From a virus: a stretch of DNA of 64,000 nt. The stretch lies in the IMG/VR virus record IMGVR_UViG_3300009078_000075, positions 1 through 64,000 of that record; one strand, 5' to 3'. The notes below the pieces were generated by a model. It saw only the letters and a list, made by a program, of their open reading frames with translations, was not told the DNA's origin and made no database searches. Below, piece after piece: positions 1 through 64,000 of this stretch (its first letter is position 1; each line of letters opens with the position of its first letter). Both the position numbers and the translations under genes were made by a program.

Positions 1-429
1 ACAATCTTTTTCAGACATATTCATATCAATTAATGGAAATTTAACAGGCCATTTACGTTTTAAAATTGTTTTAGATTGTGTTCTTTTTTTTTCATCAATT
101 GTAAAACCTATATATTCAATTTTGTCTCCCTTTATTTCATTTATAAATTTTTTACATGTGCTTATCTTACAATCAACACACCATCCACCTGAACCATGGG
201 GCCATCCATAAATCCGTAATAATTCATTAAAATGACGATAATATCTTAATCGTGTAATATATATATTTGTTTTTTCTTCTACTTGTTTTATATGTTTATC
301 CATTTGTGGAAAATCCCAACCACTTTCAAAATAAATAACATGTGTAATTGGAATATCATGTGTAAGTAATAAATGTAACATTGCAGTGGAATCTTTTCCA
401 CCTGAAAAGGAAACAATATGTTTATTCAT
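1..429 (-). CDS. PAPS reductase-family (PP-loop) protein, partial
   Basis: The N-terminal 143 codons are visible; the gene continues past the left edge. Residues 9-14 read SGGKDS, the PP-loop ATP-pyrophosphatase signature of the PAPS/APS reductase and DndC-like families, preceded by the usual hydrophobic strand (HIVSF). Later there is a CVDCK cysteine pair (about residues 90-94), seen in many phage members of the family. Such proteins bind adenylyl-sulfate-type nucleotides or activate substrates by adenylation; the actual substrate here is unknown. It is the most downstream gene of the leftward operon in view. A phage sulfotransferase-like gene lies 5 kb upstream, so sulfate-nucleotide metabolism is a possible shared theme, but that is inference. 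Confidence 0.75.
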   Translation of the reverse strand, partial: MNKHIVSFSGGKDSTAMLHLLLTHDIPITHVIYFESGWDFPQMDKHIKQVEEKTNIYITRLRYYRHFNELLRIYGWPHGSGGWCVDCKISTCKKFINEIKGDKIEYIGFTIDEKKRTQSKTILKRKWPVKFPLIDMNMSEKDC

Positions 430-438
430 TATTTATAT

Positions 439-648
439 TCACTTTTTAGAAAAAAACATAAATTTAATAATTTTTATTGTGGTTGATATAAATAATATTT
501 CTAAAATTGTGCAAAAAATAACAATATAGGGTATTGATATAAATAACCACGATATTGTCAAGACGTTCATTAATTTCAATATTATTATTACATTTGTGAT
601 CAAAAAACCACATATAACAGCATATGCCCCTATAAATCCTTTTTTCAT
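439..648 (-). CDS. Small two-helix membrane protein
   Basis: This 69-residue protein is mostly hydrophobic, with two probable membrane helices (about residues 5-28 and 33-55) joined by a short turn and ending in a basic tail. It sits between the transglycosylase gene and the PAPS reductase-like gene. Its place next to a cell-wall enzyme makes a holin-like or spanin-like role conceivable, but nothing in the sequence proves it. I do not recognise the family. Confidence 0.6.
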   Translation of the reverse strand: MKKGFIGAYAVICGFLITNVIIILKLMNVLTISWLFISIPYIVIFCTILEILFISTTIKIIKFMFFSKK

Positions 649-669
649 ATCTAACCTTTCTTTATGATA

Positions 670-1248
670 TTAAGTGTTTTGTGTATATTTTTCGTATAAA
701 GAAGAAACCTTTTTAACATAATTCAATGTTTCTTTAAATCTTGGTACCCTTCCCAATTGTCTAACCTTTGTTTCCCCTGCATTATAAGCAGCAATTGTTT
801 TTTCAATGTCCCCATCAAATTTTTCAAGTAAATATTTTATGTATTGAGTTCCCGCTTGAATATTTTGATGGGGATCAAAAGGATCATCTACATTATATGT
901 ATTAGCAATTAAGGGCATAATCTGCATTAATCCCATTGCCCCTTTATTTGACGTTATTTTTGTTCGATAACTTGATTCAGTTTCCAATATTGCTAAAACT
1001 AAATGACGGGATACATTATGTTCTTCTGCCACATCCCGTACAATATTTTGAATCATCATCTTTGTACCACATTCAATAATTAATTGTTTTTTCTCTTTTT
1101 GAGGGGCAATTAATTCATAGTTAAATAATAATGTCCAATGGTAAATTTGTGCTCCGATATAAGTAAAAATAGCACATATAAAAATAAAAAATAGAATTGC
1201 AATAATTTCATTTTTTATCGATGGTTTATAATATTCAAGGGTTAACAT
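670..1248 (-). CDS. Membrane-anchored lytic transglycosylase (SLT domain)
   Basis: This enzyme cleaves the glycan strands of peptidoglycan. A single N-terminal membrane helix lies at about residues 13-34, and the SLT fold at about 65-180. The catalytic glutamate is in the ILETESSYR segment (E91 best fits the ES(G/S) motif). It is followed by the GAMGLMQIMP box (103-112) and the AAYNAG box near 160, all diagnostic of soluble-lytic-transglycosylase domains. The anchor suggests an inner-membrane enzyme exported to the periplasm, acting either at lysis or during DNA entry. The gene has its own class 1 promoter just upstream (1281-1326) with a conserved leader and an AGGAGAAA ribosome site. The absence of tail genes nearby favours the lysis role. 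Confidence 0.9.
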   Translation of the reverse strand: MLTLEYYKPSIKNEIIAILFFIFICAIFTYIGAQIYHWTLLFNYELIAPQKEKKQLIIECGTKMMIQNIVRDVAEEHNVSRHLVLAILETESSYRTKITSNKGAMGLMQIMPLIANTYNVDDPFDPHQNIQAGTQYIKYLLEKFDGDIEKTIAAYNAGETKVRQLGRVPRFKETLNYVKKVSSLYEKYTQNT

Positions 1249-1280
1249 TTTTTTCTCCTTTGTTAAAGGTTTCTGTTTTC

Positions 1281-1326
1281 CCCCTCTATTATATATATCG
1301 ACACATATTACTTTTTTGATCGATTA
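1281..1326 (-). promoter_or_regulatory. Class 1 phage promoter
   Basis: Read on the - strand this carries the core CGATATATATAATAGAG, and 23 bases upstream a CGATC-AAAAAAG box, the same arrangement as the copies at 27961, 46071, 57777 and 58065. It is followed by the shared leader AACCTTTAACAAAGGAGAAA. It should drive the transglycosylase gene. The recurrence at the heads of unrelated genes is the evidence; the sigma factor that reads it is not known. Confidence 0.75.
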
Positions 1327-1334
1327 ATTTTTTA

Positions 1335-1871
1335 TTATAAAGTATAAATTTCCTCTTTTAATTTATCTTTAATTAACTTATGTACTTTATTTTTTAATAA
1401 ATTAATGGTAAACAGGGACTTACCCATGACCTCCGCTATTTCATTTAATGAATAATCCTGTTCGTATCGTAGAAATACAAACATTTTTTCTTTTTCATTC
1501 AGTATATTATATATTATGTCAAATATTTTTTTATTATATTCTTTTTTTAGAACATTATCTTCATAATCTGTATTATCAATAATTGAAAGATCATTTATAT
1601 CAACTTTATTACAATCTTTTGTTACAAATGTATTTACTGCCGATAAAATCCGGCAATAAATACATTTTCGAGCGTAAGTAGCAAATGTTCCCTTACTTTC
1701 AATATAATGTTTTATTGCAAAAATTAATCCATCAATTCCCCCATCATATAAAATATCATATGGAATAAACTTAAATTTTGATGATAAATTATGAATTACA
1801 TAATGGACTAATTTACTGTTTAAATTAAAATACTCTTGCTGTTTATCCGTTAATTTTGTTTCCTTCTTCAT
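1335..1871 (-). CDS. Sigma-70-family factor (phage-encoded), small
   Basis: The 178-residue protein has a region 2-like N-terminal half (helical, with YDILYDGGIDGLIFAIKHY and TFATYARKCIYCRILSAV, the pattern of region 2.2-2.4). The C-terminal helix-turn-helix (about residues 128-172) contains the YSLNEIAEVMGKS recognition motif of sigma region 4. Such proteins redirect host RNA polymerase to phage promoters. It overlaps the preceding gene by 29 bases, showing tight translational coupling. A second, better conserved sigma factor lies at 5027-5665. Two promoter families are visible in the window, which fits more than one phage sigma, though the pairing cannot be read from sequence. Confidence 0.72.
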   Translation of the reverse strand: MKKETKLTDKQQEYFNLNSKLVHYVIHNLSSKFKFIPYDILYDGGIDGLIFAIKHYIESKGTFATYARKCIYCRILSAVNTFVTKDCNKVDINDLSIIDNTDYEDNVLKKEYNKKIFDIIYNILNEKEKMFVFLRYEQDYSLNEIAEVMGKSLFTINLLKNKVHKLIKDKLKEEIYTL

Positions 1872-2289
1872 TACTCACTTCTTTTACTGATTCATCATTT
1901 GAGATTGAATTAGACTGCTCAACGGGAGAAGTATTTTCAGATTGAGATTCATTAATTTTTTCCATTTCCTCTTTTGTAAGGGGAATAAGCTCTACAATAA
2001 TTGATTTAGTTGATGTGTCTTTATATGATCGAATTTTTCCTTGATTATCTTTTACAAAATTCTTCATATCATCAATTGAAATTCTGACCCTATTATTTTC
2101 CTTATGAAGAAGGAAAGCTAAAATATTACCATTATTCATAAGGGATTGTTGAAGTTGCCCACAATATGCTTCAAGTTGCTGAATATAGGCTCTCCCCTGC
2201 TTTATTTGAAGAATTAATTCATTAACCTTTGCTTGCTCCTCTGAATTTCGACCGAGTATCGGGATACCATTCTTATCATATGCAGGCAT
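1843..2289 (-). CDS. Hypothetical protein with coiled coil and acidic tail
   Basis: The 148-residue protein begins MPAYDKNGIP, then has a heptad-like helix (about 15-50), a short conserved-looking middle with lysines and arginines, and an acidic, Ser/Asn/Glu-rich, probably disordered C-terminus. The start has a clear ribosome site (AGGAGAAA). The end overlaps the downstream sigma-like gene. No family was recognised. Coiled coil plus disordered tail could suit an RNA polymerase or sigma partner, but that is speculation from position only. Confidence 0.65.
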   Translation of the reverse strand: MPAYDKNGIPILGRNSEEQAKVNELILQIKQGRAYIQQLEAYCGQLQQSLMNNGNILAFLLHKENNRVRISIDDMKNFVKDNQGKIRSYKDTSTKSIIVELIPLTKEEMEKINESQSENTSPVEQSNSISNDESVKEVSNEEGNKING

Positions 2290-2316
2290 TTTTTTCTCCT
2301 CTTTTAAAAATAAAAA

Positions 2317-2604
2317 TTATTGTATATCAGATGATTCTGATAATCGTTTCTTCCTACCCGTTGCCAATTGTTTTCCCCGTTCTTTTCTCTTTTCAACACT
2401 TTCTTTATCCATTTTTATTGCCTTTTTCTTTTTAATTGTTCCATATGGCATATATGGATACAATGGGCACCCTGTAACTTCACAATCACAGGCACCATCT
2501 TCAAAAGATCCCATACATTCAGCACACTTAGCATATACTGATTGTTTCATCGATAAAGGTTCCCCTTTATTATACTTTTGTAATGCTTTTACTCCTATTG
2601 CCAT
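2317..2604 (-). CDS. Small zinc-binding phage protein
   Basis: The 95-residue protein has a compact cysteine cluster (AKCAECMGSF, ACDCEVTGCPLYPYMPYG) that most likely binds one zinc, followed by a strongly basic Lys/Arg tail. Similar small proteins with the CxxCMG...DC...CPLYP(F/Y)MPY signature are frequent in large phages and lack an assigned role. The basic tail suggests nucleic-acid contact. It is the next gene in a tight leftward run. Confidence 0.7.
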   Translation of the reverse strand: MAIGVKALQKYNKGEPLSMKQSVYAKCAECMGSFEDGACDCEVTGCPLYPYMPYGTIKKKKAIKMDKESVEKRKERGKQLATGRKKRLSESSDIQ

Positions 2605-2606
2605 TT

Positions 2607-2780
2607 TTAATTATCCTTCTTTTTAAAAAATAAAAGACGATACCCAGTTTTTGAACATAAAGGCATATAAAAATTAATATTATCAATCCTCCATCCAAAA
2701 ATGTTTAAAAGATATATTAATGCATTTTCCATTCTTGCATTTATTGTATCCGTTTCATATTCAATTTTTAAATTTCTCAT
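2607..2780 (-). CDS. Small hypothetical protein (57 aa)
   Basis: An open frame fills the space between the zinc protein and the HAD gene, starting MRNLKIEYE and ending KKKDN, 57 residues. It starts only a few bases after a class 2 promoter motif (2783-2796), with no obvious Shine-Dalgarno site, so its message may be nearly leaderless. Alternatively, translation may come from read-through from upstream. The fold and role are unknown. Confidence 0.5.
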   Translation of the reverse strand: MRNLKIEYETDTINARMENALIYLLNIFGWRIDNINFYMPLCSKTGYRLLFFKKKDN

Positions 2781-2782
2781 AT

Positions 2783-2796
2783 ATATATTATGTATT
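2783..2796 (-). promoter_or_regulatory. Class 2 promoter motif
   Basis: On the - strand the sequence AATACATAATATATA matches the TACATAATAWTA motif found upstream of many + strand genes. It lies at the end of the HAD gene and directly before the 57-residue gene. The support is motif recurrence only. Confidence 0.5.
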
Positions 2797-3395
2797 TAAT
2801 ATCTAAAAATTGAATATTTTAAATAAATTTCGTATATTGATTTTACTGCCCAAAAATCAATTCCTTCCCTATATTTTATAAATAAAGATTTGGAATACAC
2901 TTCCGTGTATTTATTATATAATAAAAATGTTGGGAGTCCTAACTCAATTGATATCGTACAACCATGAGGGGCATCATCAATCCAATAATTTATTTTTTCT
3001 TCAATCATTTTTTCTTTTTTATCAGTTACATTTTTTACTAAAATTAATTTATCAATTAAATTTGGAAAAAACCTATTTATAATTTCTTCTGTTTGTTTTC
3101 TAATTTTCTCGGATCTTGCCGTTATTACTATAATTTTATGTCCTTCTTCTTTAAAATGAAGAAGGGCATCAATAGTGTATATATCGGTTATTATATTTTC
3201 TGGTCCCATAAAATAGGGATCTTCTATTAATTCTTCAACCCTATTTTTAAATTCCTGTGGAAAATTTGACCAAAAGTAATCAATTTGTTGAGGAAGATCC
3301 TTTTCTTTTATTTTAAAATCCATTGCAATTTGTTTTTTGAATCCTGTTAAAAATTCAATTAAAGTTCCATCTAAATCAATTCCAATATTACTCAT
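2796..3395 (-). CDS. HAD-family 5'-nucleotidase-like phosphatase
   Basis: The 199-residue protein opens with IGIDLDGTL, the HAD motif I with its nucleophile and acid/base aspartates. Motif II lies in VITARS, and the acidic motif IV region in NYWIDDAPHG. This pattern matches the NT5C-like deoxynucleotidase branch, which removes phosphate from nucleoside monophosphates, or a related phage phosphatase. I chose the ATG at 3395, which has GGGGAA just upstream, over an in-frame TTG four codons earlier. It lies next to the thymidylate synthase-like gene, so a role in shaping nucleotide pools is likely. Confidence 0.75.
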   Translation of the reverse strand: MSNIGIDLDGTLIEFLTGFKKQIAMDFKIKEKDLPQQIDYFWSNFPQEFKNRVEELIEDPYFMGPENIITDIYTIDALLHFKEEGHKIIVITARSEKIRKQTEEIINRFFPNLIDKLILVKNVTDKKEKMIEEKINYWIDDAPHGCTISIELGLPTFLLYNKYTEVYSKSLFIKYREGIDFWAVKSIYEIYLKYSIFRY

Positions 3396-3396
3396 T

Positions 3397-4164
3397 TTAT
3401 TCCCCAATTATTTTAAAATTTTGTTCTTTATGAGTTAATATTTTTGCAACTTCCCAACAATGGTCATATAAGTGTAATCCTTTACTACTTGCAAAGGTTT
3501 GTCCTGGTGATACATTTAATTCATCTGCCATCATTTCTTTCAATATTTGAAAGGCAGCAAGGTTAAGGGGAAGTCCCCCCCATAAATCCCAGGATCGAAA
3601 ATATAAAAACATATTTAATCGATTTCCTTTCATATTAAAATCGATAATCCTACAACATGGAGGATCATTAAGTATAATATCAGACGGGATTCCAATGGTG
3701 GTACAACATTGATTTGTATTTTTTGTTTTTTTAAGTTTTTTTATCACATTTTGTATTTGATTTGTTTTTCTATTTTTAAAAATTTCATATTTTATATCTG
3801 ATTGTATTTCACCTTTTTCTAAATTAATAAAATTACCAAGATCTGAAAATAATCTTTCCCCATATGTATAAATTGTATTTTTTGGTTTATAGGTAGTAAT
3901 AATATAATTTAAATATTGTTCTAAAAACTCATTATCAAATGGAGGAGGAGTTTTAATAGTTTCAGGCATTACTATAAATGGCCTTGTTTCTGGAAAAGTT
4001 ATTTGAAATGAAAGAAAATCATATTCAAGACGTTTTTGTCCGATATATGATCCTTCTTCAATTATATAGGTTAAATTTGTTTTACTTCCTAAATTTAAAA
4101 GTAAACTCATTGCTTGGAACCATAAATCATTTATTGTTACTGCTTTTATTGTTTGTATTTTCAT
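3397..4164 (-). CDS. Thymidylate synthase-like / dUMP hydroxymethylase-like enzyme
   Basis: The C-terminal half carries the thymidylate synthase core: NDPPCC (catalytic Cys170 in the PPC motif), FRSWD (190-193, phosphate-binding Arg), GLPLNLAAF (N201, the position that is Asn in dUMP enzymes and Asp in dCMP hydroxymethylases) and LHLYDH near 231-235. The family transfers a one-carbon unit from folate to a pyrimidine nucleotide. The Asn points to a uracil substrate, giving dTMP or hydroxymethyl-dUMP. The N-terminal half is divergent and the usual C-terminal PYP tail is absent, so the exact product is open. The gene ends two bases from the HAD nucleotidase gene. Confidence 0.75.
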   Translation of the reverse strand: MKIQTIKAVTINDLWFQAMSLLLNLGSKTNLTYIIEEGSYIGQKRLEYDFLSFQITFPETRPFIVMPETIKTPPPFDNEFLEQYLNYIITTYKPKNTIYTYGERLFSDLGNFINLEKGEIQSDIKYEIFKNRKTNQIQNVIKKLKKTKNTNQCCTTIGIPSDIILNDPPCCRIIDFNMKGNRLNMFLYFRSWDLWGGLPLNLAAFQILKEMMADELNVSPGQTFASSKGLHLYDHCWEVAKILTHKEQNFKIIGE

Positions 4165-5030
4165 TATCTTATCCTTTCAATATGTGTATTTGATTTCCCC
4201 CAGTATGAATTTTCATTTAATAGAGCATTTATTGAACATTTCCAACCGATTGGTTTATTAATCGATTCTTGTTGAAGTATTTTCCATTTTGCTAAAATAT
4301 CTTCATGTCCTGAATACCAATCATTTTTAAATTCAACATCCTGTTTAAAATAATAGGCATAATGATCAAATTTTTGATTTAATAATATACCTTTATCAGT
4401 GTCAATTAATATAGGGGGCTCATGTTGTTTAAATTTTGTAAAATTCCATATCCATAATCTTCGATATGGTAGTAATTTTCCTTCCCCCCATTCCCCTTTT
4501 GCCTGTAAATTTACACCTACCCAATAATTACAAAGGAATTCCCCCATTGTATTTCCGGAAATAATCAAATCATTTTCCGCTTGTTCAATTGATGGTAAAT
4601 CCCATTGCTCATCAATATCGATTTCCCATAAAAATATTTTTTCTTTTCTTTGTGATTTATAATTATAATTATATTTACCTAAATAATAATGAAGAAGAAC
4701 ATTTATACACGAATTAACTTGATCATCTTTTGAATGCCAAAATTTTGTATTGTTATCAATATAACTGTTATTAAATGTATAATGATTTGATAAAAAAACA
4801 TTCTCATTATTATTACAAAGTTCTTCTAAAAATTTAACAGTTCCATCAACTGAATGTCCTTTATTATGATATTTATCGGGCATTTTTTTACACCAATTAG
4901 TAGATCCCTGTGAAAGACTCGCCCCTTCTGCAATAATCCATAAATCAAAATTTTTTGTAATAAAATCATAATAATTGTCATGTAATAAATGATGTTTCCC
5001 ATTTAAAATAATTGAAAAGGCAACTCTCAT
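4164..5030 (-). CDS. Glycosyltransferase-like protein
   Basis: The 288-residue protein begins with a beta-strand and turn (VAFSIILNGKHHLL) and has an acidic metal-site-like segment FLWEIDIDEQW near residue 153, resembling the DxD region of GT-A glycosyltransferases. It contains many aromatic residues, common in sugar-binding phage enzymes. It overlaps its neighbour genes by 1 and 4 bases, so it is translated with them. The acceptor could be phage DNA, a virion protein or host surface glycan. The family call is moderate and the substrate unknown. Confidence 0.55.
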   Translation of the reverse strand: MRVAFSIILNGKHHLLHDNYYDFITKNFDLWIIAEGASLSQGSTNWCKKMPDKYHNKGHSVDGTVKFLEELCNNNENVFLSNHYTFNNSYIDNNTKFWHSKDDQVNSCINVLLHYYLGKYNYNYKSQRKEKIFLWEIDIDEQWDLPSIEQAENDLIISGNTMGEFLCNYWVGVNLQAKGEWGEGKLLPYRRLWIWNFTKFKQHEPPILIDTDKGILLNQKFDHYAYYFKQDVEFKNDWYSGHEDILAKWKILQQESINKPIGWKCSINALLNENSYWGKSNTHIERIR

Positions 5031-5665
5031 AATGACTCCTTTAATTTTTTATATTCTTTATTTGTTACCATTTTATTTCTTAATTTTCTAATTGCTTGAT
5101 CATGTATTTGTCTTATACGTTCCCTTGTCAAATTAAGGACATTTCCTATTTCTTGGTTATTTGATGATTCATTTCTATTAATTCCATAACACATTTTTAT
5201 TACTATTTGTTCTTTTTCTGTAAGAGTATTTATATACCTTTGTAAATGAATAGACATTTCATTATTATTTATTCGTTCCTCAACCAAATCAATTGGAAAC
5301 ATTTTATCTTGTAGATTAAGTGAATCCTCAAAATTTTCAATTTTTTCTCTAAAATATAAATCTTCTTGCCGGTCATTTTCAAATTCAGGAATTCTTATTG
5401 AAACATATGGAAATTTATTATATTTCCTCCTCCATTTTATAGCCCTAAGAATTTCAAAATTCATACATTTATACATCCATGTTGCTAATTTAATTCCTTC
5501 ATTCTTATCAAAAGATTCAATTGCTTTTATCATCCCTATTGATGCCACTTGAAAATAATCCTGTTTATCAAAAATTGAATTTGTTGTAAAATGACTAATT
5601 ACATTCCAAATTAAACCGATATGATCAAGAATAATCTCATTTCTTTTTTCAATTGTTATTTTCAT
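5027..5665 (-). CDS. Sigma-70-family RNA polymerase factor
   Basis: The 212-residue protein has clear sigma region 2 (about 10-85: KQDYFQVASIGMIKAIESFD, then KLATWMYKCMNFEILRAIKW). Region 4 (about 145-200) contains LTEKEQIVIKMCYGI, QEIGNVLNLTRERIRQI and HDQAIRKLRNK. Region 3 is short. It is a complete primary-type alternative sigma and would direct host polymerase to phage promoters. It overlaps the glycosyltransferase gene by 4 bases (ATGA). Together with the factor at 1335-1871 it is the obvious candidate to read the two promoter motif families in this window. Confidence 0.92.
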   Translation of the reverse strand: MKITIEKRNEIILDHIGLIWNVISHFTTNSIFDKQDYFQVASIGMIKAIESFDKNEGIKLATWMYKCMNFEILRAIKWRRKYNKFPYVSIRIPEFENDRQEDLYFREKIENFEDSLNLQDKMFPIDLVEERINNNEMSIHLQRYINTLTEKEQIVIKMCYGINRNESSNNQEIGNVLNLTRERIRQIHDQAIRKLRNKMVTNKEYKKLKESL

Positions 5666-5673
5666 ATTTTTAA

Positions 5674-6432
5674 TTACTCTTCTTTATTCGGGGTATGTAT
5701 TATTGTTAATCTTGCTTCTTTGTCCCATATTTCGTTGTATAAAATTGTTGAATTTATATGACTATAAAAATAATTTTCATCTAATGAAGTAAAATGATTT
5801 AACCAATCCCCTATTATCCCTTTTCTCGGGAAAATCCCACTTCCATTAAACAAAAGAGGTCTTGTTTTTTTGTGTACCGGGGATTCATCTATAAATTCAC
5901 TAATTCTATTAATTATTTTTGAAAAATAAATGTATAAATCATCATAAGTAATTATCAATGCAGATGCTTTTTTTGCATTCATTACCCATGAAATTACATG
6001 AGTTTCCCATCTTTGTATCATATTTTCAGATTTAATTTTTGAATAAGCATTATCAAATGAATAATTTGTTGGATTTTTCATCATTAAATCAGTAACCGTT
6101 TTTGAAAATGGAAATTCACATGAATTAGCATCATTAAAATAGTAATGCCATGAAACCATTGAATCTTTTCCTTCTCTCATAATATAAATTATATTAAATT
6201 TTTCTTTTACAATATCAATAATTGGTTCAAAAAATTCAAACTGGTGATGACTCTTAATTATATTATGTCCGGAGGGCTCATATTTTTTTAAAAATTTTTC
6301 AAATTTTTTTTGTTCCCCATTTGCAGGGATATCAATTCTTTTTTTATTAAATTTTGGAAAATTCCATATAATACTATCTATAAGAAAATGTGTTCCTGCT
6401 CTTTCACATGATACAATCATTAAATCTTTCAT
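5674..6432 (-). CDS. Sulfotransferase-like protein (PAPS-dependent)
   Basis: The 252-residue protein begins with MIVSCERAGTHFLIDSI, which matches the 5'-phosphosulfate-binding loop (P-S-loop) of sulfotransferases. NIIYIMREGKDSMVSWHYYF near residue 90 corresponds to the 3'-phosphate binding strand-helix (RxxxD/KD..S). A late GIFPRKGIIGDW resembles the RKGxxGDW motif that closes PAPS. All three signatures appear in order, so a sulfate-transferring enzyme is well supported. The acceptor is unknown and could be host surface sugar, nodulation-like lipid or a phage component. It sits among glycosyltransferase and nucleotide genes. Confidence 0.8.
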   Translation of the reverse strand: MKDLMIVSCERAGTHFLIDSIIWNFPKFNKKRIDIPANGEQKKFEKFLKKYEPSGHNIIKSHHQFEFFEPIIDIVKEKFNIIYIMREGKDSMVSWHYYFNDANSCEFPFSKTVTDLMMKNPTNYSFDNAYSKIKSENMIQRWETHVISWVMNAKKASALIITYDDLYIYFSKIINRISEFIDESPVHKKTRPLLFNGSGIFPRKGIIGDWLNHFTSLDENYFYSHINSTILYNEIWDKEARLTIIHTPNKEE

Positions 6433-6434
6433 AT

Positions 6435-9077
6435 TTATAACTCCTTATAAAAATTGGAAATAGGATACATTTTTGCCCAGTTACCATTTATTTCAGAGCA
6501 TTCAATTTCAATATCTAATGGGACAATAATCCATTCCCATTCCTTTCTTATATCCTCACACATTATTTTTCTTATAATTGGTACCAATTCCATCGTTTCA
6601 TTTGGAACCATGTCAAAAATAATACTATCGTGTATTTGAGCAACAATTTTACTTTTATATTTATTTTGTCTCAAAAATTTATTTATTGTTATTAAAGATT
6701 TTAATAAACAATGGAAAGCCGTCCCTTGTATTGGATAGTTAAGCACATTATTTTTTCTCATTATCCCAGTACATTCAAATCCTGATAATAAGGAAACTTT
6801 CCCCGTACTAAGATAATTTTGCCATGTTTCCTCTTTCCATTGTGTATATACTTTAAATTTTTGCTTCCAAAAAATTTCTTCACATTTTCTTACATGCTCT
6901 TCAAAATCATAATAATCAAAAATACCGTATTTTTCTAAATGTTTTATAACTAATATTCCATCAGCAGTTTTTTCATTTTGAATTGAGTTCCATAAATTTG
7001 GGGCACACTGTTTATAATACGATCCATAAAATTGTGGAAAAACCCACTCATTTTTGGTGATGTATCTTAATTTTTTTGTTACTTGTTGTTTATCTAATTT
7101 AAATAAAGATGCAGCTTCATCTCGATGCATATCAGTAGTTGGATCTTGTATATAATTAATCATTAAAGGATCATGATGATAACATGCACTAAAACGTACT
7201 TCAATTCCACTATAATCAACTTCCATTAAAAAATTTCCCGTTGATGGGATAAATCCGCTTCTTATAAGATATAATAATAATTTATCCCTTTTTGGTATAT
7301 TCTGAATATTTGGATTTAATGAATTGGATCTGTATGTTCGGGCAGTATCTAAATTAAGAAAAAAATGAATAACCCCATCAATTGATTCTTTTAATATATT
7401 GGAAATATATGTTTCATTTGCCTTTGAAAATCTTCTTAAATTTAATAAATCTGAACAAAAGGGGGAATCAATTTTTTCGAGGACTTCTTTATCAACGGAA
7501 TAATTTCCTTTGGTCGTTTCTTTTGTTTTTTCATAATGTAAAATTGTATTAAACAAATTTATAAGTTGGGGATCAGAATTTGGATTAAATTTTATATCGG
7601 GGTGAATTTCATTCCATTTTATAATTTCATCACTTTCCTGAATCCTTTCCCCTATTTTTTTAATTCTATTATCTAAATACCCTTGTTGTTCTATAAAGTA
7701 ATCATAATTTGTACTAATCCCATTTCTTTCAACATATGCAAGTTCAATATTTCCCTGTGTAAATAAATCAATTCCTTTTTTAAGAACAGGATTTTTTTCA
7801 ATTTCTACTAATTGTTTTTCATATTCTCGAAATTCATACATTGAATCCAATCCACAATATAATAATACCTTTTCAGGATTTTTTTCAAAGAATTCCTTCA
7901 TCCTATTAAATCCATTACATCCGTATTTTTCTTCTTCTTCAATAGGGGAACTAATATAAGGGTGAACATCATCATCATATCCGGTTACCCCAAAATCAAC
8001 ATATGTCCTAAATTTTAATCCCGTAGTACTGGGACGATTGTCAAGAATATGTGCTGAAGTTTTTGTGTCAAATAACCATGGGGATACTTCATGGCCACAA
8101 ATTACATTTGTCCATGTATCTTCAAATTTTAAATTTTGTGCTCCTTTTTGTATTTGTTCAGATTGAAGAACCTGCTGATATAAAAAACGAAATTCATCAT
8201 CTTTAAAAAATGGAAAAGCAGTTGCATTATAAGGTCCCGTTGAAATAGAAACACAAATTATTTCATGTCCTTTTCGATACGGCTTTAACCCGGTAGTTTC
8301 ATAATCAAAAAATATAACCGGAGGTTTTTCAAAAAGAAGTTTATTTAAATAATTCTTTGCATCTGATAAATTTAAAATTATTGAAATTTTTTCTTTATCA
8401 TTACTAAAATCAGGAAAAGGGACATCCCAAAAAATTGCCTCTTTTAAATGTTGAATAAATAATTTTTCAGCAGGGGGAGAACAGTTTGCAAATTGCTTTT
8501 CTTCTTTTTGGCGAAGAATAAAAGAAGGATGATACATTGGAAAAATCCATGTTTTTAATGTTTGATCAGGAATTTTCCATCCAACCCATTTTGATATTTT
8601 CCCAACACTATCAATATAATTTCCAATAACTGAATCAAGGGCCTCTTGTCCAAATAATATTATTTTTTTTGGTTGAAGTTCTTTTATTGCATCAAACAAA
8701 AATGGGCGACAACATTTTACATGTTTATTTGTTACCGAATCCATATAAGGAGAACATTTAATGGCATTATCTTTCCATCCATCCCGATCAAGCGAAAAAT
8801 GAAAAGATTTTAAAATTGATCGAAGATATTGCCCTGTAATTCCAATGAATTGTTCATTTTGATTGTCTTCAATAGGACCAGGGAATTGTCCAATAAATAA
8901 AATTCCCTTTTCACCAAGTCCGGTATAGGACATTTTGGGGGATTTACATACTAAATTTAATTTACATGACTCACATGAATACGTTCCTTTTTTTTCTTTT
9001 ACTGCACTTGGTCCCTTTTCTGTATTATTATTTCCCTGCTGTAGTTTTTTAGTTACCTGATCACTATCAAAAAACAT
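6435..9077 (-). CDS. polA: Uracil-DNA glycosylase domain fused to DNA polymerase I (exo + pol)
   Basis: This 880-residue fusion has three parts. Residues 30-215 form a family 4-like uracil-DNA glycosylase: C35, C38, C108 and C122/123 fit an iron-sulfur cluster, with GQFPGPIED (63-71) and YHPSFIL (182-188) as active-site motifs. Residues 253-430 are a 3'-5' exonuclease with FFDYETTG (D259, E261), NLKFED (315-321) and YCGLD (Y408, D412). Residues 440-880 are the polymerase: motif A VDYSGIEVR (D622), motif B from R672 and K676 to YG, and motif C QIHDSI (D818). Motif B is one residue longer than in Taq. It is the replicative polymerase candidate. The 5' nuclease domain of bacterial Pol I is absent. 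Confidence 0.93.
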   Translation of the reverse strand: MFFDSDQVTKKLQQGNNNTEKGPSAVKEKKGTYSCESCKLNLVCKSPKMSYTGLGEKGILFIGQFPGPIEDNQNEQFIGITGQYLRSILKSFHFSLDRDGWKDNAIKCSPYMDSVTNKHVKCCRPFLFDAIKELQPKKIILFGQEALDSVIGNYIDSVGKISKWVGWKIPDQTLKTWIFPMYHPSFILRQKEEKQFANCSPPAEKLFIQHLKEAIFWDVPFPDFSNDKEKISIILNLSDAKNYLNKLLFEKPPVIFFDYETTGLKPYRKGHEIICVSISTGPYNATAFPFFKDDEFRFLYQQVLQSEQIQKGAQNLKFEDTWTNVICGHEVSPWLFDTKTSAHILDNRPSTTGLKFRTYVDFGVTGYDDDVHPYISSPIEEEEKYGCNGFNRMKEFFEKNPEKVLLYCGLDSMYEFREYEKQLVEIEKNPVLKKGIDLFTQGNIELAYVERNGISTNYDYFIEQQGYLDNRIKKIGERIQESDEIIKWNEIHPDIKFNPNSDPQLINLFNTILHYEKTKETTKGNYSVDKEVLEKIDSPFCSDLLNLRRFSKANETYISNILKESIDGVIHFFLNLDTARTYRSNSLNPNIQNIPKRDKLLLYLIRSGFIPSTGNFLMEVDYSGIEVRFSACYHHDPLMINYIQDPTTDMHRDEAASLFKLDKQQVTKKLRYITKNEWVFPQFYGSYYKQCAPNLWNSIQNEKTADGILVIKHLEKYGIFDYYDFEEHVRKCEEIFWKQKFKVYTQWKEETWQNYLSTGKVSLLSGFECTGIMRKNNVLNYPIQGTAFHCLLKSLITINKFLRQNKYKSKIVAQIHDSIIFDMVPNETMELVPIIRKIMCEDIRKEWEWIIVPLDIEIECSEINGNWAKMYPISNFYKEL

Positions 9078-9078
9078 A

Positions 9079-10179
9079 TTATTTATTATCTAAATATGAA
9101 TTTAGTAAACACACACTGTATTTAAAATTACTCCCAATAAAAATAATTCTATTGTCACATAAAAGAACCTTTAATTCATTACATTTATTTTTCATATTTT
9201 TTAGTAAAATCGGATTTATATAAAATCTAAAATCCTTTACATTAAGATTTTTTTCTAATGAATAACAAGATGATCCTATCTTATTAGATATTGATTTACA
9301 TTCAATTAGAAATTTACCATTATAAGTGATAAGGACATTATAATACGGATTTAATTCATCCGCTTGATCATGAGAACAAATAACAACTGAATTTAGTATT
9401 TCAATAAATTCGTCAGAAATAAGTTGAGAAATATCAATAGCATTTTCATCAATATTTTCAACAAGACCAATAATTGTCTCATATTCTTCATCTGATAATG
9501 ATTCAATTCCATGTCTAAAACTTATGCAACTTACAATTCCTTTATAATCAGGTCCATTTTTCATTAAATGAATCCATCCCGATTCATTTGATTTATAATA
9601 ATATGTAGGGGAAATCTTTTTTATTGGATCAACTAAATTTACCGGAATTTGCATTTGTGTAATTTGTTTTGATAAATTTATTTTACAAACACTAAAAGTT
9701 GATCCCGAAAACATAACATCATCCTTTATATTAACACAAATAAGTCCCTTTTGCTGAATATCCTTACTTGCAGATGAGGCCGCCATTGATAATAAAGTAG
9801 TAAAATTATCGGGCAATTCTTCAAATAACGTTTGATTAAAATCGAAATCAATATTAAATTCATTTTTTATCTTTTTCATCAATAATTTAAAACAAAGGGT
9901 ATTTGAAATTGATGAAATGATTAAATTATTTTCCTCAACTGAAAGAACAATTTCATCATAAGGAAAAGTACTTAATATATTATTAAGATACGATGCCTTT
10001 ACTATCCCTTCAATCCCTGTGTTAAAAATAACATAACAGGCGGTGGTGTCTTTGTGTGTTTTTATTACATCCTTTGAAAAAAAATAACAATCAGATCCCG
10101 CTACAACATCTTTATCTGTTACTGCCAAACTTGCAATATTTAAAGCTTCAATTAATTGTTTTTTATTAATGGTATTCAT
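9079..10179 (-). CDS. Sliding clamp-like protein (DnaN-like, divergent)
   Basis: The 366-residue length equals a three-domain bacterial beta clamp. The N-terminus is MNTINKKQLIEALNIASLAV. The last 50 residues follow the clamp pattern: FYINPILLKNMKNKC, then LLCDNRIIFIGS, then a short hydrophobic end. No catalytic motif is present, as expected for a ring protein. It lies one base from the polymerase gene, and a DnaX-like loader is encoded in the same strand run, which supports a processivity-clamp role. The primary sequence is divergent, so structure prediction is needed to be sure. Confidence 0.55.
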   Translation of the reverse strand: MNTINKKQLIEALNIASLAVTDKDVVAGSDCYFFSKDVIKTHKDTTACYVIFNTGIEGIVKASYLNNILSTFPYDEIVLSVEENNLIISSISNTLCFKLLMKKIKNEFNIDFDFNQTLFEELPDNFTTLLSMAASSASKDIQQKGLICVNIKDDVMFSGSTFSVCKINLSKQITQMQIPVNLVDPIKKISPTYYYKSNESGWIHLMKNGPDYKGIVSCISFRHGIESLSDEEYETIIGLVENIDENAIDISQLISDEFIEILNSVVICSHDQADELNPYYNVLITYNGKFLIECKSISNKIGSSCYSLEKNLNVKDFRFYINPILLKNMKNKCNELKVLLCDNRIIFIGSNFKYSVCLLNSYLDNK

Positions 10180-10188
10180 AAATTCTCC

Positions 10189-11124
10189 TTAAAAAAATCC
10201 AAATTTTTTAGGTTTTCTTACAAAAACCGAAGGATTTTGTGTAAGATATTCAGATATTTTTCTAAAATAGAAAAAATTTATTCGTCTTCTATACATATAA
10301 TGATTAGCTAAACCGGCCTCTTTTATAATTTCTATTTTTTTATTTGGAACTATCCATCTTTCATTTTCTTTTTTTATATGATTTGAAGGGACATTTATAT
10401 ATTCTGATATCCCCATTCTTGTATATTTTTTTGGAAAAAATGTATCAAAATATTCATCAATTTCTTTTTTTAATAATGAGTCCTTTGGAAGAAGATGGTA
10501 ATAAAAAAATCGATCAGAACTATTTATTTTTTTTGAATTTTCTTCCATATAAGCCATATGCACAATTCTATTATTAAGAAAATCCCATTTATTTTCTTTT
10601 TTTGTTGCTATCATAATATCTCCAAATCCAGCAACTAATATTGGTCGTACTGAATCAACTGATTCCCAGGGATAAGCAAACATTAAACTAATTGTTGTTA
10701 TTCCAAATCCGTGTACCTTTACTTTCGGATATCCCTTTTCATTACATATAATATCAAAACATTTTATTAACCAATTATGTACTGATTCAGTATCTGTTTT
10801 TGTCATTTTTGCCATTCCACCAAGTGCTATATATTCATATTTTTCAACATATAATTTTAATATTGAAAAATCTTCTCCATAATGAAAACAAGGGAGAACT
10901 TTTATATTTAAATTTGCATTATTTATTATTTCTTGATTTATTTGTGTTTGTTTTTGTGTTTCTTCCGTTCCACCGATAACATCTAAATTAGCAGCCATTA
11001 ATATTTCTTTTTCATTTTCTTTTAAAAAAGAAATATATTCATTTATATCAATTTTTTCTCCCTGTGTAAATGCAGTAAAGGCCCCTGAATCAACAAAAAT
11101 ATTTAATTTACTTTTAGCATTCAC
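10189..11124 (-). CDS. dpdA: DpdA-like DNA 7-deazaguanine transglycosylase (TGT superfamily)
   Basis: The 311-residue protein has the layout of phage DpdA. FVDSGAFTAF near residue 10 provides the first catalytic Asp (D12, as in the DSGGF motif of tRNA-guanine transglycosylases). LPCFHYGED and YIALGGMAK (99-106) form the barrel strands. VKVHGFGITT followed by YPWESVDS (151-158) provides the second Asp (D157), where DpdA enzymes show YPWxSVDS. The enzyme would replace guanine in DNA by preQ0 or a derivative. It has a GTG start at 11124 with AGGAAA before it, overlapping the upstream gene by 11 bases. The synthesis genes for its substrate are at 35986-39187. Confidence 0.82.
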   Translation of the reverse strand: MNAKSKLNIFVDSGAFTAFTQGEKIDINEYISFLKENEKEILMAANLDVIGGTEETQKQTQINQEIINNANLNIKVLPCFHYGEDFSILKLYVEKYEYIALGGMAKMTKTDTESVHNWLIKCFDIICNEKGYPKVKVHGFGITTISLMFAYPWESVDSVRPILVAGFGDIMIATKKENKWDFLNNRIVHMAYMEENSKKINSSDRFFYYHLLPKDSLLKKEIDEYFDTFFPKKYTRMGISEYINVPSNHIKKENERWIVPNKKIEIIKEAGLANHYMYRRRINFFYFRKISEYLTQNPSVFVRKPKKFGFF

Positions 11125-12247
11125 AATTATTTCCTATCTTTAATACTGCCCCACAAAACGGACAACATTTAATTTCATTTTCTATAAGTAATATATTTAT
11201 TTCCTTTTCAAAGGAGATTTTTTGTTTTGTTATCTCATCTTTTTGTATTAATAATCGTTTAATTTTTCCAGATAATGTTTCAATTTGTTCTAATTCTTTT
11301 ATTTTTTGCTTAATTTCAATAATCTTTTGTTCAATATTATTATGTATTTCATTTAATTTTTTTATTTCTAAATTATATTTTAATATCTGTTTATATTTTT
11401 TCTTTTCAAGTGACAAAATATATATTTTATTACTAAGTACTTGAATTAAGTTTATTCGTTTCTCTATTTGTTCTTTTTTGAATAAAATATTATTAATCGA
11501 TTCAATTGATGACAAACAATTTTCAATTTCATTTTTTTGTATTAAAATTTTTGAAAGATTTCTTTTTTTACTTTTTAACTCGGATATCCTTGCCATTAAA
11601 TTTATTAATGAGGTCATCCATGCTTTTATATATTCAATTCGATCATATATTTCTTTAACCTGCAAATGTTCTTTTTGTATATTTTCTAAATATGAATATT
11701 GCTCGAGTTTTATAGTTTCAAGTTCCAGTTGTTTTTTCCATGCTTTTAATGATGAAATAACATCCCTTTTATCCCGTTCAACTTCACTATAAAAAATATC
11801 AATATCTTCAAGATCAATTAATTTATTAATAAATCTTGATATTTCCGGGGGACTGTATGAAAGAAGAAAGGGCATTTGATATTGTGTTTGAAAATTCAAT
11901 TCCGAAATATTTAATATTTTTTGTACAGCATCTGGTACATTTTGACCAAATCCTTTTAATTCTTGACTATTAAGAACATACATGTTTTTTGTTTTTGATC
12001 GAATCCTTTCAATTATATTTCCTTCATATGTTTCAATTTTTACTTTAACTTCATCCGTGTCCTTACACCAATTTGATAATAAATCATCAACATTATTTGG
12101 ATCATTATTCATTACAAATCCAAACGCCCTGAAAATTGCAGATTTTCCACTATCAGAAGGCCCGGTAATGGCATTCGTGGATTTACAAAAATTTAAAATT
12201 GTATGGTCATGTGATTGTAAATTAGTTATTTCAATTGACTTAATCAT
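11114..12247 (-). CDS. SbcC/Rad50-like ATPase, N-terminal half with zinc-hook end
   Basis: The 377-residue protein starts with IKSIEITNLQSHD, then GPSDSGKSAIFRAF (Walker A, about 33-46), the start of an SMC/Rad50 ATPase lobe. A long coiled coil (about 175-360) follows, and the protein ends CCPFCGAVLKIGN...CEC, like the CPxCG zinc hook. The C-terminal lobe with signature, Walker B and D-loop is not present and is not encoded in the next frame. It may dimerise through the hook. It lies between dpdA and the resolvase-like nuclease gene, within the recombination cluster. It is either a half-size phage version or a truncated gene. Confidence 0.7.
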   Translation of the reverse strand: MIKSIEITNLQSHDHTILNFCKSTNAITGPSDSGKSAIFRAFGFVMNNDPNNVDDLLSNWCKDTDEVKVKIETYEGNIIERIRSKTKNMYVLNSQELKGFGQNVPDAVQKILNISELNFQTQYQMPFLLSYSPPEISRFINKLIDLEDIDIFYSEVERDKRDVISSLKAWKKQLELETIKLEQYSYLENIQKEHLQVKEIYDRIEYIKAWMTSLINLMARISELKSKKRNLSKILIQKNEIENCLSSIESINNILFKKEQIEKRINLIQVLSNKIYILSLEKKKYKQILKYNLEIKKLNEIHNNIEQKIIEIKQKIKELEQIETLSGKIKRLLIQKDEITKQKISFEKEINILLIENEIKCCPFCGAVLKIGNNCEC

Positions 12248-12761
12248 GTATATTTTTCTCTATTAAGTGGGAATAGATATTAAAAAATTCTTGGGCATCC
12301 ATTGTTATAATGGGTTTTGTATTTTTTTTCTTTGAAAACAATAACCAGGTTGTTCCTTCTCGTTGATTTGTAATTGCTTGCTTTATTGCATCATATAAAT
12401 TTAATTTTTCTTGTGCTTTACATTCAATTGAAAAGGGAAATATCTCTTTTGCTTTACCAATTAATTTTACATCAACACCACTTTGTCCCATTTCCCGGGA
12501 TTCAATTAATTGATCTTTTCCACATGGAATCCCTGTTATTTCACTTACTTTATTAGCTACCCATTTTTGTAATTCACGTGCCTTTCCCTTTCTCGATGCA
12601 ATTTTAATTGGTGTTCTTTTTAAAATTTTTTCAATTTGTTTTTGAATACTTTTTATATGAAATATTCCAATTGTAAAAAAATGAGTTAATAATGGGTTAC
12701 CCCCATATATTTCTAAAATAAAAGTATCAGGTTTAGTCCCCTTTATTATTTTAATTTTCAT
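12240..12761 (-). CDS. PD-(D/E)XK nuclease, Holliday-junction-resolvase-like
   Basis: The protein of about 173 residues has a helix with KARELQKWVANKVSEITG, then SREMGQSGVDVKLIG and FPFSIECKAQEK. This is the E-GxD-ExK arrangement of restriction-like nucleases, followed by AITNQREGTTWLLFSKK. Archaeal-type and phage resolvases share this arrangement. I place the start at the ATG at 12761, which overlaps the stop of the RecA-like gene by 11 bases; an upstream ATG (12809) would add 16 basic residues lying inside the recA-like frame. It probably cuts branched DNA during recombination or packaging. Confidence 0.72.
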   Translation of the reverse strand: MKIKIIKGTKPDTFILEIYGGNPLLTHFFTIGIFHIKSIQKQIEKILKRTPIKIASRKGKARELQKWVANKVSEITGIPCGKDQLIESREMGQSGVDVKLIGKAKEIFPFSIECKAQEKLNLYDAIKQAITNQREGTTWLLFSKKKNTKPIITMDAQEFFNIYSHLIEKNIHD

Positions 12762-13848
12762 TTTTTTTAGGTCTTCCCGCCGTCTTTTTTTGAGAAGAAT
12801 TTTCTTCAATAATGGGCGGGGGAATTTGTTTATATATTTGTTTCATTAAATCAAGTTTTGAACATCTCCCGGTACTTTCAATTGAAGTGGCAAAATCAAG
12901 GGCTTCCCATTGTTCATCCACCTTGTTTTGTAATTCTTTATGAAATCCATTTTTTTCAATAAAAAAAGTTAAATCATCTGGAGAATTAAATATTTGATCA
13001 TTCCATTTAATCTCAGGTAATTTTTTCCCTGCTTTTAATTTACCAAATCCGTCTCTTAGATTATACAAAAAATTGACATTTGAAAATGTATTATCAATTC
13101 CATAATCAAATCGAATATCAAAGAAACATGTTCTAAATGGCTTTCCAATTTTATTTTTCTCAACGTATGCCTTTACCGCTATTCCATAAGCACGTTCATC
13201 TTTGGTTTCATATTTTTCTGCTTCTGATAACCAAACCACTTGGGAACTATAAAAATCAAGGGCTTTTCCGCCATATCTTTTATATTTTTTACCAAATGTT
13301 ACTCCAATATTATCCCTGATTTGAGAGATAAAAATGAGTAAACAATTTTTATCTTTAATCCTTTGTCTTTGTGTTCGGAAAAATTGGTTGAATAATTTAT
13401 TCTTTTTTAACATATAAGATCCCTCATCAAAATCTTTTCCCTTTGCAATTGCTGCTCTTCTTTTTTCAACCAATTCCATTTCTTCTTCTGATGAAAGAGC
13501 ATCAAAGGAATCTACTACATATATAAATAATTCATCATCTTCAATTTGATTTAAACATCGATCCAAATTATAATCAAGTTCCTCCATTGTACTTGATGGT
13601 TTCCTTTCATCTGAAAGAATCTGAAATCCATAAATTAATTCGGTATTAAATGAAAATCCCGCCTCTGCATCATCGTAAAACCATTTTACTTTGTCCCCGT
13701 AAACTGCCTTTGCTTGTGCTATTGTTTCACAAGCGATTAATGTTTTCCCCGTTGATTTATCCCCAATAAGATTTACTATTTTTCCTGCTGGAAAACCATT
13801 TCCAAGTGCTTTATCAAATAGAAAAGATCCCGTTGTAAAAAAATTCAT
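12751..13848 (-). CDS. RecA-like recombinase (UvsX type)
   Basis: The 365-residue protein has GDKSTGKT (Walker A, about residues 29-36) in the RecA position and a hydrophobic strand ending in Asp (FIYVVDSFDAL, Walker B, about 107-117). LIFISQIRDNIGV matches the RecA L1/L2 region, and KYKRYGGKALDFYSS the L2 glycine-rich loop. It would form filaments on single-stranded DNA and promote strand exchange for recombination-dependent replication. It begins with a clear ribosome site, and a palindromic leader lies upstream (13949-13965). The nuclease gene downstream is translationally coupled to it. Confidence 0.9.
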   Translation of the reverse strand: MNFFTTGSFLFDKALGNGFPAGKIVNLIGDKSTGKTLIACETIAQAKAVYGDKVKWFYDDAEAGFSFNTELIYGFQILSDERKPSSTMEELDYNLDRCLNQIEDDELFIYVVDSFDALSSEEEMELVEKRRAAIAKGKDFDEGSYMLKKNKLFNQFFRTQRQRIKDKNCLLIFISQIRDNIGVTFGKKYKRYGGKALDFYSSQVVWLSEAEKYETKDERAYGIAVKAYVEKNKIGKPFRTCFFDIRFDYGIDNTFSNVNFLYNLRDGFGKLKAGKKLPEIKWNDQIFNSPDDLTFFIEKNGFHKELQNKVDEQWEALDFATSIESTGRCSKLDLMKQIYKQIPPPIIEENSSQKKTAGRPKKNEN

Positions 13849-13948
13849 ATATACTCCTTTATAAAAAATTGTGTAATTATTATTTAAGGGTGAATCTTGC
13901 CACTTCCATGTGTTTGGCCCATTTTATCCCCTTAGACGTTTATAGGGG

Positions 13949-13965
13949 GTGATACATTATATCAC
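13949..13965. promoter_or_regulatory. Inverted repeat, possible operator upstream of recA-like gene
   Basis: The 17-base sequence GTGATA-N5-TATCAC is a perfect dyad and, on the - strand, contains TATAAT-like bases (GATATAATG). A second dyad, ATACG-TC-CGTAT, lies at 14023-14034. Both are in the 223-base gap between the SSB-like and RecA-like genes. A regulator site or small hairpin is possible; nothing identifies the binding factor. Confidence 0.35.
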
Positions 13966-14071
13966 TTATTAGCTTTTTCCCGATTCACAGGGGGATCATT
14001 CCTAATCCATATTTTAAATATGATACGTCCGTATATGATCCCATTACTCAACCTACTTCCTTAAATAATAA

Positions 14072-15169
14072 TTACTTATTTAATGCCTTTCTCGCAGCTT
14101 TTTTCATCTCAATTTGTTTATCAGAACACGCTTCCCATTTGGGACAGTTAATACATTCTGGTTTTGTATCACAATCTTTAGCAAAAATATGTTTATTAGG
14201 GCAATTATCGTCATCTGTATGATTAAGTTGTTGAATTGCCTCTTTTTCATTTTTTACTTCATCTATGATCCCCATTGTCCCTTCTTGTTTAAGAGGTGTT
14301 TCAATTGGACGCATAAATTGGTTTATAACAGATGGTAATGGAGGCTGTTCCCGTTGTTTATTTTGCTCAATTGATGTATCTGAGGTTTTTTCATTCTCTT
14401 CCTGTTCCCCTTCAACATCATAAAAAGCTGTTTTTACTTCATCATAAGTAGGAATATACAAAATCGAATCAAGAGGAATTGTCATTTCAAGGATTGAAGG
14501 ATCAAATGCCTGTGTTCTATCTTCAAGAGTAAAATTCTTATACTTAAAATAAGGGATTTCTCCCCACTTTTCAGCGGATGCTTTAAAAGAAATTGATTTG
14601 CCTTCCAAAAGATCAGCAAATAATGGTGCCATTGTAAGATTTTTCTTTATCTTGTAATCATTAACGGCATCAAGAAGTTCCTTTTCAAAATAAGCATAAC
14701 TCGCATAAAAAAGTTGAATCCCCTTATCAAGGTTTTTCAAATCAAGAACATTATGAAGCACTTTTCTGGAACAATTAAGCGCTGATACTTCGGGTTCCTT
14801 CCAATTTTTCTTTTCTTCCTTAATCAATCGTTGCCTTTCCTGACAAACAAAACAAGGTCGTCCAAATGTCTTTTCAAGACAAATATAATGATTATTAAGT
14901 AATCCAATTCCAGAATGAACATATACCTCAATAACGTAATCAATTTGCCCAGGTTTAAATTCCTGAGGATGATATTTACTTTTTATAATAAAAGGAAGAA
15001 CATCAAGAAAATTATACCCTTCAATTACATTATAGAAAGTTGGAGGTTTTTCAAATGAGGAAAAATCAAAAATACTTTTTCCCTTTTTCCCATATGTTTT
15101 TTTATCTTTATTATCTACATTTGTATTTGTTCTATTTCTTAAACCTTCTTGTTGCTGACGATAATCCAT
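14072..15169 (-). CDS. Single-stranded DNA-binding protein, gp32-like
   Basis: The 365-residue protein has the three-part look of T4 gp32-type proteins: a basic, Gln/Arg-rich N-terminus, a core with a zinc motif (NHYICLEKTFGRPCFVCQERQRL, about 94-116), and an acidic, low-complexity tail (about 255-330, many Glu, Gln, Pro). The very C-terminus adds a second cysteine cluster (CPNKH...CDTKPECINCPKWEAC). The protein would coat single strands and organise the replisome through its tail. It lies between the RecA-like gene and the clamp loader gene. The N-terminal and zinc features support the call; the second cluster is unusual. Confidence 0.78.
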   Translation of the reverse strand: MDYRQQQEGLRNRTNTNVDNKDKKTYGKKGKSIFDFSSFEKPPTFYNVIEGYNFLDVLPFIIKSKYHPQEFKPGQIDYVIEVYVHSGIGLLNNHYICLEKTFGRPCFVCQERQRLIKEEKKNWKEPEVSALNCSRKVLHNVLDLKNLDKGIQLFYASYAYFEKELLDAVNDYKIKKNLTMAPLFADLLEGKSISFKASAEKWGEIPYFKYKNFTLEDRTQAFDPSILEMTIPLDSILYIPTYDEVKTAFYDVEGEQEENEKTSDTSIEQNKQREQPPLPSVINQFMRPIETPLKQEGTMGIIDEVKNEKEAIQQLNHTDDDNCPNKHIFAKDCDTKPECINCPKWEACSDKQIEMKKAARKALNK

Positions 15170-15198
15170 GATTTACCTCTCTTTTAAAAAATTAGAAT

Positions 15199-15699
15199 TT
15201 ACTTATTAAGTGCTTCCCTTTGTTGATCAACAATATCTTCCCTTGTTTTTTCTTTTTCTTTTTCACCCCTATTTCTTACAATGTTTCCTCTTTCTTTAAA
15301 ATTTTGTTTTAAATCTTTTGATGAGTTCCAATATTCATTAACCCACAAATCAGTTAGTTTTTCTAACATCTTTCTGTGTGTATATAATGCATCTAAAATT
15401 GATTTTAATTTATCTACATTTTTTTGAAATTGATTATATACAGAATCTTCTTCAACCGATGCCTTTACCTTTGATTCACTTATTTTTAAATCATTTTCTC
15501 TTAAATTTGAGCAAAATAATGATTTATACCCAGATTGTTCATATTTTACTTCTGATAATAGATCCCCATAATCAAGAACAAGTGTTGATAACATGGTCAT
15601 TTCTTGATGCAGAGCGTCTAAATCTAATGTCAAATTCGGTTTTGTTATTTCAATATATAAATACTTATATTGTGATATATCAATTTTTAATTCATCCAT
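15199..15699 (-). CDS. Hypothetical helical protein in the replication cluster
   Basis: The 166-residue protein is mostly helical, with heptad-like stretches around 25-45 and 88-115 and a strongly charged tail (KEKEKTRED). No motif was recognised. It overlaps the clamp-loader start by 13 bases and precedes the SSB gene, so a recombination mediator or replication accessory function (a UvsY-like position) is plausible by context only. Confidence 0.65.
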   Translation of the reverse strand: MDELKIDISQYKYLYIEITKPNLTLDLDALHQEMTMLSTLVLDYGDLLSEVKYEQSGYKSLFCSNLRENDLKISESKVKASVEEDSVYNQFQKNVDKLKSILDALYTHRKMLEKLTDLWVNEYWNSSKDLKQNFKERGNIVRNRGEKEKEKTREDIVDQQREALNK

Positions 15700-16628
15700 T
15701 TTTGCTCATCTCCATTAAAATATTTAAAACATGATAACATCAATCCCGCTTTTCCTGTATAAAAAGCAGGGTCCTTAAAACAATAAATTCCAAATCCTGC
15801 CCTTATATCTGTATATGATTTTTCTATCATTTTTGAAAAATAACTGCATATTCCCCTTCTCATTTTTTCTACATTTTCACAGTCATTTATTACATTACAT
15901 ATAATGTCCCATTCCTTTTTTTTATACAAACATTGACACAATTGCCGAAAGACCCCTCCTGAAAGAACTGTTTTTTGAATTTCATCAAGGGCTTCTTCCT
16001 CTGATAACCCAATAACAGATTCTAAAATTGATATGGCATTTCTGTAAGCCCCTTCCGATGCTTTACATATTTCCCTTATTACATCATCGGAAATTTTAAT
16101 TTTTTCTTTTATACATATATCAGTTAATGCTTTTTTAATTCCAATATAGGGGGGATTTAATTTTTGAAGATGAAATACACTTGCCCTACTTATAATTCCA
16201 GCATTTATTTGTTCAATGTTTGTAGTACATAAAATAAAATAAACATGTTTGGGAGGTTCCTCAAAAACTTTTAAAAGTGATCCTTGAAAGGCACTGCTGG
16301 TTTCTTGAATTTCATCAATAATCCATACTCGAATTTTTCCGGAAGAAGGGGCAAGATCCAAATTTAATTTTAATTTATCCGCTGATCCTACTCCCCGATC
16401 TGTTCCAGCATCAATTTCGGTAAGGTCCCATTTTGAACAACCAAGTTCTTTTGCAAAAACTCGAGCAAATGTTGTTTTCCCTGTTCCATATGGTCCTGAA
16501 AATATAAAAAAATGTTTTGTAGAAGGATCATCCTTTTTTGAAACAATATATTTTAATTGTTTCTTAATCGAATCTTGTCCGATTATTTCATCAAAATCAT
16601 TTGGTCTATGTTTATTATATAATGACAT
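15687..16628 (-). CDS. DnaX-like clamp loader AAA+ ATPase
   Basis: The 313-residue protein begins with LYNKHRPNDFDEIIGQ, the RP..F.eiiGQ start of DnaX/RFC proteins. Walker A is GPYGTGKT (about 45-52), Walker B VWIIDEIQE (about 102-110), sensor 1 ILCTTN, and the arginine finger region IISRAS. The tail is short, with no C-terminal polymerase-binding extension. It would open the beta-like clamp (9079-10179) and load it on primed DNA. Only one loader subunit gene is visible, so the complex is probably homomeric. A conserved hairpin element lies just upstream (16683-16742). Confidence 0.9.
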   Translation of the reverse strand: MSLYNKHRPNDFDEIIGQDSIKKQLKYIVSKKDDPSTKHFFIFSGPYGTGKTTFARVFAKELGCSKWDLTEIDAGTDRGVGSADKLKLNLDLAPSSGKIRVWIIDEIQETSSAFQGSLLKVFEEPPKHVYFILCTTNIEQINAGIISRASVFHLQKLNPPYIGIKKALTDICIKEKIKISDDVIREICKASEGAYRNAISILESVIGLSEEEALDEIQKTVLSGGVFRQLCQCLYKKKEWDIICNVINDCENVEKMRRGICSYFSKMIEKSYTDIRAGFGIYCFKDPAFYTGKAGLMLSCFKYFNGDEQKWMN

Positions 16629-16682
16629 ATTCCTTCTTTTAAGGGTTTTTTAAAATTAAAAAACAAATATCAAAATTTATAA

Positions 16683-16742
16683 GGGCAAAGAGGAGGCTTG
16701 TCAGTTATGGGTTTCTTCATATTATTGGTTCCACCTTTGCCC
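16683..16742 (-). ncRNA. Conserved 60-nt hairpin element, copy A
   Basis: Read on the - strand this begins GGGCAAAGG and ends CTTTGCCC, with internal conserved blocks GGAACCA, AAGAAACCCA and AAGCCTC, shared with copies B and C on the + strand. The ends pair as an 8-9 bp stem. A class 2 promoter sits immediately upstream, so the element would be at or near the RNA 5' end, in front of the clamp loader gene. After it comes TTATAAATTTTGAT, as after copy B. The family is not recognised. It could be a small RNA or a 5' leader structure. Confidence 0.65.
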
Positions 16743-16744
16743 TG

Positions 16745-16765
16745 TTTATATTATGTAACGTCCAT
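16745..16765 (-). promoter_or_regulatory. Class 2 promoter of hairpin copy A
   Basis: On the - strand this reads GGACGTTACATAATATAAAC, nearly identical to the sequence before hairpin copy C (33935-33955). The TACATAATA core is shared with about ten other sites. Transcription would begin close to the hairpin's first G. Confidence 0.6.
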
Positions 16766-16773
16766 TAAAATTT

Positions 16774-17511
16774 TTACACCGAAATCCAATCATTAGATAC
16801 AAAGGGGGATAAAAGGGGTAAATCTTTTAGCGAGTAATATTCATTCCAAAAATGAACAAATCTTCCATCTGGTGGGATTATTTTACATTGATCGATCAGA
16901 TTTAAAAAACAACTATCTACACAATATATTTTACGTGCCCCTTGTAATAAAGAAATCCAATCAAAAATTTCCCATCTATTTGAAGGAAATTGTTTTATTT
17001 CAATTGTTTTTATAGCTTTATCAATTTTAAAATCAAAATGTCTTCCGTTACTTCCATTTTGATGAATCACTATATAAGGATCATTTTTTATATCAAAAAA
17101 ATTAAGTAAATCTTTTTCAATTTCCGGAATTCTATTTATTATTTTTAATAAAAGATATTTATGAAAATAAGGAATACAGGCTTTTTTATATTTCCAAACA
17201 TCAAATGATAAATTTGTCTTTTTCCATTCATCATTTAGATTTTGATTTCCAAAACCAATTGCAAGATCCAAAGTCCCATTAAAATTATTACCTATATTTT
17301 TTGACCTCTCATATGCTTCAATCCCACTTGTTAGAGGACCAATATCAATTACGTTTATTGGAAAATTGACATATAAAAACAAATTTTGATATTCATTGCA
17401 AATGGGCCATGTTATTTCATATCCGAGATCATAATAATACTTTGCAATTGGAAGAACCAATAGGATATCCCCTTTTCGCCCTGGTTGTATTATTAATAAT
17501 TCTTTTCTCAT
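16774..17511 (-). CDS. GT9-like glycosyltransferase (heptosyltransferase fold)
   Basis: The protein of about 245 residues begins KELLIIQPGRKGDILLVLPIAKYYYDLGYEITW, the GT-B opening of ADP-heptose-type transferases (GDxLl..P....l...G). A late IYCVDSCFLNLID resembles the family's acceptor/donor motif (..tDs...hla). I chose the ATG at 17511, which overlaps the upstream stop (ATGA), rather than 17547 inside the preceding gene. It could modify host lipopolysaccharide or phage glycans; the donor sugar is unknown. Confidence 0.65.
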   Translation of the reverse strand: MRKELLIIQPGRKGDILLVLPIAKYYYDLGYEITWPICNEYQNLFLYVNFPINVIDIGPLTSGIEAYERSKNIGNNFNGTLDLAIGFGNQNLNDEWKKTNLSFDVWKYKKACIPYFHKYLLLKIINRIPEIEKDLLNFFDIKNDPYIVIHQNGSNGRHFDFKIDKAIKTIEIKQFPSNRWEIFDWISLLQGARKIYCVDSCFLNLIDQCKIIPPDGRFVHFWNEYYSLKDLPLLSPFVSNDWISV

Positions 17512-17750
17512 TTTTGTATCCAATAATGGTATATTCCTTTTACCCAACTAAAGGTAAAAAAAATTGAAGTTATGAATAAACCAAATCTGAACACCGGGAA
17601 AAAACATATATAAAAATATGAAACCTGCCCTGCAAATAACAACAAAAAACCCCATTTTATTATATTTTTATTTTTTGAAGCTACAAAAAAACTTCCCAAA
17701 ATTGAAGTAACAATCATCCAAATTTGTAAAATTTGCTCAAATATAAACAT
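17508..17750 (-). CDS. Small membrane protein (80 aa)
   Basis: Three hydrophobic segments (about 8-24, 31-50, 54-74), with a WGFLLLFAGQ turn and a WIxG-like SWVKGIYHYWI end, make an inner-membrane protein. Similar short multi-pass proteins occur in many phages near sugar-modifying genes, without a known role. It is translationally coupled to the glycosyltransferase gene by ATGA. Confidence 0.6.
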   Translation of the reverse strand: MFIFEQILQIWMIVTSILGSFFVASKNKNIIKWGFLLLFAGQVSYFYICFFPVFRFGLFITSIFFTFSWVKGIYHYWIQK

Positions 17751-17754
17751 AATT

Positions 17755-19404
17755 TTACCTTTTATTTTGAATAAAAGAAATATATTTTTTTAACCTATCA
17801 ATTGATTCATTTCTTTTTTCTTTTTCTTCATCGGTATTATATAATGACATATCAGCTAAAACTTGCTCATGTGCCTTTCCTTTTCTTCTCAATTCATGGG
17901 TTTCATCTTTATCCGCTCTTCCCAATACAATTGCATGATGGTATGTATTAACATGTTCAAGATATTTATAACATTGCACTTGTTGACAAACATCGCTTAA
18001 ATATTGATCCATACATACCAATTTATATTGATCGGGCATATAAAATCCAAGGGCAGAATGAAGAACTTTATTAGTAAAAAATAACACTGCCATTTCTTTT
18101 TGAAAACTGTCATTGGTACGAATCATTAATGGCATTTCCTCATTTTTTAAAAATTCACATATTATCATTGAATCCCATCCACCTGTTTTAAATTCTACAT
18201 CATCCCCGTAAAATCCAACATAATTTGACCATGTATTTTCAGCATATAAATTATTCCATAATTCAGAGAGATTTACATCTGCTTTTATTTTTGCTTGTTC
18301 ATAATTAATAAAAATATTAGGATATGTTTTTTGTAATTCTTTAATTTTCTTTTTATTTTCTGTATCTGAATTTGAAATTAAAAATGAAATACCTACTCTT
18401 TCAGGATAAGAAGCAGTTTCATATACAGATTTTGTTAATCGATGAATATTAGTCGGACGTTTTCTTGATGGAACCAATAAAAGTATTTTTTCGGTATCAA
18501 TTTTTGTTTGTTTTCTATACCTTCTACTTGCTTGATAATGTTCAATTACAGGGACTTCATTTTTTAATGAATCAAAAATTTGACAATAACATTTTGGAAG
18601 ATGTTCAATATCAATTCTTCTTTTTTGAACACATTCTTTTAAAATATTTTGATCCCAAACATCTTTATTTATAAGACATTCATTTTTCCACATTTCTATT
18701 AATTTTAAACTTTCCAATGTATTTTTAAAATACAGGGTTCCGGATAAAAGATTTCCACTTTCTGAAAAATAAGCAGCAATATCCTTTTTTATATTTTCAA
18801 ACAATTCAGGGTATTTTTTTATAACTGCATCTGCATCAAGAAAAACAATAGGACGATTAAATAATAATAATGCCCTTTTAATCACCCAAGGTTTATAATG
18901 GGTATTTAACACCCAATTATTTTTATCTTTTAATTCTTCAATATAATAACTTAACCCGTATTTATTTATAGATGTTAAAAGATTTTGAAGTTCTTTTTTA
19001 TATTTATCATTTGTAAAATAGGAAACAATTATAAATTTTGTATTATCGGTTATATTTGAAATAATCGATTTTACTTCTTTATCTGTTTCTTCATTTATTG
19101 TATTGTCAATGATTAATTCTTTTATTACTTTTTTTGTTTCAATATTTTGTTTAAGTGATTTGGTTTCTTGTACAAATAATTCAGTTTTTTGTTTATATGA
19201 GGAAATATCCAATTTGAGGGATTTAACCTCCTGTTCATGAAAAGTTATTTTTTGTTTAAGTAATGATATCTCTTGTGTTTCTAATTCATTTTTCTTTAAT
19301 TTAATTTGTTTTAATAACTCCCTTTGTTGGGGCCAGGGGAGAGATTTTATATCAATATTTAATAACTGATCTAATGAAAAATTCAGAAAATTATAATTAT
19401 TCAT
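17755..19404 (-). CDS. Two-domain glycosyltransferase with N-terminal coiled coil
   Basis: The 549-residue protein has a long charged coiled coil (about 20-90). A GT-A-type domain (about 125-290) follows, with the metal-binding FLDADAV, then YFKNT and a Gln/Asn-rich segment resembling GT8. A second transferase-like domain (about 305-500) begins LLVPSRKRPTNIHRL (GT2-like) and contains GFYGDDVEF as its acidic site. Two active sites suggest sequential sugar addition, perhaps a disaccharide. The coiled coil may mediate oligomerisation. The gene follows the methyltransferase gene with an 8-base overlap, so the two probably act on one pathway. Confidence 0.72.
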   Translation of the reverse strand: MNNYNFLNFSLDQLLNIDIKSLPWPQQRELLKQIKLKKNELETQEISLLKQKITFHEQEVKSLKLDISSYKQKTELFVQETKSLKQNIETKKVIKELIIDNTINEETDKEVKSIISNITDNTKFIIVSYFTNDKYKKELQNLLTSINKYGLSYYIEELKDKNNWVLNTHYKPWVIKRALLLFNRPIVFLDADAVIKKYPELFENIKKDIAAYFSESGNLLSGTLYFKNTLESLKLIEMWKNECLINKDVWDQNILKECVQKRRIDIEHLPKCYCQIFDSLKNEVPVIEHYQASRRYRKQTKIDTEKILLLVPSRKRPTNIHRLTKSVYETASYPERVGISFLISNSDTENKKKIKELQKTYPNIFINYEQAKIKADVNLSELWNNLYAENTWSNYVGFYGDDVEFKTGGWDSMIICEFLKNEEMPLMIRTNDSFQKEMAVLFFTNKVLHSALGFYMPDQYKLVCMDQYLSDVCQQVQCYKYLEHVNTYHHAIVLGRADKDETHELRRKGKAHEQVLADMSLYNTDEEKEKRNESIDRLKKYISFIQNKR

Positions 19405-20098
19405 TATTTTTCCTCATATAATATATTTTATTATTTAAATAAGAAGTTAATTTAAAATTATATTTTTCAATTAAGTTATTTAACTTATCTTTACTATAAA
19501 CATTAACATAGGCCCCTTCATGATTAAATCCATCCCGATCATTCCATGTAAATTTTTCTTCACCGGGGGGGCAAAACCATGAAATGATACACAATTTCTT
19601 TGTTGCCTTTAATATGTTTTCAAAAAATAGGTAACAATTATCAGGATGTTGATGTTCTAACACATGCCGAGTATATATGATATCTGATTTTAATAATGAA
19701 TTAAAATCCCCTACTTTAAATTTATAATTATTATATTTACAAAATTCCTCTCTTGCAAATTCAACAAATTGAGGGGTAACCTCTTGTCCCGTGTATTCTA
19801 TTGTTTCTATATCATGAAGTAACATGAAACAATGGGCAAAATCATAACATTGTCCAAATCCCAGTTCCAAAAAAGTTAATGGAGATTTATAATAAAAAGC
19901 AGAATTTGTAACTGCACTTTGAGGGGGGGAAATACTTTCCAAATATGAATGAAGCAATTCATATACCTTTTCCCGATCTTCTTGATGAAAGGTATGAGTC
20001 AGAAATTGAATCCATTGTTCTTTTGTTATTTTAGATTGCCATGGGGCAGTAAAATCATGAGCTAAAAAATTTGAATCTTTTTGTGTTTCTGTTTTCAT
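19397..20098 (-). CDS. SAM-dependent methyltransferase (class I)
   Basis: The 233-residue protein has FLELGFGQCYD (motif I, about 72-82, E/DxGxG), an acidic end of strand 2 (EYTGQE), FKVGDFNSLLKSDIIYTRHVLEH (motif III-IV, with a methyltransferase-type RHVLEH) and a later IISWFCPPGEE. The fold is convincing. The substrate is not evident; small-molecule or sugar methyltransferases of this form often accompany glycosyltransferases, as here. It begins one base after the end of the 55-residue gene (TAATG). Confidence 0.8.
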   Translation of the reverse strand: MKTETQKDSNFLAHDFTAPWQSKITKEQWIQFLTHTFHQEDREKVYELLHSYLESISPPQSAVTNSAFYYKSPLTFLELGFGQCYDFAHCFMLLHDIETIEYTGQEVTPQFVEFAREEFCKYNNYKFKVGDFNSLLKSDIIYTRHVLEHQHPDNCYLFFENILKATKKLCIISWFCPPGEEKFTWNDRDGFNHEGAYVNVYSKDKLNNLIEKYNFKLTSYLNNKIYYMRKNNE

Positions 20099-20265
20099 TA
20101 TTTATTTCCTATCTGCCTTCGGCGATCATCAATTGCTTTTTGAATTAAAGGAATTTGATTTTTTTGTGCCCTTTGTTTGGCATTCCCTCCTGCATATCTT
20201 GTCCAATTTCCTTCTTGTCGAAAAGTTATCTTTCTAAAATCTTTTCCTTGAATTATTTGTCCCAT
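20098..20265 (-). CDS. Small basic hypothetical protein (55 aa)
   Basis: An open frame encodes MGQIIQGKDF...RRRQIGNK and ends in TAATG shared with the methyltransferase start, a strong sign of real translation. A ribosome site (AGGAGATAAC) lies before it. The composition is basic with Gln and Asn. The function is unknown. Confidence 0.6.
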   Translation of the reverse strand: MGQIIQGKDFRKITFRQEGNWTRYAGGNAKQRAQKNQIPLIQKAIDDRRRQIGNK

Positions 20266-20273
20266 GTTATCTC

Positions 20274-20465
20274 CTATTCTAATGTATTTAAAAACGGATT
20301 ATAATATTTTGAATCTTTATTAATATATTCTACTTTACCATTTTTAATAAGCTTTTGTCTTCCAGTATTCCCTTCACGAACAACAATATAATCATCCTTA
20401 TCATCGATTAAATCTTCCTGTTCCCACCTTTCCGCTATCGGAGGTTGTTTTGGTAATTTTTTCAT
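20274..20465 (-). CDS. Small hypothetical protein (63 aa)
   Basis: The protein is Pro-rich at its start (KKLPKQPPIAERW), then acidic, with a short beta-rich end. It lies between the ADP-ribosyltransferase/head gene and the 55-residue gene, and its start has a normal ribosome site (GAAAGGAATAA). No family was recognised. Position suggests a head-associated accessory or an immunity-type partner of the toxin domain, both unproven. Confidence 0.55.
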   Translation of the reverse strand: MKKLPKQPPIAERWEQEDLIDDKDDYIVVREGNTGRQKLIKNGKVEYINKDSKYYNPFLNTLE

Positions 20466-20478
20466 ATTATTATTCCTT

Positions 20479-21633
20479 TCATTTAATTATTATTGAATCA
20501 AGAGGTGTAATTTTTTTAAGTTGAGCTTGAACAAAAAGAATTGGTTCTTTATTCAATCCTAATTTTATTTCTCTTTTTGATAAAATTTCCAATACATTTC
20601 TTTTACTAATAATAACTTCTTTTTCACTATAATATTCAGATAAAAATTTAACAGAACTTCCAGCAGGAGTTCCCCCAATTATATGTAATAAAACCCCTTT
20701 TCCATATTGTTTATGATTTAAAAATAATTTACTACTGTTCATTGCTATTTTTTTATCTGTACTTGTTGAAGAAAAAGCAGACAATTGATAAGTGTCCCCT
20801 TTTTTTAAATTTTCAAAATCACCACGTTTTCCTCTCATTCCTCGCCATAAATCCCCTGTTGGCATTCTGGGAGCTAAATCAAGCCATTTTTCAATAAGAT
20901 TTGCTTTTTTTATTTCATTTGGATCATCATTTTTTCCTTTTTGTGCTTTTCTTAAATCTACACTTGTTCTGGTAAATTGTAATAAACCATTATGTAAATT
21001 AATTATTTCATCTGTTTGTTCTTTTGATAATTTAAAATATTCTTTATTAAATAAATCTTTTGCAAGAGTATTATATTGTTCAGGATATGACATTTCATCA
21101 TTTTTTGAATAATGTCCTCTTATAGGTTTATTATATAAATAATGATCTTTTAATGATTTTTTTTCTTCTTCCAATTTTTTAATTTCTTTTTCAAGTTGTT
21201 TTTTCATTTCTTCCGCTTGACGTATTACTTTTTCTCTTTCTTTTTTTTCTTCCACTTTTTGTTTTTCCTGCAAATGTTTTAACTTTGCATCATTCAAATC
21301 TTTTGCCGATAATTTATATTTTGTTTTTAAATCATTAACAGTTAAAATTTTATTTGATTTTATATCTGAAAATTGTTCAAATTTTACTTTACCTTCTTTA
21401 TATAAAGCATATTTTGTTCCCCCCAATACCTCTTTCTGAAAATCCCCTGATTGCCTTTCAAACCAGTCACTATAAGAAACCGATCCTGGTACATTTTTAT
21501 AAACATATTTTCCCTGTTTTTCATCCCATTCTTTTGCTGGTCTCTCAATTTCTTCTAAATTTTCAAGCCGGGTAACAGCAGAGATAATACATCGACAACC
21601 AGGATGAAGAGGCGGAATAGGTAATTGTTTCAT
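20479..21633 (-). CDS. MuF head-protein C-terminal part fused to ADP-ribosyltransferase domain
   Basis: The first 100 residues fit the C-terminal part of Mu gpF-like head proteins: PPLHPGCRCI near residue 7, then SYSDWFERQSGDFQKEVLG. A Lys/Glu-rich helix follows (about 110-165). Residues 185-384 form an R-S-E ADP-ribosyltransferase: LWRGMRG (R264), SAFSSTSTD (287-292) and the catalytic EKE (E337, E339). It would transfer ADP-ribose to a host target, probably arginine. MuF proteins carry variable C-terminal toxin domains in other phages. The N-terminal part of the head protein is in the separate gene at 21815-23287. Confidence 0.85.
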   Translation of the reverse strand: MKQLPIPPLHPGCRCIISAVTRLENLEEIERPAKEWDEKQGKYVYKNVPGSVSYSDWFERQSGDFQKEVLGGTKYALYKEGKVKFEQFSDIKSNKILTVNDLKTKYKLSAKDLNDAKLKHLQEKQKVEEKKEREKVIRQAEEMKKQLEKEIKKLEEEKKSLKDHYLYNKPIRGHYSKNDEMSYPEQYNTLAKDLFNKEYFKLSKEQTDEIINLHNGLLQFTRTSVDLRKAQKGKNDDPNEIKKANLIEKWLDLAPRMPTGDLWRGMRGKRGDFENLKKGDTYQLSAFSSTSTDKKIAMNSSKLFLNHKQYGKGVLLHIIGGTPAGSSVKFLSEYYSEKEVIISKRNVLEILSKREIKLGLNKEPILFVQAQLKKITPLDSIIIK

Positions 21634-21818
21634 TTTATTTCAATATATCCTTTATAATCCTTGCCTTCAATAATTTTTATTATCTCATCATAAGATATAT
21701 TAAATATGCTCTCATCGGGGGAAAGTTCTTGTATAATATCCCCAATATATGTTTTCCCATATGCCCCTGCCTGTACAAATAAATTACCATTTTTCATTTT
21801 AGATATAAACAATTTCAT
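21630..21818 (-). CDS. Small hypothetical protein with paralogue at 57853
   Basis: The 63-residue protein starts MKLFISKMKNGNLFVQAG and ends DYKGYIEIK. It aligns over its whole length with the 65-residue product at 57853-58050 (MRLFISK...LAPGE.IF...S.(E/D)EI.....E..DYKGYIEI). Translation starts at 21818, overlapping the metallopeptidase gene stop. It ends just inside the start of the ADP-ribosyltransferase gene. It lies within the segment that splits the MuF gene, so it may have come in with the toxin domain; an immunity role is possible but untested. Confidence 0.6.
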   Translation of the reverse strand: MKLFISKMKNGNLFVQAGAYGKTYIGDIIQELSPDESIFNISYDEIIKIIEGKDYKGYIEIK

Positions 21819-23287
21819 TTTATTTCCACTCCAAATCTCTTTTTTAAAAAGTCTTTCATATATGATGCCGTATTCGGCCAATCTTCATAATAAGAATCTG
21901 GAAGTATCCCCAAATTACTTGGTTGTCCCATCATAACAGCAAATAATTCTGCAAATGTTTCTCTTTGACCAATCCCCTTTTGTTGAAGAAGATATGCATA
22001 TTTATTTTGATTATAAGTAAGCCCTGTTTGTTGAAAAGTAGCTTGATCCCAAGGATCTTTTTTATTAGCAATATTAGCCCTATCTTTTATATATGCATCT
22101 ACAAAACCTGTATCATGATTACTAAATACTCCATATTGTATCTTTGGAAAAAATTCACTTCCTAAAAGTTGATCTATTGCATGTCCTGATTCATGAAATG
22201 TCATTCCTTTTACTCGTGATATAGATTCTTTATATACCTTTGATCTATCAATAGAACCTATTTTTGTTACTTTTTCAGCAAATGACATTTGTTTATTATT
22301 CCAGTCATAAATACCGCTAACATTATCAAAAGATGCGTCTTTACCCCATCCCGTTGGTTTTTCATTTATAAGATGTGGATTTATATTTGTTTGGAATTCC
22401 CCTATTTTAATAGTAGTTCCATATTTATTTAAAGCATTTTGTATTGGAACAGGAATTGTTTTTATATAATTATTTATATTAATTACGAAATCAGCAGAAA
22501 CATTTTCACCAGCAACTACAGTAATCGGAATTTTTTTCATTTCTTCTTTTTTCATTTCTTCTTTTTTCATTTCTTTTACTTTTTTTAATTTCAGAATATC
22601 CCCTGTTTTTCCATCAAGTTTAGCACAAAGCAAACATGTTTTATGATCAAGGGTTGCCACAAAGCGGTATGTTTCAATAAATTCAGAATTATCATTATAA
22701 CATTGTTGTAATGCTTTATTTGATGCATCCATTATTGCCGTTCTTGTTAATGTCTTTGCCTGTGCTGAGGACATTCCAAATGTATTTTTGATATCCCTTG
22801 AAATATCATTTATTCCTTTTCCGAGAATTAACCCGGACATAAGGTTATGTTTAATCCCCTGTAAAGTATTTGCTTCGAGTTTTGAAATCCAATTTTCAAG
22901 GGTATTTCCACAAATAGGATTTGTTAAAATAGAATTTAACGCTTCACCCGGGAGACCCATTAAAGGGGCATTTTCAGCAATTGCTTTTATCCCTGCATCT
23001 GTCTTTATTGCATTTGAAATTGAATTATACTCAACTTGGGCTGTATCAGACATGGCGTTTCTTATCACGTCATTTATTTCTTCATATTGAGATTGTAATA
23101 TAGCAATGGATTCGGCTAACACTGCTTCATAATGTGCCCTTGTTATTTCATTCATTTTTTTTGATTCCAATTTTTTTAAAATATCAAATTGGGCTTTTCT
23201 TAATTCTTCAAAGACATCTTTAGTTACCCCATTTTCAAATTGTTCAAGAAAATGTCTATTTTTAATTATAAGATCATTAATAGTCAT
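21815..23287 (-). CDS. MuF head-protein N-terminal part fused to HExxH metallopeptidase domain
   Basis: The 490-residue protein has two parts. Residues 1-238 match the N-terminal part of Mu gpF head-morphogenesis proteins: SSAQAKTLTRTAIMDASNKAL (173-193), then ATLDHKTCLLCAKLDGKT (211-228), the cysteine motif before the usual PPLHPxCRC, which here is in the next gene. After two 5-residue repeats (EMKKE, 239-250) comes a 235-residue domain with GMTFHESGHAIDQLL (HExxH, 365-369) and QRETFAELFAVMMG (third ligand probably E447). This is a gluzincin-type metallopeptidase resembling the anthrax lethal-factor family. The head part should go into the virion and could carry the peptidase into the host. 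Confidence 0.82.
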   Translation of the reverse strand: MTINDLIIKNRHFLEQFENGVTKDVFEELRKAQFDILKKLESKKMNEITRAHYEAVLAESIAILQSQYEEINDVIRNAMSDTAQVEYNSISNAIKTDAGIKAIAENAPLMGLPGEALNSILTNPICGNTLENWISKLEANTLQGIKHNLMSGLILGKGINDISRDIKNTFGMSSAQAKTLTRTAIMDASNKALQQCYNDNSEFIETYRFVATLDHKTCLLCAKLDGKTGDILKLKKVKEMKKEEMKKEEMKKIPITVVAGENVSADFVININNYIKTIPVPIQNALNKYGTTIKIGEFQTNINPHLINEKPTGWGKDASFDNVSGIYDWNNKQMSFAEKVTKIGSIDRSKVYKESISRVKGMTFHESGHAIDQLLGSEFFPKIQYGVFSNHDTGFVDAYIKDRANIANKKDPWDQATFQQTGLTYNQNKYAYLLQQKGIGQRETFAELFAVMMGQPSNLGILPDSYYEDWPNTASYMKDFLKKRFGVEIK

Positions 23288-23299
23288 ATATAATATGTA

Positions 23300-24823
23300 T
23301 TATTCATTAGAAAAAGGAATCGAAGAAACTTCCTCTTCATTAATTTGTTCCTTTTCTTTTTCTTCATCAAAATTTCTTGGTAAAATTTCTCCCTCTTTCA
23401 TTATATTCCATAATGTTGATTGACTAAGGTCTTTTGTGCTTCTCATATTTAACAAAGTGGCAAGTAATTGTGCATCAATTTGATCGACATCATAATCTAA
23501 ATTATACCCAATGGTAATATTATCAATTTCTGATTCATTTAACTGCATCCATTCACCGGCAAATTTATGACATTGTTGTTCAGCAATAGCAAAATTAATT
23601 GATCTCCTTTGTAAATCCGACAATGAATCCAATCGATCCATTTTTTTTGCTTCTGCTGTTTCCCTTTGATTTGATAAATTTCTAACCTGTTTTAAGGCAA
23701 TATCATATATTGCAGTTAATATATCTTGTTCTGATAATCTTATTTTTTCAATCGATTGTCCACTTATTTCAACATATTGAAGTTTTGAATTAGCATCGGG
23801 ATTTGAAATTCCCATATCTTCCGATACCTTAATAGCATCTTGTGTATCCCATCCTGCAAAAAATAATAATGGGAAGGCACTCATTACCTCTGCATAATGC
23901 CGAGCCGAATGTTTATTAAAAAGCTCAATACACAAATCAGTAATATCTGCAATTGCAGATTTTCCTACCCCAAAAGATATTTTTTTATTGTAAAAAGGAA
24001 CTAATGGAATTTTTCCCAATGATATAGGAATTTCCCCAACAAGAACCGCCTGTTCTTTATCTCCTGTTTTTATATATTGCCAAATTTGATGTTTATTGGG
24101 ATATAAAATCCTATATTGTGTCACTGTTTGTTCGGGAAGAAACGGAACATTAAATGTAGACACATTTTCCCTTATCACAGCATATATGAGTTCTTGTTTC
24201 CCATTGTTTATATTAATCCCCCAGTCTAATACATTTCTTGGATCAATGGGGACATAATATGGGAATAACCCCGCTTTTTGTTCATCTAATATACTTACAT
24301 TTTCTTGTTCCATTAAAATTGTATTAACAGGAAATTCAACAAGGACCCAATATATTCCAAATACTTGTGCCTTTTCTGTAATATCAGAAAAAAATGAATT
24401 TCTACTTGTTCCCTTTCCATCTACATTATAAACTAATTCATCAAGACGATTTGGAAGAACCCGTTCTGGTTCTTTCCTCCATAAATGCCCTTGAAAGGTT
24501 TCAATTATTTGGGCACATTTATTGTAATAAACAGCTTCTTTTTTTCGTGTATCATATTTTTTTTGATGTTCATTCGGTCGCTTTATTAAATAAGTATTAT
24601 CAGGGGCATTTTGAATTTTCCCCCCGCCCTCAAAACAGTCAGATAATTTTTGCCAGCAAGGGATTAATAAATCATAATCTTTATTTTTTTTCTCTAAATC
24701 AAGCTCCTGATTATTTACTTGTTGTTTTGCCTTTAAAAAGGATACACTTTGTTTGTGCACTGTTTCAACATAAGAAACTTCTTGTCCATCAATTACCGTT
24801 GTTTTTTTTCTTTCAATTGCCAT
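23300..24823 (-). CDS. Portal protein (DUF4055-like)
   Basis: The 507-residue protein has the usual portal size, with helical N-terminal and central segments: an early DYDLLIPCWQKLSDCFEGGGKIQ, then NKCAQIIETFQGHLWRKEPE, and the central FGIYWVLVEFP. LGKIPLVPFYNKK and a long final helix with RETAEAKKMDRLD match the DUF4055 group of phage portals. It forms the dodecameric ring for DNA entry. It lies between TerL and the MuF head genes, the standard order terL-portal-MuF. It begins MAIERKKT with a clear ribosome site and ends with an acidic tail. Confidence 0.8.
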   Translation of the reverse strand: MAIERKKTTVIDGQEVSYVETVHKQSVSFLKAKQQVNNQELDLEKKNKDYDLLIPCWQKLSDCFEGGGKIQNAPDNTYLIKRPNEHQKKYDTRKKEAVYYNKCAQIIETFQGHLWRKEPERVLPNRLDELVYNVDGKGTSRNSFFSDITEKAQVFGIYWVLVEFPVNTILMEQENVSILDEQKAGLFPYYVPIDPRNVLDWGININNGKQELIYAVIRENVSTFNVPFLPEQTVTQYRILYPNKHQIWQYIKTGDKEQAVLVGEIPISLGKIPLVPFYNKKISFGVGKSAIADITDLCIELFNKHSARHYAEVMSAFPLLFFAGWDTQDAIKVSEDMGISNPDANSKLQYVEISGQSIEKIRLSEQDILTAIYDIALKQVRNLSNQRETAEAKKMDRLDSLSDLQRRSINFAIAEQQCHKFAGEWMQLNESEIDNITIGYNLDYDVDQIDAQLLATLLNMRSTKDLSQSTLWNIMKEGEILPRNFDEEKEKEQINEEEVSSIPFSNE

Positions 24824-24845
24824 TTTATTTTGTCCTTTCTAAAAA

Positions 24846-27209
24846 TTAAGCTATATAAACATCGGAAATATTAAAAGTATGGGCTAATCTTGATCTTTTT
24901 CTAAACATACAAGCATAACGTACTTCATCTGCTATATGATCCTCTTGACTATTTGCTATATCATCGGGATTTTTATCATCCCGAACAAGAAAAGGAACTG
25001 TTCTAATAAAATCAGTACATGTTGCTAATACATATAATAAAGGTCCCTGTGATTCCTCTTCCCCTTCAAATCGTCCCCTTAATTGTTGCCATCCTGGTAT
25101 TCTTGATTTATCAGATTGTACAAATAAATCATACCCCATTTGTTTAGCTATTGAATCTCCACCCCGCTCTTCCCAAATTTGATTATCTGCGGGCCCTTTC
25201 CTTATATTTAATGATGACCATTTTTTTTCTCTTTCAATTATTCCTTCCCCAATTTTTTTATTAAGTAATCGTAGCCCTGTATTTGGATTAATCGCTTTTT
25301 TATCATTTCCATACCATTCAGAAAATCGAATTAAGGTTCCCCTTGGATATGTTACCCCATTTGGTGCAGGGGTCCCATCTGATTCTGTCCACCATCCAAC
25401 TGAAAATGGGGACCCTGATCCCCAGTCAAAAGAACGAAAACAGAACCAATGTCTGGGAGGTATAAAACATTTTGACAAAGGAATTACATTTTTTGATGAG
25501 TTCCAAACATCGGAAAAAAATCCTCCAACATTTACATCCCATCGTCCATATACCCATGCTTTTACAAGTTCTTTATCGGGAAGAGCCAAAAGACGGGATC
25601 GATATTCGGGGTCCATATTCATAAAAGGAATATTTTCAAGCATGTTTCCAAATATAGAGACCCTTTTATGTCCTTTATCATTAATAACCGTTCCCCATGG
25701 TGCAGGATCAATAAAATAATTTTTAACTGCACTACGTCCGATTCCCCATGGATTCCCTGTGGACCGGATACGGATAGGAATACCCATCCCCGTTGCTCGG
25801 TTACAGCTAATCATACTTTGATAACAATCCATGTCTGGCCAATTTAATAATTCTTCCCATCCGATCCACGAATAACTATTTCCTGATAACCAAGTAGATC
25901 CATTTTGTCTAATAAAAAAATTATGATTTTTTTCAACACCTAAACAATAAACTTTACCATTATATTTTATTCGTTTAATTTGTGATTTTAATTTCTTTTT
26001 ATTTAATTTTCTAATTCTATTGTCAGTATATAATTTAAGTTCTTTTTTTGGATTAAAAGCAATTGTATATAAAATTTTATTTTTACAACCTTCTTTTTTT
26101 TGAATAGCAGAATAAACAGAATACCCGAGTTTTACCCCAATTTCTTGTAAATCATCACTCATTTTTTTAGATATTGTATATATATAAACTCTATTTTGCT
26201 GTTTTGTTCCATCTCCAAGTGCATATGCATCAAAAAAAGCTTGTAAACATTCTCTATTACTTTGTTTTATATTATTAGGAATATATTTATCTTTACATTT
26301 TCCAAATTTAGAAAGGTATAAATATTGTTTTTTATCTCTCCAAACAAATCCAAAATTAGTTTTATTATATTTAATTTTTAAATTGTCAAGAAGATTTTGT
26401 ATAATTTTTACATTTTGTTCCTTTTGTTGACAAATTCCTATTGTATAATGTTTTTTATAAAGATTGGTGTATCCCTCTGATAAAAACCATCCCATAAATT
26501 TACAATAATTAATATCTAAATTCTTTCCTTTTGTTAATTTCCATCCACTATTTTTTATTTTAGTTATTCTTGGTAATTTTGAATATTCTATCAATTCGTT
26601 TGAGATTGAAGGAAGTTTATGTTCTGGGGTAAAAGACATATATTTTCCACGACCATTATAAATTATTAAATCTCCATTATAATCTTCTATTGTTTTGGTT
26701 TTAACCATTTGATAAGATAATTCATTTTTTTTATTAGTACTTAAAACTTTTTCTCCTATTTTTATATTTTGAATAGGTATCCACCCATTTTTTGTTAAAA
26801 TATCCCCTTTATCTACACAATGCCCATGATAGTTATCGTAGTCATTTCGATCCCAAAAATATCGTAAATATAAAAGTTCCCCCCCCGGAAAAGCCCATGT
26901 ATAATCTGCTTTATTAAATTCTGCCTTTGGACATGCCATCCGAAACCATTTTTTTGATTTAATAACAAGATCTGATAATTGTTTATATGTTCGCCTAAAA
27001 AGAATCCCTCTCCAATCTGAGCCATACCCTTTTCCAACCTCTTGAAAGAAATCCATGATTAAAGCATCGGTCTTACCAACTGCCCGTGTACCTGTGTATA
27101 GTACTTGATGATAAGGACATGAAAGAAACAAACATTGAGATCCCGGATTTGGTTTCCAAACAACACTTAAATTATCAAGATTTTTTTTATTATTAAGTTC
27201 TCGGTTCAT
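24846..27209 (-). CDS. terL: Terminase large subunit interrupted by an intein
   Basis: The 787-residue precursor consists of extein 1-130, intein 131-444 and extein 445-787. Extein parts: Walker A-like GTRAVGKTDA (40-49), RRTYKQLSDL (arginine-rich switch), Walker B/catalytic glutamate in IGWEELLNW right after the intein, and the nuclease domain with FRSFDWGSGSPF near its start and a late EDHIADEVRY. The joined protein is about 473 residues, normal for a TerL. It cuts and pumps DNA into heads. The small subunit is directly upstream (the start of terL overlaps its stop) and the portal follows. Confidence 0.93.
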   Translation of the reverse strand: MNRELNNKKNLDNLSVVWKPNPGSQCLFLSCPYHQVLYTGTRAVGKTDALIMDFFQEVGKGYGSDWRGILFRRTYKQLSDLVIKSKKWFRMACPKAEFNKADYTWAFPGGELLYLRYFWDRNDYDNYHGHCVDKGDILTKNGWIPIQNIKIGEKVLSTNKKNELSYQMVKTKTIEDYNGDLIIYNGRGKYMSFTPEHKLPSISNELIEYSKLPRITKIKNSGWKLTKGKNLDINYCKFMGWFLSEGYTNLYKKHYTIGICQQKEQNVKIIQNLLDNLKIKYNKTNFGFVWRDKKQYLYLSKFGKCKDKYIPNNIKQSNRECLQAFFDAYALGDGTKQQNRVYIYTISKKMSDDLQEIGVKLGYSVYSAIQKKEGCKNKILYTIAFNPKKELKLYTDNRIRKLNKKKLKSQIKRIKYNGKVYCLGVEKNHNFFIRQNGSTWLSGNSYSWIGWEELLNWPDMDCYQSMISCNRATGMGIPIRIRSTGNPWGIGRSAVKNYFIDPAPWGTVINDKGHKRVSIFGNMLENIPFMNMDPEYRSRLLALPDKELVKAWVYGRWDVNVGGFFSDVWNSSKNVIPLSKCFIPPRHWFCFRSFDWGSGSPFSVGWWTESDGTPAPNGVTYPRGTLIRFSEWYGNDKKAINPNTGLRLLNKKIGEGIIEREKKWSSLNIRKGPADNQIWEERGGDSIAKQMGYDLFVQSDKSRIPGWQQLRGRFEGEEESQGPLLYVLATCTDFIRTVPFLVRDDKNPDDIANSQEDHIADEVRYACMFRKRSRLAHTFNISDVYIA
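25878..26819 (-). mobile_element. Intein with LAGLIDADG homing endonuclease in terL
   Basis: The 314-residue segment inside TerL starts at Cys131 (CVDKGDILT, block A), has TPEHKL (block B) and VYCLGVEKNHNFFI (block F), and ends WLSGN before a Ser of the extein. The last two residues are Gly-Asn; most inteins have His-Asn, so splicing may rely on another group. Two LAGLIDADG-like helices, FMGWFLSEG and FFDAYALGDG, indicate a homing endonuclease. The insertion lies just before the Walker B strand (YHGH|SYSWIGWEEL), a very conserved place in terminases. Confidence 0.92.
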
Positions 27210-27733
27210 TATTCTTTATCATTCATTTCCTCAATTTTGACTCTTGTTTCCTTCATCTGGGTATCCCAGTCTTTGTCATTAAAAATACCCGGTACTACCA
27301 CAACTCCAGTTTTTGTTTCAACATCAATATGAATATTTTGATTTGGATACATATTTTTCATTTTGGCGCAGGAATCAAAAAATTTATGAATTACATTATA
27401 ATCTTTTTCTCGATTTATTTCATTACCATTTTTATCATAAATACCCTTATCTGCTTCAAGTCCCTTTTTTGCTACTGAAATAAGATAAGGGGTAGTAATT
27501 CCCTGTGCTTCCATTTCTTCTGCAATAGTAATTCTAACTTTTTTCATTACGGCATCGGCCCGTACTGATGCCCTGTTATAATCATTTTTATCGGATAAGT
27601 CATATCCTTTTACGGCGGCAATTGCTCGGATCATGTTACCACCATTTTTAAGGTACTCTTCAACAAACCTAATATCAGAAGGTTTCAAATTTTCAAATCT
27701 TGGATTTAATTCTCGTTCTTGTTTTTTACTCAT
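27209..27733 (-). CDS. terS: Terminase small subunit
   Basis: The 174-residue protein starts with a basic segment, then SDIRFVEEYLKNGGNMIRAIAAVKGY and a helix-turn-helix with ASVRADAVMKKVRITIAEEM, typical of TerS DNA-binding ends (fv.eYl...n...Aa..aGys). The C-terminal part contains a GVVVVPG strand expected for the oligomerisation ring. It recognises phage DNA and hands it to TerL. It is the first gene of the leftward strand run, with the divergent promoter region immediately upstream. Confidence 0.82.
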   Translation of the reverse strand: MSKKQERELNPRFENLKPSDIRFVEEYLKNGGNMIRAIAAVKGYDLSDKNDYNRASVRADAVMKKVRITIAEEMEAQGITTPYLISVAKKGLEADKGIYDKNGNEINREKDYNVIHKFFDSCAKMKNMYPNQNIHIDVETKTGVVVVPGIFNDKDWDTQMKETRVKIEEMNDKE

Positions 27734-28036
27734 TTTTTCTCCTTTTTTTATAAAAAACTCAATTAAAATGTATTTTCATATTTAATATACATAAAAATTT
27801 AAAAAAAATGTATTTATAATATATGATTCTTTTTCACATAATTACATCCCTTTTCATATCCCTTTTCCTTTTTCTTGTACTATTATATAAAAATAAACAT
27901 ATATTTATAGTATCCTCTTTCTTTTTTCTGTGCATATTTCTTGCAATATATAAATATTAACCGATTGAAAAAGCAAAATATGCCGATATATATAATAGAG
28001 AGGGAAAACAGCAACCTTTAACACAGGAGAAAGACA
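27734..28036. other. Divergent intergenic region between the two strand blocks
   Basis: This 303-base gap separates leftward terS from the first rightward gene. It holds AT-rich segments with TACAT-type repeats on both strands near 27756-27825, then a C/T-rich tract (27832-27878) and the class 1 promoter at 27959-28003. From 27832 to 28036 it resembles the 205 bases before the gene at 57853. I see no gene in it. Confidence 0.6.
27959..28003 (+). promoter_or_regulatory. Class 1 phage promoter
   Basis: CCGATT-GAAAAAG lies 23 bases before TGCCGATATATATAATAG. The leader GAGAGGGAAAACAGCAACC...AGGAGAAAG follows, shared with the copies at 1281, 46071 and 57774. It drives the first gene of the rightward block. 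Confidence 0.78.
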
Positions 28037-28279
28037 ATGCATACAATGGAACATCTTGAAATGGAATTAAAAGATGCTCAATATGTTTATCATTTATCCC
28101 GTTTAAAAGCAGATCACATTGAAAAGGAATTGAATGACGCCAAACGGCAAGTTGAAATTCTTTCAAACCTATTGAAAGAAAAAAGGGAAGAGGAAACAAA
28201 CAATCATTTAAAAGTAATTGAAATTCATAGAAAAACAATTGAAATCATTCAAAAAGAGGAAAATTGTTATATTAAGTAA
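28037..28279 (+). CDS. Small coiled-coil hypothetical protein (80 aa)
   Basis: Nearly all of this protein is a charged helix with heptads (LEMELKDAQYVYHLSRLKADHIEKEL and onward). The first ATG at 28037 has AGGAGAAAG just before it. It is the first gene after a strong class 1 promoter, so it may act early. No family was recognised; small acidic/basic coiled coils of this kind often bind host or phage regulators, but nothing is proved. Confidence 0.65.
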   Translation: MHTMEHLEMELKDAQYVYHLSRLKADHIEKELNDAKRQVEILSNLLKEKREEETNNHLKVIEIHRKTIEIIQKEENCYIK

Positions 28280-28351
28280 CATTTAAATATAAGGTTAATG
28301 AGAGAGGTTTTTGAAAGAAAACAGTAACCTTTAAATATAAGGAAATTTTAA

Positions 28352-30322
28352 ATGAAAATTGATGAAATTGTTCAATCGAATGAATATACAATTTCAGCAT
28401 TATTAGCTCTTTACGGGTATCAAACACAAGATGAACAAACTTCAGAATACACAACATCATTAAATGGAGCAGGATTTAATAAAATTGATGCCCCTATTCT
28501 TTCCTCTATTTCACAATTTTTTCTTAAAAATGGATTTTTAACCGAAAAACAATTATCCCTTGTAAAAAGATCAATTAAAAAATATCATACACAAATTGAA
28601 GCATTTGAATTAACTCCTGTAAAAACAAAAGAACCAAAAACAAAAGAACCAAAAACACAAGAAAATGGGGGGACCCCTTTTGAGGGAATTAAAAAGGCAA
28701 GACTCGAAAAAGATTTTATTTATCTTAAATTTCATTTTGCAAAGGGAGATAAAAAATTCTTTGAAATTCTTACAAAAGTAAAAACATTAGCATGGAGACA
28801 ATGGGACCCCGATACAAAAGAATGGAAAGTAAGGCGTTCCCTTGAAACATTAAAAAAATTACATGAGTGGGAATTTAAATTTGATGTTGAATTACAGAAA
28901 TGGTATGAATCAGTTTTTAGCAATAACATTAATAAGGATCTTGACGTTCCCATTGATATGTCTCTTTACCCATTTCAAAAAGAAGGGGTAGCATTTATTG
29001 ATCTTAAAAATGGAAGGGCATTAATCGGGGATGAAATGGGACTTGGGAAAACCTGTCAAGCAATCGGATGGACATCCCTTCATCCTGATAAAAAACCCGT
29101 ACTTATCATATGTCCTTCCAATGTCAAATTAAATTGGAAAAGGGAAATCAAAAAGTGTCTTCCCCGGGCAAGGGTTGAATTGGTAGAAGGACGGGATTAT
29201 AAGGGAGCAATGGACGGTGATTATGTTATTTGTAATTATGATATAGTGTCAAAAAATAAGGAAAAACTCATATCCACAAATTTTAAAGTATTGATACTTG
29301 ATGAATGTCATTATATAAAAAACTATAAAGCAAAACGAACTGCAGTAATTACTGAAATCGGAAAGGCAATTGAACATGTTATTTGTTTATCAGGGACTCC
29401 GATTGTTAATCGTCCCATTGAATTTTTTACAGCATTAAATTTACTACGTCCTGATTTATTCCCCTCATATTGGGAATATGTTAATAAATATTGTCCGGCA
29501 GATGGATGGACAAAGTGGCAAACAACAAAAGGTTCTGCAAATGAAATTGAACTTCATAATAATTTAATTCAAACCATGATGTTAAGACGATTAAAAAAAG
29601 ATGTTTTAACACAGCTTCCGTTAAAGCAACGGCAAGTTATCCCTATGGAATGTGATTTGACAGAATACAATAAAGCGGAAGACGATTTAATTTCATGGAT
29701 GAAAGAAAATGGATATGGTAAAGACAAAATTTTTTGTGCTATGAATGCTGAAATTATTACAAGGATTGAGTATTTAAAACAAATTGCAGTAAAGGCAAAA
29801 TATGAATCAATTGTTGATTGGATTAATAATTATTTAAGCTCAGGGAAAAAATTAGTTATTTTTTGTACTCATCATGCAACGATTGATTTTTTAATGGAAA
29901 CATTTAAAGGAATTGCAGTAAAATTAGATGGGCGTGATAATATGGGAAAAAAACAAATTGCCATTGATCGATTTCAAAGTGATCAAGAAATTAGACTTTT
30001 TATAGGAAATATAAAAGCGGCAGGAGTGGGAATTGATGGTTTACAAAATGTAGCAGAGGACACATGTTTTATTGAGTTAGGATGGACCCCTGGTGATCAT
30101 AATCAAGCAGAAGATCGAGTACATCGAATTGGACAAGAGGCAGATTCAGTGACAGCTTTTTATTTATTGACTGCTGGTACAATTGAAGAGGAAATTGCAG
30201 AATTAATTGATAAAAAAAGAAATGTATTAAATCAGATTTTAGACGGAAAAGTGCCCGATGAAACCGAATTGATAAGTATTTTATTAAATAACCTTTTAAA
30301 TAAGGAGACAAAAAATGGATAA
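28352..30322 (+). CDS. SNF2/SMARCAL1-type SF2 DNA helicase/translocase
   Basis: The 656-residue protein has an N-terminal extension (1-110) with KTKEPKTKEPKTQE repeats. A HARP-like segment (about 120-185) contains FHFAKGDKKFFEIL and WDPDTKEWKV. The SNF2 ATPase core follows: PFQKEGV, DEMGLGKTCQAIGW (Walker A), LILDECHYIKN (motif II, DECH), LSGTPIVNRP (motif III), and the C-terminal lobe LVIFCTHHATIDFL, then ELGWTPGDHNQAEDRVHRIGQ (motif VI). Such enzymes anneal or remodel DNA at forks. The HARP segment points to an annealing-helicase-like role in replication or recombination, an inference. Its end overlaps the next gene by 8 bases. Confidence 0.9.
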   Translation: MKIDEIVQSNEYTISALLALYGYQTQDEQTSEYTTSLNGAGFNKIDAPILSSISQFFLKNGFLTEKQLSLVKRSIKKYHTQIEAFELTPVKTKEPKTKEPKTQENGGTPFEGIKKARLEKDFIYLKFHFAKGDKKFFEILTKVKTLAWRQWDPDTKEWKVRRSLETLKKLHEWEFKFDVELQKWYESVFSNNINKDLDVPIDMSLYPFQKEGVAFIDLKNGRALIGDEMGLGKTCQAIGWTSLHPDKKPVLIICPSNVKLNWKREIKKCLPRARVELVEGRDYKGAMDGDYVICNYDIVSKNKEKLISTNFKVLILDECHYIKNYKAKRTAVITEIGKAIEHVICLSGTPIVNRPIEFFTALNLLRPDLFPSYWEYVNKYCPADGWTKWQTTKGSANEIELHNNLIQTMMLRRLKKDVLTQLPLKQRQVIPMECDLTEYNKAEDDLISWMKENGYGKDKIFCAMNAEIITRIEYLKQIAVKAKYESIVDWINNYLSSGKKLVIFCTHHATIDFLMETFKGIAVKLDGRDNMGKKQIAIDRFQSDQEIRLFIGNIKAAGVGIDGLQNVAEDTCFIELGWTPGDHNQAEDRVHRIGQEADSVTAFYLLTAGTIEEEIAELIDKKRNVLNQILDGKVPDETELISILLNNLLNKETKNG

Positions 30323-30869
30323 GAAAATTGAATTTACAAAAGAAATGGAAAAGATTTGTTGTTACTGGGCTTGGAAATATACAACAAAAAGTCATATGTT
30401 ATTTGACGAATTAAAATCAGTTGCATTTTATACTTTTTGTGACGTTCGGAGAACATATTTAGAAAATCATTCACAGGCCCCATTTAAGGCGTATCTACAA
30501 AGGGCATTAGATATTACCTTAAAAAGGGCCGTTTCAAATGATTTACGTTTTACTAATGTCTCATATGATTCAGTATTTAATGTTAAGGTTCCCTGTAAAT
30601 ATTATCCGCAGGATATTTCAGAATGTGATTTTTTACAACTGGATCAAATGGACAATGTTGATGAAATTCTTAGTAGGGAACAATTAATAGAAAACCTTTC
30701 ATGTGAATCAAAGGAAATGATTTACATTATAATAAAGAATCACGGAGATATTTTTTTAGGACGAAAAGAAACAAAACAAAGGGTTTTAAATTATTTTCTT
30801 TCCCTTAATTGGAAAAGAGGAAAAATAACCAAATGTTTTAATGAAATTAAATCAATTTTGTCATTATAG
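30315..30869 (+). CDS. Sigma-factor-like or regulator protein (region 2-like)
   Basis: The 184-residue protein has a helix pattern like sigma region 2: [45 protein letters not shown] (about 28-74), with the FKAYLxRALxxxLKRAV form of region 2.4. The C-terminal part is helical and charged without a sure region 4. It could be a third, divergent phage sigma-like factor. It overlaps the helicase gene, so it belongs to the same operon. The family call is uncertain. Confidence 0.45.
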
Positions 30870-30883
30870 AAAGGAAAAAGCCA

Positions 30884-31423
30884 ATGATACAAATCAAAAG
30901 TAAAAATGGAAAAATATTAAAAAAAGTAAATGTTGAAACATTACAGGGGGCCAATCTTGAGGGGGCCGATCTTCGGAGGGCCAATCTTGAGGGGGCCGAT
31001 CTTCAAAAAACTGATCTTCGATGGGCCAATCTTCGGGAGGCCAATCTTTACGGGGCCGATCTTGAAGGGGCCAATCTTTACAGGGCTAATCTTCAGGGGG
31101 CCAATCTTGAGGGGGCCGATCTTCGGAGGGCCAATCTTGAGGGGGCCAATCTTCAGAGGGCCAATCTTTACAGGGCTAATCTTTACGGGGCCGATCTTGA
31201 AGGGGCTAATCTTTACAGGGCTAATGTTGATTTTTCTTGTTGGCCATTATCATGTGGTTCATTTAATATAACTGTTGATGAAAAAATTTTATATCAACTT
31301 TTATTTCATATTTATAATTTAAAATGTGATAGTCCTATTTTTAAATTAATTAAAATTGCAATTAAACCTTTTGTTGAAAAATCACATTTAATTACTAAAC
31401 ATAATTGTAAAATTATAGATTAA
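30884..31423 (+). CDS. Pentapeptide repeat protein
   Basis: Residues about 20-115 are tandem A(N/D)L(x)(x) units ([16 protein letters not shown] and so on), which fold as a right-handed quadrilateral beta-helix. At DNA level the same stretch (30943-31227) is a chain of 15-base repeats built on GGGCCAATCTTNA. The C-terminal 60 residues are different and hydrophobic/aromatic. Some pentapeptide proteins mimic DNA and bind gyrase; that function cannot be assumed here. The gene has a clear AAGGAAAAAG ribosome site. Confidence 0.9.
30943..31227 (+). repeat. 15-base tandem repeats encoding pentapeptides
   Basis: Roughly 19 units of a 15-base sequence related to GGGGCCAATCTTGA or GGGGCCGATCTTCA run in frame. 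The high identity between units suggests recent expansion or gene conversion. A second frame is open through the repeat, purely as a by-product. Confidence 0.85.
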
Positions 31424-31446
31424 AAAAATTATAGAAAGGAAATAAC

Positions 31447-32115
31447 ATGTATCTCATCCATTTTATTGGAAAACAATATTATAGTATTGCACAATTTATA
31501 AAAGAAGCAAAACAATATAGGATTTCAAGAAAAATTGCTCCCAATATGTTAAAAAAATTATCCTTTGGTGATATTATATTACTCGCTCAAGGGGATTCCA
31601 AAGGGTCCTTAATTTTTGGATTTTTCATATTTACTTCAATTTTTGGATTAAAACATGAATTATTTGAAAAACTTGAACAAGAAAAAATTATATCATTACA
31701 ATCAAATAATCCTATTCCGGTAAATCGTGGATGCGGCAGTTATGTTATTACAGCAAGTTATGGGATAACAAATCAACAAAGGTTTTTTGAATTTATAAAA
31801 GAACAAAATGATGAAGATTTAAAAGGCGTTTTAATTGGAGGAACTTTTTATGAATTATCTGATCTTCTCCCTGAAAAAGAAATTCATACAAATATTCCTT
31901 TTCAACAAGGATTTCGATTTTTTGATTTTGAATCATTTAAAAAAGAATATTTAAAACAAAAAGAAAATAAAAAAAGAATTAGGATTATAGGAATGTTTTA
32001 TACAAAAGAAATACATGGTAATATTTTTACAGATTCAGATCCAAAATTTTTTGAAATAAAGGACTATCAAAAAAATACTGAATCAAGAAAACGGGGACAT
32101 AAAAAGAGGGGGTAG
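31447..32115 (+). CDS. Hypothetical protein (222 aa)
   Basis: The protein begins MYLIHFIGKQYYSIAQFIKEAKQY and is rich in aromatic and glycine residues in the middle (GDIILLAQGDSKGSLIFGFFIF), then has a C-terminal charged part ending RKRGHKKRG. A mixed alpha/beta fold is likely; an RNA- or nucleotide-binding domain such as ASCH/EVE is conceivable but the motif is not clear. The start follows AAAGGAAATAAC. Confidence 0.6.
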   Translation: MYLIHFIGKQYYSIAQFIKEAKQYRISRKIAPNMLKKLSFGDIILLAQGDSKGSLIFGFFIFTSIFGLKHELFEKLEQEKIISLQSNNPIPVNRGCGSYVITASYGITNQQRFFEFIKEQNDEDLKGVLIGGTFYELSDLLPEKEIHTNIPFQQGFRFFDFESFKKEYLKQKENKKRIRIIGMFYTKEIHGNIFTDSDPKFFEIKDYQKNTESRKRGHKKRG

Positions 32116-32208
32116 TTTTTATTCATTTTTCATTACACTTTATTATGTTTTCAAAGTAAAAGGGAAATATGATACAAGGATACGTTTTTTAACCTTAAAA
32201 ATAAATTT

Positions 32209-33138
32209 ATGGGGATTGCCTTGGTTTTTGACGTAAAGAGATTTATACAGGATTACGATATAAATAACTACCCAGAGGGGAAGAATGTAGGGAAGGGATG
32301 GATTGGAATTGAATGTCCTTTTTGTAAGGATGGAACAGTTCATGGGGGATTTAATATCAAAGAGGGTTATTTCAGTTGTTGGAAATGTGGGGGACATAAT
32401 TTATATGAATCAATAAAAGCTCTTACCGAATTAAATCATTCAGATATAATAGATATCCTTAAAAATTATAAAATAGGGGATAATGATACTGATATAAAAA
32501 TTGAACCATCAAATGAAGTAAAAAATGAATTTGTTATTATTCCCGGAAATCCTTTGTATGGCCCCTATATTCAGTATCTTATAAATAGAAATTTTGATCC
32601 CGTAAAATTAGAAAAACAATATGCATTAAAAGCGACCGGGCCAATTGGAGATTATAAATTTCGTATTGTGGCCCCTATTGTATTTAGAGGAAAAGAGGTA
32701 TCATATCAAGCTCGAAGCATTATAAATCATGAAAATGTTGCTAAATACCTTCCCTGTCCAAAAGAAAAAGAAGTGATTCATTATAAAAAAATCCTGTACA
32801 ATCTTGATAATTGTAATGGGGACAACATTATTGTAGTAGAAGGGATTACCAGTGTATGGCGGCTTGGTAATCATTCTGCTGCCACTTTTGGCATTCAATA
32901 CACAACCAAGCAAGCTTATTTATTAAGTAAATTTAAAAAAATTTTTTTGGTATTTGACAATGATCCGGAAAGAATTTCGCAGTCTACAATTCAAGCAAAA
33001 AAATTAATTTCCTGTGTACATCAATTTACTGATCATTCTGAAATTTTTTTGATCAATTTTACTGGGAAAAAGGACCCGGGTGAATTTACTGATCAAGAAG
33101 CAGCAGAATTTAAGAACGATCTTTTTAAAAATTCCTAA
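32209..33138 (+). CDS. DNA primase (CHC2-like zinc finger and TOPRIM)
   Basis: The 309-residue protein has an N-terminal zinc finger with CPFCKDG and, 18 residues on, YFSCWKCGGHN (about 42-66). The TOPRIM domain has IIVVEGITSVWRLG (catalytic Glu, about 207-220) and FLVFDNDPE (about 247-255, the DxD pair). It makes RNA primers for the fork. The start has no good ribosome site (AAATTT before ATG), so translation may be weak or coupled. The helicase gene follows after a 1-kb gap, so primase and helicase are separate proteins rather than a T7-like fusion. Confidence 0.87.
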   Translation: MGIALVFDVKRFIQDYDINNYPEGKNVGKGWIGIECPFCKDGTVHGGFNIKEGYFSCWKCGGHNLYESIKALTELNHSDIIDILKNYKIGDNDTDIKIEPSNEVKNEFVIIPGNPLYGPYIQYLINRNFDPVKLEKQYALKATGPIGDYKFRIVAPIVFRGKEVSYQARSIINHENVAKYLPCPKEKEVIHYKKILYNLDNCNGDNIIVVEGITSVWRLGNHSAATFGIQYTTKQAYLLSKFKKIFLVFDNDPERISQSTIQAKKLISCVHQFTDHSEIFLINFTGKKDPGEFTDQEAAEFKNDLFKNS

Positions 33139-33178
33139 TTATAATAAAATATAAAAAATCTTTATCTTTTTATATCTT

Positions 33179-33218
33179 GCTAAACAATAAGCTAACAATA
33201 AGCTAACAATAAGCCAGC
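33179..33218 (+). repeat. Iteron-like direct repeats
   Basis: The unit ACAATAAGCTA occurs two and a half to three times in tandem (GCTAAACAATAAG, CTAACAATAAG, CTAACAATAAGCC), with a related ACAATAAGTTAAC near 33593. They are regularly spaced by 11 bases, one helical turn, as expected for binding sites of an initiator protein. Confidence 0.6.
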
Positions 33219-33636
33219 AAATTGTTTTTTCCCTTGTTTTTTAAATTTTAGCATTTTTTTAATCAATTTGACAGGAAAAGACGATTATGAATCAAAATAC
33301 AAAAATAAGCAAATTTTAATGATTTTTATATTTTTCATATAGTTAAGGATAAAATTATAATAAATAAAATAAAATTTATTATACTTTATAAATAATAGGG
33401 CAAAAGTTATAAGTACATAGGATTTCAATAGTTTACAAAAAATTTTAATATATTAGAAATCAATAATATAGATATATTATAAAAATTTCAATGGATTTAT
33501 TTTTTACTAAAGTTGAATAAAAATGAATAAAATTTTACCCGTTTTGGATTTTTTCAATCGATTTTTTAACAAAATTAAAATGTTTAACTATTACAATAAG
33601 TTAACCTTGAATAAAGACAAGCAAAGTAAACATATC

Positions 33637-33705
33637 GGGATCACACAAAAACAATATGCTTCCGTATCCCCGTAGGGGATACGGAGCTTATTGTTTGTGT
33701 ATCCC
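33637..33705. repeat. Long imperfect inverted repeat (hairpin)
   Basis: The centre is a perfect 11-bp stem TCCGTATCCCC / GGGGATACGGA with loop GTA (33661-33685). It is flanked by ACACAAAAACAATA against TTGTTTGTGT and GGGAT against ATCCC. The whole can pair over almost 70 bases. It could be a terminator, an origin hairpin or a recombination site; no T-run follows, which argues against a simple terminator. Confidence 0.7.
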
Positions 33706-33842
33706 ATACTCGGAATGTATTTTTACAGAATATAAAAAAATGAGATTTTTTATATTCCATTGAATTGAAGAATATTTCTTTTGTAAAATATAAAAAAATA
33801 AAGATTTTTATAAAATATTAAAAATAAAAAAATTTAACTGAA

Positions 33843-33856
33843 AATACATAATAATA
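33843..33856 (+). promoter_or_regulatory. Class 2 promoter of hairpin copy B
   Basis: AATACATAATAATATC precedes the hairpin at 33863 by a few bases. It has the same core as at 16745, 33935, 49214 and 53989. Confidence 0.55.
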
Positions 33857-33862
33857 TCATGA

Positions 33863-33921
33863 GGGCAAAGGGGAACCATAAAAGGGAAGAAACCCAATCC
33901 GTTCAAGCCTCACCTTTGCCC
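33863..33921 (+). ncRNA. Conserved 59-nt hairpin element, copy B
   Basis: It begins GGGCAAAGGGGAACCA and ends AAGCCTCACCTTTGCCC, with AAGAAACCCA in the middle. The ends form a 9-bp stem. Conserved blocks match copies A and C while the linkers between them differ, the pattern expected of a structured RNA. It is followed by TTATAAATTTTGAT as in copy A. Confidence 0.65.
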
Positions 33922-33934
33922 TTATAAATTTTGA

Positions 33935-33955
33935 TGGACGTTACATAATAATAAC
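33935..33955 (+). promoter_or_regulatory. Class 2 promoter of hairpin copy C
   Basis: GGACGTTACATAATAATAAC lies immediately before the hairpin at 33957 and is almost the same as the site before copy A. It has no recognisable -35 hexamer. Confidence 0.6.
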
Positions 33956-33956
33956 A

Positions 33957-34015
33957 GGGCAAAGGGGAACCAAAAAGAAAAAGAAACCCATATGAATAAA
34001 GCCTCCTCTTTGCCC
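33957..34015 (+). ncRNA. Conserved 59-nt hairpin element, copy C
   Basis: It begins GGGCAAAGGGGAACCA and ends AAGCCTCCTCTTTGCCC; the terminal stem can reach 11 bp with one G-U pair. AAGAAACCCA is kept in the middle. It lies directly upstream of the 42-residue gene and the helicase gene, in tandem with copy B, so it could form the 5' leader of the helicase operon or a separate short RNA. Confidence 0.65.
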
Positions 34016-34037
34016 TATATTTTTAAAAAAGGAATAT

Positions 34038-34166
34038 ATGAAAGAAAAAAAAGAAAGTATTAAAAAAGTAAATGAAAGAAAAACACTCTTTGAAAAATCT
34101 GAAAAAATGAAAAAATGCATCCAGTCTATAAATGAAATTTTAAGAAAGGGTACAAATGCCAAGTAA
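34038..34166 (+). CDS. Small Lys-rich protein (42 aa)
   Basis: An open frame beginning MKEKKESIKK with AAAAAAGGAATAT before it, 42 residues, strongly basic and helical. Its end overlaps the helicase start by 11 bases, suggesting translational coupling. It may be a leader peptide or a small DNA-binding protein. Confidence 0.5.
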   Translation: MKEKKESIKKVNERKTLFEKSEKMKKCIQSINEILRKGTNAK

Positions 34167-35715
34167 CCCGATCACATGGACAAAACAAAGAATTAATGTA
34201 AACATAGAAAAACTTATTCTCACGGGTATCATCGTATCCGACGAATTTACAAAAGAAATATTCAAAATAATAAATCGTGATAACTTAAAGATATTCAATT
34301 TGCCTTATTTTAAGCTAATTGTGCCCTGGTGCATGGAGTATTATAATAAGTTCCATAAATGTCCCGGGAGAACAATACAAGATTTATTTATTGAAAATTT
34401 TCGATCCCTAAGTGATGAAGATTCCGTTTTTATAAAAGAATTTTTGTCAAACCTTTCCGATCAATACGATTCCGAAGCAAATTCTTTTGATGTTAATTAT
34501 GTACTTGAAAAAGCAAAAAAATATATAAAACTTCAGTCTTATTCATTTTATGGAGAAAAAATATATAAGACTTCATTATCAGGGAATGTAGATGAATGTG
34601 ATTTGATACGTGAAGATTTTAATAAAATGACAATAACAGGTTCCGGAAGTGGAGATATATTAGATAAGTTTGCTAAATCGATTGGTGATTTTCTTCAGAT
34701 GGATATTGAAACAAATCGGTTTTTTCTTAAACCTTTTTTATATCGGGGTGCCCTCATATTAGTACATGGAAAAAGAGGTGCTGGAAAATCATTTTTTAGT
34801 CAATCGATTGCTTTAAGTATTTCAACCGAATTGAAAAATAACAAGGATATTGATTTTGGATCATGGGAAGTATGGAATAAGGCAAAAGTGTTATATGTTA
34901 ATGGGGATGATCCACCGGGGGAAATTTTGTATAGGTTAAAAAAACTTACTCATCGATTTGATTTGACACATGAAAAGAATGCTCTTTTTGAAATTTTGTC
35001 GGTTTTACAATTAAACCAAGAAACACAGACCACTTTTAATTTATATCATAGACCGGATCGTGAAATACTTACTGATTATGTTAGAAAAAATCATGTTGAT
35101 GTTTTGATTCTTGACAACTTGAGTACATTATCTTATGGGGCAGATGATAAAGAGGCAACAAGTTGGGCCCCGGTAAATTTGTGGTTAGTGCAGTTACGGC
35201 AATTTGGTATTTCCGTTATCGTAATTGATCATGAGGGAAAGGACTCGAGTAAGGGGGCACGGGGAACATCGGCAAAATCTGATAGCATGGATGCTGTAAT
35301 AAGTGTTTCAGCAATGAATAATGAAGATGATGAGAATCAAAGCGATTGTTTTTGTGAGATTCGTTTTCAAAAAAGACCAAGAACACAAATTGAAAAAGTT
35401 GATTTAAGTCCTTTTCTTTTTAATATGAAACGGATTGATGAAGAGGAAAATTTAGTGTGGGAAGTACAAAAAAATAAAAGAATCCCAATTGAAAAAAAGG
35501 ATTCTGTATCAAATATAACCATAAAAACCATGGTTCTTGAAGGGTATAATAATAAAGATATTATAAAGGAATGTAATTTAAAAGGGGACTGGGCAATTCA
35601 GAATGTAAAAAAAGATTTAAAAAACAGAGGATACATTGAAGATAATCGATATGGTAAAATTACTGAATCAGGGAAAGAATACCTTGAAAAATTAAAGAAA
35701 TCAGGGATGGAATGA
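34156..35715 (+). CDS. Replicative DNA helicase, DnaB/RepA-type
   Basis: The 519-residue protein has a DnaB-like N-terminal helical domain (about 10-100: VNIEKLILTGIIVSDE, then YFKLIVPWCMEYY). A RecA-fold ATPase follows: LILVHGKRGAGKSFFSQ (Walker A, about 201-217), KVLYVNGDDPPGEILYRL, DVLILDNLSTLSYG (Walker B) and SVIVIDHEGKDSSKGARGTSAKSDSMDAV, typical of RepA/AAA_25 hexameric helicases. The end is a winged-helix-like segment (residues 440-510). It should unwind the fork together with the nearby primase. It overlaps the next gene by ATGA. Confidence 0.85.
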   Translation: MPSNPITWTKQRINVNIEKLILTGIIVSDEFTKEIFKIINRDNLKIFNLPYFKLIVPWCMEYYNKFHKCPGRTIQDLFIENFRSLSDEDSVFIKEFLSNLSDQYDSEANSFDVNYVLEKAKKYIKLQSYSFYGEKIYKTSLSGNVDECDLIREDFNKMTITGSGSGDILDKFAKSIGDFLQMDIETNRFFLKPFLYRGALILVHGKRGAGKSFFSQSIALSISTELKNNKDIDFGSWEVWNKAKVLYVNGDDPPGEILYRLKKLTHRFDLTHEKNALFEILSVLQLNQETQTTFNLYHRPDREILTDYVRKNHVDVLILDNLSTLSYGADDKEATSWAPVNLWLVQLRQFGISVIVIDHEGKDSSKGARGTSAKSDSMDAVISVSAMNNEDDENQSDCFCEIRFQKRPRTQIEKVDLSPFLFNMKRIDEEENLVWEVQKNKRIPIEKKDSVSNITIKTMVLEGYNNKDIIKECNLKGDWAIQNVKKDLKNRGYIEDNRYGKITESGKEYLEKLKKSGME

Positions 35716-35897
35716 AAATTTATACTGTTATAAGTGGGAAAAATGATTTGGATGCTCTTGTTCCCTTTGATGAGACACAGGATCAAGAGGTTTATATTTT
35801 AGTGAGTTTTCTTAATTTTACTGGAGGAAAAAAAATGGTAAAAGAATTGCATGATCATTATAATAAATTGTTGAAACAAATTACAGAGGAAAAATAA
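35712..35897 (+). CDS. Small hypothetical protein (61 aa)
   Basis: The protein begins MKIYTVISGKNDLDALVPFDETQDQ and has one alpha/beta unit. It starts at the ATGA overlapping the helicase stop. Function unknown. Confidence 0.55.
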   Translation: MKIYTVISGKNDLDALVPFDETQDQEVYILVSFLNFTGGKKMVKELHDHYNKLLKQITEEK

Positions 35898-35898
35898 A

Positions 35899-35973
35899 AT
35901 GTGCCCTTATTGTAGTGTTTTTTTATTGTTCGGATTTATTTTAGGATTACTTGTTTATCATCTTTTTTTTTAA
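35899..35973 (+). CDS. Tiny membrane peptide (24 aa)
   Basis: MCPYCSVFLLFGFILGLLV... is a single hydrophobic helix starting after AGAGGAAAAATAAA. It ends just before the ribosome site of the HNH-QueD gene. It may be a real micro-protein or a spacer; only the ribosome site and helix support it. Confidence 0.35.
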   Translation: MCPYCSVFLLFGFILGLLVYHLFF

Positions 35974-35985
35974 GGAGAAATAAAT

Positions 35986-36924
35986 ATGATTTGTAAAGAA
36001 TGTGGAATTAATTTTTCTATAATAACCCATACTCATTTAAAAAAACATAATCTTACAATAAATGAATATAAAAATAAATATAATATAGTTTCTTTGGTTG
36101 ATCCATGTTTTGGACAAAAAATGAGTATGAAGTTAAAGGGGAAAATTAATATAGGAGAAAAAAATGCAAGTAAACGAAAAGAAGTAAGATCAAAAATTTC
36201 TGAATCTGTTAAAAATAGATGGGAAGAAGGAAAGTATAAAAATCGTATAAATGGGATGTTAGGAAAACTCGGAGAATTGTCTCCTAATTTTAAGATTGAA
36301 AAAAGAACTCCTTTGTTTTTGGCAGAACACAATTATGTAAAATTTTTGTCTCAATTTCAAGATACACATGTTTGTAGTTTGTGTAAAAGTTCCGATAAAA
36401 AAATTAATATACATCATATTGATGAAGATCATTCTAATTTTCTTCCTTCTAATTTAGAACCTTTATGTGTTCCGTGTCATTCTCAATATCATTATAAATT
36501 TGCAAAGGGACCTTTTATGAGAATTGGTAAATTTTTTTCTTTTGCTGGTGCTCATTTTTTACCTGATTATGATGGTATTTGTAATCATCTTCATGGGCAT
36601 GAATGGAAATTAGAAGTGTTTGTAAAAAAAAGAGTTAATTATAAGACTGGAATGGTTTTAGATTTTACTATTTTAAAAAAAATAGTAGATAATTTTATTA
36701 TTTCAAAATTAGATCATTGTTTTTTAAATGATATTATATCTAATCCAACTGCGGAAAATATATTAATTTGGATATGGGAAAAATTAATGTTTGATGGTTT
36801 ATTAAAAGGAATAGATGAAATAAATTTATGGGAAACAGAAAAAAGTAAAATTTCTCTCAGTAGTAAAGAAATGCTATCTATTTTTTCAAATAATATTGAA
36901 GAATATATTTTGGGGGAAATATGA
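35986..36924 (+). CDS. queD: HNH homing-endonuclease-like domain fused to QueD
   Basis: The 312-residue fusion has residues 1-177 as a homing-type HNH protein: an N-terminal zinc-like CKECGINF...THLKKH, a NUMOD3-like SESVKNRWEEGKYK, then CSLCKSS, IHHIDEDHSNFLPSNLEPLC and CHSQYH (HNH core). Residues 178-312 are a complete QueD (6-carboxytetrahydropterin synthase): FSFAGAHFL, CNHLHGHEW (catalytic Cys and zinc His), LDHCFLN, PTAENILIWIWE and LWETEKS. QueD makes the pterin precursor of preQ0. An internal ATG at 36517, 6 bases after AAGGGA, would give QueD alone. The gene overlaps queE by ATGATG. Confidence 0.9.
   Translation: MICKECGINFSIITHTHLKKHNLTINEYKNKYNIVSLVDPCFGQKMSMKLKGKINIGEKNASKRKEVRSKISESVKNRWEEGKYKNRINGMLGKLGELSPNFKIEKRTPLFLAEHNYVKFLSQFQDTHVCSLCKSSDKKINIHHIDEDHSNFLPSNLEPLCVPCHSQYHYKFAKGPFMRIGKFFSFAGAHFLPDYDGICNHLHGHEWKLEVFVKKRVNYKTGMVLDFTILKKIVDNFIISKLDHCFLNDIISNPTAENILIWIWEKLMFDGLLKGIDEINLWETEKSKISLSSKEMLSIFSNNIEEYILGEI
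36517..36924 (+). CDS. queD: Possible internally started stand-alone QueD
   Basis: The frame from Met178 of the fusion is an exact-length QueD (135 residues), and AAAGGGA sits 6 bases before the ATG. Both long and short products may be made. Listed separately because the short form is the one that matches free QueD enzymes. Overlaps the entry above. Confidence 0.5.
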   Translation: MRIGKFFSFAGAHFLPDYDGICNHLHGHEWKLEVFVKKRVNYKTGMVLDFTILKKIVDNFIISKLDHCFLNDIISNPTAENILIWIWEKLMFDGLLKGIDEINLWETEKSKISLSSKEMLSIFSNNIEEYILGEI

Positions 36925-37592
36925 TGATAAAAGTAAATGAAATATTTTTATCAATTGATGGTGAAGTAAATGCCTTTGGTCAGGGGGGATTTTCTACATT
37001 TATTCGTTTTTCTGGTTGTAATTGTAAATGTAATTATTGTGATACTCAGTATCATAATACTGGTACTTATTATTCAATTGCACAAATTATGGATAAAGTA
37101 AGGGAAATCGGATGTAATAAAATAACAATCACAGGGGGGGAACCTTTGCTTCAATCAGAAAGTATACCCTTGATTGAAGCATTAGTATTTAGTCATCATA
37201 GTGTTTCCGTTGAAACAAATGGATCAATTGAAGTTCCTTTTATAATGGGATCATTTTATTTGTCATTTGTGGTGGATTATAAATTACCATCATCCGGAAT
37301 GATGGATCGAATGAAACCGATAAAAATGTTTCAAAAATTAGGACCCCTTGATTTTGTAAAATTTGTTATTCAAAATGATGAAGACTTTTTATGTGCTTGC
37401 CGTATTGCAAAAGAGGTGAGAAGTGTAAATTATGGGACATCAATTGCTTTTAGTCCTGTATTTTTAAAACAAGATGATGGTCGTTTTATTCAATCGTATC
37501 CCTTATATGATAAAATGATTGAAGCAAAACTATTTGAAATTCCAAAAATGTTTCTTAATTATCAAATTCATAAAATAATAGGATTAAAGTAA
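36921..37592 (+). CDS. queE: QueE, 7-carboxy-7-deazaguanine synthase (radical SAM)
   Basis: The 223-residue protein has the QueE form of radical SAM cluster, GCNCKCNYCDTQYH (CxxxCxxC). It also has IFLSIDGEVNAFGQGGFSTFIRFSG before it and KITITGGEPLLQ (SAM-binding GGE) after it. It converts carboxytetrahydropterin to CDG, the second step of preQ0 synthesis. It starts within the stop of the HNH-QueD gene and is followed 12 bases later by queC. Length and motif order are full. Confidence 0.95.
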   Translation: MMIKVNEIFLSIDGEVNAFGQGGFSTFIRFSGCNCKCNYCDTQYHNTGTYYSIAQIMDKVREIGCNKITITGGEPLLQSESIPLIEALVFSHHSVSVETNGSIEVPFIMGSFYLSFVVDYKLPSSGMMDRMKPIKMFQKLGPLDFVKFVIQNDEDFLCACRIAKEVRSVNYGTSIAFSPVFLKQDDGRFIQSYPLYDKMIEAKLFEIPKMFLNYQIHKIIGLK

Positions 37593-37604
37593 AGGAGAAA
37601 AATC

Positions 37605-38285
37605 ATGAAATTAGATAATGATAATTGTCTTGTTCTTTTATCTGGGGGACAAGATTCTACTACTTGTCTTTTTTGGGCATTAAATAATTTTAATGAAGTA
37701 AATGCTCTGTTTATTAATTATAAACAAAGGCATCGAATAGAAGAGGAATCAGCTTTTAAAATTGCAAATCTTGCTGGTGTTCCCATTGGATTGATATGTA
37801 CTGATATTATAGCAGATATTGGGGATTCTGCCCTTGTTATGACGGGAGATATTTTAAGTAAACATAGATCCGGGGATTTACCGGCTTCTTTTGTACCAGG
37901 AAGAAATATTTTATTTTTGACAATAGCTGCTATGTATGCTTATAAATTAGGAATACATAATATTGTGGCAGGGGTTTGTGAAACTGATTATTCAGGATAT
38001 CCCGATTGTAGACAAAAAACGATTGATTCTGTTCAAAATACCCTTAATTTGGGAATGGAATATGATTTTGTTATACATACCCCTTTGATGTATAAAACTA
38101 AATGTGAAACTGTTATAATGGCTTCTTTATTGTCCGGGTGTTGGGATGCCCTTGCATGGAGTCATACATGTTATGAGGGAAAAATTCCACCTTGTGGTAA
38201 ATGCCCTTCATGTGTGTTGAGGGCACGTGGATTTGAAGAAGCCGGATATGAAGATCCTTTAATAAAAAGACTGGGGATTAAGTAA
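37605..38285 (+). CDS. queC: QueC, preQ0 synthase
   Basis: The 226-residue protein has LLSGGQDSTTCLFWAL (PP-loop ATPase), a central FVPGRNILFLTIAAMYAYKLG, and the zinc site CYEGKIPPCGKCPSCVLRARGF, all as in QueC. It amidates and dehydrates CDG to preQ0 using ATP and ammonia. Its stop overlaps the next gene by one base (TAATG), so it is translated with it. preQ0 is the direct substrate of DpdA-type enzymes. Confidence 0.95.
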   Translation: MKLDNDNCLVLLSGGQDSTTCLFWALNNFNEVNALFINYKQRHRIEEESAFKIANLAGVPIGLICTDIIADIGDSALVMTGDILSKHRSGDLPASFVPGRNILFLTIAAMYAYKLGIHNIVAGVCETDYSGYPDCRQKTIDSVQNTLNLGMEYDFVIHTPLMYKTKCETVIMASLLSGCWDALAWSHTCYEGKIPPCGKCPSCVLRARGFEEAGYEDPLIKRLGIK

Positions 38286-39187
38286 TGAATAAATTATTTT
38301 ATACTTGGAGAGATTTTCAAAAAGATGTTAATTTATTAGTTGAGACGTGTACAAGATATTCAGCAATATATGGGGTTCCCAGAGGGGGAATTCCCTTGGC
38401 CGTTGCTTTGTCTCAAAGAACCGGAATTCCTATTATTGAAGATAAAGAACAAGTAATACATGATAATACAGTATTAGTGGTTGATGATATAGTAGATTCA
38501 GGAAAAACAAGGAATAAATTTTTAAAAAATAATTTTATTGCAATTCATGGTCGATGTAAATGGGAAGACACATTGACTATAAATTGTTTAAATTATTCGG
38601 ATGATTGGATTGTTTATCCTTGGGAGGTTGATACTGAAAATACAGGTCCTACAGATTCAGTAACCCGATTGATTGAATTTATAGGGGAAGATCCAAATAG
38701 GGAAGGCATTATTGATACCCCAAAGAGAGTTATTAAATCATATGAAGAAATATTTAAGGGGTATATACAAGAACCTTCTCAAATATTTACTACTTTTGAT
38801 TCAGAGGGATATGATTCCCTTGTAATGCTTAAAAATATAGAAATATATTCTATGTGTGAGCATCATATGCTTCCTTTTTTTGGAAAAGCCCATATAGCGT
38901 ATATTCCAGATGGAAAAATAATCGGGATATCTAAATTAGCAAGACTTGCAGAAATTTATTCACGGAGAATGCAAATTCAAGAAAGAATAGGGGAACAAAT
39001 TACCTCTGATTTAATGAAATATCTTAAACCAAAGGGGGCAGCATGTATTATTGAGGCTTCCCATTTATGTATGAGGATGAGAGGGGTAAGTAAGCAAAAT
39101 TCTACAATGATGACCAGTTCTTTAAAAGGTGTTTTCCTTGAAAATATTTCTGCTCGACAAGAGCTTATGGAATTGATAAAAGATTAA
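38285..39187 (+). CDS. folE: Phosphoribosyltransferase-FolE (GTP cyclohydrolase I) fusion
   Basis: Residues 1-125 form a phosphoribosyltransferase domain: RYSAIYGVPRGGIPLAVAL and VLVVDDIVDSGKTRNKF (PRPP motif). Residues 126-300 form GTP cyclohydrolase I: DPNREGIIDTPKRV, SMCEHHMLPFFGKAHIAYIP (zinc Cys/His), SKLARLAEIYSRRMQIQERI and SHLCMRMRGVSKQ. FolE makes dihydroneopterin triphosphate from GTP, the first step for QueD. The PRTase could recycle purine bases or deazapurine to nucleotides, but its ligand is unknown. This fusion is unusual. The last gene of the que operon. Confidence 0.92.
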   Translation: MNKLFYTWRDFQKDVNLLVETCTRYSAIYGVPRGGIPLAVALSQRTGIPIIEDKEQVIHDNTVLVVDDIVDSGKTRNKFLKNNFIAIHGRCKWEDTLTINCLNYSDDWIVYPWEVDTENTGPTDSVTRLIEFIGEDPNREGIIDTPKRVIKSYEEIFKGYIQEPSQIFTTFDSEGYDSLVMLKNIEIYSMCEHHMLPFFGKAHIAYIPDGKIIGISKLARLAEIYSRRMQIQERIGEQITSDLMKYLKPKGAACIIEASHLCMRMRGVSKQNSTMMTSSLKGVFLENISARQELMELIKD

Positions 39188-39207
39188 TTTTGTAAAATTT
39201 TGTTTAT

Positions 39208-39226
39208 AAATACATAATATATATAC
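39208..39226 (+). promoter_or_regulatory. Class 2 promoter motif
   Basis: AATACATAATATATATACAG lies after folE and 42 bases before the next gene, whose leader contains AACAGTAACCC and AAGGAGATCC. The core matches the other class 2 sites. Confidence 0.55.
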
Positions 39227-39267
39227 AGAAAGTTTAAACAGTAACCCTTATAAAAGGAGATCCGAAA

Positions 39268-39762
39268 ATGGATCAGGAAAAGAATGAAATTCCGGTTTAT
39301 GTTTCAAATTTTGAGATGTATCAGAGAGCCCTGCAGAAGGAAATTCAAATGTGGGAGCGAAATGTTCGGCTTCTTAACGAAAGTCTTGGAAAGCGATATT
39401 TGAAAGATCCCGATCTTTGTATTTTTATTGAGGATATTGGGAAACTTTCATATGGGGGGGCTGTTGTGTGTCATTTTTCAGAGAAAATGGCAAAGGAAGC
39501 TGGGAAAAATCCTTCATGTTGTGATTTTTGTCCTGCTGTTATGTGCGGGAATGGCCATTGTGAAGAGCGGGATAACAATCGGAAGATGGTCGGGGTGTGG
39601 GGATTATTTGACAATTCTCTTGATTATCTTATTCAGGGGAATGAGCGGCCGAGAATTCAAATGTATCATGTAGAGGCTGCTACAGCAATTCTTTTGTGGT
39701 TGAGAAAGACAAAATTCAATCTACAAAAGATGTATTCACAATGGTACAACGGGGGGGATTAA
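39268..39762 (+). CDS. Cys-rich hypothetical protein (164 aa)
   Basis: The protein has a helical N-terminus (YQRALQKEIQMWERNVRLLNESLG), a zinc-like cluster CCDFCPAVMCGNGHC (about 103-117), then a helix-rich end. The codon use is somewhat richer in G than the neighbours. It is monocistronic behind a class 2 promoter. Not recognised; the cluster may bind a metal or iron-sulfur. Confidence 0.65.
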   Translation: MDQEKNEIPVYVSNFEMYQRALQKEIQMWERNVRLLNESLGKRYLKDPDLCIFIEDIGKLSYGGAVVCHFSEKMAKEAGKNPSCCDFCPAVMCGNGHCEERDNNRKMVGVWGLFDNSLDYLIQGNERPRIQMYHVEAATAILLWLRKTKFNLQKMYSQWYNGGD

Positions 39763-39861
39763 TTAGAGGAGGTGATTATTAATGAGGCGATTTTAAATTT
39801 GTAAAAGTATATTGATTTTTTTCGGCATGGTAGTATTTTGTGAGATCGTTTAAAAATTTGG

Positions 39862-39936
39862 TGAGGAAAATTAAAACTCGTAAGTCCTTTATAAGAATTT
39901 TTAAATGTATGAGGAAAATTAAAACTCGTAAGTCCT
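39862..39936 (+). repeat. 27-base direct repeat pair
   Basis: TGAGGAAAATTAAAACTCG followed by TAAGTCCT occurs at 39862-39888 and again, identically, at 39910-39936, 48 bases apart. The copies lie in a 209-base gene-free gap before the next ribosome site. They could be protein sites or a scar of a duplication; two copies with no array are not a CRISPR. Confidence 0.7.
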
Positions 39937-39971
39937 CTTATCTTACAATCTTTTTGGAAAGGGGAAACAAA

Positions 39972-40391
39972 ATGAAAGAAAATTTTCCAATTGAAAAGGA
40001 ATTTGAATATAATAAAATTGGTTCATGGTATGATGGGAATCCATATACCATTGCATTTTGTTATCCAAAAGATTTTTCCCCCTTTATTGTAAAGGGGGGA
40101 ATAATTGACGTTCGATCACATATTGAAAAGAAAATGCTTGGTAAGGCATTTTTAGTTTATTATACAATGTTTTGGAAAGGAAAGACAAGAACAATTATTG
40201 ATATTTATTTAGGAAATACAAAAAATAGTGCTTATTTAAGAAATAGGGAAAACCTCTGTAATAAGCATCAACATTATCAACTTATTGTTTTTTTAAAAAA
40301 TACTAATGTTTCTGGTACCCTTTCTTTTGAAAAATGGTTTCGACGACCACCCCGAAAATGGATAAAGGAATTAAATCCTTATATTGTTTAA
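39972..40391 (+). CDS. Hypothetical protein (139 aa)
   Basis: I chose the ATG at 39972, which has GGAAAGGGGAAAC directly before it; upstream in-frame codons belong to the direct-repeat region. The protein starts MKENFPIEKEFEYNKIGSWYDG and contains a FIVKGGIIDVRSH strand and a basic C-terminus. Alpha/beta, not recognised. It ends 7 bases before the tRNA gene. Confidence 0.55.
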   Translation: MKENFPIEKEFEYNKIGSWYDGNPYTIAFCYPKDFSPFIVKGGIIDVRSHIEKKMLGKAFLVYYTMFWKGKTRTIIDIYLGNTKNSAYLRNRENLCNKHQHYQLIVFLKNTNVSGTLSFEKWFRRPPRKWIKELNPYIV

Positions 40392-40398
40392 AAAATAA

Positions 40399-40474
40399 GG
40401 GGTATTAACTCAGTTGGTAGAGTATTTGCCTTTTAAGCAAAGAGTCATCGGTTCGAGCCCGATATACCCCACCA
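40399..40474 (+). tRNA. tRNA-Lys (UUU anticodon)
   Basis: The acceptor stem GGGGTAT pairs with ATACCCC. The D-arm is CTCAGTTGGTAGAG, the anticodon arm TTTGC-CTTTTAA-GCAAA (anticodon TTT at 40432-40434), and the T-arm has GGTTCGAGCCC. CCA is encoded at the 3' end. The gene is AT-rich-genome friendly: AAA codons for Lys are heavily used here. No other tRNA gene was found in the window. Confidence 0.95.
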
Positions 40475-40495
40475 ATTTTAAATATTGAAGGGAAT

Positions 40496-40729
40496 ATGAT
40501 TACAAAAATAGTAAATTCAAAAGAAGAATTTTTAATTATCCCTTTGATAATGTCTCAAAGTATGGTGGTAGAGGAAGATATGGAGGTGATTTTAAATAAT
40601 AAAACAGGAACTAAATATCTTTTTCATCCTTGTCCATCAAATAATAAATTTTATAAAAAAATGTATTATAATGTAAAAAGAATGAGTGATCGTGAATTTA
40701 AATTTAAAACAGGTGGATTTTTTTCTTAA
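40496..40729 (+). CDS. Small hypothetical protein (77 aa)
   Basis: The frame MITKIVNSKEEFLIIPLIMSQSMVVEEDM... starts after GAAGGGAAT, and its product is alpha/beta with a basic, aromatic C-terminus. Not recognised. Confidence 0.5.
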   Translation: MITKIVNSKEEFLIIPLIMSQSMVVEEDMEVILNNKTGTKYLFHPCPSNNKFYKKMYYNVKRMSDREFKFKTGGFFS

Positions 40730-40750
40730 AATATTGAAATGGAGAAAAAA

Positions 40751-41035
40751 ATGGAAAACATTAATGAAGTACAGTCAGATTTGAAGGAAGAAGTTATGCA
40801 GAAATTAAATCAGATAAAAAAACCAGTGAGGTCTTTTATTTCTCATCATAGTGGAAAAAATGCATTGGCATTTCTTTCATTGGCTTCTCTTTTTGCTCCA
40901 CCAATGAATGTTCCCCTTGATGATGAATCAGGATTATGTATTCCTAAACTTGATAAATGTTTATTAAATAAAAAGAACAGGAATAGGCGAAGGAATCAGA
41001 TTGCAAAAATGTCAAGGAAAAGGAACAGAGGATAA
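40751..41035 (+). CDS. Hypothetical protein with basic tail (94 aa)
   Basis: The start at 40751 (MENINEV) has GGAG six bases upstream; an in-frame ATG at 40739 lies before the ribosome site. The product has an acidic helical start and a strongly basic end (KKNRNRRRNQIAKMSRKRNRG). Such tails often bind nucleic acid. It ends two bases before the dNMP kinase gene start. Confidence 0.55.
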   Translation: MENINEVQSDLKEEVMQKLNQIKKPVRSFISHHSGKNALAFLSLASLFAPPMNVPLDDESGLCIPKLDKCLLNKKNRNRRRNQIAKMSRKRNRG

Positions 41036-41036
41036 A

Positions 41037-41612
41037 ATGATCATTGGGATAACTGGATATAAAGGTGTTGGGAAGGATGTTGCCGCTCAGGTATTTACAA
41101 ACATGGGATTTGTTCATTACAAATTTGCAAATGCTTTAAAACAAGCATTAAAGATTTTGTTTTTATGGGATGATCAATATATTGAGGGTCCTTTAAAGGA
41201 AACGATTGATGAAAGATGGGGAATTTCTCCGAGACAAGCAATGCAATTTTTTGGTACTGAAATAGGACGTGAATTATTGCCAAAAACATTTCCTTTATTT
41301 AAAGAAAAAAATGGGGACAATTATTGGGTAAGATATTTTAAATATTGGCGTGAGCAATTTAAATATCAAGAGGTTAATATTGTTGTTTCTGATGTTCGAT
41401 TTCCTAATGAAGTTGACAGTATTAGAGAGATGGGGGGGGTTATTTTACGAATATCTCGCCCTTCTGTCATAAATAATGATCCTCATGTATCTGAAAAATT
41501 TATTAAACAAATTGATCCTGAATATGAAATAGCTAATATGCATTCATTAGAAGAGTTTATACAACAAGTTAAATGTGTTTATTCATTAATTTTATCATGG
41601 AAGTGTGTATAA
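41037..41612 (+). CDS. Deoxynucleoside monophosphate kinase-like
   Basis: The protein of about 191 residues begins MIIGITGYKGVGKDVAAQVF (P-loop GxxGxGKD, the form of T4 gp1 and related dNMP kinases). It then has FANALKQALKILF, an EGPLKETIDERWGISPRQAMQFFGTE lid-like stretch and IVVSDVRFPNEVDSI (Walker B-like DVRF.NE), the classical phage dNMP kinase signature. It phosphorylates deoxynucleotides for DNA synthesis. It is in a run with dCMP deaminase and dUTPase. Confidence 0.85.
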   Translation: MIIGITGYKGVGKDVAAQVFTNMGFVHYKFANALKQALKILFLWDDQYIEGPLKETIDERWGISPRQAMQFFGTEIGRELLPKTFPLFKEKNGDNYWVRYFKYWREQFKYQEVNIVVSDVRFPNEVDSIREMGGVILRISRPSVINNDPHVSEKFIKQIDPEYEIANMHSLEEFIQQVKCVYSLILSWKCV

Positions 41613-41621
41613 GATTTTAAT

Positions 41622-42089
41622 ATGAAAATATTGGTAATGAGTGAAAAGCTTTGTTTGTCAAAAATGAAAGAGCCTTTTTTTGAAAGTTTTATTGTTATAT
41701 CAATATCCAGTCCTGATAGAAAAGGAATACGTTTGTATAATCCTTTTATGAGGGAAGCTTTATATTTACAATTTTATGATCTTGATACAAAACCATTAGA
41801 TAAATTTTTTTATACTGTTAATGGGACAAAAGAAAAATTTGTTCTTTTTAATAAAAAGGATGCTAAAAATATTTTACAGTTTGTTAAAAAATATGAAAAA
41901 GAGGTTGATTTAATTATAGTAAATTGTGGGGCAGGTATTTCCCGATCTGCCGGTGTTGCTGCTGCTCTATCTTTTATATATAATGGAGATAATTCTTTTT
42001 ATTTTAGGCAATATTCACCAAATAAACTTGTATATCGGATTATTCTTAATGAGTATAATAAGGGGAAAAATAATGGGATTGTCTGCTAA
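41622..42089 (+). CDS. Cysteine-based phosphatase (dual-specificity/PTP-like)
   Basis: The 155-residue protein has IIVNCGAGISRSAGVAAALS (about 98-117), the C-x5-R loop of protein tyrosine and dual-specificity phosphatases. The Asp-containing stretch of the catalytic domain is less clear. Phage members of this family are common near nucleotide genes and their substrates are mostly unknown (protein or nucleotide). The gene overlaps the dCMP deaminase start. Confidence 0.75.
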   Translation: MKILVMSEKLCLSKMKEPFFESFIVISISSPDRKGIRLYNPFMREALYLQFYDLDTKPLDKFFYTVNGTKEKFVLFNKKDAKNILQFVKKYEKEVDLIIVNCGAGISRSAGVAAALSFIYNGDNSFYFRQYSPNKLVYRIILNEYNKGKNNGIVC

Positions 42090-42684
42090 ATCTTTTTTTG
42101 CTATTTGTAATGATGTTGCCCAAAATTCAAAATGCTTATCTCGAAAAATAGGCGCTGTTATTGTACGGGATGGAGCTATTGTAGGGACAGGGTATAATGG
42201 TCCTCCGAGAGGGGTCCCCCATTGTGGTGTCAGACATCAATATGATAATAAATTACAGGAGGAATATTATAATAAAAAAGCATGTTTTTGTTCTGATTGT
42301 TCTTGGGATGGAAAAAGTTTTCCAATAATAATAAGTGGAAATACTATTACATCTGCAATTACAAGTACAATATGTCCTCGCCAAATATTGGGATATAAAT
42401 CAGGGGAAGGATTAGAATGGTGCATAGCGGGACATGCTGAACGGAATGCCCTTATAAATTGTGCCCGAGAGGGAATTTCTACAAAGGGGTGTTCTATGTA
42501 TATGTCTTGTGGAATTTCCTGCACTCCTTGTTTAGTGGAAATTATTAATGCCGGGATTGTGGAAATTATTGTTACCAAATTTTCATTTTATGATTTATCA
42601 GGGGAGTATTTAGTTAGAAATTCATCACTTATAGTAAAAAATTTTGACGGAGAGGTTTTTAAAAAATGGGAAAGAAAAAAGTAA
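42073..42684 (+). CDS. dCMP deaminase
   Basis: The 203-residue protein starts at 42073 (MGLSAKSFFAICNDVAQNSKC, with AAGGGGAAA before it). It has IGAVIVRDGAIVGTGYNGPPRG, the zinc site GHAERNALINC (HAE) and SCTPCLVEIINAG (PCxxC-type), all diagnostic of dCMP deaminases. An extra cysteine-rich insert (CFCSDCSWDGK) may hold a structural zinc. It converts dCMP to dUMP for thymidylate synthesis. It overlaps genes on both sides. Confidence 0.92.
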   Translation: MGLSAKSFFAICNDVAQNSKCLSRKIGAVIVRDGAIVGTGYNGPPRGVPHCGVRHQYDNKLQEEYYNKKACFCSDCSWDGKSFPIIISGNTITSAITSTICPRQILGYKSGEGLEWCIAGHAERNALINCAREGISTKGCSMYMSCGISCTPCLVEIINAGIVEIIVTKFSFYDLSGEYLVRNSSLIVKNFDGEVFKKWERKK

Positions 42685-42854
42685 AAAAAATCAGTGACCT
42701 TGCTTTTTTTTATAAAATAAGGAAACAAATGCCTGATCCTTCAGAGGCACATTCTTTGAAAAATAAGTATAATAAGTCAAAATTTAAGAAAGAAGAAAAG
42801 GAATTTAACAAAACATATAAAGGGAAATCTTTTTTTGAAAGTGATGATGAATAA
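42666..42854 (+). CDS. Small Lys-rich hypothetical protein (62 aa)
   Basis: The basic start MGKKKVKKISDLAFFYK and acidic end FFESDDE make an ambivalent, probably disordered protein. It overlaps dCMP deaminase by 19 bases and ends at the next gene's start. Not recognised. Confidence 0.5.
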   Translation: MGKKKVKKISDLAFFYKIRKQMPDPSEAHSLKNKYNKSKFKKEEKEFNKTYKGKSFFESDDE

Positions 42855-43024
42855 TGGAAACTGTTCTTCTTCAATGTTCAAAATGTGAAAAAATAGTGAG
42901 AAGGAATATTATTAAAAATGGGACTTCTTTATTTTTTTGCATTACGTGTAATGAAATTATGGAAATTGTAGAAGTGTATACTGTAACTGCTCCCCCTAAT
43001 ATTGAAAATGAGGAAAAAGAATGA
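42854..43024 (+). CDS. Small zinc-ribbon protein (56 aa)
   Basis: The frame METVLLQCSKCEKIVRRN...FFCITCNEI has two CxxC pairs 20 residues apart, a zinc ribbon. It overlaps the dUTPase start by ATGA and the previous gene by one base, so it is a translated member of the operon. Likely nucleic-acid or protein binding. Confidence 0.6.
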   Translation: METVLLQCSKCEKIVRRNIIKNGTSLFFCITCNEIMEIVEVYTVTAPPNIENEEKE

Positions 43025-43593
43025 TTCAAGTTAAATTTAAAAAAATTAATGAAAATGCTGTTATTCCAAAATATGCATACCCCAATGATTCCGGTTTTGA
43101 TTTTTGTACAATTGAAGGTGTTTCAGTTTTTTATGGGGAAATTACTTTAATAAGAACAGGATTACAAATTGAATTACCAGGGGGAATTTCTTTTCTTAAA
43201 GAAAAATCGATTGATGATTATGAACAAAATAGAAAAGATATATTTCATTCCCCTTTACCTATTAATGATTATCCTTTTTTTAATAATATACGAAATGGAC
43301 AATTAATCCTTGTTCCAGAATTACAAATTAGAGCAAAAAGTGGATTAGCATTAAATCATGGGATACAAGTTGTAAATGGCCCTGCAACGGTGGATAATTC
43401 ATATCGAGGAGAAATTAAAGTATTAATTACAAGGGTCATTCCCGGACAATATTTTTTTAATAAAGGGGAAAAATTTGCTCAAGGGGTAATTTCATTGGTA
43501 ATGAGTACCCCGTCTGTTCAATTTCAAGAAGTTTTAGAATTGTCAAAAACAGAAAGATCAGATGGGGGATTTGGTAGTACAGGGAATTGGTAA
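43021..43593 (+). CDS. dut: dUTPase
   Basis: The 190-residue protein has KYAYPNDSGFDF (motif 1), IRAKSGLALNHGI (motif 2), VDNSYRGEIKVLI (motif 3), KFAQGVIS (motif 4) and ERSDGGFGSTG (motif 5), in order. A 30-residue insertion between motifs 1 and 2 is larger than usual. It splits dUTP to dUMP and PPi, preventing uracil incorporation and feeding thymidylate synthase. It fits the presence of a uracil-DNA glycosylase domain on the polymerase. Confidence 0.95.
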   Translation: MIQVKFKKINENAVIPKYAYPNDSGFDFCTIEGVSVFYGEITLIRTGLQIELPGGISFLKEKSIDDYEQNRKDIFHSPLPINDYPFFNNIRNGQLILVPELQIRAKSGLALNHGIQVVNGPATVDNSYRGEIKVLITRVIPGQYFFNKGEKFAQGVISLVMSTPSVQFQEVLELSKTERSDGGFGSTGNW

Positions 43594-43665
43594 AAATTTT
43601 TGTATATTATATATGATCATTATTTTTTTAATTTTAATAATTTAAAAGTTTGGAGGATTTTATAA

Positions 43666-43698
43666 ATGAGTCTAAATTATATTTCTTCTTCAAGTTAA
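43666..43698 (+). CDS. Possible 10-residue leader peptide
   Basis: A strong GGAGG lies 9 bases before an ATG that opens a ten-residue frame (MSLNYISSSS), just upstream of the metallophosphoesterase gene. The next gene itself lacks a good ribosome site (TGGCAGTAAT), so this mini-frame may couple translation. Weak evidence. Confidence 0.25.
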   Translation: MSLNYISSSS

Positions 43699-43722
43699 TT
43701 TTAGAATTGTGTTGGCAGTAAT

Positions 43723-44499
43723 ATGAAATCAATTACATGTTTAGGTGACTTTCATTGTGGAAATAGAACAGGATTAACGATTGAACCAAGAAATAAGGTT
43801 CAGGAGTTTCTTTTAGATGAATATAAAAAGAATATTAATTTATGGAATGATGTTAGTATCGTTATTGCTAACGGTGATCTTATTGATGGGTTGGGATTTT
43901 ATGATCCATCTCAAACACAAAATGATTTGTTGAAACAAGCAAAAGATGCATTTGAATTACTTAAATTGTGGAATGCAGATAAGTATTTTCTTACCTTTGG
44001 TACTCCTTTTCATGTTACAGATAAAAAAACAGGAGTTGATTATGAACAGCTCATTTGTGATTTTTTAAATACATGGAGACCAGGATGTGCAAGGATTGAG
44101 GATGATTATAATGTAAATCCTGCTCTTACCATTAAAGGAATTAGATTTAATATACGTCATAAAGTAGGGACGTCCATTGTTCCTTATGGAAAAGCTACTT
44201 TATTATTACGCACTGTAATTGCATCATTAATGAGAAATGCTATCAATAAACAAGAACTTCCTCATATAATTATTCGTTCCCATGCTCATTATTATTTAAA
44301 AGTGGAGGAATACGGAATTATTGCAATGATATTACCTTGCTGGCAAGCTCCGGGATCAAAATTTGGGACAAGACATTGTGAGGGATTAATTGATGTTGGG
44401 TCCGTAAAAATTGATATTAATGAGGAGACGAAAGAATTTTGGATAAACAAACGTATTGTGCTATTCTCATCGATGGATGGAGAGCATATAGTGATATAA
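43723..44499 (+). CDS. Calcineurin-like metallophosphoesterase
   Basis: The 258-residue protein has LGDFHCGN (motif GDxHxG), IVIANGDLIDGLG (GD/GNHD-type), TFGTPFHV and RSHAHYYLKVEE (GHxH-type), the metal sites of calcineurin-type phosphoesterases. The GNHD box is altered to GTPFH. It may be a nuclease, nucleotide or protein phosphatase. It lies between dUTPase and a basic hypothetical gene whose start overlaps its end by 61 bases. Confidence 0.8.
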   Translation: MKSITCLGDFHCGNRTGLTIEPRNKVQEFLLDEYKKNINLWNDVSIVIANGDLIDGLGFYDPSQTQNDLLKQAKDAFELLKLWNADKYFLTFGTPFHVTDKKTGVDYEQLICDFLNTWRPGCARIEDDYNVNPALTIKGIRFNIRHKVGTSIVPYGKATLLLRTVIASLMRNAINKQELPHIIIRSHAHYYLKVEEYGIIAMILPCWQAPGSKFGTRHCEGLIDVGSVKIDINEETKEFWINKRIVLFSSMDGEHIVI

Positions 44500-44909
44500 A
44501 TGATATTGATTTAATAGAGAAAAGAAAACAAAAGGAAAAAGATTTTTGTTGTACTAAATGTCAAGATAAGAGAAAATGTGAATATTATATAGAAAGAAAT
44601 AATGAACGTAGCACCGATTGGAAAAGAAATAATTATGAATTAAATTTAAATGTATGTACTGTATATAATGGATCAGAAAAGGGAAAGGAGAGATATAAAA
44701 GATATAATTTATCAGAAAAGGGAAAGGAAAGGTGTAGAAAACATGAACGTACTGAGAAAAGAAAGGAACAAAGACGATTATATAATCTACTCCCGGCGGT
44801 AAAGAAAAAACGAAAAGAAAGAGAATATACTTTACAAAGAAAGTTATACAAAAAATTATATTATGAGAGAAAAAAACAAGAACGATTACTTAAAGACAAG
44901 GGTAATTAG
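44439..44909 (+). CDS. Basic hypothetical protein (156 aa)
   Basis: The TTG start at 44439 has GAGGAG upstream. The product has a short cysteine motif CCTKCQDKRKCEYY and is otherwise Lys/Arg/Glu-rich with repeats (SEKGKERYKRYNL, SEKGKERCRKHER). Helical and highly charged; may bind nucleic acid. Not recognised. It overlaps both neighbours. Confidence 0.5.
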   Translation: MDKQTYCAILIDGWRAYSDINDIDLIEKRKQKEKDFCCTKCQDKRKCEYYIERNNERSTDWKRNNYELNLNVCTVYNGSEKGKERYKRYNLSEKGKERCRKHERTEKRKEQRRLYNLLPAVKKKRKEREYTLQRKLYKKLYYERKKQERLLKDKGN

Positions 44910-45081
44910 TGTTCATTTTTTACAGTGTTTCCGTTGTGGTAAAACGGTAAGTATTTGTGATAATCCCGCCTGTTATAAACCCCTTAATTCAAGAAAAAAA
45001 ATATTTTGTACTCGTCAATCTCATTTTTGTTCTGAACATTGTTTAAATTATAAAAATAATTGGAAAGGTTTTCAAAAATGA
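44863..45081 (+). CDS. Small zinc-binding hypothetical protein (72 aa)
   Basis: The protein has FLQCFRCGKTVSICDNPACYK and CTRQSHFCSEHCLN, several Cys/His that could hold two metals. It overlaps the previous gene by 47 bases and the nuclease-like gene by 4, so its frame is supported by codon arrangement rather than spacing. No family recognised. Confidence 0.45.
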   Translation: MREKNKNDYLKTRVISVHFLQCFRCGKTVSICDNPACYKPLNSRKKIFCTRQSHFCSEHCLNYKNNWKGFQK

Positions 45082-45887
45082 TTACCAGTTCTTTAATTGT
45101 AAAATTATTGAAACAAAAACACATACTTGATTTGTGTTTCCCTGAATGTAAAGTAGGACCAACATACGGTGTAAACACTCATCCAATCCGTCTTGATTTT
45201 GTGGCAATAAAAAAATCATGGACCCAGTCATACATATATGGGTATGAAATAAAGACGCATCGACAAGATTTTGTAAATGATAATAAATGGCCCGAATATC
45301 TAAAATACTGCACTTCTTTTTATTTTGTGTGCCCTCCCGGGGTTATTAATAAAACGGAACTTCCTGATTCTGCAGGGTTATATAATACATCAAAAAATGG
45401 GACCCGTCTTTTTTGTATTAAAAAAGCTCCAATACGTGATATAACAATCCCTGAGTCCTTTTTTTGGTACTTATTAATAAACAGGGTTATTGCATCGGAA
45501 AATACATGGAAGCAACAAGAGACAAATTATGAGTATTGGAAGCGGTGGCTTAGTGAAAAAGACGAAAAAAAGAATCTCGGTAGTTTTGTTTCAAAGAAAC
45601 TTCGGAAACTTGTTGATGATAAAATTTCCTGTGTTGAAAAAGAAAATAGACATTTTAAAGATATGATACAGGGATTTGATACATTAAAGCAATTTCTTTT
45701 ATCAATCGGGGTATCTCAATATGATATTGATAATGGGAGTAGTTGGACATTAAGAAGAAGGGTAAATGATATAAGACAATTAATTTCCCCCGATTTGTTA
45801 CATAATATAAATACAAGTATTAATGAGCTTGATAAATTGAAACAATTAATAATTGAATTGACAAAGGAGAAAAATGAAAACATTTGA
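45078..45887 (+). CDS. PD-(D/E)XK nuclease-like / MmcB-like DNA repair protein
   Basis: The protein of about 269 residues starts MITSSLIVKLL at 45078 with GGAAAGG before it. NTHPIRLDFVAIKKSW, then YIYGYEIKTHRQDF (E-x-K core) and KWPEYLKYCTSFYFVCPPGVI match the DUF/MmcB-type nuclease fold. The C-terminal half is a coiled coil (residues 180-269). It may cut or repair DNA. It overlaps the 67-residue gene by 14 bases. Confidence 0.62.
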   Translation: MITSSLIVKLLKQKHILDLCFPECKVGPTYGVNTHPIRLDFVAIKKSWTQSYIYGYEIKTHRQDFVNDNKWPEYLKYCTSFYFVCPPGVINKTELPDSAGLYNTSKNGTRLFCIKKAPIRDITIPESFFWYLLINRVIASENTWKQQETNYEYWKRWLSEKDEKKNLGSFVSKKLRKLVDDKISCVEKENRHFKDMIQGFDTLKQFLLSIGVSQYDIDNGSSWTLRRRVNDIRQLISPDLLHNINTSINELDKLKQLIIELTKEKNENI

Positions 45888-46077
45888 GCAGGAATTACAG
45901 GAACTTATAAATCGTTATAGTAAAGAATCAGGATCGGATACCCCTGATTTTATGCTTGCTGAATATCTTTATGATTGTCTTATCGTGTTTGGGAAGACTA
46001 TGAAAGCAAGGGATAAATGGTATGGAAAGGAAAAATTTACTGGATTAAATTCAAATATTTTAGAAAAAAACGATTGA
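45874..46077 (+). CDS. Small phage hypothetical protein (67 aa)
   Basis: MKTFEQELQELINRYSKESGSDTPDFMLAEYLYDCL... is a compact helical protein of a type seen in many phages (ELINxxSxEnxSdTPDfiLAxYL), without an assigned role. Its stop overlaps the CGAT box of the next class 1 promoter. Confidence 0.65.
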   Translation: MKTFEQELQELINRYSKESGSDTPDFMLAEYLYDCLIVFGKTMKARDKWYGKEKFTGLNSNILEKND

Positions 46078-46113
46078 AAAGACAAAATATGCCGATATAT
46101 ATAATAGAGAGGG
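46071..46113 (+). promoter_or_regulatory. Class 1 phage promoter
   Basis: CGATTGAAAAG and, 23 bases on, GCCGATATATATAATAGAGAG. The leader GGAAATAACAATAACC ends in AAAGGAGAAAG before the secreted-protein gene. Confidence 0.78.
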
Positions 46114-46147
46114 AAATAACAATAACCTTTAACAAAGGAGAAAGTTG

Positions 46148-46447
46148 ATGAAAAGATTAGTAATTTTAATTTTAGTTTTTTTTGTAATTTTGAATTTTTC
46201 AGTTTGTAATGCTTACGGATGTTTTAATTATACAACCGGGACTGGGAATGATAACCATACCCCTATATTTGATCAGCCATTGGGTAAAGGTAGACTTATC
46301 GCTTGGATTCCAAATAATACTGCATTACGGTGTTCAGCTCATAATGGTATTTGGGTGAAGGTTATTTATTGGTTGGGAGAAAGAGGTAAATCAGATTGTA
46401 TTATTGGGTGGATTCCTAAAGATTTTTTAAAATGTTTGTCTAAGTAA
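46148..46447 (+). CDS. Secreted SH3-like protein (99 aa)
   Basis: The start at 46148 follows AGGAGAAAGTTG. An N-terminal signal peptide (MKRLVILILVFFVILNFSVCNA) is followed by a mature part with LIAWIPNNTALRCS, IWVKVIYWL and IIGWIPKDFLKCL, strands and a Cys pattern resembling bacterial SH3 domains. It is exported to the periplasm. Phage exported proteins of this kind may act on cell wall or exclude other phages. Confidence 0.6.
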   Translation: MKRLVILILVFFVILNFSVCNAYGCFNYTTGTGNDNHTPIFDQPLGKGRLIAWIPNNTALRCSAHNGIWVKVIYWLGERGKSDCIIGWIPKDFLKCLSK

Positions 46448-46480
46448 TATGAAGTTAACTTTTGACAAAAGGTGAATCCG

Positions 46481-46939
46481 ATGAAAAAAATTATTATCTT
46501 CATTGTTATGTTTTTAGTTTTAGCAAATATTGTTCAAGCAGCTTCCCCTTTAGGATATGGGGGTAATTGGGATTATAATGAAGTTAGGTCCTTTCCAAGA
46601 ACAAAATTAGATTTATCATGGAATACATGGGATTCTTATGATAAAGCTCTTTTTTGCACTTGGATGAGTACACGGATTGTAGATTATGGACAGACAAATT
46701 ATTGTATACATCATTCTGAAACAAATGGTGAGCGAAATGAATTAATTAATGATCTTACTGATAGATGGGGCCGGGATGCTACATTACCTTATTTTATTGC
46801 AGGATCTATTCTTGGATATCTTGTTGCTAATGCTATGCCTTCTGGTAAGTTACGAAAAGCATTATTGCTTTCATTTGTTTTTTTACAGGGGAGAAATTGT
46901 GTATTCAATGCTTGTGGAGGATGTGGGGTTAGATTTTAA
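46481..46939 (+). CDS. Secreted hypothetical protein (152 aa)
   Basis: The ATG at 46481 is preferred over a GTG three codons upstream. A signal peptide (MKKIIIFIVMFLVLANIVQA) precedes an aromatic-rich mature part with two or three cysteines and a glycine-rich hydrophobic stretch near the end. Together with the preceding gene it forms an exported pair. Not recognised. Confidence 0.55.
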   Translation: MKKIIIFIVMFLVLANIVQAASPLGYGGNWDYNEVRSFPRTKLDLSWNTWDSYDKALFCTWMSTRIVDYGQTNYCIHHSETNGERNELINDLTDRWGRDATLPYFIAGSILGYLVANAMPSGKLRKALLLSFVFLQGRNCVFNACGGCGVRF

Positions 46940-46941
46940 AA

Positions 46942-47241
46942 ATGATTAAGTTAAAGGATTTAACAAAAAAAGAATTATTTGAAATTATTAAAGAACTGGG
47001 ATTAGATAAATTAATTTCGGATAGTGATATTAATTTTAAAAGGTATAATTCAAGATGTAAAAAAGCTCAAATGCTTATGGATAATGCAATGAAAAGAATG
47101 AATTTATTTCGTGGTACTGGGAAAATGCTTTTATATTGCAGAGCTTCTAATGACTGGGATCAGGGGAAAAGACAATTTGAGTTAGCCCAACTTGATTATG
47201 ATGCTTTTTTAAAGGAAAAGGAAAATGAGAAAAACATATAA
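46942..47241 (+). CDS. Hypothetical helical protein (99 aa)
   Basis: It starts two bases after the secreted-protein stop. MIKLKDLTKKELFEIIKELGLDKLI is a helical start with SAP-like features (LKxLTKKELFEI...LGL); the rest is basic with KKAQMLMDNAMKRMN. DNA binding is possible, not shown. Confidence 0.5.
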   Translation: MIKLKDLTKKELFEIIKELGLDKLISDSDINFKRYNSRCKKAQMLMDNAMKRMNLFRGTGKMLLYCRASNDWDQGKRQFELAQLDYDAFLKEKENEKNI

Positions 47242-47420
47242 ACGATTTTGTATATAAAAAAAATTCTATTTTATTCAAATTGACACAAATTTATTTATAT
47301 AATGAAATTTATTTATATAATGAAATTGATTTTGATGTTACCCTTCCAGAAATAAAGGATTTAGTTAAAAGGTTTAAAGAAAATTTAAATCGAAAAATGA
47401 ATAGGGAAATCAAAAAATGA
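47225..47420 (+). pseudogene. Possible frameshifted small gene
   Basis: An ATG at 47225 with AAGGAAAAGG before it gives MRKTYKRFCI then a stop. In the next frame a clean run reads through to 47420 (TQIYLYNEIYLYNEIDFDV...REIKK), overlapping the next gene start by 4 bases. An 18-base in-frame duplication (47286-47321) is present. A one-base change in the T4 or A8 tract would join the two. It could also be an intergenic relic. Confidence 0.35.
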
Positions 47421-47869
47421 AATATTTAGAATATCGAAATATGACATCTAAGCAAATTGCAGGTAAGTTAAGAAAAGAAAAATTATGGTATGATTATGTA
47501 ACTGCACTTCGGGGGCCAGATTTTTGTGAAAATAATTTAAAGGATCTTTTTACATGTTTTCTCCGGGGAAAAATGAAACTATTATCCGGGATGATGGGAA
47601 TAGTTTATTTTGAAAGAAAAATTTATTCAATTTATAAAGAAATAATTTCATCTGAAAAATCTGATTATTTTATTGAATTTCCTGGTATTGAATTTAATTT
47701 TGGTAGAAAACATTGGATAAGACATATATATTCAGGATTACAAGCAGTTGAATCATTTGGTGAAGAAGTGGAAGAAATTGCAAATGCATTGGAAATAGCT
47801 TTGTGCAATGACAATGCATTTTCTTTTATAAATATTGAAAGAATTGTAAATATAATAAAACCATTATAA
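47417..47869 (+). CDS. Hypothetical protein, paralogue of 49647-50153
   Basis: The 150-residue protein shares YDYVTALRGPD, L(K/)DLFTCFLRG and a late E(E)IANALE-type helix with the 168-residue protein at 49647. The ALRGPD motif is the best kept part. Similar phage proteins with an (x)LRGPD core are common and lack a role. The gene pair shows a local duplication. It starts MKYLEYRNM at the stop of the possible relic. Confidence 0.6.
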   Translation: MKYLEYRNMTSKQIAGKLRKEKLWYDYVTALRGPDFCENNLKDLFTCFLRGKMKLLSGMMGIVYFERKIYSIYKEIISSEKSDYFIEFPGIEFNFGRKHWIRHIYSGLQAVESFGEEVEEIANALEIALCNDNAFSFINIERIVNIIKPL

Positions 47870-47886
47870 AAAATACGGGAGGAGAT

Positions 47887-48102
47887 ATGAAATTTAGGGT
47901 GATCATGATTGAAGAGTATGAAGTTGATCCTTCATTGTATCCCAAGGGAAGTACCCCGGATGCAATGCGGAAAATTGATGAAGATAATTATAATAATGAT
48001 CCTTCATTTATCCTTGATGCAGATAATTTGAGGATATCGGTGGAAATCGTTGCAGAAGGGGAGATGCGAAGTGGAAAAAAGAAGATTATTAATGTGGGAT
48101 AA
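47887..48102 (+). CDS. Small hypothetical protein (71 aa)
   Basis: MKFRVIMIEEYEVDPSLYPKGSTPDAM... resembles small alpha/beta proteins; a ribosome site GGGAGGAGAT precedes it. Its end overlaps the HD-domain gene start. Unknown. Confidence 0.55.
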   Translation: MKFRVIMIEEYEVDPSLYPKGSTPDAMRKIDEDNYNNDPSFILDADNLRISVEIVAEGEMRSGKKKIINVG

Positions 48103-48694
48103 TCCTTATGTTCAAAAAGCAAGGGACTTTGCAATAAAAGCACATGGGGAGCAGAGGTATGGGGAACATCCGTTTATTTATCATCTTGATAAAGTAAATG
48201 AAATTCTTTCTAATCAAAGTCCCTGTATACAAGTAATCGGATATTTACATGATGTTTTGGAAGATACCGATATAACGATTGATATTCTTATAAATGAGTT
48301 TGGTGTATATATTGCCAATTGTGTTTATTTTCTTTCAGATGTAAAGGGGGAATCTCGAAAAATAAGAAAACAGAAAACATACGCAAAGTTAAAAACCCTT
48401 TGTATTAAAAATCAAGAATGGGCTTATAAGGAAGCCCTCATTGTAAAAATGGCTGATCGGTTGGCAAATATGCGGGCATGTATTAAGGATGGTAATCAGG
48501 GACTTTTAAAGATGTATCAGCAAGAAATGGCAGATTTTATAGATGTGGTATATCGTCCCGGATTATGTGACTCTCTTTGGATAGAGCTTTTTAAATTATA
48601 TGTCACACTTGATGATATTTATAAAAATCGAATGATTGAAAAGAATACTTTTTTTGCTGAATTGTATGGAAAAGAAAAAAAGGGGAAAGAATGA
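48092..48694 (+). CDS. HD-domain protein, SpoT/MESH1-like (p)ppGpp hydrolase
   Basis: The protein of about 200 residues has ARDFAIKAHGEQRYGEHPFIYHLDKVNEIL (HxxE-type first metal site), GYLHDVLEDTDIT (HD pair) and VKMADRLANMRAC (final Asp), the signature of RelA/SpoT-type hydrolases without a synthetase domain, as in MESH1. It would break down (p)ppGpp or a related nucleotide and so blunt the host stringent response. The ATG at 48092 is in the end of the preceding gene; an earlier in-frame GTG at 48071 is possible. It ends by overlapping the next gene. Confidence 0.8.
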   Translation: MWDNPYVQKARDFAIKAHGEQRYGEHPFIYHLDKVNEILSNQSPCIQVIGYLHDVLEDTDITIDILINEFGVYIANCVYFLSDVKGESRKIRKQKTYAKLKTLCIKNQEWAYKEALIVKMADRLANMRACIKDGNQGLLKMYQQEMADFIDVVYRPGLCDSLWIELFKLYVTLDDIYKNRMIEKNTFFAELYGKEKKGKE

Positions 48695-48912
48695 GGTCCA
48701 AAAAAATGAGAACTCGGGTTATAGTAGAACATAATGGGGTTCCTATTATAAAAGAATCATTTGCAATTCATGATTATCCGGATTCAATGGATAATCCCGG
48801 AAGCAGTTATTTATTGATATCCGGAGAACATCATTTAAATAGGGAAGAGGTAATCGAATTGATTACAAGGTTACAGGATTGGCTTACTTATAAAAGGTTA
48901 CAAATTCCATGA
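48691..48912 (+). CDS. Small hypothetical protein (73 aa)
   Basis: MRSKKMRTRVIVEHNGVPIIKES is beta-rich, followed by a helix (REEVIELITRLQDWL). It overlaps the HD gene by ATGA. Unknown function. Confidence 0.55.
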   Translation: MRSKKMRTRVIVEHNGVPIIKESFAIHDYPDSMDNPGSSYLLISGEHHLNREEVIELITRLQDWLTYKRLQIP

Positions 48913-48937
48913 TTATTTGAAGGGAGAAATAATTAAA

Positions 48938-49201
48938 ATGACATTAATAGAACAATTGACAGAATGGGTAAAAGGGAATCCTGTTCATAATGATACTGCT
49001 AATGAATGTTGTCCTGATTTTTCTTGTTGTAGAGGAAAAGAATATATAGCCCCGTTGAAACAAAGGGAGAGGTTTCTTAAAGCTGTCCTCGAAAATGATG
49101 AAGATACCAAATATCAAATGTTAATGATGTTTTTAGGTAATGCATTCGCGGGTAAGAATGTTTATATTGCAGGGGAAAATTCTCCATCTGAAATGCATTA
49201 A
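48938..49201 (+). CDS. Small Cys-rich phage protein (87 aa)
   Basis: The ATG at 48938 has GGGAGAAATA before it. MTLIEQLTEWVKGNPVHND, then ECCPDFSCC and a helix with RERFLKAVLENDE, matches a small protein family seen in many phages (WvkGnpvHN...CCPDFSCC). Role unknown. Confidence 0.65.
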   Translation: MTLIEQLTEWVKGNPVHNDTANECCPDFSCCRGKEYIAPLKQRERFLKAVLENDEDTKYQMLMMFLGNAFAGKNVYIAGENSPSEMH

Positions 49202-49213
49202 ATTTATTAACAA

Positions 49214-49230
49214 TATACATAATAATATAT
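49214..49230 (+). promoter_or_regulatory. Class 2 promoter motif
   Basis: TATACATAATAATATATGG lies just before the ribosome site GGAGGG of the 68-residue gene. Same core as the others. Confidence 0.5.
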
Positions 49231-49239
49231 GGAGGGATT

Positions 49240-49446
49240 ATGAAAAGAATGATTGAAACAATGGACCAGAAAATACGTGAAGAGATGGGTGAGTATTATA
49301 TCGTATCAAAAACAAGGTTACAAAATCTTTTGGATTGTTTTGATGGTGGGGCTAAAAGGATAGTCGAATTGACAGAGATAATAAATAAACAACAAGTTGA
49401 GATCGGACGGCTTAGCAGACAATTAATTGACATTGCTAAGGAGTAA
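49240..49446 (+). CDS. Small coiled-coil protein (68 aa)
   Basis: MKRMIETMDQKIREEMGEYYIVSKTRLQNLLDCFDGG and a heptad helix at the end. GGAGGG precedes the ATG. Not recognised. Confidence 0.55.
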   Translation: MKRMIETMDQKIREEMGEYYIVSKTRLQNLLDCFDGGAKRIVELTEIINKQQVEIGRLSRQLIDIAKE

Positions 49447-49448
49447 AT

Positions 49449-49643
49449 ATGAATTTAAAATTAAATATATTAAATATTGGTTTTTGTAATATATTGGCAA
49501 TTATTTTTATTACACTTAAGTTAATCGGTAAAATAACCTGGTCCTGGTGGTGGGTTTTGTCCCCGTTATGGATTCCATTTTCTATTGTTTTTATATTGTC
49601 TATTTTTTATGTATTGATTATTATCATAGAAGGTATTGATTAA
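49449..49643 (+). CDS. Small two-helix membrane protein (64 aa)
   Basis: Two hydrophobic helices (about 8-27 and 33-60) joined by KITWSWWWVLSPLWI, a motif repeated in many phage membrane proteins of this size. It begins two bases after the preceding stop. Function unknown. Confidence 0.6.
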   Translation: MNLKLNILNIGFCNILAIIFITLKLIGKITWSWWWVLSPLWIPFSIVFILSIFYVLIIIIEGID

Positions 49644-49646
49644 TAT

Positions 49647-50153
49647 ATGAAAAATCTTTCGTATAAACAATATCGTAAGTTATCTCCTGAGGCTATTGTA
49701 AATCGAATAAAAATTAGATACCCCGTTGAAAAAAGGAATATAATATGGTGGGATTATATAACAGCACTTCGGGGACCCGATGTTGATAATGAGCCTTTAA
49801 AGAAATTATTTACATGTTTTCTTCGAGGTTCTTTTGGTTTGTATACAAAACAATGTAACTATTTTGGTATATTCTTTTTTGAGTCTTTTGTTTTTAGACG
49901 TGCAAAAAAATATGGAGATCGAACATTAAATGATACATTTTGTTATACATTTATTGATTCAAATGACCATTGGAGGGCTCATATGTGTTGTGCATTACAA
50001 GCAACTGTTTGTCTTGGCCCCGAGATTGAAGAAATTGCATTAACTTTGTATACGTGTTTAAAAGAGAAAAAAGTAACGGTAGGAGATATTTTGAAGCTTT
50101 CAGAATTATTAAAGAAATACATTCCTGATTCTGATTTATATTTATTTGACTAA
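49647..50153 (+). CDS. Hypothetical protein, paralogue of 47417-47869
   Basis: The 168-residue protein starts MKNLSYKQYRKLSPEAIVNRI and has DYITALRGPDVDNEPLKKLFTCFLRG, matching the paralogue. The second half (WRAHMCCALQATVCLGPEIEEIAL) also aligns (WIRHIYSGLQAV...EEVEEIAN). Divergent but full-length homologues two kilobases apart. Confidence 0.6.
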   Translation: MKNLSYKQYRKLSPEAIVNRIKIRYPVEKRNIIWWDYITALRGPDVDNEPLKKLFTCFLRGSFGLYTKQCNYFGIFFFESFVFRRAKKYGDRTLNDTFCYTFIDSNDHWRAHMCCALQATVCLGPEIEEIALTLYTCLKEKKVTVGDILKLSELLKKYIPDSDLYLFD

Positions 50154-50340
50154 ATTAAAGTAATTTTCAGGGGAAAATGGGGTAGGACTTTTATTGGTTT
50201 CTTGTTTTTTAAACGTATAAGTTAGTTAAAAGGTAAAAATTCAGTAGAAAATAAAAAACCGAATATAATAGTATTTAAAATAAAAATAGTTGTGTTTTTT
50301 CATATTATATATCCGATTTTGATAGAAAGGAATAAAGAAA

Positions 50341-50619
50341 ATGGAATATAAAAGGTTTTTTTCTTTTGATTTAGTAGAATGGGAATCACAGGCCGGGGGC
50401 CATTGGACAAACAAAAAGGGGGTTGTTGTAGGAATTGTCCCGAAGAATACACATCCTTCTTCATTAAATTTCCCCGCACTCCGTACTGATGTATATTCAG
50501 ATAGAAATCATGAAAGTTATATTGTGCGGGTGAAAGTGGGGAAAACTCAATATCGTGATTACTGGCCCCGAGTATCGGCATTAAGATGGATTCAGGGGAT
50601 TGAAATAATATCGTTGTGA
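50341..50619 (+). CDS. Small hypothetical protein (92 aa)
   Basis: The protein has aromatic strands (FFSFDLVEWESQAGGHW) and WPRVSALRWIQGIEI at the end, with GAAAGGAATAAAG before the ATG. Beta-rich, not recognised. The 187 bases before it hold no gene. Confidence 0.5.
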   Translation: MEYKRFFSFDLVEWESQAGGHWTNKKGVVVGIVPKNTHPSSLNFPALRTDVYSDRNHESYIVRVKVGKTQYRDYWPRVSALRWIQGIEIISL

Positions 50620-50630
50620 AGTGAAGTAAT

Positions 50631-50662
50631 AACCGATAATTGTCGATATATATAATAGAGGG
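50631..50662 (+). promoter_or_regulatory. Class 1-like promoter
   Basis: CGATATATATAATAGAGGGG is complete, but the CCGAT box is 11 bases upstream rather than 23. The leader AACAACTTTTAACATAGG follows, before the 149-residue gene. Confidence 0.65.
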
Positions 50663-50692
50663 GAATAACAACTTTTAACATAGGGGGGGACA

Positions 50693-51142
50693 ATGAATAA
50701 ATATATGCTTTCTGGAATTGAAGGCCCATTTAAGATCAGGAAAGATAATTATATAGCAAGAATATTGTCCGAGCGTGGGAAAAGTGTTGTTTATATTTTA
50801 TCTATTTTATTGATTTTTATAAATATGTCTTTAATTTTATGGCATTTATGTTTATTTACAAAAATTGGTACCATTATAAAAGATTCTGATTTTGTTAAAT
50901 CGATTCATATTGAATCAATGAATACAGTTATTATACATTCATTACCCGGATATAGTGATGAAGATATAAAATTTGAAGTGGAAAAAATTTTATATAGTTA
51001 TAACTATATGGACCCGGTGGCAATAATAATTGGATACGATGTTATTGTCACATCCGGGATTCCTAATGATATTGAAAATTACCCAATGCCTGATACTGGT
51101 AAAAAGAAACATAAAGATTATTCTGGAAGAAGACGGATATGA
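50693..51142 (+). CDS. Membrane-anchored hypothetical protein (149 aa)
   Basis: One hydrophobic helix (about 31-55, VVYILSILLIFINMSLILWHLCLF) in a protein with a charged N-terminus and a C-terminal alpha/beta part (about 65-125) followed by a basic tail. It has AGGGGGG before the ATG. Inner-membrane, cytoplasmic or periplasmic side unclear. Not recognised. Confidence 0.5.
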   Translation: MNKYMLSGIEGPFKIRKDNYIARILSERGKSVVYILSILLIFINMSLILWHLCLFTKIGTIIKDSDFVKSIHIESMNTVIIHSLPGYSDEDIKFEVEKILYSYNYMDPVAIIIGYDVIVTSGIPNDIENYPMPDTGKKKHKDYSGRRRI

Positions 51143-51192
51143 TAATTATTTTTATTTTTGTTTTTCTTATTCTTTTAATTACATTTAAGTGA
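51139..51192 (+). CDS. Tiny hydrophobic peptide (17 aa)
   Basis: A 17-residue hydrophobic frame (MIIIFIFVFLILLITFK) starts in the ATGA overlapping the preceding stop. Possibly a micro-protein, but it could be chance in this AT-rich DNA. Confidence 0.25.
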   Translation: MIIIFIFVFLILLITFK

Positions 51193-51199
51193 GGGGTAT

Positions 51200-51733
51200 A
51201 TGGAATTTATTGGGTTTCCAAAAATTGCAAGGATTAGTCGAGAAGTAATTGTAACGGAAATGATTGATGGAACAAATGTACAAATTTATATAACAGAAGA
51301 TGGCGAATTTTATACGGGATCAAAATCCCGATGGATTACCCCTGAAAATGATAATGCCGGGTTTTCTCGATGGGCCTATGAACACAAATCAGACCTTTTA
51401 ACCCTTGGCCCTGGGAGGCATTTTGGTGAATGGTGGGGATCAGGGATTCAAAGGGCATATGGGTTAAGTAAAGGGGATAAAAGGTTTTCCCTTTTTAATG
51501 TTTCCCGGTGGGGGATGGAACGGCCCCTTTGTTGTGAGGTTGTTCCTGTGTTGTGGGAGGGTAATTTTGATGATTTAAATGTAAATCAGATAATGAATAT
51601 ACTTTCCTTTCATGGTAGTGTTGCTGTTCCTGGTTTTATGCGGCCAGAGGGGATCGTTATATATCATACTGCTGCCAATATGTGTTTTAAGAAAACATTT
51701 GAGAAAGATGGGACAGGAAAGTGGGAAAAATAA
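51200..51733 (+). CDS. RNA ligase-family protein lacking the motif I lysine
   Basis: The 177-residue protein follows the RNA ligase/nucleotidyltransferase pattern: VTEMIDGTNVQIYI (motif I region), YTGSKSRWITPENDNAGF, HFGEWWGSGIQRAYGL (motif III-like), PEGIVIYH (motif IV) and CFKKTF (motif V). Motif I normally reads EKxDGTN with the lysine that takes AMP; here it is EMIDGTN, so the nucleophile is absent (AAG to ATG is one base). It may be inactive or a nucleotide-binding remnant. Downstream comes a class 2 promoter and a structured region. Confidence 0.78.
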   Translation: MEFIGFPKIARISREVIVTEMIDGTNVQIYITEDGEFYTGSKSRWITPENDNAGFSRWAYEHKSDLLTLGPGRHFGEWWGSGIQRAYGLSKGDKRFSLFNVSRWGMERPLCCEVVPVLWEGNFDDLNVNQIMNILSFHGSVAVPGFMRPEGIVIYHTAANMCFKKTFEKDGTGKWEK

Positions 51734-51740
51734 AGAGGAT

Positions 51741-51754
51741 AATACATAATATAT
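51741..51754 (+). promoter_or_regulatory. Class 2 promoter motif
   Basis: AATACATAATATATTTG is followed by a long non-coding region with hairpins, so a non-coding RNA could begin here. Confidence 0.55.
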
Positions 51755-52010
51755 TTGAAGGTGATGGCGCCAAAATCACCGAGAGGAGGTCGGCAGGGGT
51801 AATGAGGTTATATTTTCCCGAGTCCCTTCTCTTACTTGTTTTTTGATGGGATGCACGGTTGTTATTTCGTTGATTCGATCGGGATGTCTTATTAAAGGCC
51901 AGTGGCTATTTTGCCATGAAGTGTTTGATATAATAAAGGGCCTTATCGTTCCGTTCATTTCAAGGGATATTTCGTGCATCCCATTATTTATTATTTTTAG
52001 AAAGGAATAA
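51755..52010 (+). ncRNA. Candidate structured non-coding RNA
   Basis: About 255 bases without a plausible gene, downstream of a class 2 promoter. GGTGAT-N9-ATCACC (51760-51780) forms a first hairpin. ATGGGATGCACG (51846-51857) pairs perfectly with CGTGCATCCCAT (51973-51984), closing a 115-base domain. Inside this, AAGGCC (51895-51900) can pair with GGCCTT (51939-51944) around TGGC/GCCA. Multi-helix architecture with an unusually GC-rich content for this genome. Function unknown. Confidence 0.5.
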
Positions 52011-52012
52011 AA

Positions 52013-52096
52013 ATGGACCTTGATCAAGCTATTCAGATTCTTGTTATTCTTGCAATGATCAATTTGTGTTTAATGTTTATTTGTTATATATTTTAA
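52013..52096 (+). CDS. Small membrane peptide (27 aa)
   Basis: AGAAAGGAATAAAA precedes an ATG opening MDLDQAIQILVILAMINLCL..., a 27-residue single-helix peptide. It ends three bases before the lipid A deacylase-like gene. The good ribosome site supports translation. Confidence 0.5.
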   Translation: MDLDQAIQILVILAMINLCLMFICYIF

Positions 52097-52099
52097 TAT

Positions 52100-52534
52100 A
52101 TGAAAAAATTACTGATATTCCTTTTTCTTCTTATTCCTGTTTCTTCTTTTGCTGTTCAAAATAAAATCATGGTGGGAAAATCATTTGAAAAATACAATTA
52201 TTATGGGTATCAATTACAGGGGGATCATTTATTTACTCAGTTAACAGCAATTGGGGATGGTCTTTTTCTTGGTTGGGGGATTCATTTAGATTATCGTCAA
52301 TGGACGATTGGATCATCAATTGGAAAATGGTCCCCTGGTGAGAATTCCCCTGATCTGGGATGTCCCGTTGAGTTTTTTTCATTTATTGAGTATAGATTTT
52401 CCCTTGAAATTGAGATTGATCAAAGTGTTGTTTTTTATCCTGACTTGTCTATTTCAATCGGACATATGTCAAATGCCCATTTAGAACATAAAAATCCGGG
52501 GATTAATATTATTTCACTTAATTTTTTATTTTAG
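52100..52534 (+). CDS. Outer-membrane protein, PagL lipid A deacylase-like
   Basis: The 144-residue protein has a signal peptide (MKKLLIFLFLLIPVSSFA) and alternating aromatic beta strands typical of an 8-strand barrel (YYGYQLQGDHLF, GLFLGWGIHLDYRQW, FSFIEYRFSLEI). The end LSISIGHMSNAHLEHKNPGINIISLNFLF matches the H-S-N...NPG signature of PagL-type 3-O-deacylases, ending in Phe as barrels do. It would cut acyl chains from lipid A in the outer membrane. It suggests a Gram-negative host and surface remodelling to block further phage adsorption or immunity. Confidence 0.7.
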   Translation: MKKLLIFLFLLIPVSSFAVQNKIMVGKSFEKYNYYGYQLQGDHLFTQLTAIGDGLFLGWGIHLDYRQWTIGSSIGKWSPGENSPDLGCPVEFFSFIEYRFSLEIEIDQSVVFYPDLSISIGHMSNAHLEHKNPGINIISLNFLF

Positions 52535-52543
52535 GGGGTGAAC

Positions 52544-52774
52544 ATGCTTGATCTTAGTGATGAGAAAATGACATTGGAGGAGGTTTTAAAAAAAATACGT
52601 GATTTAGAATTGAAAATATCCGAATTAATTATTGATAATATTGGAGAAATTAAACTTCCTCATAATTTAACAATAGATAATGAAATAGTAATTCCGATTT
52701 TTGAACAAATGGTATACGGAGAAAGAATATTTGTTCCGGGGATATGTCAAATTAATATAGAGATAAAGAGGTAA
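52544..52774 (+). CDS. Small hypothetical protein (76 aa)
   Basis: The ATG at 52544 has GGGGG before it. MLDLSDEKMTLEEVLKKIRDLELKISELIID is helical; the rest is beta-rich (KLPHNLTIDNEIVIPIFEQMVYGER). Not recognised. Confidence 0.5.
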   Translation: MLDLSDEKMTLEEVLKKIRDLELKISELIIDNIGEIKLPHNLTIDNEIVIPIFEQMVYGERIFVPGICQINIEIKR

Positions 52775-52778
52775 ATAT

Positions 52779-53045
52779 ATGTTAAAAGGGAATACCGTTC
52801 AATTTATTCTTGAATCGAGAATGTGTACTCAAATAGATTCAGTTCCAGAAAAAAAAGAAGAATGGGTTTTAAAATGTAAAATGGGAGATTGTTCTTTTTG
52901 GTGTTTTAAAGTATATGAAGATTATCCAAGTGAGGGGACAATAAAAAGGGATATACAATTAATAATGAAGTCCTTTGAATTTTATCATAAGCATTTGGAA
53001 ATTCCTGAATTTTCACTTCAACCTATTGTATATTTTTTGGAGTAA
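52779..53045 (+). CDS. Hypothetical protein (88 aa)
   Basis: MLKGNTVQFILESRMCTQID begins a beta-rich protein with four cysteines (KCKMGDCSFWCF) and a C-terminal helix. Starts after GAGGTAAATAT. Not recognised. Confidence 0.5.
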   Translation: MLKGNTVQFILESRMCTQIDSVPEKKEEWVLKCKMGDCSFWCFKVYEDYPSEGTIKRDIQLIMKSFEFYHKHLEIPEFSLQPIVYFLE

Positions 53046-53049
53046 AAAA

Positions 53050-53298
53050 ATGTCTACACAAAGAACCATTGTAGTGAAGCAGATTATTATATTGGCAGAT
53101 GGGGGGCTTGTTGTTAATCGGTTTTGTGGGGGGAAACGGTCAATATTTTGTAAACAAAATCCATTTACCCCTTGTGGGGATTGGTGTCAAGATTTTGAAG
53201 TTGAGTATGGGAAAAGGGTCCGTTTGTGTTCTCGGGTTTTTGAAGTGAAAGAAGGTGGACTTTTTGATCTAAGGAAAAATGAAAATCCAGATGGTTAA
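53050..53298 (+). CDS. Cys-rich hypothetical protein, paralogue of 53725-53982
   Basis: The 82-residue protein begins MSTQRTIVVKQIIILADGG. FCKQNPFTPCGDWCQDFEVEY and RLCSRVFEV match the CK...TPCGEYCPDF and RLCNSS of the paralogue. Probably a metal-binding fold. The stop overlaps the next class 2 motif. Confidence 0.6.
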   Translation: MSTQRTIVVKQIIILADGGLVVNRFCGGKRSIFCKQNPFTPCGDWCQDFEVEYGKRVRLCSRVFEVKEGGLFDLRKNENPDG

Positions 53299-53310
53299 TA
53301 CATAATATTA
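53297..53310 (+). promoter_or_regulatory. Class 2 promoter motif
   Basis: TAATACATAATATTAG overlaps the preceding stop codon. The next gene starts about 95 bases downstream. Confidence 0.5.
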
Positions 53311-53403
53311 GTATAAGGTTAATCGAAGGGGGAAGGGGAATTTTAAACGGTCGTGAGTTTCCTTTCCCTCCTTTTTTATAAAATTATAAGAGGAGACAAC
53401 AAT

Positions 53404-53709
53404 ATGAATTACTATTCAAAGGCAATTGAAATTTTAAATGGGAAGAATGAAATAACCGATAATGAACTTTTAGTTGAGATTGCAAAGATATCCCCATCTG
53501 TTTTATGTAAAGCATTCCATATTATTGTAAAAAGGAATACTCAACAAGAGGCAGAAGAAAGGATTTCTGAATTGGCCCCCATTATTGTATTATTGAAAGC
53601 AGGAAGAAAAGTAGAGGCAGTAAAGGCATATCGTGAAAAATATGGAGCCGGATTGAAAGAAGCAGTTGATGAAATTAATCTCTTGATAAAATCAATACCT
53701 TTAGAATGA
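53404..53709 (+). CDS. Protein with ribosomal L7/L12-like C-terminal segment (101 aa)
   Basis: The ATG at 53404 has AGGAGACAACA before it. The C-terminal APIIVLLKAGRKVEAVKAYREKYGAGLKEAVDEINLLI follows the KieaIK.yRe.tGlgLkEAKdlV form of the L7/L12 C-terminal domain, which contacts translation GTPases. The N-terminal helical part is unrelated. It might interfere with or tune host translation; that is inference. Confidence 0.65.
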   Translation: MNYYSKAIEILNGKNEITDNELLVEIAKISPSVLCKAFHIIVKRNTQQEAEERISELAPIIVLLKAGRKVEAVKAYREKYGAGLKEAVDEINLLIKSIPLE

Positions 53710-53724
53710 GAATGAAGTAAAAAA

Positions 53725-53982
53725 ATGAATAATGAATTTTATGTAAAAAGGATGCTGATCTCGGGTAATGGAAATTTATATATTGATAAGGGAAAGGGGT
53801 TACGGAAACAGGAATGTAAACATTATACCCTTGGAACCCCTTGTGGTGAATATTGTCCCGATTTTTTTATTATTAATCATGAGAATCTTGGAATTGTAAC
53901 TATTCGCCTTTGTAATTCCTCTTATTGGACAGAGATAAAGCATTTTAATGATCTACGAAAAGATGGGGATGAAGAATTTTGA
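53725..53982 (+). CDS. Cys-rich hypothetical protein, paralogue of 53050-53298
   Basis: The 85-residue protein MNNEFYVKRMLISGNGNLYIDKG... has ECKHYTLGTPCGEYCPDFFI and IRLCNSS, shared with the paralogue two genes upstream. The pattern suggests a small zinc domain. Its stop lies just before another class 2 motif. Confidence 0.6.
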   Translation: MNNEFYVKRMLISGNGNLYIDKGKGLRKQECKHYTLGTPCGEYCPDFFIINHENLGIVTIRLCNSSYWTEIKHFNDLRKDGDEEF

Positions 53983-53988
53983 ATAAAA

Positions 53989-54000
53989 TACATAATAATA
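53989..54000 (+). promoter_or_regulatory. Class 2 promoter motif
   Basis: TACATAATAATAACAGGGGG, with the same AACAGGG continuation as at the hairpin copies A and C, but no hairpin follows. Confidence 0.5.
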
Positions 54001-54013
54001 ACAGGGGGTAATG

Positions 54014-54247
54014 ATGCCACAATATGATTATAAGTGTAGTATATGTGAAAAGGAACGTATCGTGATTCATCGTATAAATGAATCCCCTGTTATCCGTTGT
54101 ATATGTGGTTCTGAGATGAAACGAATTATTAAAAAGGCCCCCGCCTTTAAAATCAATGGTTATTTTACGTCAAAGACGGGGTATAGTAAAGACCCTCAAT
54201 ATATGAAAATGGTCGAACAGAAAAGGAAAAGGGAAAGGCAAAGATGA
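54014..54247 (+). CDS. FmdB-type zinc-ribbon protein (77 aa)
   Basis: MPQYDYKCSICEKERIVIHRINE, then RCICGSEMKRIIKKAPAFKING, has the two CxxC pairs and the xYxYxCxxC start of FmdB regulatory-type zinc ribbons. The basic end (KRKRERQR) suggests nucleic acid binding. The second ATG (54014) is spaced correctly from AGGGGG. A possible transcription regulator. Confidence 0.75.
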   Translation: MPQYDYKCSICEKERIVIHRINESPVIRCICGSEMKRIIKKAPAFKINGYFTSKTGYSKDPQYMKMVEQKRKRERQR

Positions 54248-55119
54248 TTACTATTATTAAAAAATTTGTTACATCAAGTGGAAAGGAATTTGATTCGGAA
54301 GAAGCCGCATTGAAAGAAGAAAAAAATGAAATTATAGAGAAAATTGTTAATGACGTTCCAGATGAATTAATAAATGATGTTTTATCAATACTTGAAAAAA
54401 AGAATAATCAAAAATTACTATTAACAAAATTTGCTATGTTTAATAATAAAAAAGTAAGTGATAAAAAAGAAAAAGTAAGTGATAAAAAAGAAAAAGTAAG
54501 TGATAAAAAAGAAAAAGTAAGTGATAGAAAAGTAAGTAAGAAGAAAAGGAATAAAGGTCTTATATTGGGGGAGGATGCAAGAAGATATAAACAGGCACAA
54601 ATAGATAATAATGAGGAAAGAAAAAAATGTAAGGAAATGGGTTTAAAAATAAATAAAATTAAAAAAATTAGAAAACAAAAAAATGTTCCAGTGGATATGT
54701 TATTAATTAACCTTGTTGAGGAACAGACTAAAGAACTTATATTAAAAATACAAATCAGGGAAATTAAGAATCGTAGAAAAGAAAATGGAATTTGTGCAAG
54801 ATGTGGAAAATGTTATTCAATGGCTCATGTTTATAATATGGCATTAGAACATATAATAAAGGGTGAATTAGATTGGTGTCTTCCGGAACAATGGGAAGAT
54901 GAAAAAATAGCGGTGGATTGTTTAGAATGTGAGATTAATAGAATTATATCATTTGATCCTGAGGATTATGAAAAAGCAAAAAGAGATCCTGTTTATAATA
55001 TGAAAAGATTGGAAAAGTTAAGTAATATAAAAAGAATTTTTGATCTTTCTCCTGCTAAAAATTTAACAGGTTCCCCTACACCCAAAGAATTATTAAAAGT
55101 AAAATTTGAAAAGGAATGA
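54244..55119 (+). CDS. Repeat-containing hypothetical protein (291 aa)
   Basis: The protein has a helical start, then four near-identical 7-residue units KVSDKKE (21-base repeats), a basic linker, and a C-terminal part with CARCGKCYSMAHV and VDCLECEINRII that may bind zinc. It overlaps the preceding gene by ATGA. The repeat number is likely variable between relatives. Not recognised. Confidence 0.55.
   Translation: MITIIKKFVTSSGKEFDSEEAALKEEKNEIIEKIVNDVPDELINDVLSILEKKNNQKLLLTKFAMFNNKKVSDKKEKVSDKKEKVSDKKEKVSDRKVSKKKRNKGLILGEDARRYKQAQIDNNEERKKCKEMGLKINKIKKIRKQKNVPVDMLLINLVEEQTKELILKIQIREIKNRRKENGICARCGKCYSMAHVYNMALEHIIKGELDWCLPEQWEDEKIAVDCLECEINRIISFDPEDYEKAKRDPVYNMKRLEKLSNIKRIFDLSPAKNLTGSPTPKELLKVKFEKE
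54450..54535 (+). repeat. 21-base tandem repeats (about 4 units)
   Basis: AAAGTAAGTGATAAAAAAGAA is repeated in frame three to four times within the preceding gene. The last copy is slightly changed. Slippage-prone. Confidence 0.85.
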
Positions 55120-55131
55120 AAGGCAAAGAGG

Positions 55132-55785
55132 ATGAATTATATTGATGAGTTTTACAAGCTGAATTGTTCTCGGGATGTGCTTGCCGTCACCGGGGATCTG
55201 GGAAAAAAGACGGGGAAAGAAATTACGGAAGCAATGGCGATAAAACGGCAAATAAAAAAGATTCTGTTTGTAAGGGGGAAAAGGCAAATTCAAAGGGGAT
55301 GTGGCGTGGTAGATTTGTGCACTGGAAAGGCCTTGATCCCGGTACTAACTGCTCATTTATTCCCAATGCTTACAATTTCAATCGGGGTGGATATAAGGGA
55401 GCCCCTTTTAGATTTTAATACAGGGATCAAGAAATTTATTTACTTTAAAAAGGATATATATAGTGATTTGGTTTTTGATAATTATATCCGATATAATTAT
55501 AATGATTACATTTTGACTTGTTGCCATGGTTGTGGTGATTTGTCAACAAGGGTGATTGATATATTTTGTAGGTACAATAAATTTAAGCACCTGGTGTTAA
55601 TGCCGTGTTGCCGGGGGAATCAGGATAGGCATTTACCTGCATTTATAAAGAAAAAGATTGGAAGTTACATCGATTGGTGTTATTATTTGTATGAGCGGAT
55701 ACGGGTAGTTACATTAGATGTAAAGATGATTCAAGATTCAAATTGTCTTTCTCCCTGTAATGTGTTGATAGTGGCAAATAAATAA
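55132..55785 (+). CDS. RNA methyltransferase-like protein (Methyltransf/METTL25-like)
   Basis: The 217-residue protein has CGVVDLCTGKALIPVLTAHLF (motif I, D.C.G..), SIGVDI (strand 2), CCHGCGDLSTRVIDIF and LMPCCRGNQDRHLP, a motif set resembling the TRM13/METTL25-type methyltransferases (CHGCGDLT, PCC). The codon use is richer in GC than neighbours. It probably methylates RNA or protein; the target is unknown. It is followed by a class 2 motif. Confidence 0.6.
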   Translation: MNYIDEFYKLNCSRDVLAVTGDLGKKTGKEITEAMAIKRQIKKILFVRGKRQIQRGCGVVDLCTGKALIPVLTAHLFPMLTISIGVDIREPLLDFNTGIKKFIYFKKDIYSDLVFDNYIRYNYNDYILTCCHGCGDLSTRVIDIFCRYNKFKHLVLMPCCRGNQDRHLPAFIKKKIGSYIDWCYYLYERIRVVTLDVKMIQDSNCLSPCNVLIVANK

Positions 55786-55790
55786 ACGAA

Positions 55791-55804
55791 ATACATAATA
55801 ATAT
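55791..55804 (+). promoter_or_regulatory. Class 2 promoter motif
   Basis: AATACATAATAATATAG, 18 bases before the ATG of the 104-residue gene, with AGAAGGAGAA between. Confidence 0.5.
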
Positions 55805-55821
55805 AGAAGGAGAAAATAAAT

Positions 55822-56136
55822 ATGAGTTTAATCGTTTGGTTTATTCTTCAAATTATTGAGCTGGTAAAAGAAGAGGAACGTCAATTTTGGAAGGATGAGG
55901 GTTTCTCATTGGTTCCTATTTTTAAGAAAAAAGGGAAGTGGTATTTTTGGGATGAAATTTGGGCAGATTTTTATGGCCCTTTTGATACAAAACGGGAAGT
56001 GATAAAAGCGTTAAAGGATTATTGTTTTATTTTAGATATGGATATAAGAAAAAGCATTGAAGCAAATAAGGGGACTGTTTGGGCTGAGATTCAAAAAGGA
56101 ATTGCCTGTTCTTTTAAGGGGGAACATTATTTATGA
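55822..56136 (+). CDS. Hypothetical protein (104 aa)
   Basis: MSLIVWFILQIIELVKEEERQFWKDEG is a hydrophobic start, then WYFWDEIWADFYGPFDTKREVIKALKDY, a pattern common to phage small proteins that show a W-Y-W stretch (xDxxGPFxxxxEAxxALxxY). Overlaps the glycosyltransferase gene start. Unknown role. Confidence 0.6.
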   Translation: MSLIVWFILQIIELVKEEERQFWKDEGFSLVPIFKKKGKWYFWDEIWADFYGPFDTKREVIKALKDYCFILDMDIRKSIEANKGTVWAEIQKGIACSFKGEHYL

Positions 56137-57005
56137 TTATTTTTAATCATAAGGGGTTATCATGGTATCAAGATCCCGTGTTTGAATGTGTCCGTAAGTA
56201 CAATCCGAATGAGGATATTGTATTAATCGGGGATAACACAAATAAATACCTTGCTGATAAATATCATTTTATTTTTGCTCATAGGGATTGTCTTGATTAT
56301 TCTGACCGGTATAGGGGATTTTTAAGTAATGTTCAAATTATTGGAACAGTAAAGGGGGAAATAGGCATAAGGACAACCCTTGAAAGCCGTTTGAGATGGT
56401 TTAGAATATATACTTTTATGAAATCAAACGGGGTTAAGGATGCTTGGTATTTTGATAGTGATGTCCTGGTGTATCAGAATTTAAAAATGATCGAAGAAAA
56501 ATATAATGCCTTGCCCTATTGGATTATTGACACAATTTCCGGTAGTAGCACCCGAATAAATGATATTGATTACCTTAATGAGTTATGTGATACAATATAT
56601 CTGCTTCATTTGGACCCTAAATTTACATATAATCAAAGATTGCAGGTCCTTCAAAGGATTAATGATGGGAAGCAATACAATTTCTGTGATATGACTTGTA
56701 TCGATCAATTTCGAAAGAATAACAGTGGAAGTATAGGGGATTTATCCAATATATTAAATGGATGTACCTTTGATCCTAATATAAATAATCTTGAAATAAA
56801 TATGAAACCCTCACCATATCGTTTTTCACAAGTAATTTCAGATCGAGGACAGCCGAGAAAGAAAATAATGATGTCAAAAGACGATATGGGGAAATACCCC
56901 TATGGGTTTGATGAGATCAGTCAGCAAAATATACGGTTGTATACACTTAATATGAGCTGGCTCCCTCCACAGGAATTTAGTCGAATTTATAATAGTGATA
57001 CATAA
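56133..57005 (+). CDS. Glycosyltransferase-like protein (GT-A)
   Basis: The 290-residue protein starts IIFNHKGLSWYQDPVF, IVLIGDN (donor strand), and DAWYFDSDVLV (DxD metal site, about 109-119). It has YNFCDMTCIDQF (Trp/Asp acceptor region) and a long C-terminal tail. Very likely a sugar-nucleotide transferase. The acceptor may be host surface sugar or DNA. The gene's stop overlaps a class 2 motif. Confidence 0.7.
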   Translation: MIIFNHKGLSWYQDPVFECVRKYNPNEDIVLIGDNTNKYLADKYHFIFAHRDCLDYSDRYRGFLSNVQIIGTVKGEIGIRTTLESRLRWFRIYTFMKSNGVKDAWYFDSDVLVYQNLKMIEEKYNALPYWIIDTISGSSTRINDIDYLNELCDTIYLLHLDPKFTYNQRLQVLQRINDGKQYNFCDMTCIDQFRKNNSGSIGDLSNILNGCTFDPNINNLEINMKPSPYRFSQVISDRGQPRKKIMMSKDDMGKYPYGFDEISQQNIRLYTLNMSWLPPQEFSRIYNSDT

Positions 57006-57012
57006 TATAAAT
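56997..57012 (+). promoter_or_regulatory. Class 2 promoter motif
   Basis: GATACATAATATAAATAG overlaps the glycosyltransferase stop; GAGGTGACA follows as ribosome site. Confidence 0.5.
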
Positions 57013-57022
57013 AGAGGTGACA

Positions 57023-57427
57023 ATGATTCCCGTATACCAATTGATTAATTCTCTTAGTAAGGGTGATTGTTTTCGGGCGTGTGTAGCTTCAATTTTAGAG
57101 CTTCCCATTGAAGAGGTCCCTAATTTTATGGAAGACGGGGAAGATAAATTTAATGATCATATTGTAGATTGGATAAAGGATAGAACTTTTACTATTCGAT
57201 ATGTTGAGATTAATAATGACGATGATCAGAAGGAATTTGAACAAACAACAAAGGATCATTATGTGATTGCTATTGGTCAAAACGCTTTTTGTTATCACGC
57301 AGTGGTTTGGAGGAATGGGAAAATTGTACATGATCCGAATCCAAATGGAAGGTATTTTCCTTTTTTAGAAAAGCCAACTGCATTTGTTTATTTTGAACAT
57401 AAGGGGACCGGGGAAATTTTATTTTAG
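57023..57427 (+). CDS. Papain/C39-like cysteine peptidase-like protein (134 aa)
   Basis: The ATG at 57023 has GAGGTGACA directly before it. KGDCFRACVASILELPIEEVPNF (catalytic Cys), YHAVVWRNGKIVHDPNP (His and Asp/Asn) match a small phage family of papain-fold proteins. The peptidase could process phage or host proteins, but many members are of unknown activity. Confidence 0.65.
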   Translation: MIPVYQLINSLSKGDCFRACVASILELPIEEVPNFMEDGEDKFNDHIVDWIKDRTFTIRYVEINNDDDQKEFEQTTKDHYVIAIGQNAFCYHAVVWRNGKIVHDPNPNGRYFPFLEKPTAFVYFEHKGTGEILF

Positions 57428-57440
57428 AGGAGGGGGATAT

Positions 57441-57644
57441 ATGGTTACCGATCACGACCGAGATATGATTTGCTATTTTTTGAAAGAAAAAGGTGATATT
57501 ACTCGGTGGGGGGAATGGGAAGAACGTAAAGCTGATATTGAGAAGGAATACCCCGAGTTAATTGATGCATTGAATAGGCTTATAATTGCAGAAAGAACTC
57601 TTAAAGCAATAGTTGATATGATTGGAAACGATTGTGTTTATTAA
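57441..57644 (+). CDS. Small hypothetical protein (67 aa)
   Basis: The start at 57441 follows AGGAGGGGGAT. The product MVTDHDRDMICYFLKEKGDITRWGEW... is helical and charged. It is the last gene before a terminator. Not recognised. Confidence 0.55.
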   Translation: MVTDHDRDMICYFLKEKGDITRWGEWEERKADIEKEYPELIDALNRLIIAERTLKAIVDMIGNDCVY

Positions 57645-57704
57645 TTATTTCACATAATTACATCCCTTTTCACATTCCTTTTCTTTTTTCTTATACTATT
57701 ACAT

Positions 57705-57745
57705 AAAAAGAGGTATCATTTTTATTGATACCTCTTTCTTTTTCC
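57705..57745 (+). terminator. Rho-independent terminator
   Basis: AAAGAGGTATCA-N7-TGATACCTCTTT is a perfect 12-bp stem (57707-57718 with 57726-57737) followed by TCTTTCTTTTT. It should end the operon before the next class 1 promoter. The homologous place at 27880-27915 has lost most of its dyad. Confidence 0.8.
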
Positions 57746-57773
57746 TGTGCATATTTCTTGCATTTATATGAAT

Positions 57774-57820
57774 TGACCGATCAAAAAGGTAATATATGCC
57801 GATATATATAATAGAGAGGG
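57774..57820 (+). promoter_or_regulatory. Class 1 phage promoter
   Basis: TTGACCGATCAAAAAGG with TGCCGATATATATAATAG 23 bases on. Leader GAGAGGGAAATAAAGAAACCC. The best match to the consensus. Confidence 0.8.
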
Positions 57821-57852
57821 AAATAAAGAAACCCTAACATAGGAGAAAGATA

Positions 57853-58050
57853 ATGAGATTGTTCATATCAAAAATTAACGGTAGTGAGAATTTATTAATT
57901 GAAGCAGCTGTATTTAGTAATGGTGTTACTGATGAAATACTTGAAGAGTTGGCTCCTGGTGAAATGATTTTTGGCGTATCATTTGAAGAAATCTTGGAAC
58001 TTGTCGAAGCGGAGGATTATAAGGGGTATATAGAGATTGATGTAAATTGA
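57853..58050 (+). CDS. Small hypothetical protein, paralogue of 21630-21818
   Basis: The 65-residue protein MRLFISKINGSENLLIEAAVFSNG...EDYKGYIEIDVN aligns end to end with the gene within the split MuF locus. It has its own class 1 promoter, and the terminator before it isolates it as a single gene. Its function is unknown; a small acidic alpha/beta protein. Confidence 0.65.
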   Translation: MRLFISKINGSENLLIEAAVFSNGVTDEILEELAPGEMIFGVSFEEILELVEAEDYKGYIEIDVN

Positions 58051-58061
58051 TTTAATATAAT

Positions 58062-58105
58062 TAACCGATCAAAAAGGTAATATATGCCGATATATATAAT
58101 AGAGA
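58062..58105 (+). promoter_or_regulatory. Class 1 phage promoter
   Basis: CCGATCAAAAAGG, 23 bases later GCCGATATATATAATAGAG, before the SprT-like gene. The leader after it differs from the others (ATGAATTTAATG). Confidence 0.75.
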
Positions 58106-58148
58106 TGAATTTAATGTAATCTTTTAAAATCAACATAAAGGGGATATT

Positions 58149-58517
58149 ATGAAAGACTCCCTGGTCGAACAGAAAATTAATGACATATTTGATAAAGCGG
58201 AACAGGTATATGGACGTTCCTTTAATCGTCCTGCCCTTTATTTTACAGAGGGCAAGGCAATGATATTGGCAATGGCTTATGTGAAGTCAAATTATATTAA
58301 TTTCAACCCTTATTTCATGGGGATTGCATTGGAAACCGTGTTGAATGAAACCGTGATTCATGAAGCTGCCCATATTATTGCCCATCAACTTTATGGATGT
58401 AAAGCATTTGGACATTCCCCATTGTGGGCAGGTGTAGCAAGGAAATTAGGATTAGAAAAGCCTCAAAGGATAACCTTAATAGATTTTCCACAAAAATTAA
58501 AACCCATCCGATATTAA
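58149..58517 (+). CDS. SprT-like zinc metallopeptidase
   Basis: The 122-residue protein has VIHEAAHIIAHQLYG (HExxH, about 73-88) and, 15 residues on, FGHSPLWAGVARKLG (third His in the SprT-type GHxxxW). It is close to the SprT/Spartan protease domain in length and motif. Such proteases cleave DNA-protein crosslinks; a phage copy may keep DNA free of bound proteins. It is monocistronic behind a class 1 promoter. Confidence 0.75.
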   Translation: MKDSLVEQKINDIFDKAEQVYGRSFNRPALYFTEGKAMILAMAYVKSNYINFNPYFMGIALETVLNETVIHEAAHIIAHQLYGCKAFGHSPLWAGVARKLGLEKPQRITLIDFPQKLKPIRY

Positions 58518-58786
58518 ATATAGGATATAATTCCCTTCCACAATCCCCTTGAATGATTCAAATACCCCTGGCCCTGATAATGGCCCCCCGGCATGTGATC
58601 GTGCATTTGGAGGGGTCTTCTTGGTAATGTTTTTAATAAAACATTTCTTTGTTCCTTAAATATCTTAATAAAACATATCTTTTACTATATAAAAATTTTA
58701 AATATATGTATATTATAAAATGAATGAATGATTTATTGTTTCTTAAATTTTTTAACCAAAAAAGGGGAGAAATGGGAGAATAATTT

Positions 58787-59737
58787 ATGCCTTGGAAAAT
58801 TGAAAAGATTTCGATTCCGGATCAAAGTGGAAAAACAGTTGATAAAAATATTATCGTTATGGACCCATCGGGGAACCCTGTATGGATTCATGAACATGAT
58901 AAAAAAGAAGTAGGGGTGGATGCCGGACATTATTTTTCAAAGATCCCCGAGTTACTTGAAGAGCAACGGACGTTAAAGAAAAGTAAAAAGGATGTGGATG
59001 ATCAATTGGCCGCTTTGAAAGCATCCTTTGACGGGATTGATGATCCGGTGAAGGCGAAAGAAGCCCTTGACATTATCAAGAATCTTGATGCAAAGAAACT
59101 TGTTGATGCAAAGAAAATAGATGAATTGAAAATGCAATTGAAAGGTGAATATGATCAAGCGTTGCTAAAGGTAACAGGGGAAAATAAAACGATTATTGAA
59201 AAACTTACCGCTGATTTACAGAAGAGTCAATCACATATACATTCCCTTACTATTTCAAATGCTTTTAGAAGCTCAAAGATTTTAAATGGGGAAGACAAGA
59301 AAGTGATTGTCCCCGTTGACATGGCAGAGAAATATTGGGCTGATTATTTTAAACCTACTGAAGTAAATGGTAAATTGGTTCCCGTTGCTTCAATTGGGGA
59401 TAAGCCTATTTATAGTAAAGAGAAACCGGGTGAATTGGCTGATTTTGATGAAGCCATTATGACGATTATTTCTGATTATTGTCCTTTCAAGGAATCGATA
59501 TTGAAAGGAAATCAAAATTCAGGTGGTGGATCAACGGGTGGAGGTAATGGTGGTGGTAATGGAGGGGTGAGGGATATTTCTTCATATAAATCTGATGCCG
59601 ATTTTAAAACCCCTAAAGAAAAGCAGGAATACATTACAAAATACGGTCTTGACAAGTTTCAAGGGCTGGTAAGGGCTGGAAGGTCCTCTCGTGTTTCTGA
59701 CATGAAGAAGGCGGGACAGGCCCCTTTACATAAGTAA
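58787..59737 (+). CDS. Head scaffolding-like protein
   Basis: The 316-residue protein has an N-terminal 50-residue part, a long charged coiled coil (about 60-150, KKSKKDVDDQLAALKASFDGIDD), a mid part with a HSLTISNAFRSSKILNG helix, a Gly/Ser-rich linker (GGGSTGGGNGGGNGG) and a basic end (FQGLVRAGRSSRVSD). It lies directly before the major capsid gene, as scaffolds do. It would guide procapsid assembly. Confidence 0.75.
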   Translation: MPWKIEKISIPDQSGKTVDKNIIVMDPSGNPVWIHEHDKKEVGVDAGHYFSKIPELLEEQRTLKKSKKDVDDQLAALKASFDGIDDPVKAKEALDIIKNLDAKKLVDAKKIDELKMQLKGEYDQALLKVTGENKTIIEKLTADLQKSQSHIHSLTISNAFRSSKILNGEDKKVIVPVDMAEKYWADYFKPTEVNGKLVPVASIGDKPIYSKEKPGELADFDEAIMTIISDYCPFKESILKGNQNSGGGSTGGGNGGGNGGVRDISSYKSDADFKTPKEKQEYITKYGLDKFQGLVRAGRSSRVSDMKKAGQAPLHK

Positions 59738-59824
59738 GCGATATAAATTCTATTTTTTGAGAGATTTAAAAAATAGGATTAAAGTTTTAAGGGAGATCCT
59801 AATAAGGTATGCTGTTCGGGAGAT

Positions 59825-59841
59825 CCAGCAGCTGGTTTTTT
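59825..59841 (+). terminator. Small hairpin with T-run before capsid gene
   Basis: CCAGCAGCTGG followed by six T, with GGGAGATCC repeated just before (59791 and 59818). It may be a weak terminator or attenuator that lets scaffold and capsid be made in different amounts. Confidence 0.35.
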
Positions 59842-59872
59842 ACATTTTTTCATTTTTAAAAAGGAGTTAAAA

Positions 59873-60901
59873 ATGAACGCTGGATTTTATATTCGTCGGA
59901 TTCCAAAGGCCGCTGGTACTGCAAGCGATTTTAAAGTTTATCATGAACAGTTTTATGGTGGAATGTATGAAGAGCTTTCACAGGAAGTTGATATTTTTAA
60001 TGTTGCTTCCCGGAACACCATCCGATTGATCACCCAGGATCAGCTCGGTGATTATGAGAAAGAATCATTTTTTGATAGGGTTTCGAGTTTGGTTACTCGT
60101 AGGGATACCACTTCTGTTTCAGCTGCTACTTCTCAAAAAATGACTCAAGGAGAAATTGTTGGCGTAAAGGTTAATCGTAAGATTGGCCCCGTTGATGAAA
60201 CGCTTGACGCCTGGGAAAAAGTTGGGAAATATGGTGAAGAGGCCCAGAAGGAAATGAGTTTTCAGCTCGGAAAACAGATCGGTGAGGAAATTGCTCATGA
60301 TATGGTGGAATCAAGCATTAACTGTATTGAGGCGGCTCTTTCAGGGCAGGCTGACAATACGTATGATGCTACTGGGCAGACTACAAAAACCATGACTGTT
60401 ACTCATTTGCTTAATGGTCTTGCAAAAATGGGTGATAAAGCTTCTAAAGTGCTTTGCTGGTTTATGCATAGCAAGCAGTATTTTGATCTTATGAAGCAGG
60501 CTGTTTCCGATAAGATCTATGAGGAAGCGGGTGTTGTGGTGTACGGGGGGACCCCTGGTACCCTTGGACGCCCTTGTGTTGTGGTTGATGCCGATGGGCT
60601 TTATCTCGGTGCCGATTCATTGGATACTACTTATCAGTGTCTGGGTCTTGTTGAAAATGCCGGTATCGTTTGTGAATCCGAGTCAAAACGTCTTGTGGAT
60701 GAGATTGTGACAGGTCTTGAAAACTTGGTTTTCAGGATTCAGGGTGAGTATGCTTATAATCTCAAAATCAAGGGGTTTGCATGGGACACGACCAATGGTG
60801 GGGCCAATCCTACGGAAGCAAGCATTCGGACCGCTACAAACTGGGACAAAGTGTATTCCAGTGCGAAAAATCTTGCTGGTATTCGTATCGTTACTCAGTA
60901 A
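59873..60901 (+). CDS. Major capsid protein
   Basis: The 342-residue protein has VASRNTIRLITQDQLGDYEKESFFDRVSSLVTRRDTTSVSA, then KMTQGEIVGVKVNRKIGPVDETLDAWEKVGK, features of a family of phage capsid proteins, and a C-terminal GEYAYNLKIKGFAWDTTNGG. It is preceded by a strong AAGGAGTTAAA ribosome site. Its codon use is richer in G/C than the rest, as expected for a highly expressed structural gene. Neighbours (scaffold, DnaT-like connector, head-tail genes) support the call. Confidence 0.82.
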   Translation: MNAGFYIRRIPKAAGTASDFKVYHEQFYGGMYEELSQEVDIFNVASRNTIRLITQDQLGDYEKESFFDRVSSLVTRRDTTSVSAATSQKMTQGEIVGVKVNRKIGPVDETLDAWEKVGKYGEEAQKEMSFQLGKQIGEEIAHDMVESSINCIEAALSGQADNTYDATGQTTKTMTVTHLLNGLAKMGDKASKVLCWFMHSKQYFDLMKQAVSDKIYEEAGVVVYGGTPGTLGRPCVVVDADGLYLGADSLDTTYQCLGLVENAGIVCESESKRLVDEIVTGLENLVFRIQGEYAYNLKIKGFAWDTTNGGANPTEASIRTATNWDKVYSSAKNLAGIRIVTQ

Positions 60902-60931
60902 ATTTTATCTCTAAGAAAAGGGGAGAAACTT

Positions 60932-61714
60932 ATGAGATACATTGTTTTTGATAAATGGACAGTAGAGCGGATCGAAAGATCCGCTCTTATTGCCATTGGT
61001 GATTTTTTGAAATCCGAGAATCATTTGGTTGAGTATTTTCCGCCATCATGCCTTTCTTCATGTTTGCCCTCTACTCCAATTGATCAATTAGATGGGGTAT
61101 TTACTTGGGGGGCCAATAATTTATCCGTTATTGATTATTATAAAAAGAATGCTCCGAATGTCCCCATTTATACAGTAGATTCCGGATATTTAAGACGTGA
61201 TTTAATGTATAAATATATTCTTAAAAATGGAAAATTTCCTGTAATTGGGGCTTCTGATGATCGATTTAAAGCACTTGGATTGAAAATAAAGAGCACTTGG
61301 AGTGCCGAAGGACATATCCTTGTTATTGCACAAAATCATCATGAAGAGTGGTATGATCAAACGGTGAAGCAATTAAATAGTATTGTCAAAGATACAAAGG
61401 AAATAAGGATTCGTCCGTATCCCTCTGATGTAAATATAAAAGAGGAATATGGGAAGACTTTAAAAGAAGATTTAAAGGGATGTTTTGCCGTTGTCACATA
61501 CAATTCAGCGTGTCTTTATGAAGCCCTTATAAAAACTATTCCTGTATTTTGTAGTCAAGATTGTCCCGCCTCTATTTTCTGTGAGACAAATTTATATAAG
61601 ATTATGAAGGCTGTTCAATTGGGGGATGATGTTAATCAATTTTTGTATGATGTTGCTTATTCTCAATACACAATGGATGAATTGAGGAAAGGTATTTTTA
61701 CTTCGATTCTTTAA
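60932..61714 (+). CDS. Glycosyltransferase-like protein (GT-B)
   Basis: The 260-residue protein has a Rossmann-like start (MRYIVFDKWTVERIERSALIAI), GVFTWGANNLSVIDYYKK, IYTVDSGYLRRDL, and a late FAVVTYNSACLYEALIKTIPVFCSQ, the binding-site form of capsule-type GT-B enzymes. Similar proteins lie within phage structural operons. It may glycosylate a virion protein. It is between the capsid and connector genes, unusual for a metabolic enzyme. Confidence 0.6.
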   Translation: MRYIVFDKWTVERIERSALIAIGDFLKSENHLVEYFPPSCLSSCLPSTPIDQLDGVFTWGANNLSVIDYYKKNAPNVPIYTVDSGYLRRDLMYKYILKNGKFPVIGASDDRFKALGLKIKSTWSAEGHILVIAQNHHEEWYDQTVKQLNSIVKDTKEIRIRPYPSDVNIKEEYGKTLKEDLKGCFAVVTYNSACLYEALIKTIPVFCSQDCPASIFCETNLYKIMKAVQLGDDVNQFLYDVAYSQYTMDELRKGIFTSIL

Positions 61715-61735
61715 TTATAAGAAATGGATTAAAAA

Positions 61736-62137
61736 ATGGGGAATGAAGCAGGGATGTCATACAGACATTATTGTTTTAGCGTTTGTTTGGAAACCTTTGC
61801 GATATTGCTAATTGGTACTGCAATTGTTGAGATGCATATTTTACATTTGGCAAATCCCGTTTGTTATCTTACTACAATTGGATCACTTATTTTTTCAATT
61901 GGATCTGGGTATTATGCAAAGATTATTAAATGGAATAGAGCAAAAGAGCAATGTTCAGAATGTAATGGATATATTAAACAAATATTACATTTGAAAAATG
62001 AGGCAATTAAGAAAATAAATTTAAAAATAAAATATGAAGAAAATATATCTCTTTTAAAAGGGTTAATTATGAAGGGACAATTAAAAAATAAAAAATATAT
62101 ATTGCTTTTAAAAAAGTTGATTAAGAAGGGATATTAA
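61736..62137 (+). CDS. Membrane protein with charged tail (133 aa)
   Basis: Two hydrophobic helices (about 12-32 and 38-60), then a long basic coiled-coil tail (KNEAIKKINLKIKYEENISLLKGL...). It has no obvious signal cleavage. Function unknown. It starts 22 bases after the glycosyltransferase and ends 2 bases before the connector gene. Confidence 0.55.
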   Translation: MGNEAGMSYRHYCFSVCLETFAILLIGTAIVEMHILHLANPVCYLTTIGSLIFSIGSGYYAKIIKWNRAKEQCSECNGYIKQILHLKNEAIKKINLKIKYEENISLLKGLIMKGQLKNKKYILLLKKLIKKGY

Positions 62138-62138
62138 A

Positions 62139-62648
62139 ATGGCTGTAACCATTGTTACATCGGTATCAGGGGAAAGTTCAAATTCTTATGCTTCTCTTAC
62201 TGAAATTAATACCTATATTGAAGCTCATCCGTTGTTTTATGCAACTTGGGCGGCATTAACCGATGCTGTAAAAAATACATGGTTAGTGTATGCGACCAGG
62301 GCAATTGACCGGGCATATCGATATAGGGGGGCCCGGTATGATAAGGATCAGGCATTGGAATTTCCACGTTCTATCACTGATGATCATACAGATGAGGGGG
62401 CGATGCCCCAAAAGGTAAAAGATGCACAGGGAGAAATGATCATATACCTCTATAAACACATTTCTTCTGATGATATGTCTCCAGAACAGGAAATTAGTCA
62501 ATTGTCGATTGGTCGAGGGGCATTGTCCCTTGTATTTAAGGATAAACGTGCTGATTTTAAGGCGGGCGGGGGATATCTTGATACTGTTCGATCCCTATTG
62601 AGGGAATGGATAATTAGTGATTCAAATATCGAATTGTTGAGAGGATAA
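62139..62648 (+). CDS. Head-tail connector-like protein (DnaT-like fold)
   Basis: The 169-residue protein begins with SVSGESSNSYASLTEINTYIEAHPLFYATW and includes TRAIDRAYRYRGARYDKDQALEFPRSITDD. These match a set of phage proteins annotated as DnaT-like ssDNA-binding or head-completion proteins (often after the capsid). The C-terminal LLREWIISDSNIELLRG is typical. Most likely part of the head-tail joint. Confidence 0.68.
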   Translation: MAVTIVTSVSGESSNSYASLTEINTYIEAHPLFYATWAALTDAVKNTWLVYATRAIDRAYRYRGARYDKDQALEFPRSITDDHTDEGAMPQKVKDAQGEMIIYLYKHISSDDMSPEQEISQLSIGRGALSLVFKDKRADFKAGGGYLDTVRSLLREWIISDSNIELLRG

Positions 62649-62652
62649 TAAA

Positions 62653-62832
62653 ATGAAAAAAGAACTTGTTATATGTGAAAAAGCTGGTAAATGCAAGGAT
62701 AAACAAATTGATGATGATTTTGTATGCCCTCACTCCGTTGAACATACTCCGAATGGTTGTTGTGATTCATTAAGTTGTTTTATTAACGGACATTTTGAAC
62801 AAGTTAAATGTATAAAAAGTGTCAATAAATAA
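62653..62832 (+). CDS. Small Cys-rich hypothetical protein (59 aa)
   Basis: MKKELVICEKAGKCKDKQID...CCDSLSCF has seven cysteines that may coordinate metal. The start lies 5 bases after the connector stop. The end overlaps the next gene by 14 bases. Not recognised. Confidence 0.5.
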   Translation: MKKELVICEKAGKCKDKQIDDDFVCPHSVEHTPNGCCDSLSCFINGHFEQVKCIKSVNK

Positions 62833-63109
62833 AATTATTGAAAAATTATTGGAACAGGAAAAAACACATCCTAATCCAATTCATATCGATCTTGAGTCAT
62901 CTCTTCCCGTGTATACAATTTGTGAGGTTATACGGGAAATATATACATTATCTTCTGATGGTGAAATTAAAAATAGATGTATTTTAGTACAGATAATGGC
63001 GAAAAAAATGAGTAGAAAGTTGCAAGAAAATTATAAAAAGGAACATCCTGAATCAAAGGGGGACTGGACCGAGAATAAATTTTTTCCAAAAAAGATTGAG
63101 GATAAATAA
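62819..63109 (+). CDS. Hypothetical protein (96 aa), GTG start
   Basis: The GTG at 62819 gives MSINKIIEKLLEQEKTHPNPIHIDLESSLPVYTICEVIREIY, a helical protein with a basic end. It ends in TAATG shared with the next gene. Not recognised. Confidence 0.5.
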   Translation: MSINKIIEKLLEQEKTHPNPIHIDLESSLPVYTICEVIREIYTLSSDGEIKNRCILVQIMAKKMSRKLQENYKKEHPESKGDWTENKFFPKKIEDK

Positions 63110-63279
63110 TGCCAACCATGACTTGTCAAAAAAACGGGAAACCCGGGTATAAGTATGGGGAGCATGGAACGTGTTATACTGGTTCAGGGGGAAAGAGGAA
63201 AGCATTAAAACAAGCGGTGGCAATACATGCTTCAGGTTTTCGTGAAATGAAACATTCAAAGGTGAAAAAGGTTAAATAA
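63109..63279 (+). CDS. Small phage protein (56 aa, Gly/Lys-rich)
   Basis: MPTMTCQKNGKPGYKYGEHGTCYTGSGGKRKAL... with a Lys-rich end resembles small phage proteins with a KPGYK(Y/W)G(E)xGKCYTG core, found near head-tail genes. TAATG overlap to the previous gene. Confidence 0.55.
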   Translation: MPTMTCQKNGKPGYKYGEHGTCYTGSGGKRKALKQAVAIHASGFREMKHSKVKKVK

Positions 63280-63281
63280 AA

Positions 63282-63668
63282 ATGGGACTTGTTAGTGGGG
63301 GATTTGTAAAGGGCATTGTTAATAAATATCTTTCAGATTCTTCTATTACCGTTGCCCTTGTTTATAAAAGTATTACAAATTCATATAGCATCACCACTGC
63401 TGAAAACACAGAAACAGCAACATCCATTTCAGTAAGAGGAATAAGAATTATTTATACAAAAGAAGGTGTTCCTGTATCTGCGGGTGATTTACAGGGAAGG
63501 ACAATTTCATTTTTAATAAGGGAAAAATATTTTTCTGATAATTTAATTACCCCAAAAAAGGGTGATAAAATTACCTATGACGGAATTGATTTTGAAATAT
63601 CTGATTTTGAAAAAACAGTGGTGGGATCAACTGAAATGATGCTTGAATTTAATTGTGTGAAAACATAA
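63282..63668 (+). CDS. Head-tail joining-like protein (128 aa)
   Basis: The mixed beta protein with VSAGDLQGRTISFLIREKYF and DKITYDGIDFEISDFEKTVVGS has a form seen in phage head closure or neck proteins. Position (after the connector) agrees. Moderate confidence. Confidence 0.5.
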   Translation: MGLVSGGFVKGIVNKYLSDSSITVALVYKSITNSYSITTAENTETATSISVRGIRIIYTKEGVPVSAGDLQGRTISFLIREKYFSDNLITPKKGDKITYDGIDFEISDFEKTVVGSTEMMLEFNCVKT

Positions 63669-63678
63669 GGGGATATAA

Positions 63679-63858
63679 ATGTCAAAAAATCAGAAAATCA
63701 CATTTGAAAAATTAACAGGAAGAACAGATCGATCTGTTATTTTACCTACCCATGCTTTTCCAATGACAAAAATGAGGACTTCAAATGGATTACCCTTTTA
63801 TAGGGTTACTATTGAAGGGGGAACAAGAGACATTCAATATCCCATGATTAAACGATAA
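63679..63858 (+). CDS. Small hypothetical protein (59 aa)
   Basis: MSKNQKITFEKLTGRTDRSVILPTHAF...QYPMIKR is beta-rich; ends TAATG into the next gene. Likely a minor head-tail protein by position. Confidence 0.5.
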   Translation: MSKNQKITFEKLTGRTDRSVILPTHAFPMTKMRTSNGLPFYRVTIEGGTRDIQYPMIKR

Positions 63859-64000
63859 TGGCCGGTGAGTTTAATGTATCCCTTAAATCAAATTTTCATC
63901 AATTTTTTGAATCCGTTCAAAGGGATCTTAAAAAATTCGATGAAAAGTCTATTGGTATAGCAAAAACCGTTGCAATTCAAGCCCTTTCCGATTTACAATT
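63858..64000 (+). CDS. Tail-completion-like protein, partial
   Basis: Only the N-terminal 47 residues lie in the window (MAGEFNVSLKSNFHQFFESVQRDLKKFDEK...). The helical start and the SVQRDLKKFDEKSIGIAKTVAIQAL pattern recall phage HK97 gp10-type or tail-completion proteins. It continues past the right edge. Confidence 0.45.
   Translation, partial: MAGEFNVSLKSNFHQFFESVQRDLKKFDEKSIGIAKTVAIQALSDLQ

What the first reader, a model, noticed from the sequence alone, without database searches (positions are those of the whole stretch)
35986..36924. HNH homing-type endonuclease fused in frame to QueD, with a hidden internal start
The HNH domain ends directly at the natural start MRIGKFFSF of QueD, and AAAGGGA lies 6 bases before this ATG. 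The simplest reading is a homing gene that inserted just upstream, lost its stop codon and kept the downstream ribosome site, so both a fusion and free QueD may be made.
Basis: partly seen in the sequence, partly recalled or inferred. Interest (0 to 1): 0.7.

Follow-up and report, generated by a model that had tools for sequence, protein, structure and literature searches.

The report
Nuclease-QueD fusions that invade queD genes
In many uncultured phages a gene-cutting (homing) enzyme is fused to a working copy of the metabolic enzyme QueD, and relatives show it inserted inside the normal queD gene, so a selfish nuclease seems to bring its own replacement for the gene it breaks.

Summary
One 312-aa frame joins an N-terminal zinc finger, an HNH nuclease and a complete QueD, and M178 lies at QueD's natural start with AAAGGGA upstream. 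The interpretation needs changing. The fusion is not a recent accident of this phage: 17 distinct HNH-QueD fusions were found in uncultured-virus contigs. QueD catalytic residues are intact in all those aligned and HNH catalytic residues in 15 of 16. The 'hidden start' is private. At that codon relatives mostly have no start codon, and one relative (L058) keeps the frame open through a dead nuclease, so QueD is normally made as the full fusion. Five relatives carry, directly upstream, an orphan 5' fragment of another queD, broken just before CxxxHGH. One has a 65/66-bp direct repeat and an intact resident queD downstream. L039 is an empty-site counterpart of L014 (dnaB-queD-queE). A LAGLIDADG nuclease is independently fused to QueD in L088, again beside a second QueD. 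Best reading: homing nucleases carrying their own QueD invade queD and take over its function. This mirrors fungal mitochondrial 'mORFs' that replace gene ends, but it is a phage version acting at the 5' end. Cleavage and mobility are inferred, not shown.

The parts
35986..36924 (+). HNH-QueD fusion gene (312 aa)
   Evidence: related fusions
35972..35977 (+). Shine-Dalgarno AAGGAG of the fusion gene, overlapping the stop (35971-35973) of a 24-codon upstream ORF
   Evidence: -9.2 kcal/mol
35986..36087 (+). ROS/MucR-like zinc-finger region (residues 1-34), likely DNA binding
   Evidence: also in L016 and L026; replaced by other modules in other fusions
36154..36258 (+). NUMOD3-like stretch (residues 57-91), conserved W79, G82, R87
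   Evidence: Pfam NUMOD3 only weakly in one member
36373..36495 (+). HNH nuclease domain (residues 130-170), catalytic H143/H144, N156, H165, zinc Cys 130/133/161/164
   Evidence: model pLDDT about 90
36496..36519 (+). linker K-G-P-F and junction residue M178
   Evidence: P[FY] in most fusions; the M178 position is V/I/T/L etc. in relatives
36504..36510 (+). AAAGGGA, possible internal Shine-Dalgarno
   Evidence: -5.0 kcal/mol
36517..36921 (+). complete QueD domain (residues 178-312), H190, C199, H203, H205, D243, H244, E283
   Evidence: fold match to E. coli QueD 4ntk, TM 0.87-0.88
36921..37592 (+). QueE (radical SAM), overlapping the end of the fusion gene
   Evidence: same neighbour in most relatives
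37605..38285 (+). QueC
   Evidence: 5.6e-66
38285..39187 (+). phosphoribosyltransferase-like domain fused to FolE
34156..35715 (+). upstream DnaB/KaiC-type replication ATPase; helicase upstream of queD also in L014, L039, L049, L050, L055, L058

Best explanation
The gene is an established copy of a homing-endonuclease element that carries its own QueD. An HNH nuclease with exchangeable N-terminal DNA-binding modules is covalently joined to a complete, catalytically intact QueD. Such elements enter the queD gene of other phages at the codons just before the CxxxHGH active-site motif, leave the resident 5' end as an orphan leader, and supply QueD function from the fused domain, so the resident queD can be lost and the nuclease cannot be deleted or frameshifted without losing QueD. 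In this phage the 5' remnant is gone and the fusion is the only queD, serving preQ0 synthesis with QueE, QueC and FolE. QueD is made mainly as the full-length fusion. Shown by sequence: fusion, conserved active sites, insertion inside queD in relatives, an empty-site counterpart, one open frame with a dead nuclease, a second nuclease family fused independently. Inferred: cleavage of queD DNA, mobility by break repair, function of the fused QueD, loss of the remnant.
For: (1) 17 HNH-QueD fusions; over the NUMOD-HNH-QueD core the first ten aligned are 38-62% identical to the window. (2) QueD H, C, HGH, DH, E invariant 16/16; HNH H/N/H in 15/16; L058 has lost the HNH histidines (HHID to TFVD, CH to CR) but keeps frame and QueD. 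(3) Orphan queD 5' fragments abut the fusion start in L001, L014/L015, L016, L055 and L074. Among 1.43 million six-frame 16-mers only true QueDs and the first four fragments reach their score, and those four are closer to stand-alone QueDs than to their own fused QueD. Leaders overlap the fusion start in L014, L016 and L055, suggesting translational coupling. (4) L055: fragment, HNH-QueD, intact resident queD, queE; repeat of 65/66 bp. (5) L039 is collinear with L014: dnaB 65%, queD 5' end 82%, queE 70%, uninterrupted queD. (6) Fused QueDs form one clade with one nuclease-free member, L085 (SH-aLRT 98), and HNH and QueD trees share the pairs L014+L016, L018+L027, L049+L050, with L001 and L025 also close in both. 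(7) L088: LAGLIDADG_2 (2e-21) fused to a QueD from outside that clade (3e-30), second QueD directly downstream. (8) No RNA-intron family match.
Against: No cleavage or mobility data. 12 of 17 fusions, the window included, show no queD fragment. In L055 the resident queD, with the presumed target, sits intact beside the nuclease; so either that sequence is not cut, or it is protected or only nicked. The N-terminal parts differ, so the target need not be queD in every lineage. The L055 structure and the empty site rest on single contigs. Fused-QueD monophyly was weak (77/31) in the smaller careful tree, and the 98 comes from a 'quick' tree.
Confidence: 0.68

Rival explanations
1. One reading: a free-standing HNH gene inserted just upstream of queD in this phage, lost its stop codon and kept queD's own ribosome site, so the fusion and free QueD are both made.
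For: ATG at the natural QueD start with AAAGGGA 6 nt upstream; SD energy -5.0, stronger than 30% of genes in the window. L050 (GTG, -5.6) and L017 (TTG, -5.3) have comparable sites.
Against: The fusion is old and shared by 17 contigs; most have no start codon there; visible insertions are inside queD, not upstream; L058 has no internal start yet an intact QueD behind a dead HNH; 14% of ordinary internal ATGs have an equal SD.
Confidence: 0.12
2. Domesticated bifunctional enzyme: the HNH part now serves the phage (for example cutting unmodified competitor or host DNA while QueD feeds 7-deazaguanine DNA modification) and no longer homes.
For: Long-term conservation of both active sites, a fixed place in a preQ0 operon in most records, and a precedent for an intron endonuclease in phage competition (PMC11620839, abstract).
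Against: DNA-binding modules change between lineages, nuclease lost in L058 and apparently in L085, insertion scars in queD, a second nuclease family doing the same; no TGT-family base-exchange enzyme found in the 14 records tested, though DpdA may be missed.
Confidence: 0.18
3. The queD 5' fragments are short leader genes or chance matches, and the nuclease was always upstream.
For: Fragments are short (about 22-27 codons); one profile hit is only E 0.002-0.006 on its own.
Against: Four score above everything but real QueDs in 1.43 million positions, five lie directly at the fusion start, L055 is 65/66 identical to its own resident queD, L014's fragment aligns to the intact queD of L039.
Confidence: 0.03
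4. Assembly or sequencing artefact.
For: All sequences are metagenome-assembled viral contigs.
Against: 17 contigs, mostly from different samples, with frames open and active sites conserved.
Confidence: 0.01

Closest known systems
Fungal mitochondrial mobile ORFs (mORFs) creating hybrid atp6/atp9/cox2/nad3 genes (Allomyces atp6, Paquin et al. 1994; Glomus, PMC3630166)
   Same: An endonuclease ORF inserts inside a protein gene together with a foreign piece of that gene which takes over the coding function, while the native end is left as a remnant; the native part matches uninterrupted relatives and the inserted part does not.
   Different: There the 3' end is replaced and the nuclease lies downstream. 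Here the 5' end is displaced, the nuclease is N-terminally fused to the whole enzyme, in phages, with HNH (and once LAGLIDADG) nucleases.
Free-standing HNH homing endonucleases of T4-like phages (MobA-MobE) and mobE in Aeh1 nrdA (PMC2988022)
   Same: HNH nuclease with variable DNA-binding parts, insertion at a functionally critical part of a gene, overlapping start/stop suggesting translational coupling.
   Different: MobE/MobA split the gene into two polypeptides that reassemble; here the element brings a complete copy fused to the nuclease.
HNH- or LAGLIDADG-inteins (e.g. in QueE and DnaB of L016)
   Same: Nuclease in frame with an enzyme, inserted at an active-site motif; the QueE intein HNH is about 30% identical to the window HNH.
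   Different: No Hint/splicing domain in the QueD fusion; QueD is not interrupted but wholly C-terminal.
Synthetic home-and-rescue or cleave-and-rescue drives (e.g. PMC7968924, PMC7951863)
   Same: Nuclease element that carries a diverged, functional copy of the gene it disrupts.
   Different: Engineered Cas9 systems in insects; here natural, inferred, fused in one polypeptide, in phages.
Bacterial/phage QueD (E. coli 4ntk; Dp-1 and 9g phage QueD)
   Same: Fold and all active-site residues.
   Different: N-terminal nuclease and a C-terminal GMLS extension typical of the fused clade.

Membership tests
QueD / PTPS | T-fold PTPS domain | tested here: met
   Pfam 5.4e-27; fold match to 2oba TM 0.90, 4ntk 0.88
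QueD / PTPS | zinc His and catalytic Cys/Asp-His/Glu (AH, CxxxHGH, DH, E) | tested here: met
   H190, C199, H203, H205, D243, H244, E283 invariant in 16 fusions
QueD / PTPS | 6-carboxytetrahydropterin synthase activity | not testable with these tools
   needs complementation
HNH homing endonuclease | HNH catalytic residues | tested here: met
   H143/H144, N156, H165 present; Pfam HNH 3.9e-4 for the nuclease half, 21.0 against cut-off 21.4 bits
HNH homing endonuclease | accessory DNA-binding modules | tested here: met
   ROS/MucR-like zinc finger in window, L016, L026; other modules elsewhere; NUMOD3-like stretch
HNH homing endonuclease | empty and occupied alleles at a homologous site | tested here: met
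   L039 (empty) against L014 (occupied); for relatives, not for the window's own locus
HNH homing endonuclease | cleaves the empty allele and is inherited preferentially | not testable with these tools
   experiment needed
intein | Hint splicing domain and interrupted extein | tested here: not met
   no Intein/Hint match in P0001; QueD uninterrupted
group I intron-encoded nuclease | intron RNA around the nuclease | tested here: not met
   no Rfam match at gathering threshold in nine fusion loci, none relevant in the window region
mORF-type gene-replacing element | nuclease inserted in a gene with a diverged replacement piece and a native remnant | tested here: met
   met in L001, L014, L016, L055, L074; in the window no remnant, so met only by kinship
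mORF-type gene-replacing element | replacement of the 3' end of the gene | tested here: not met
   the 5' end is displaced here

The most novel reading that the evidence does not exclude
A natural home-and-rescue element: a phage homing nuclease that breaks resident queD genes at their active-site codons and spreads because it carries, in the same polypeptide, a functional, diverged QueD, evolved independently at least twice (HNH and LAGLIDADG).
Probability: 0.42. Interest if true: 0.85.

Novelty: new variant of a known kind. Interest (0 to 1): 0.7.

Why it matters
Selfish homing genes usually avoid harming a gene by sitting between genes or by splicing out. Here they seem to break a useful gene and replace it with a fused copy, a third survival strategy known so far mainly from fungal mitochondria. 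It explains how nuclease-enzyme fusions arise, why they keep their frame after the nuclease dies, and how phage metabolic genes can be swapped between distant phages. It also turns a natural analogue of 'rescue' drives into something testable with purified proteins and queD DNA.

Tried and rejected
Internal start as a general mechanism: rejected from codon and SD comparison and from L058. Intron or intein origin: no Rfam or Hint match, though an HNH-intein sits in the neighbouring QueE of L016. Nuclease-fused relatives in cultured phages: none; only QueD-only or HNH-only matches. GTDB genomes: only separate QueD or HNH genes. TGT/DpdA by PF01702: none in 14 records, inconclusive. Remnant of the resident queD 3' part between fused QueD and queE in L014: none recognisable. 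Close relatives of the LAGLIDADG fusion: only itself. Literature search for QueD with HNH or homing endonucleases: no report of such a fusion among the papers listed from the open-access library.

Full report
Observation. The frame 35986-36924 encodes 312 residues: a ROS/MucR-like zinc-finger region (2-34), a NUMOD3-like stretch (about 57-91), an HNH domain (130-170) and a complete PTPS/QueD domain (180-291; 5.4e-27). ATG 36517 coincides with the natural start of stand-alone QueDs, and AAAGGGA lies 6 nt upstream. The window belongs to an 82.5-kb tailed-phage record (terminase, portal, head protein, DNA polymerase). The gene follows a DnaB/KaiC-type ATPase and precedes queE, queC and a PRTase-folE fusion, i.e. 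it occupies the queD place of a preQ0 operon. The pathway FolE-QueD-QueE-QueC to preQ0, and its use in phage DNA, are established (PMC6884629).

The fusion is a family. Scans of IMG/VR contigs with the window protein and alignments found 17 distinct HNH-QueD fusions (window, L001, L014=L015, L016, L017, L018, L019, L025, L026, L027, L049, L050, L055, L057, L058, L059, L074). In the 16-member alignment the QueD residues for zinc and catalysis never vary, and the HNH residues H143/H144 and H165 are lost only in L058. N-terminal parts differ: ROS/MucR-like zinc finger in the window, L016 and L026, helix-turn-helix-like in L014, other zinc-finger plus helical regions elsewhere. An AlphaFold2 model gives mean pLDDT 83.5, about 90 for the HNH region and about 95 for QueD; the QueD part matches E. 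coli QueD and 2oba with TM up to 0.91. Searches of cultured phages found no fusion. HNH-based scans mostly retrieved fusions; the few HNH genes without QueD were weak matches (L020-L022, L061).

How QueD is made. The fusion's own start has a strong SD (-9.2 kcal/mol), the internal ATG a moderate one (-5.0; gene median -5.8; 14% of internal in-frame ATGs are as good). The equivalent codon is a start codon only in the window (ATG), L025 (GTG, no SD), L050 (GTG, -5.6) and L017 (TTG, -5.3); the other 12 compared have none. L058 is decisive for the family: the nuclease has lost its catalytic histidines, no usable start lies near the junction, yet the frame is open and QueD intact. So QueD is normally translated as the C-terminal part of the fusion; extra free QueD in this phage remains possible.

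Insertion inside queD. Upstream of the fusion, L014/L015, L016, L055 and L074 carry, in their own frame and with their own SD and start codon, the first ~22-27 codons of another queD; in L001 the same kind of fragment is fused in frame. A profile scan of 1.43 million six-frame 16-mers found nothing as good except real QueDs and the first four fragments; the other fusions tested have none. Each of those four fragments is closer to a stand-alone QueD than to its own fused QueD (L014 to L039 70 against 50; L016 to L037 69 against 52; L055 to its own resident 81 against 36; L001 to L037 46 against 26, BLOSUM62). The L074 fragment was identified by eye only. All end just before or at the CxxxHGH motif. 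L055 still has the intact resident queD downstream, with 65 of 66 bases from its ATG repeated in the fragment. L039 is the empty counterpart of L014: collinear dnaB (65%), queD 5' end (82%), queE (70%), with an uninterrupted queD. The leaders overlap the fusion start in L014, L016 and L055, an arrangement read as translational coupling for T4 mobE (PMC2988022).

Evolution. Fused QueDs group together (77/31 in the careful tree of 33; SH-aLRT 98 in a quick tree of 61, with one nuclease-free member, L085, inside). HNH and QueD trees share the pairs L014+L016, L018+L027 and L049+L050, and place L001 near L025 in both, so the two halves travel together. The fused QueD is therefore cargo with its own history, not the resident gene. 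L088 repeats the design with another nuclease: LAGLIDADG_2 (2e-21) fused to a QueD that lies elsewhere in the tree, with a second QueD immediately downstream.

Mechanism. The best reading is a homing nuclease that carries a complete QueD, inserts at the conserved active-site codons of resident queD genes, and replaces their function. Fusion ties the nuclease's open frame to QueD, which would protect it from frameshift decay. The 5' junction looks illegitimate and the 3' side could be resolved by homologous exchange between the two queDs; this is inference. The intact resident in L055 is the main difficulty: either that copy is not a substrate, or it is protected, perhaps by base modification, or only nicked. 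A domesticated role in phage competition is the main rival.

Comparison. The nearest described system is the fungal mitochondrial mORF, where an endonuclease gene inserts with a foreign 3' end that takes over (PMC3630166, citing Paquin et al. 1994). T4-type HNH nucleases can insert in genes but split them (PMC2988022). No report of a QueD fusion was found among the papers listed from the open-access library. I therefore rate it a new variant of a known kind. It is ordinary in its parts and unusual in its combination.

Noticed in passing
window 24846-27209 (-): Terminase large subunit (787 aa) carries an internal LAGLIDADG_3 domain with a weak intein-splicing match, so probably an intein.
   Followed up: partly
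window 38285-39187: FolE is fused to an N-terminal phosphoribosyltransferase-like domain; L028 and L049 have the same fusion by alignment over 280 residues.
   Followed up: partly
L016:6549-8180 and L016:1067-3817: QueE next to the fused queD contains an HNH-intein between CxxxCxxC cysteines whose HNH is about 30% identical to the window HNH; DnaB of the same phage has a LAGLIDADG intein.
   Followed up: partly
L088:5116-6465: LAGLIDADG_2 nuclease fused to QueD with a second QueD directly downstream, after a ribonucleotide-reductase-like gene end; no relative found.
   Followed up: partly
L085:2391-2816: Nuclease-free QueD inside the fused clade, starting MIKFTYPVEITREF, which resembles the fusion linker of L059; may have lost its nuclease.
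   Followed up: partly
L074:5452-6774: HNH-QueD with a C-terminal extension that contains a P-loop-like GKTT motif.
   Followed up: no
window 6435-9077 (-): DNA polymerase A carries an N-terminal uracil-DNA-glycosylase-superfamily domain.
   Followed up: no
L014, L016, L055 downstream of folE: Several of these phages have a QueC-like protein matching only part of the QueC family and an extra radical-SAM gene after folE, and no TGT hit where tested; the base product may be unusual.
   Followed up: no
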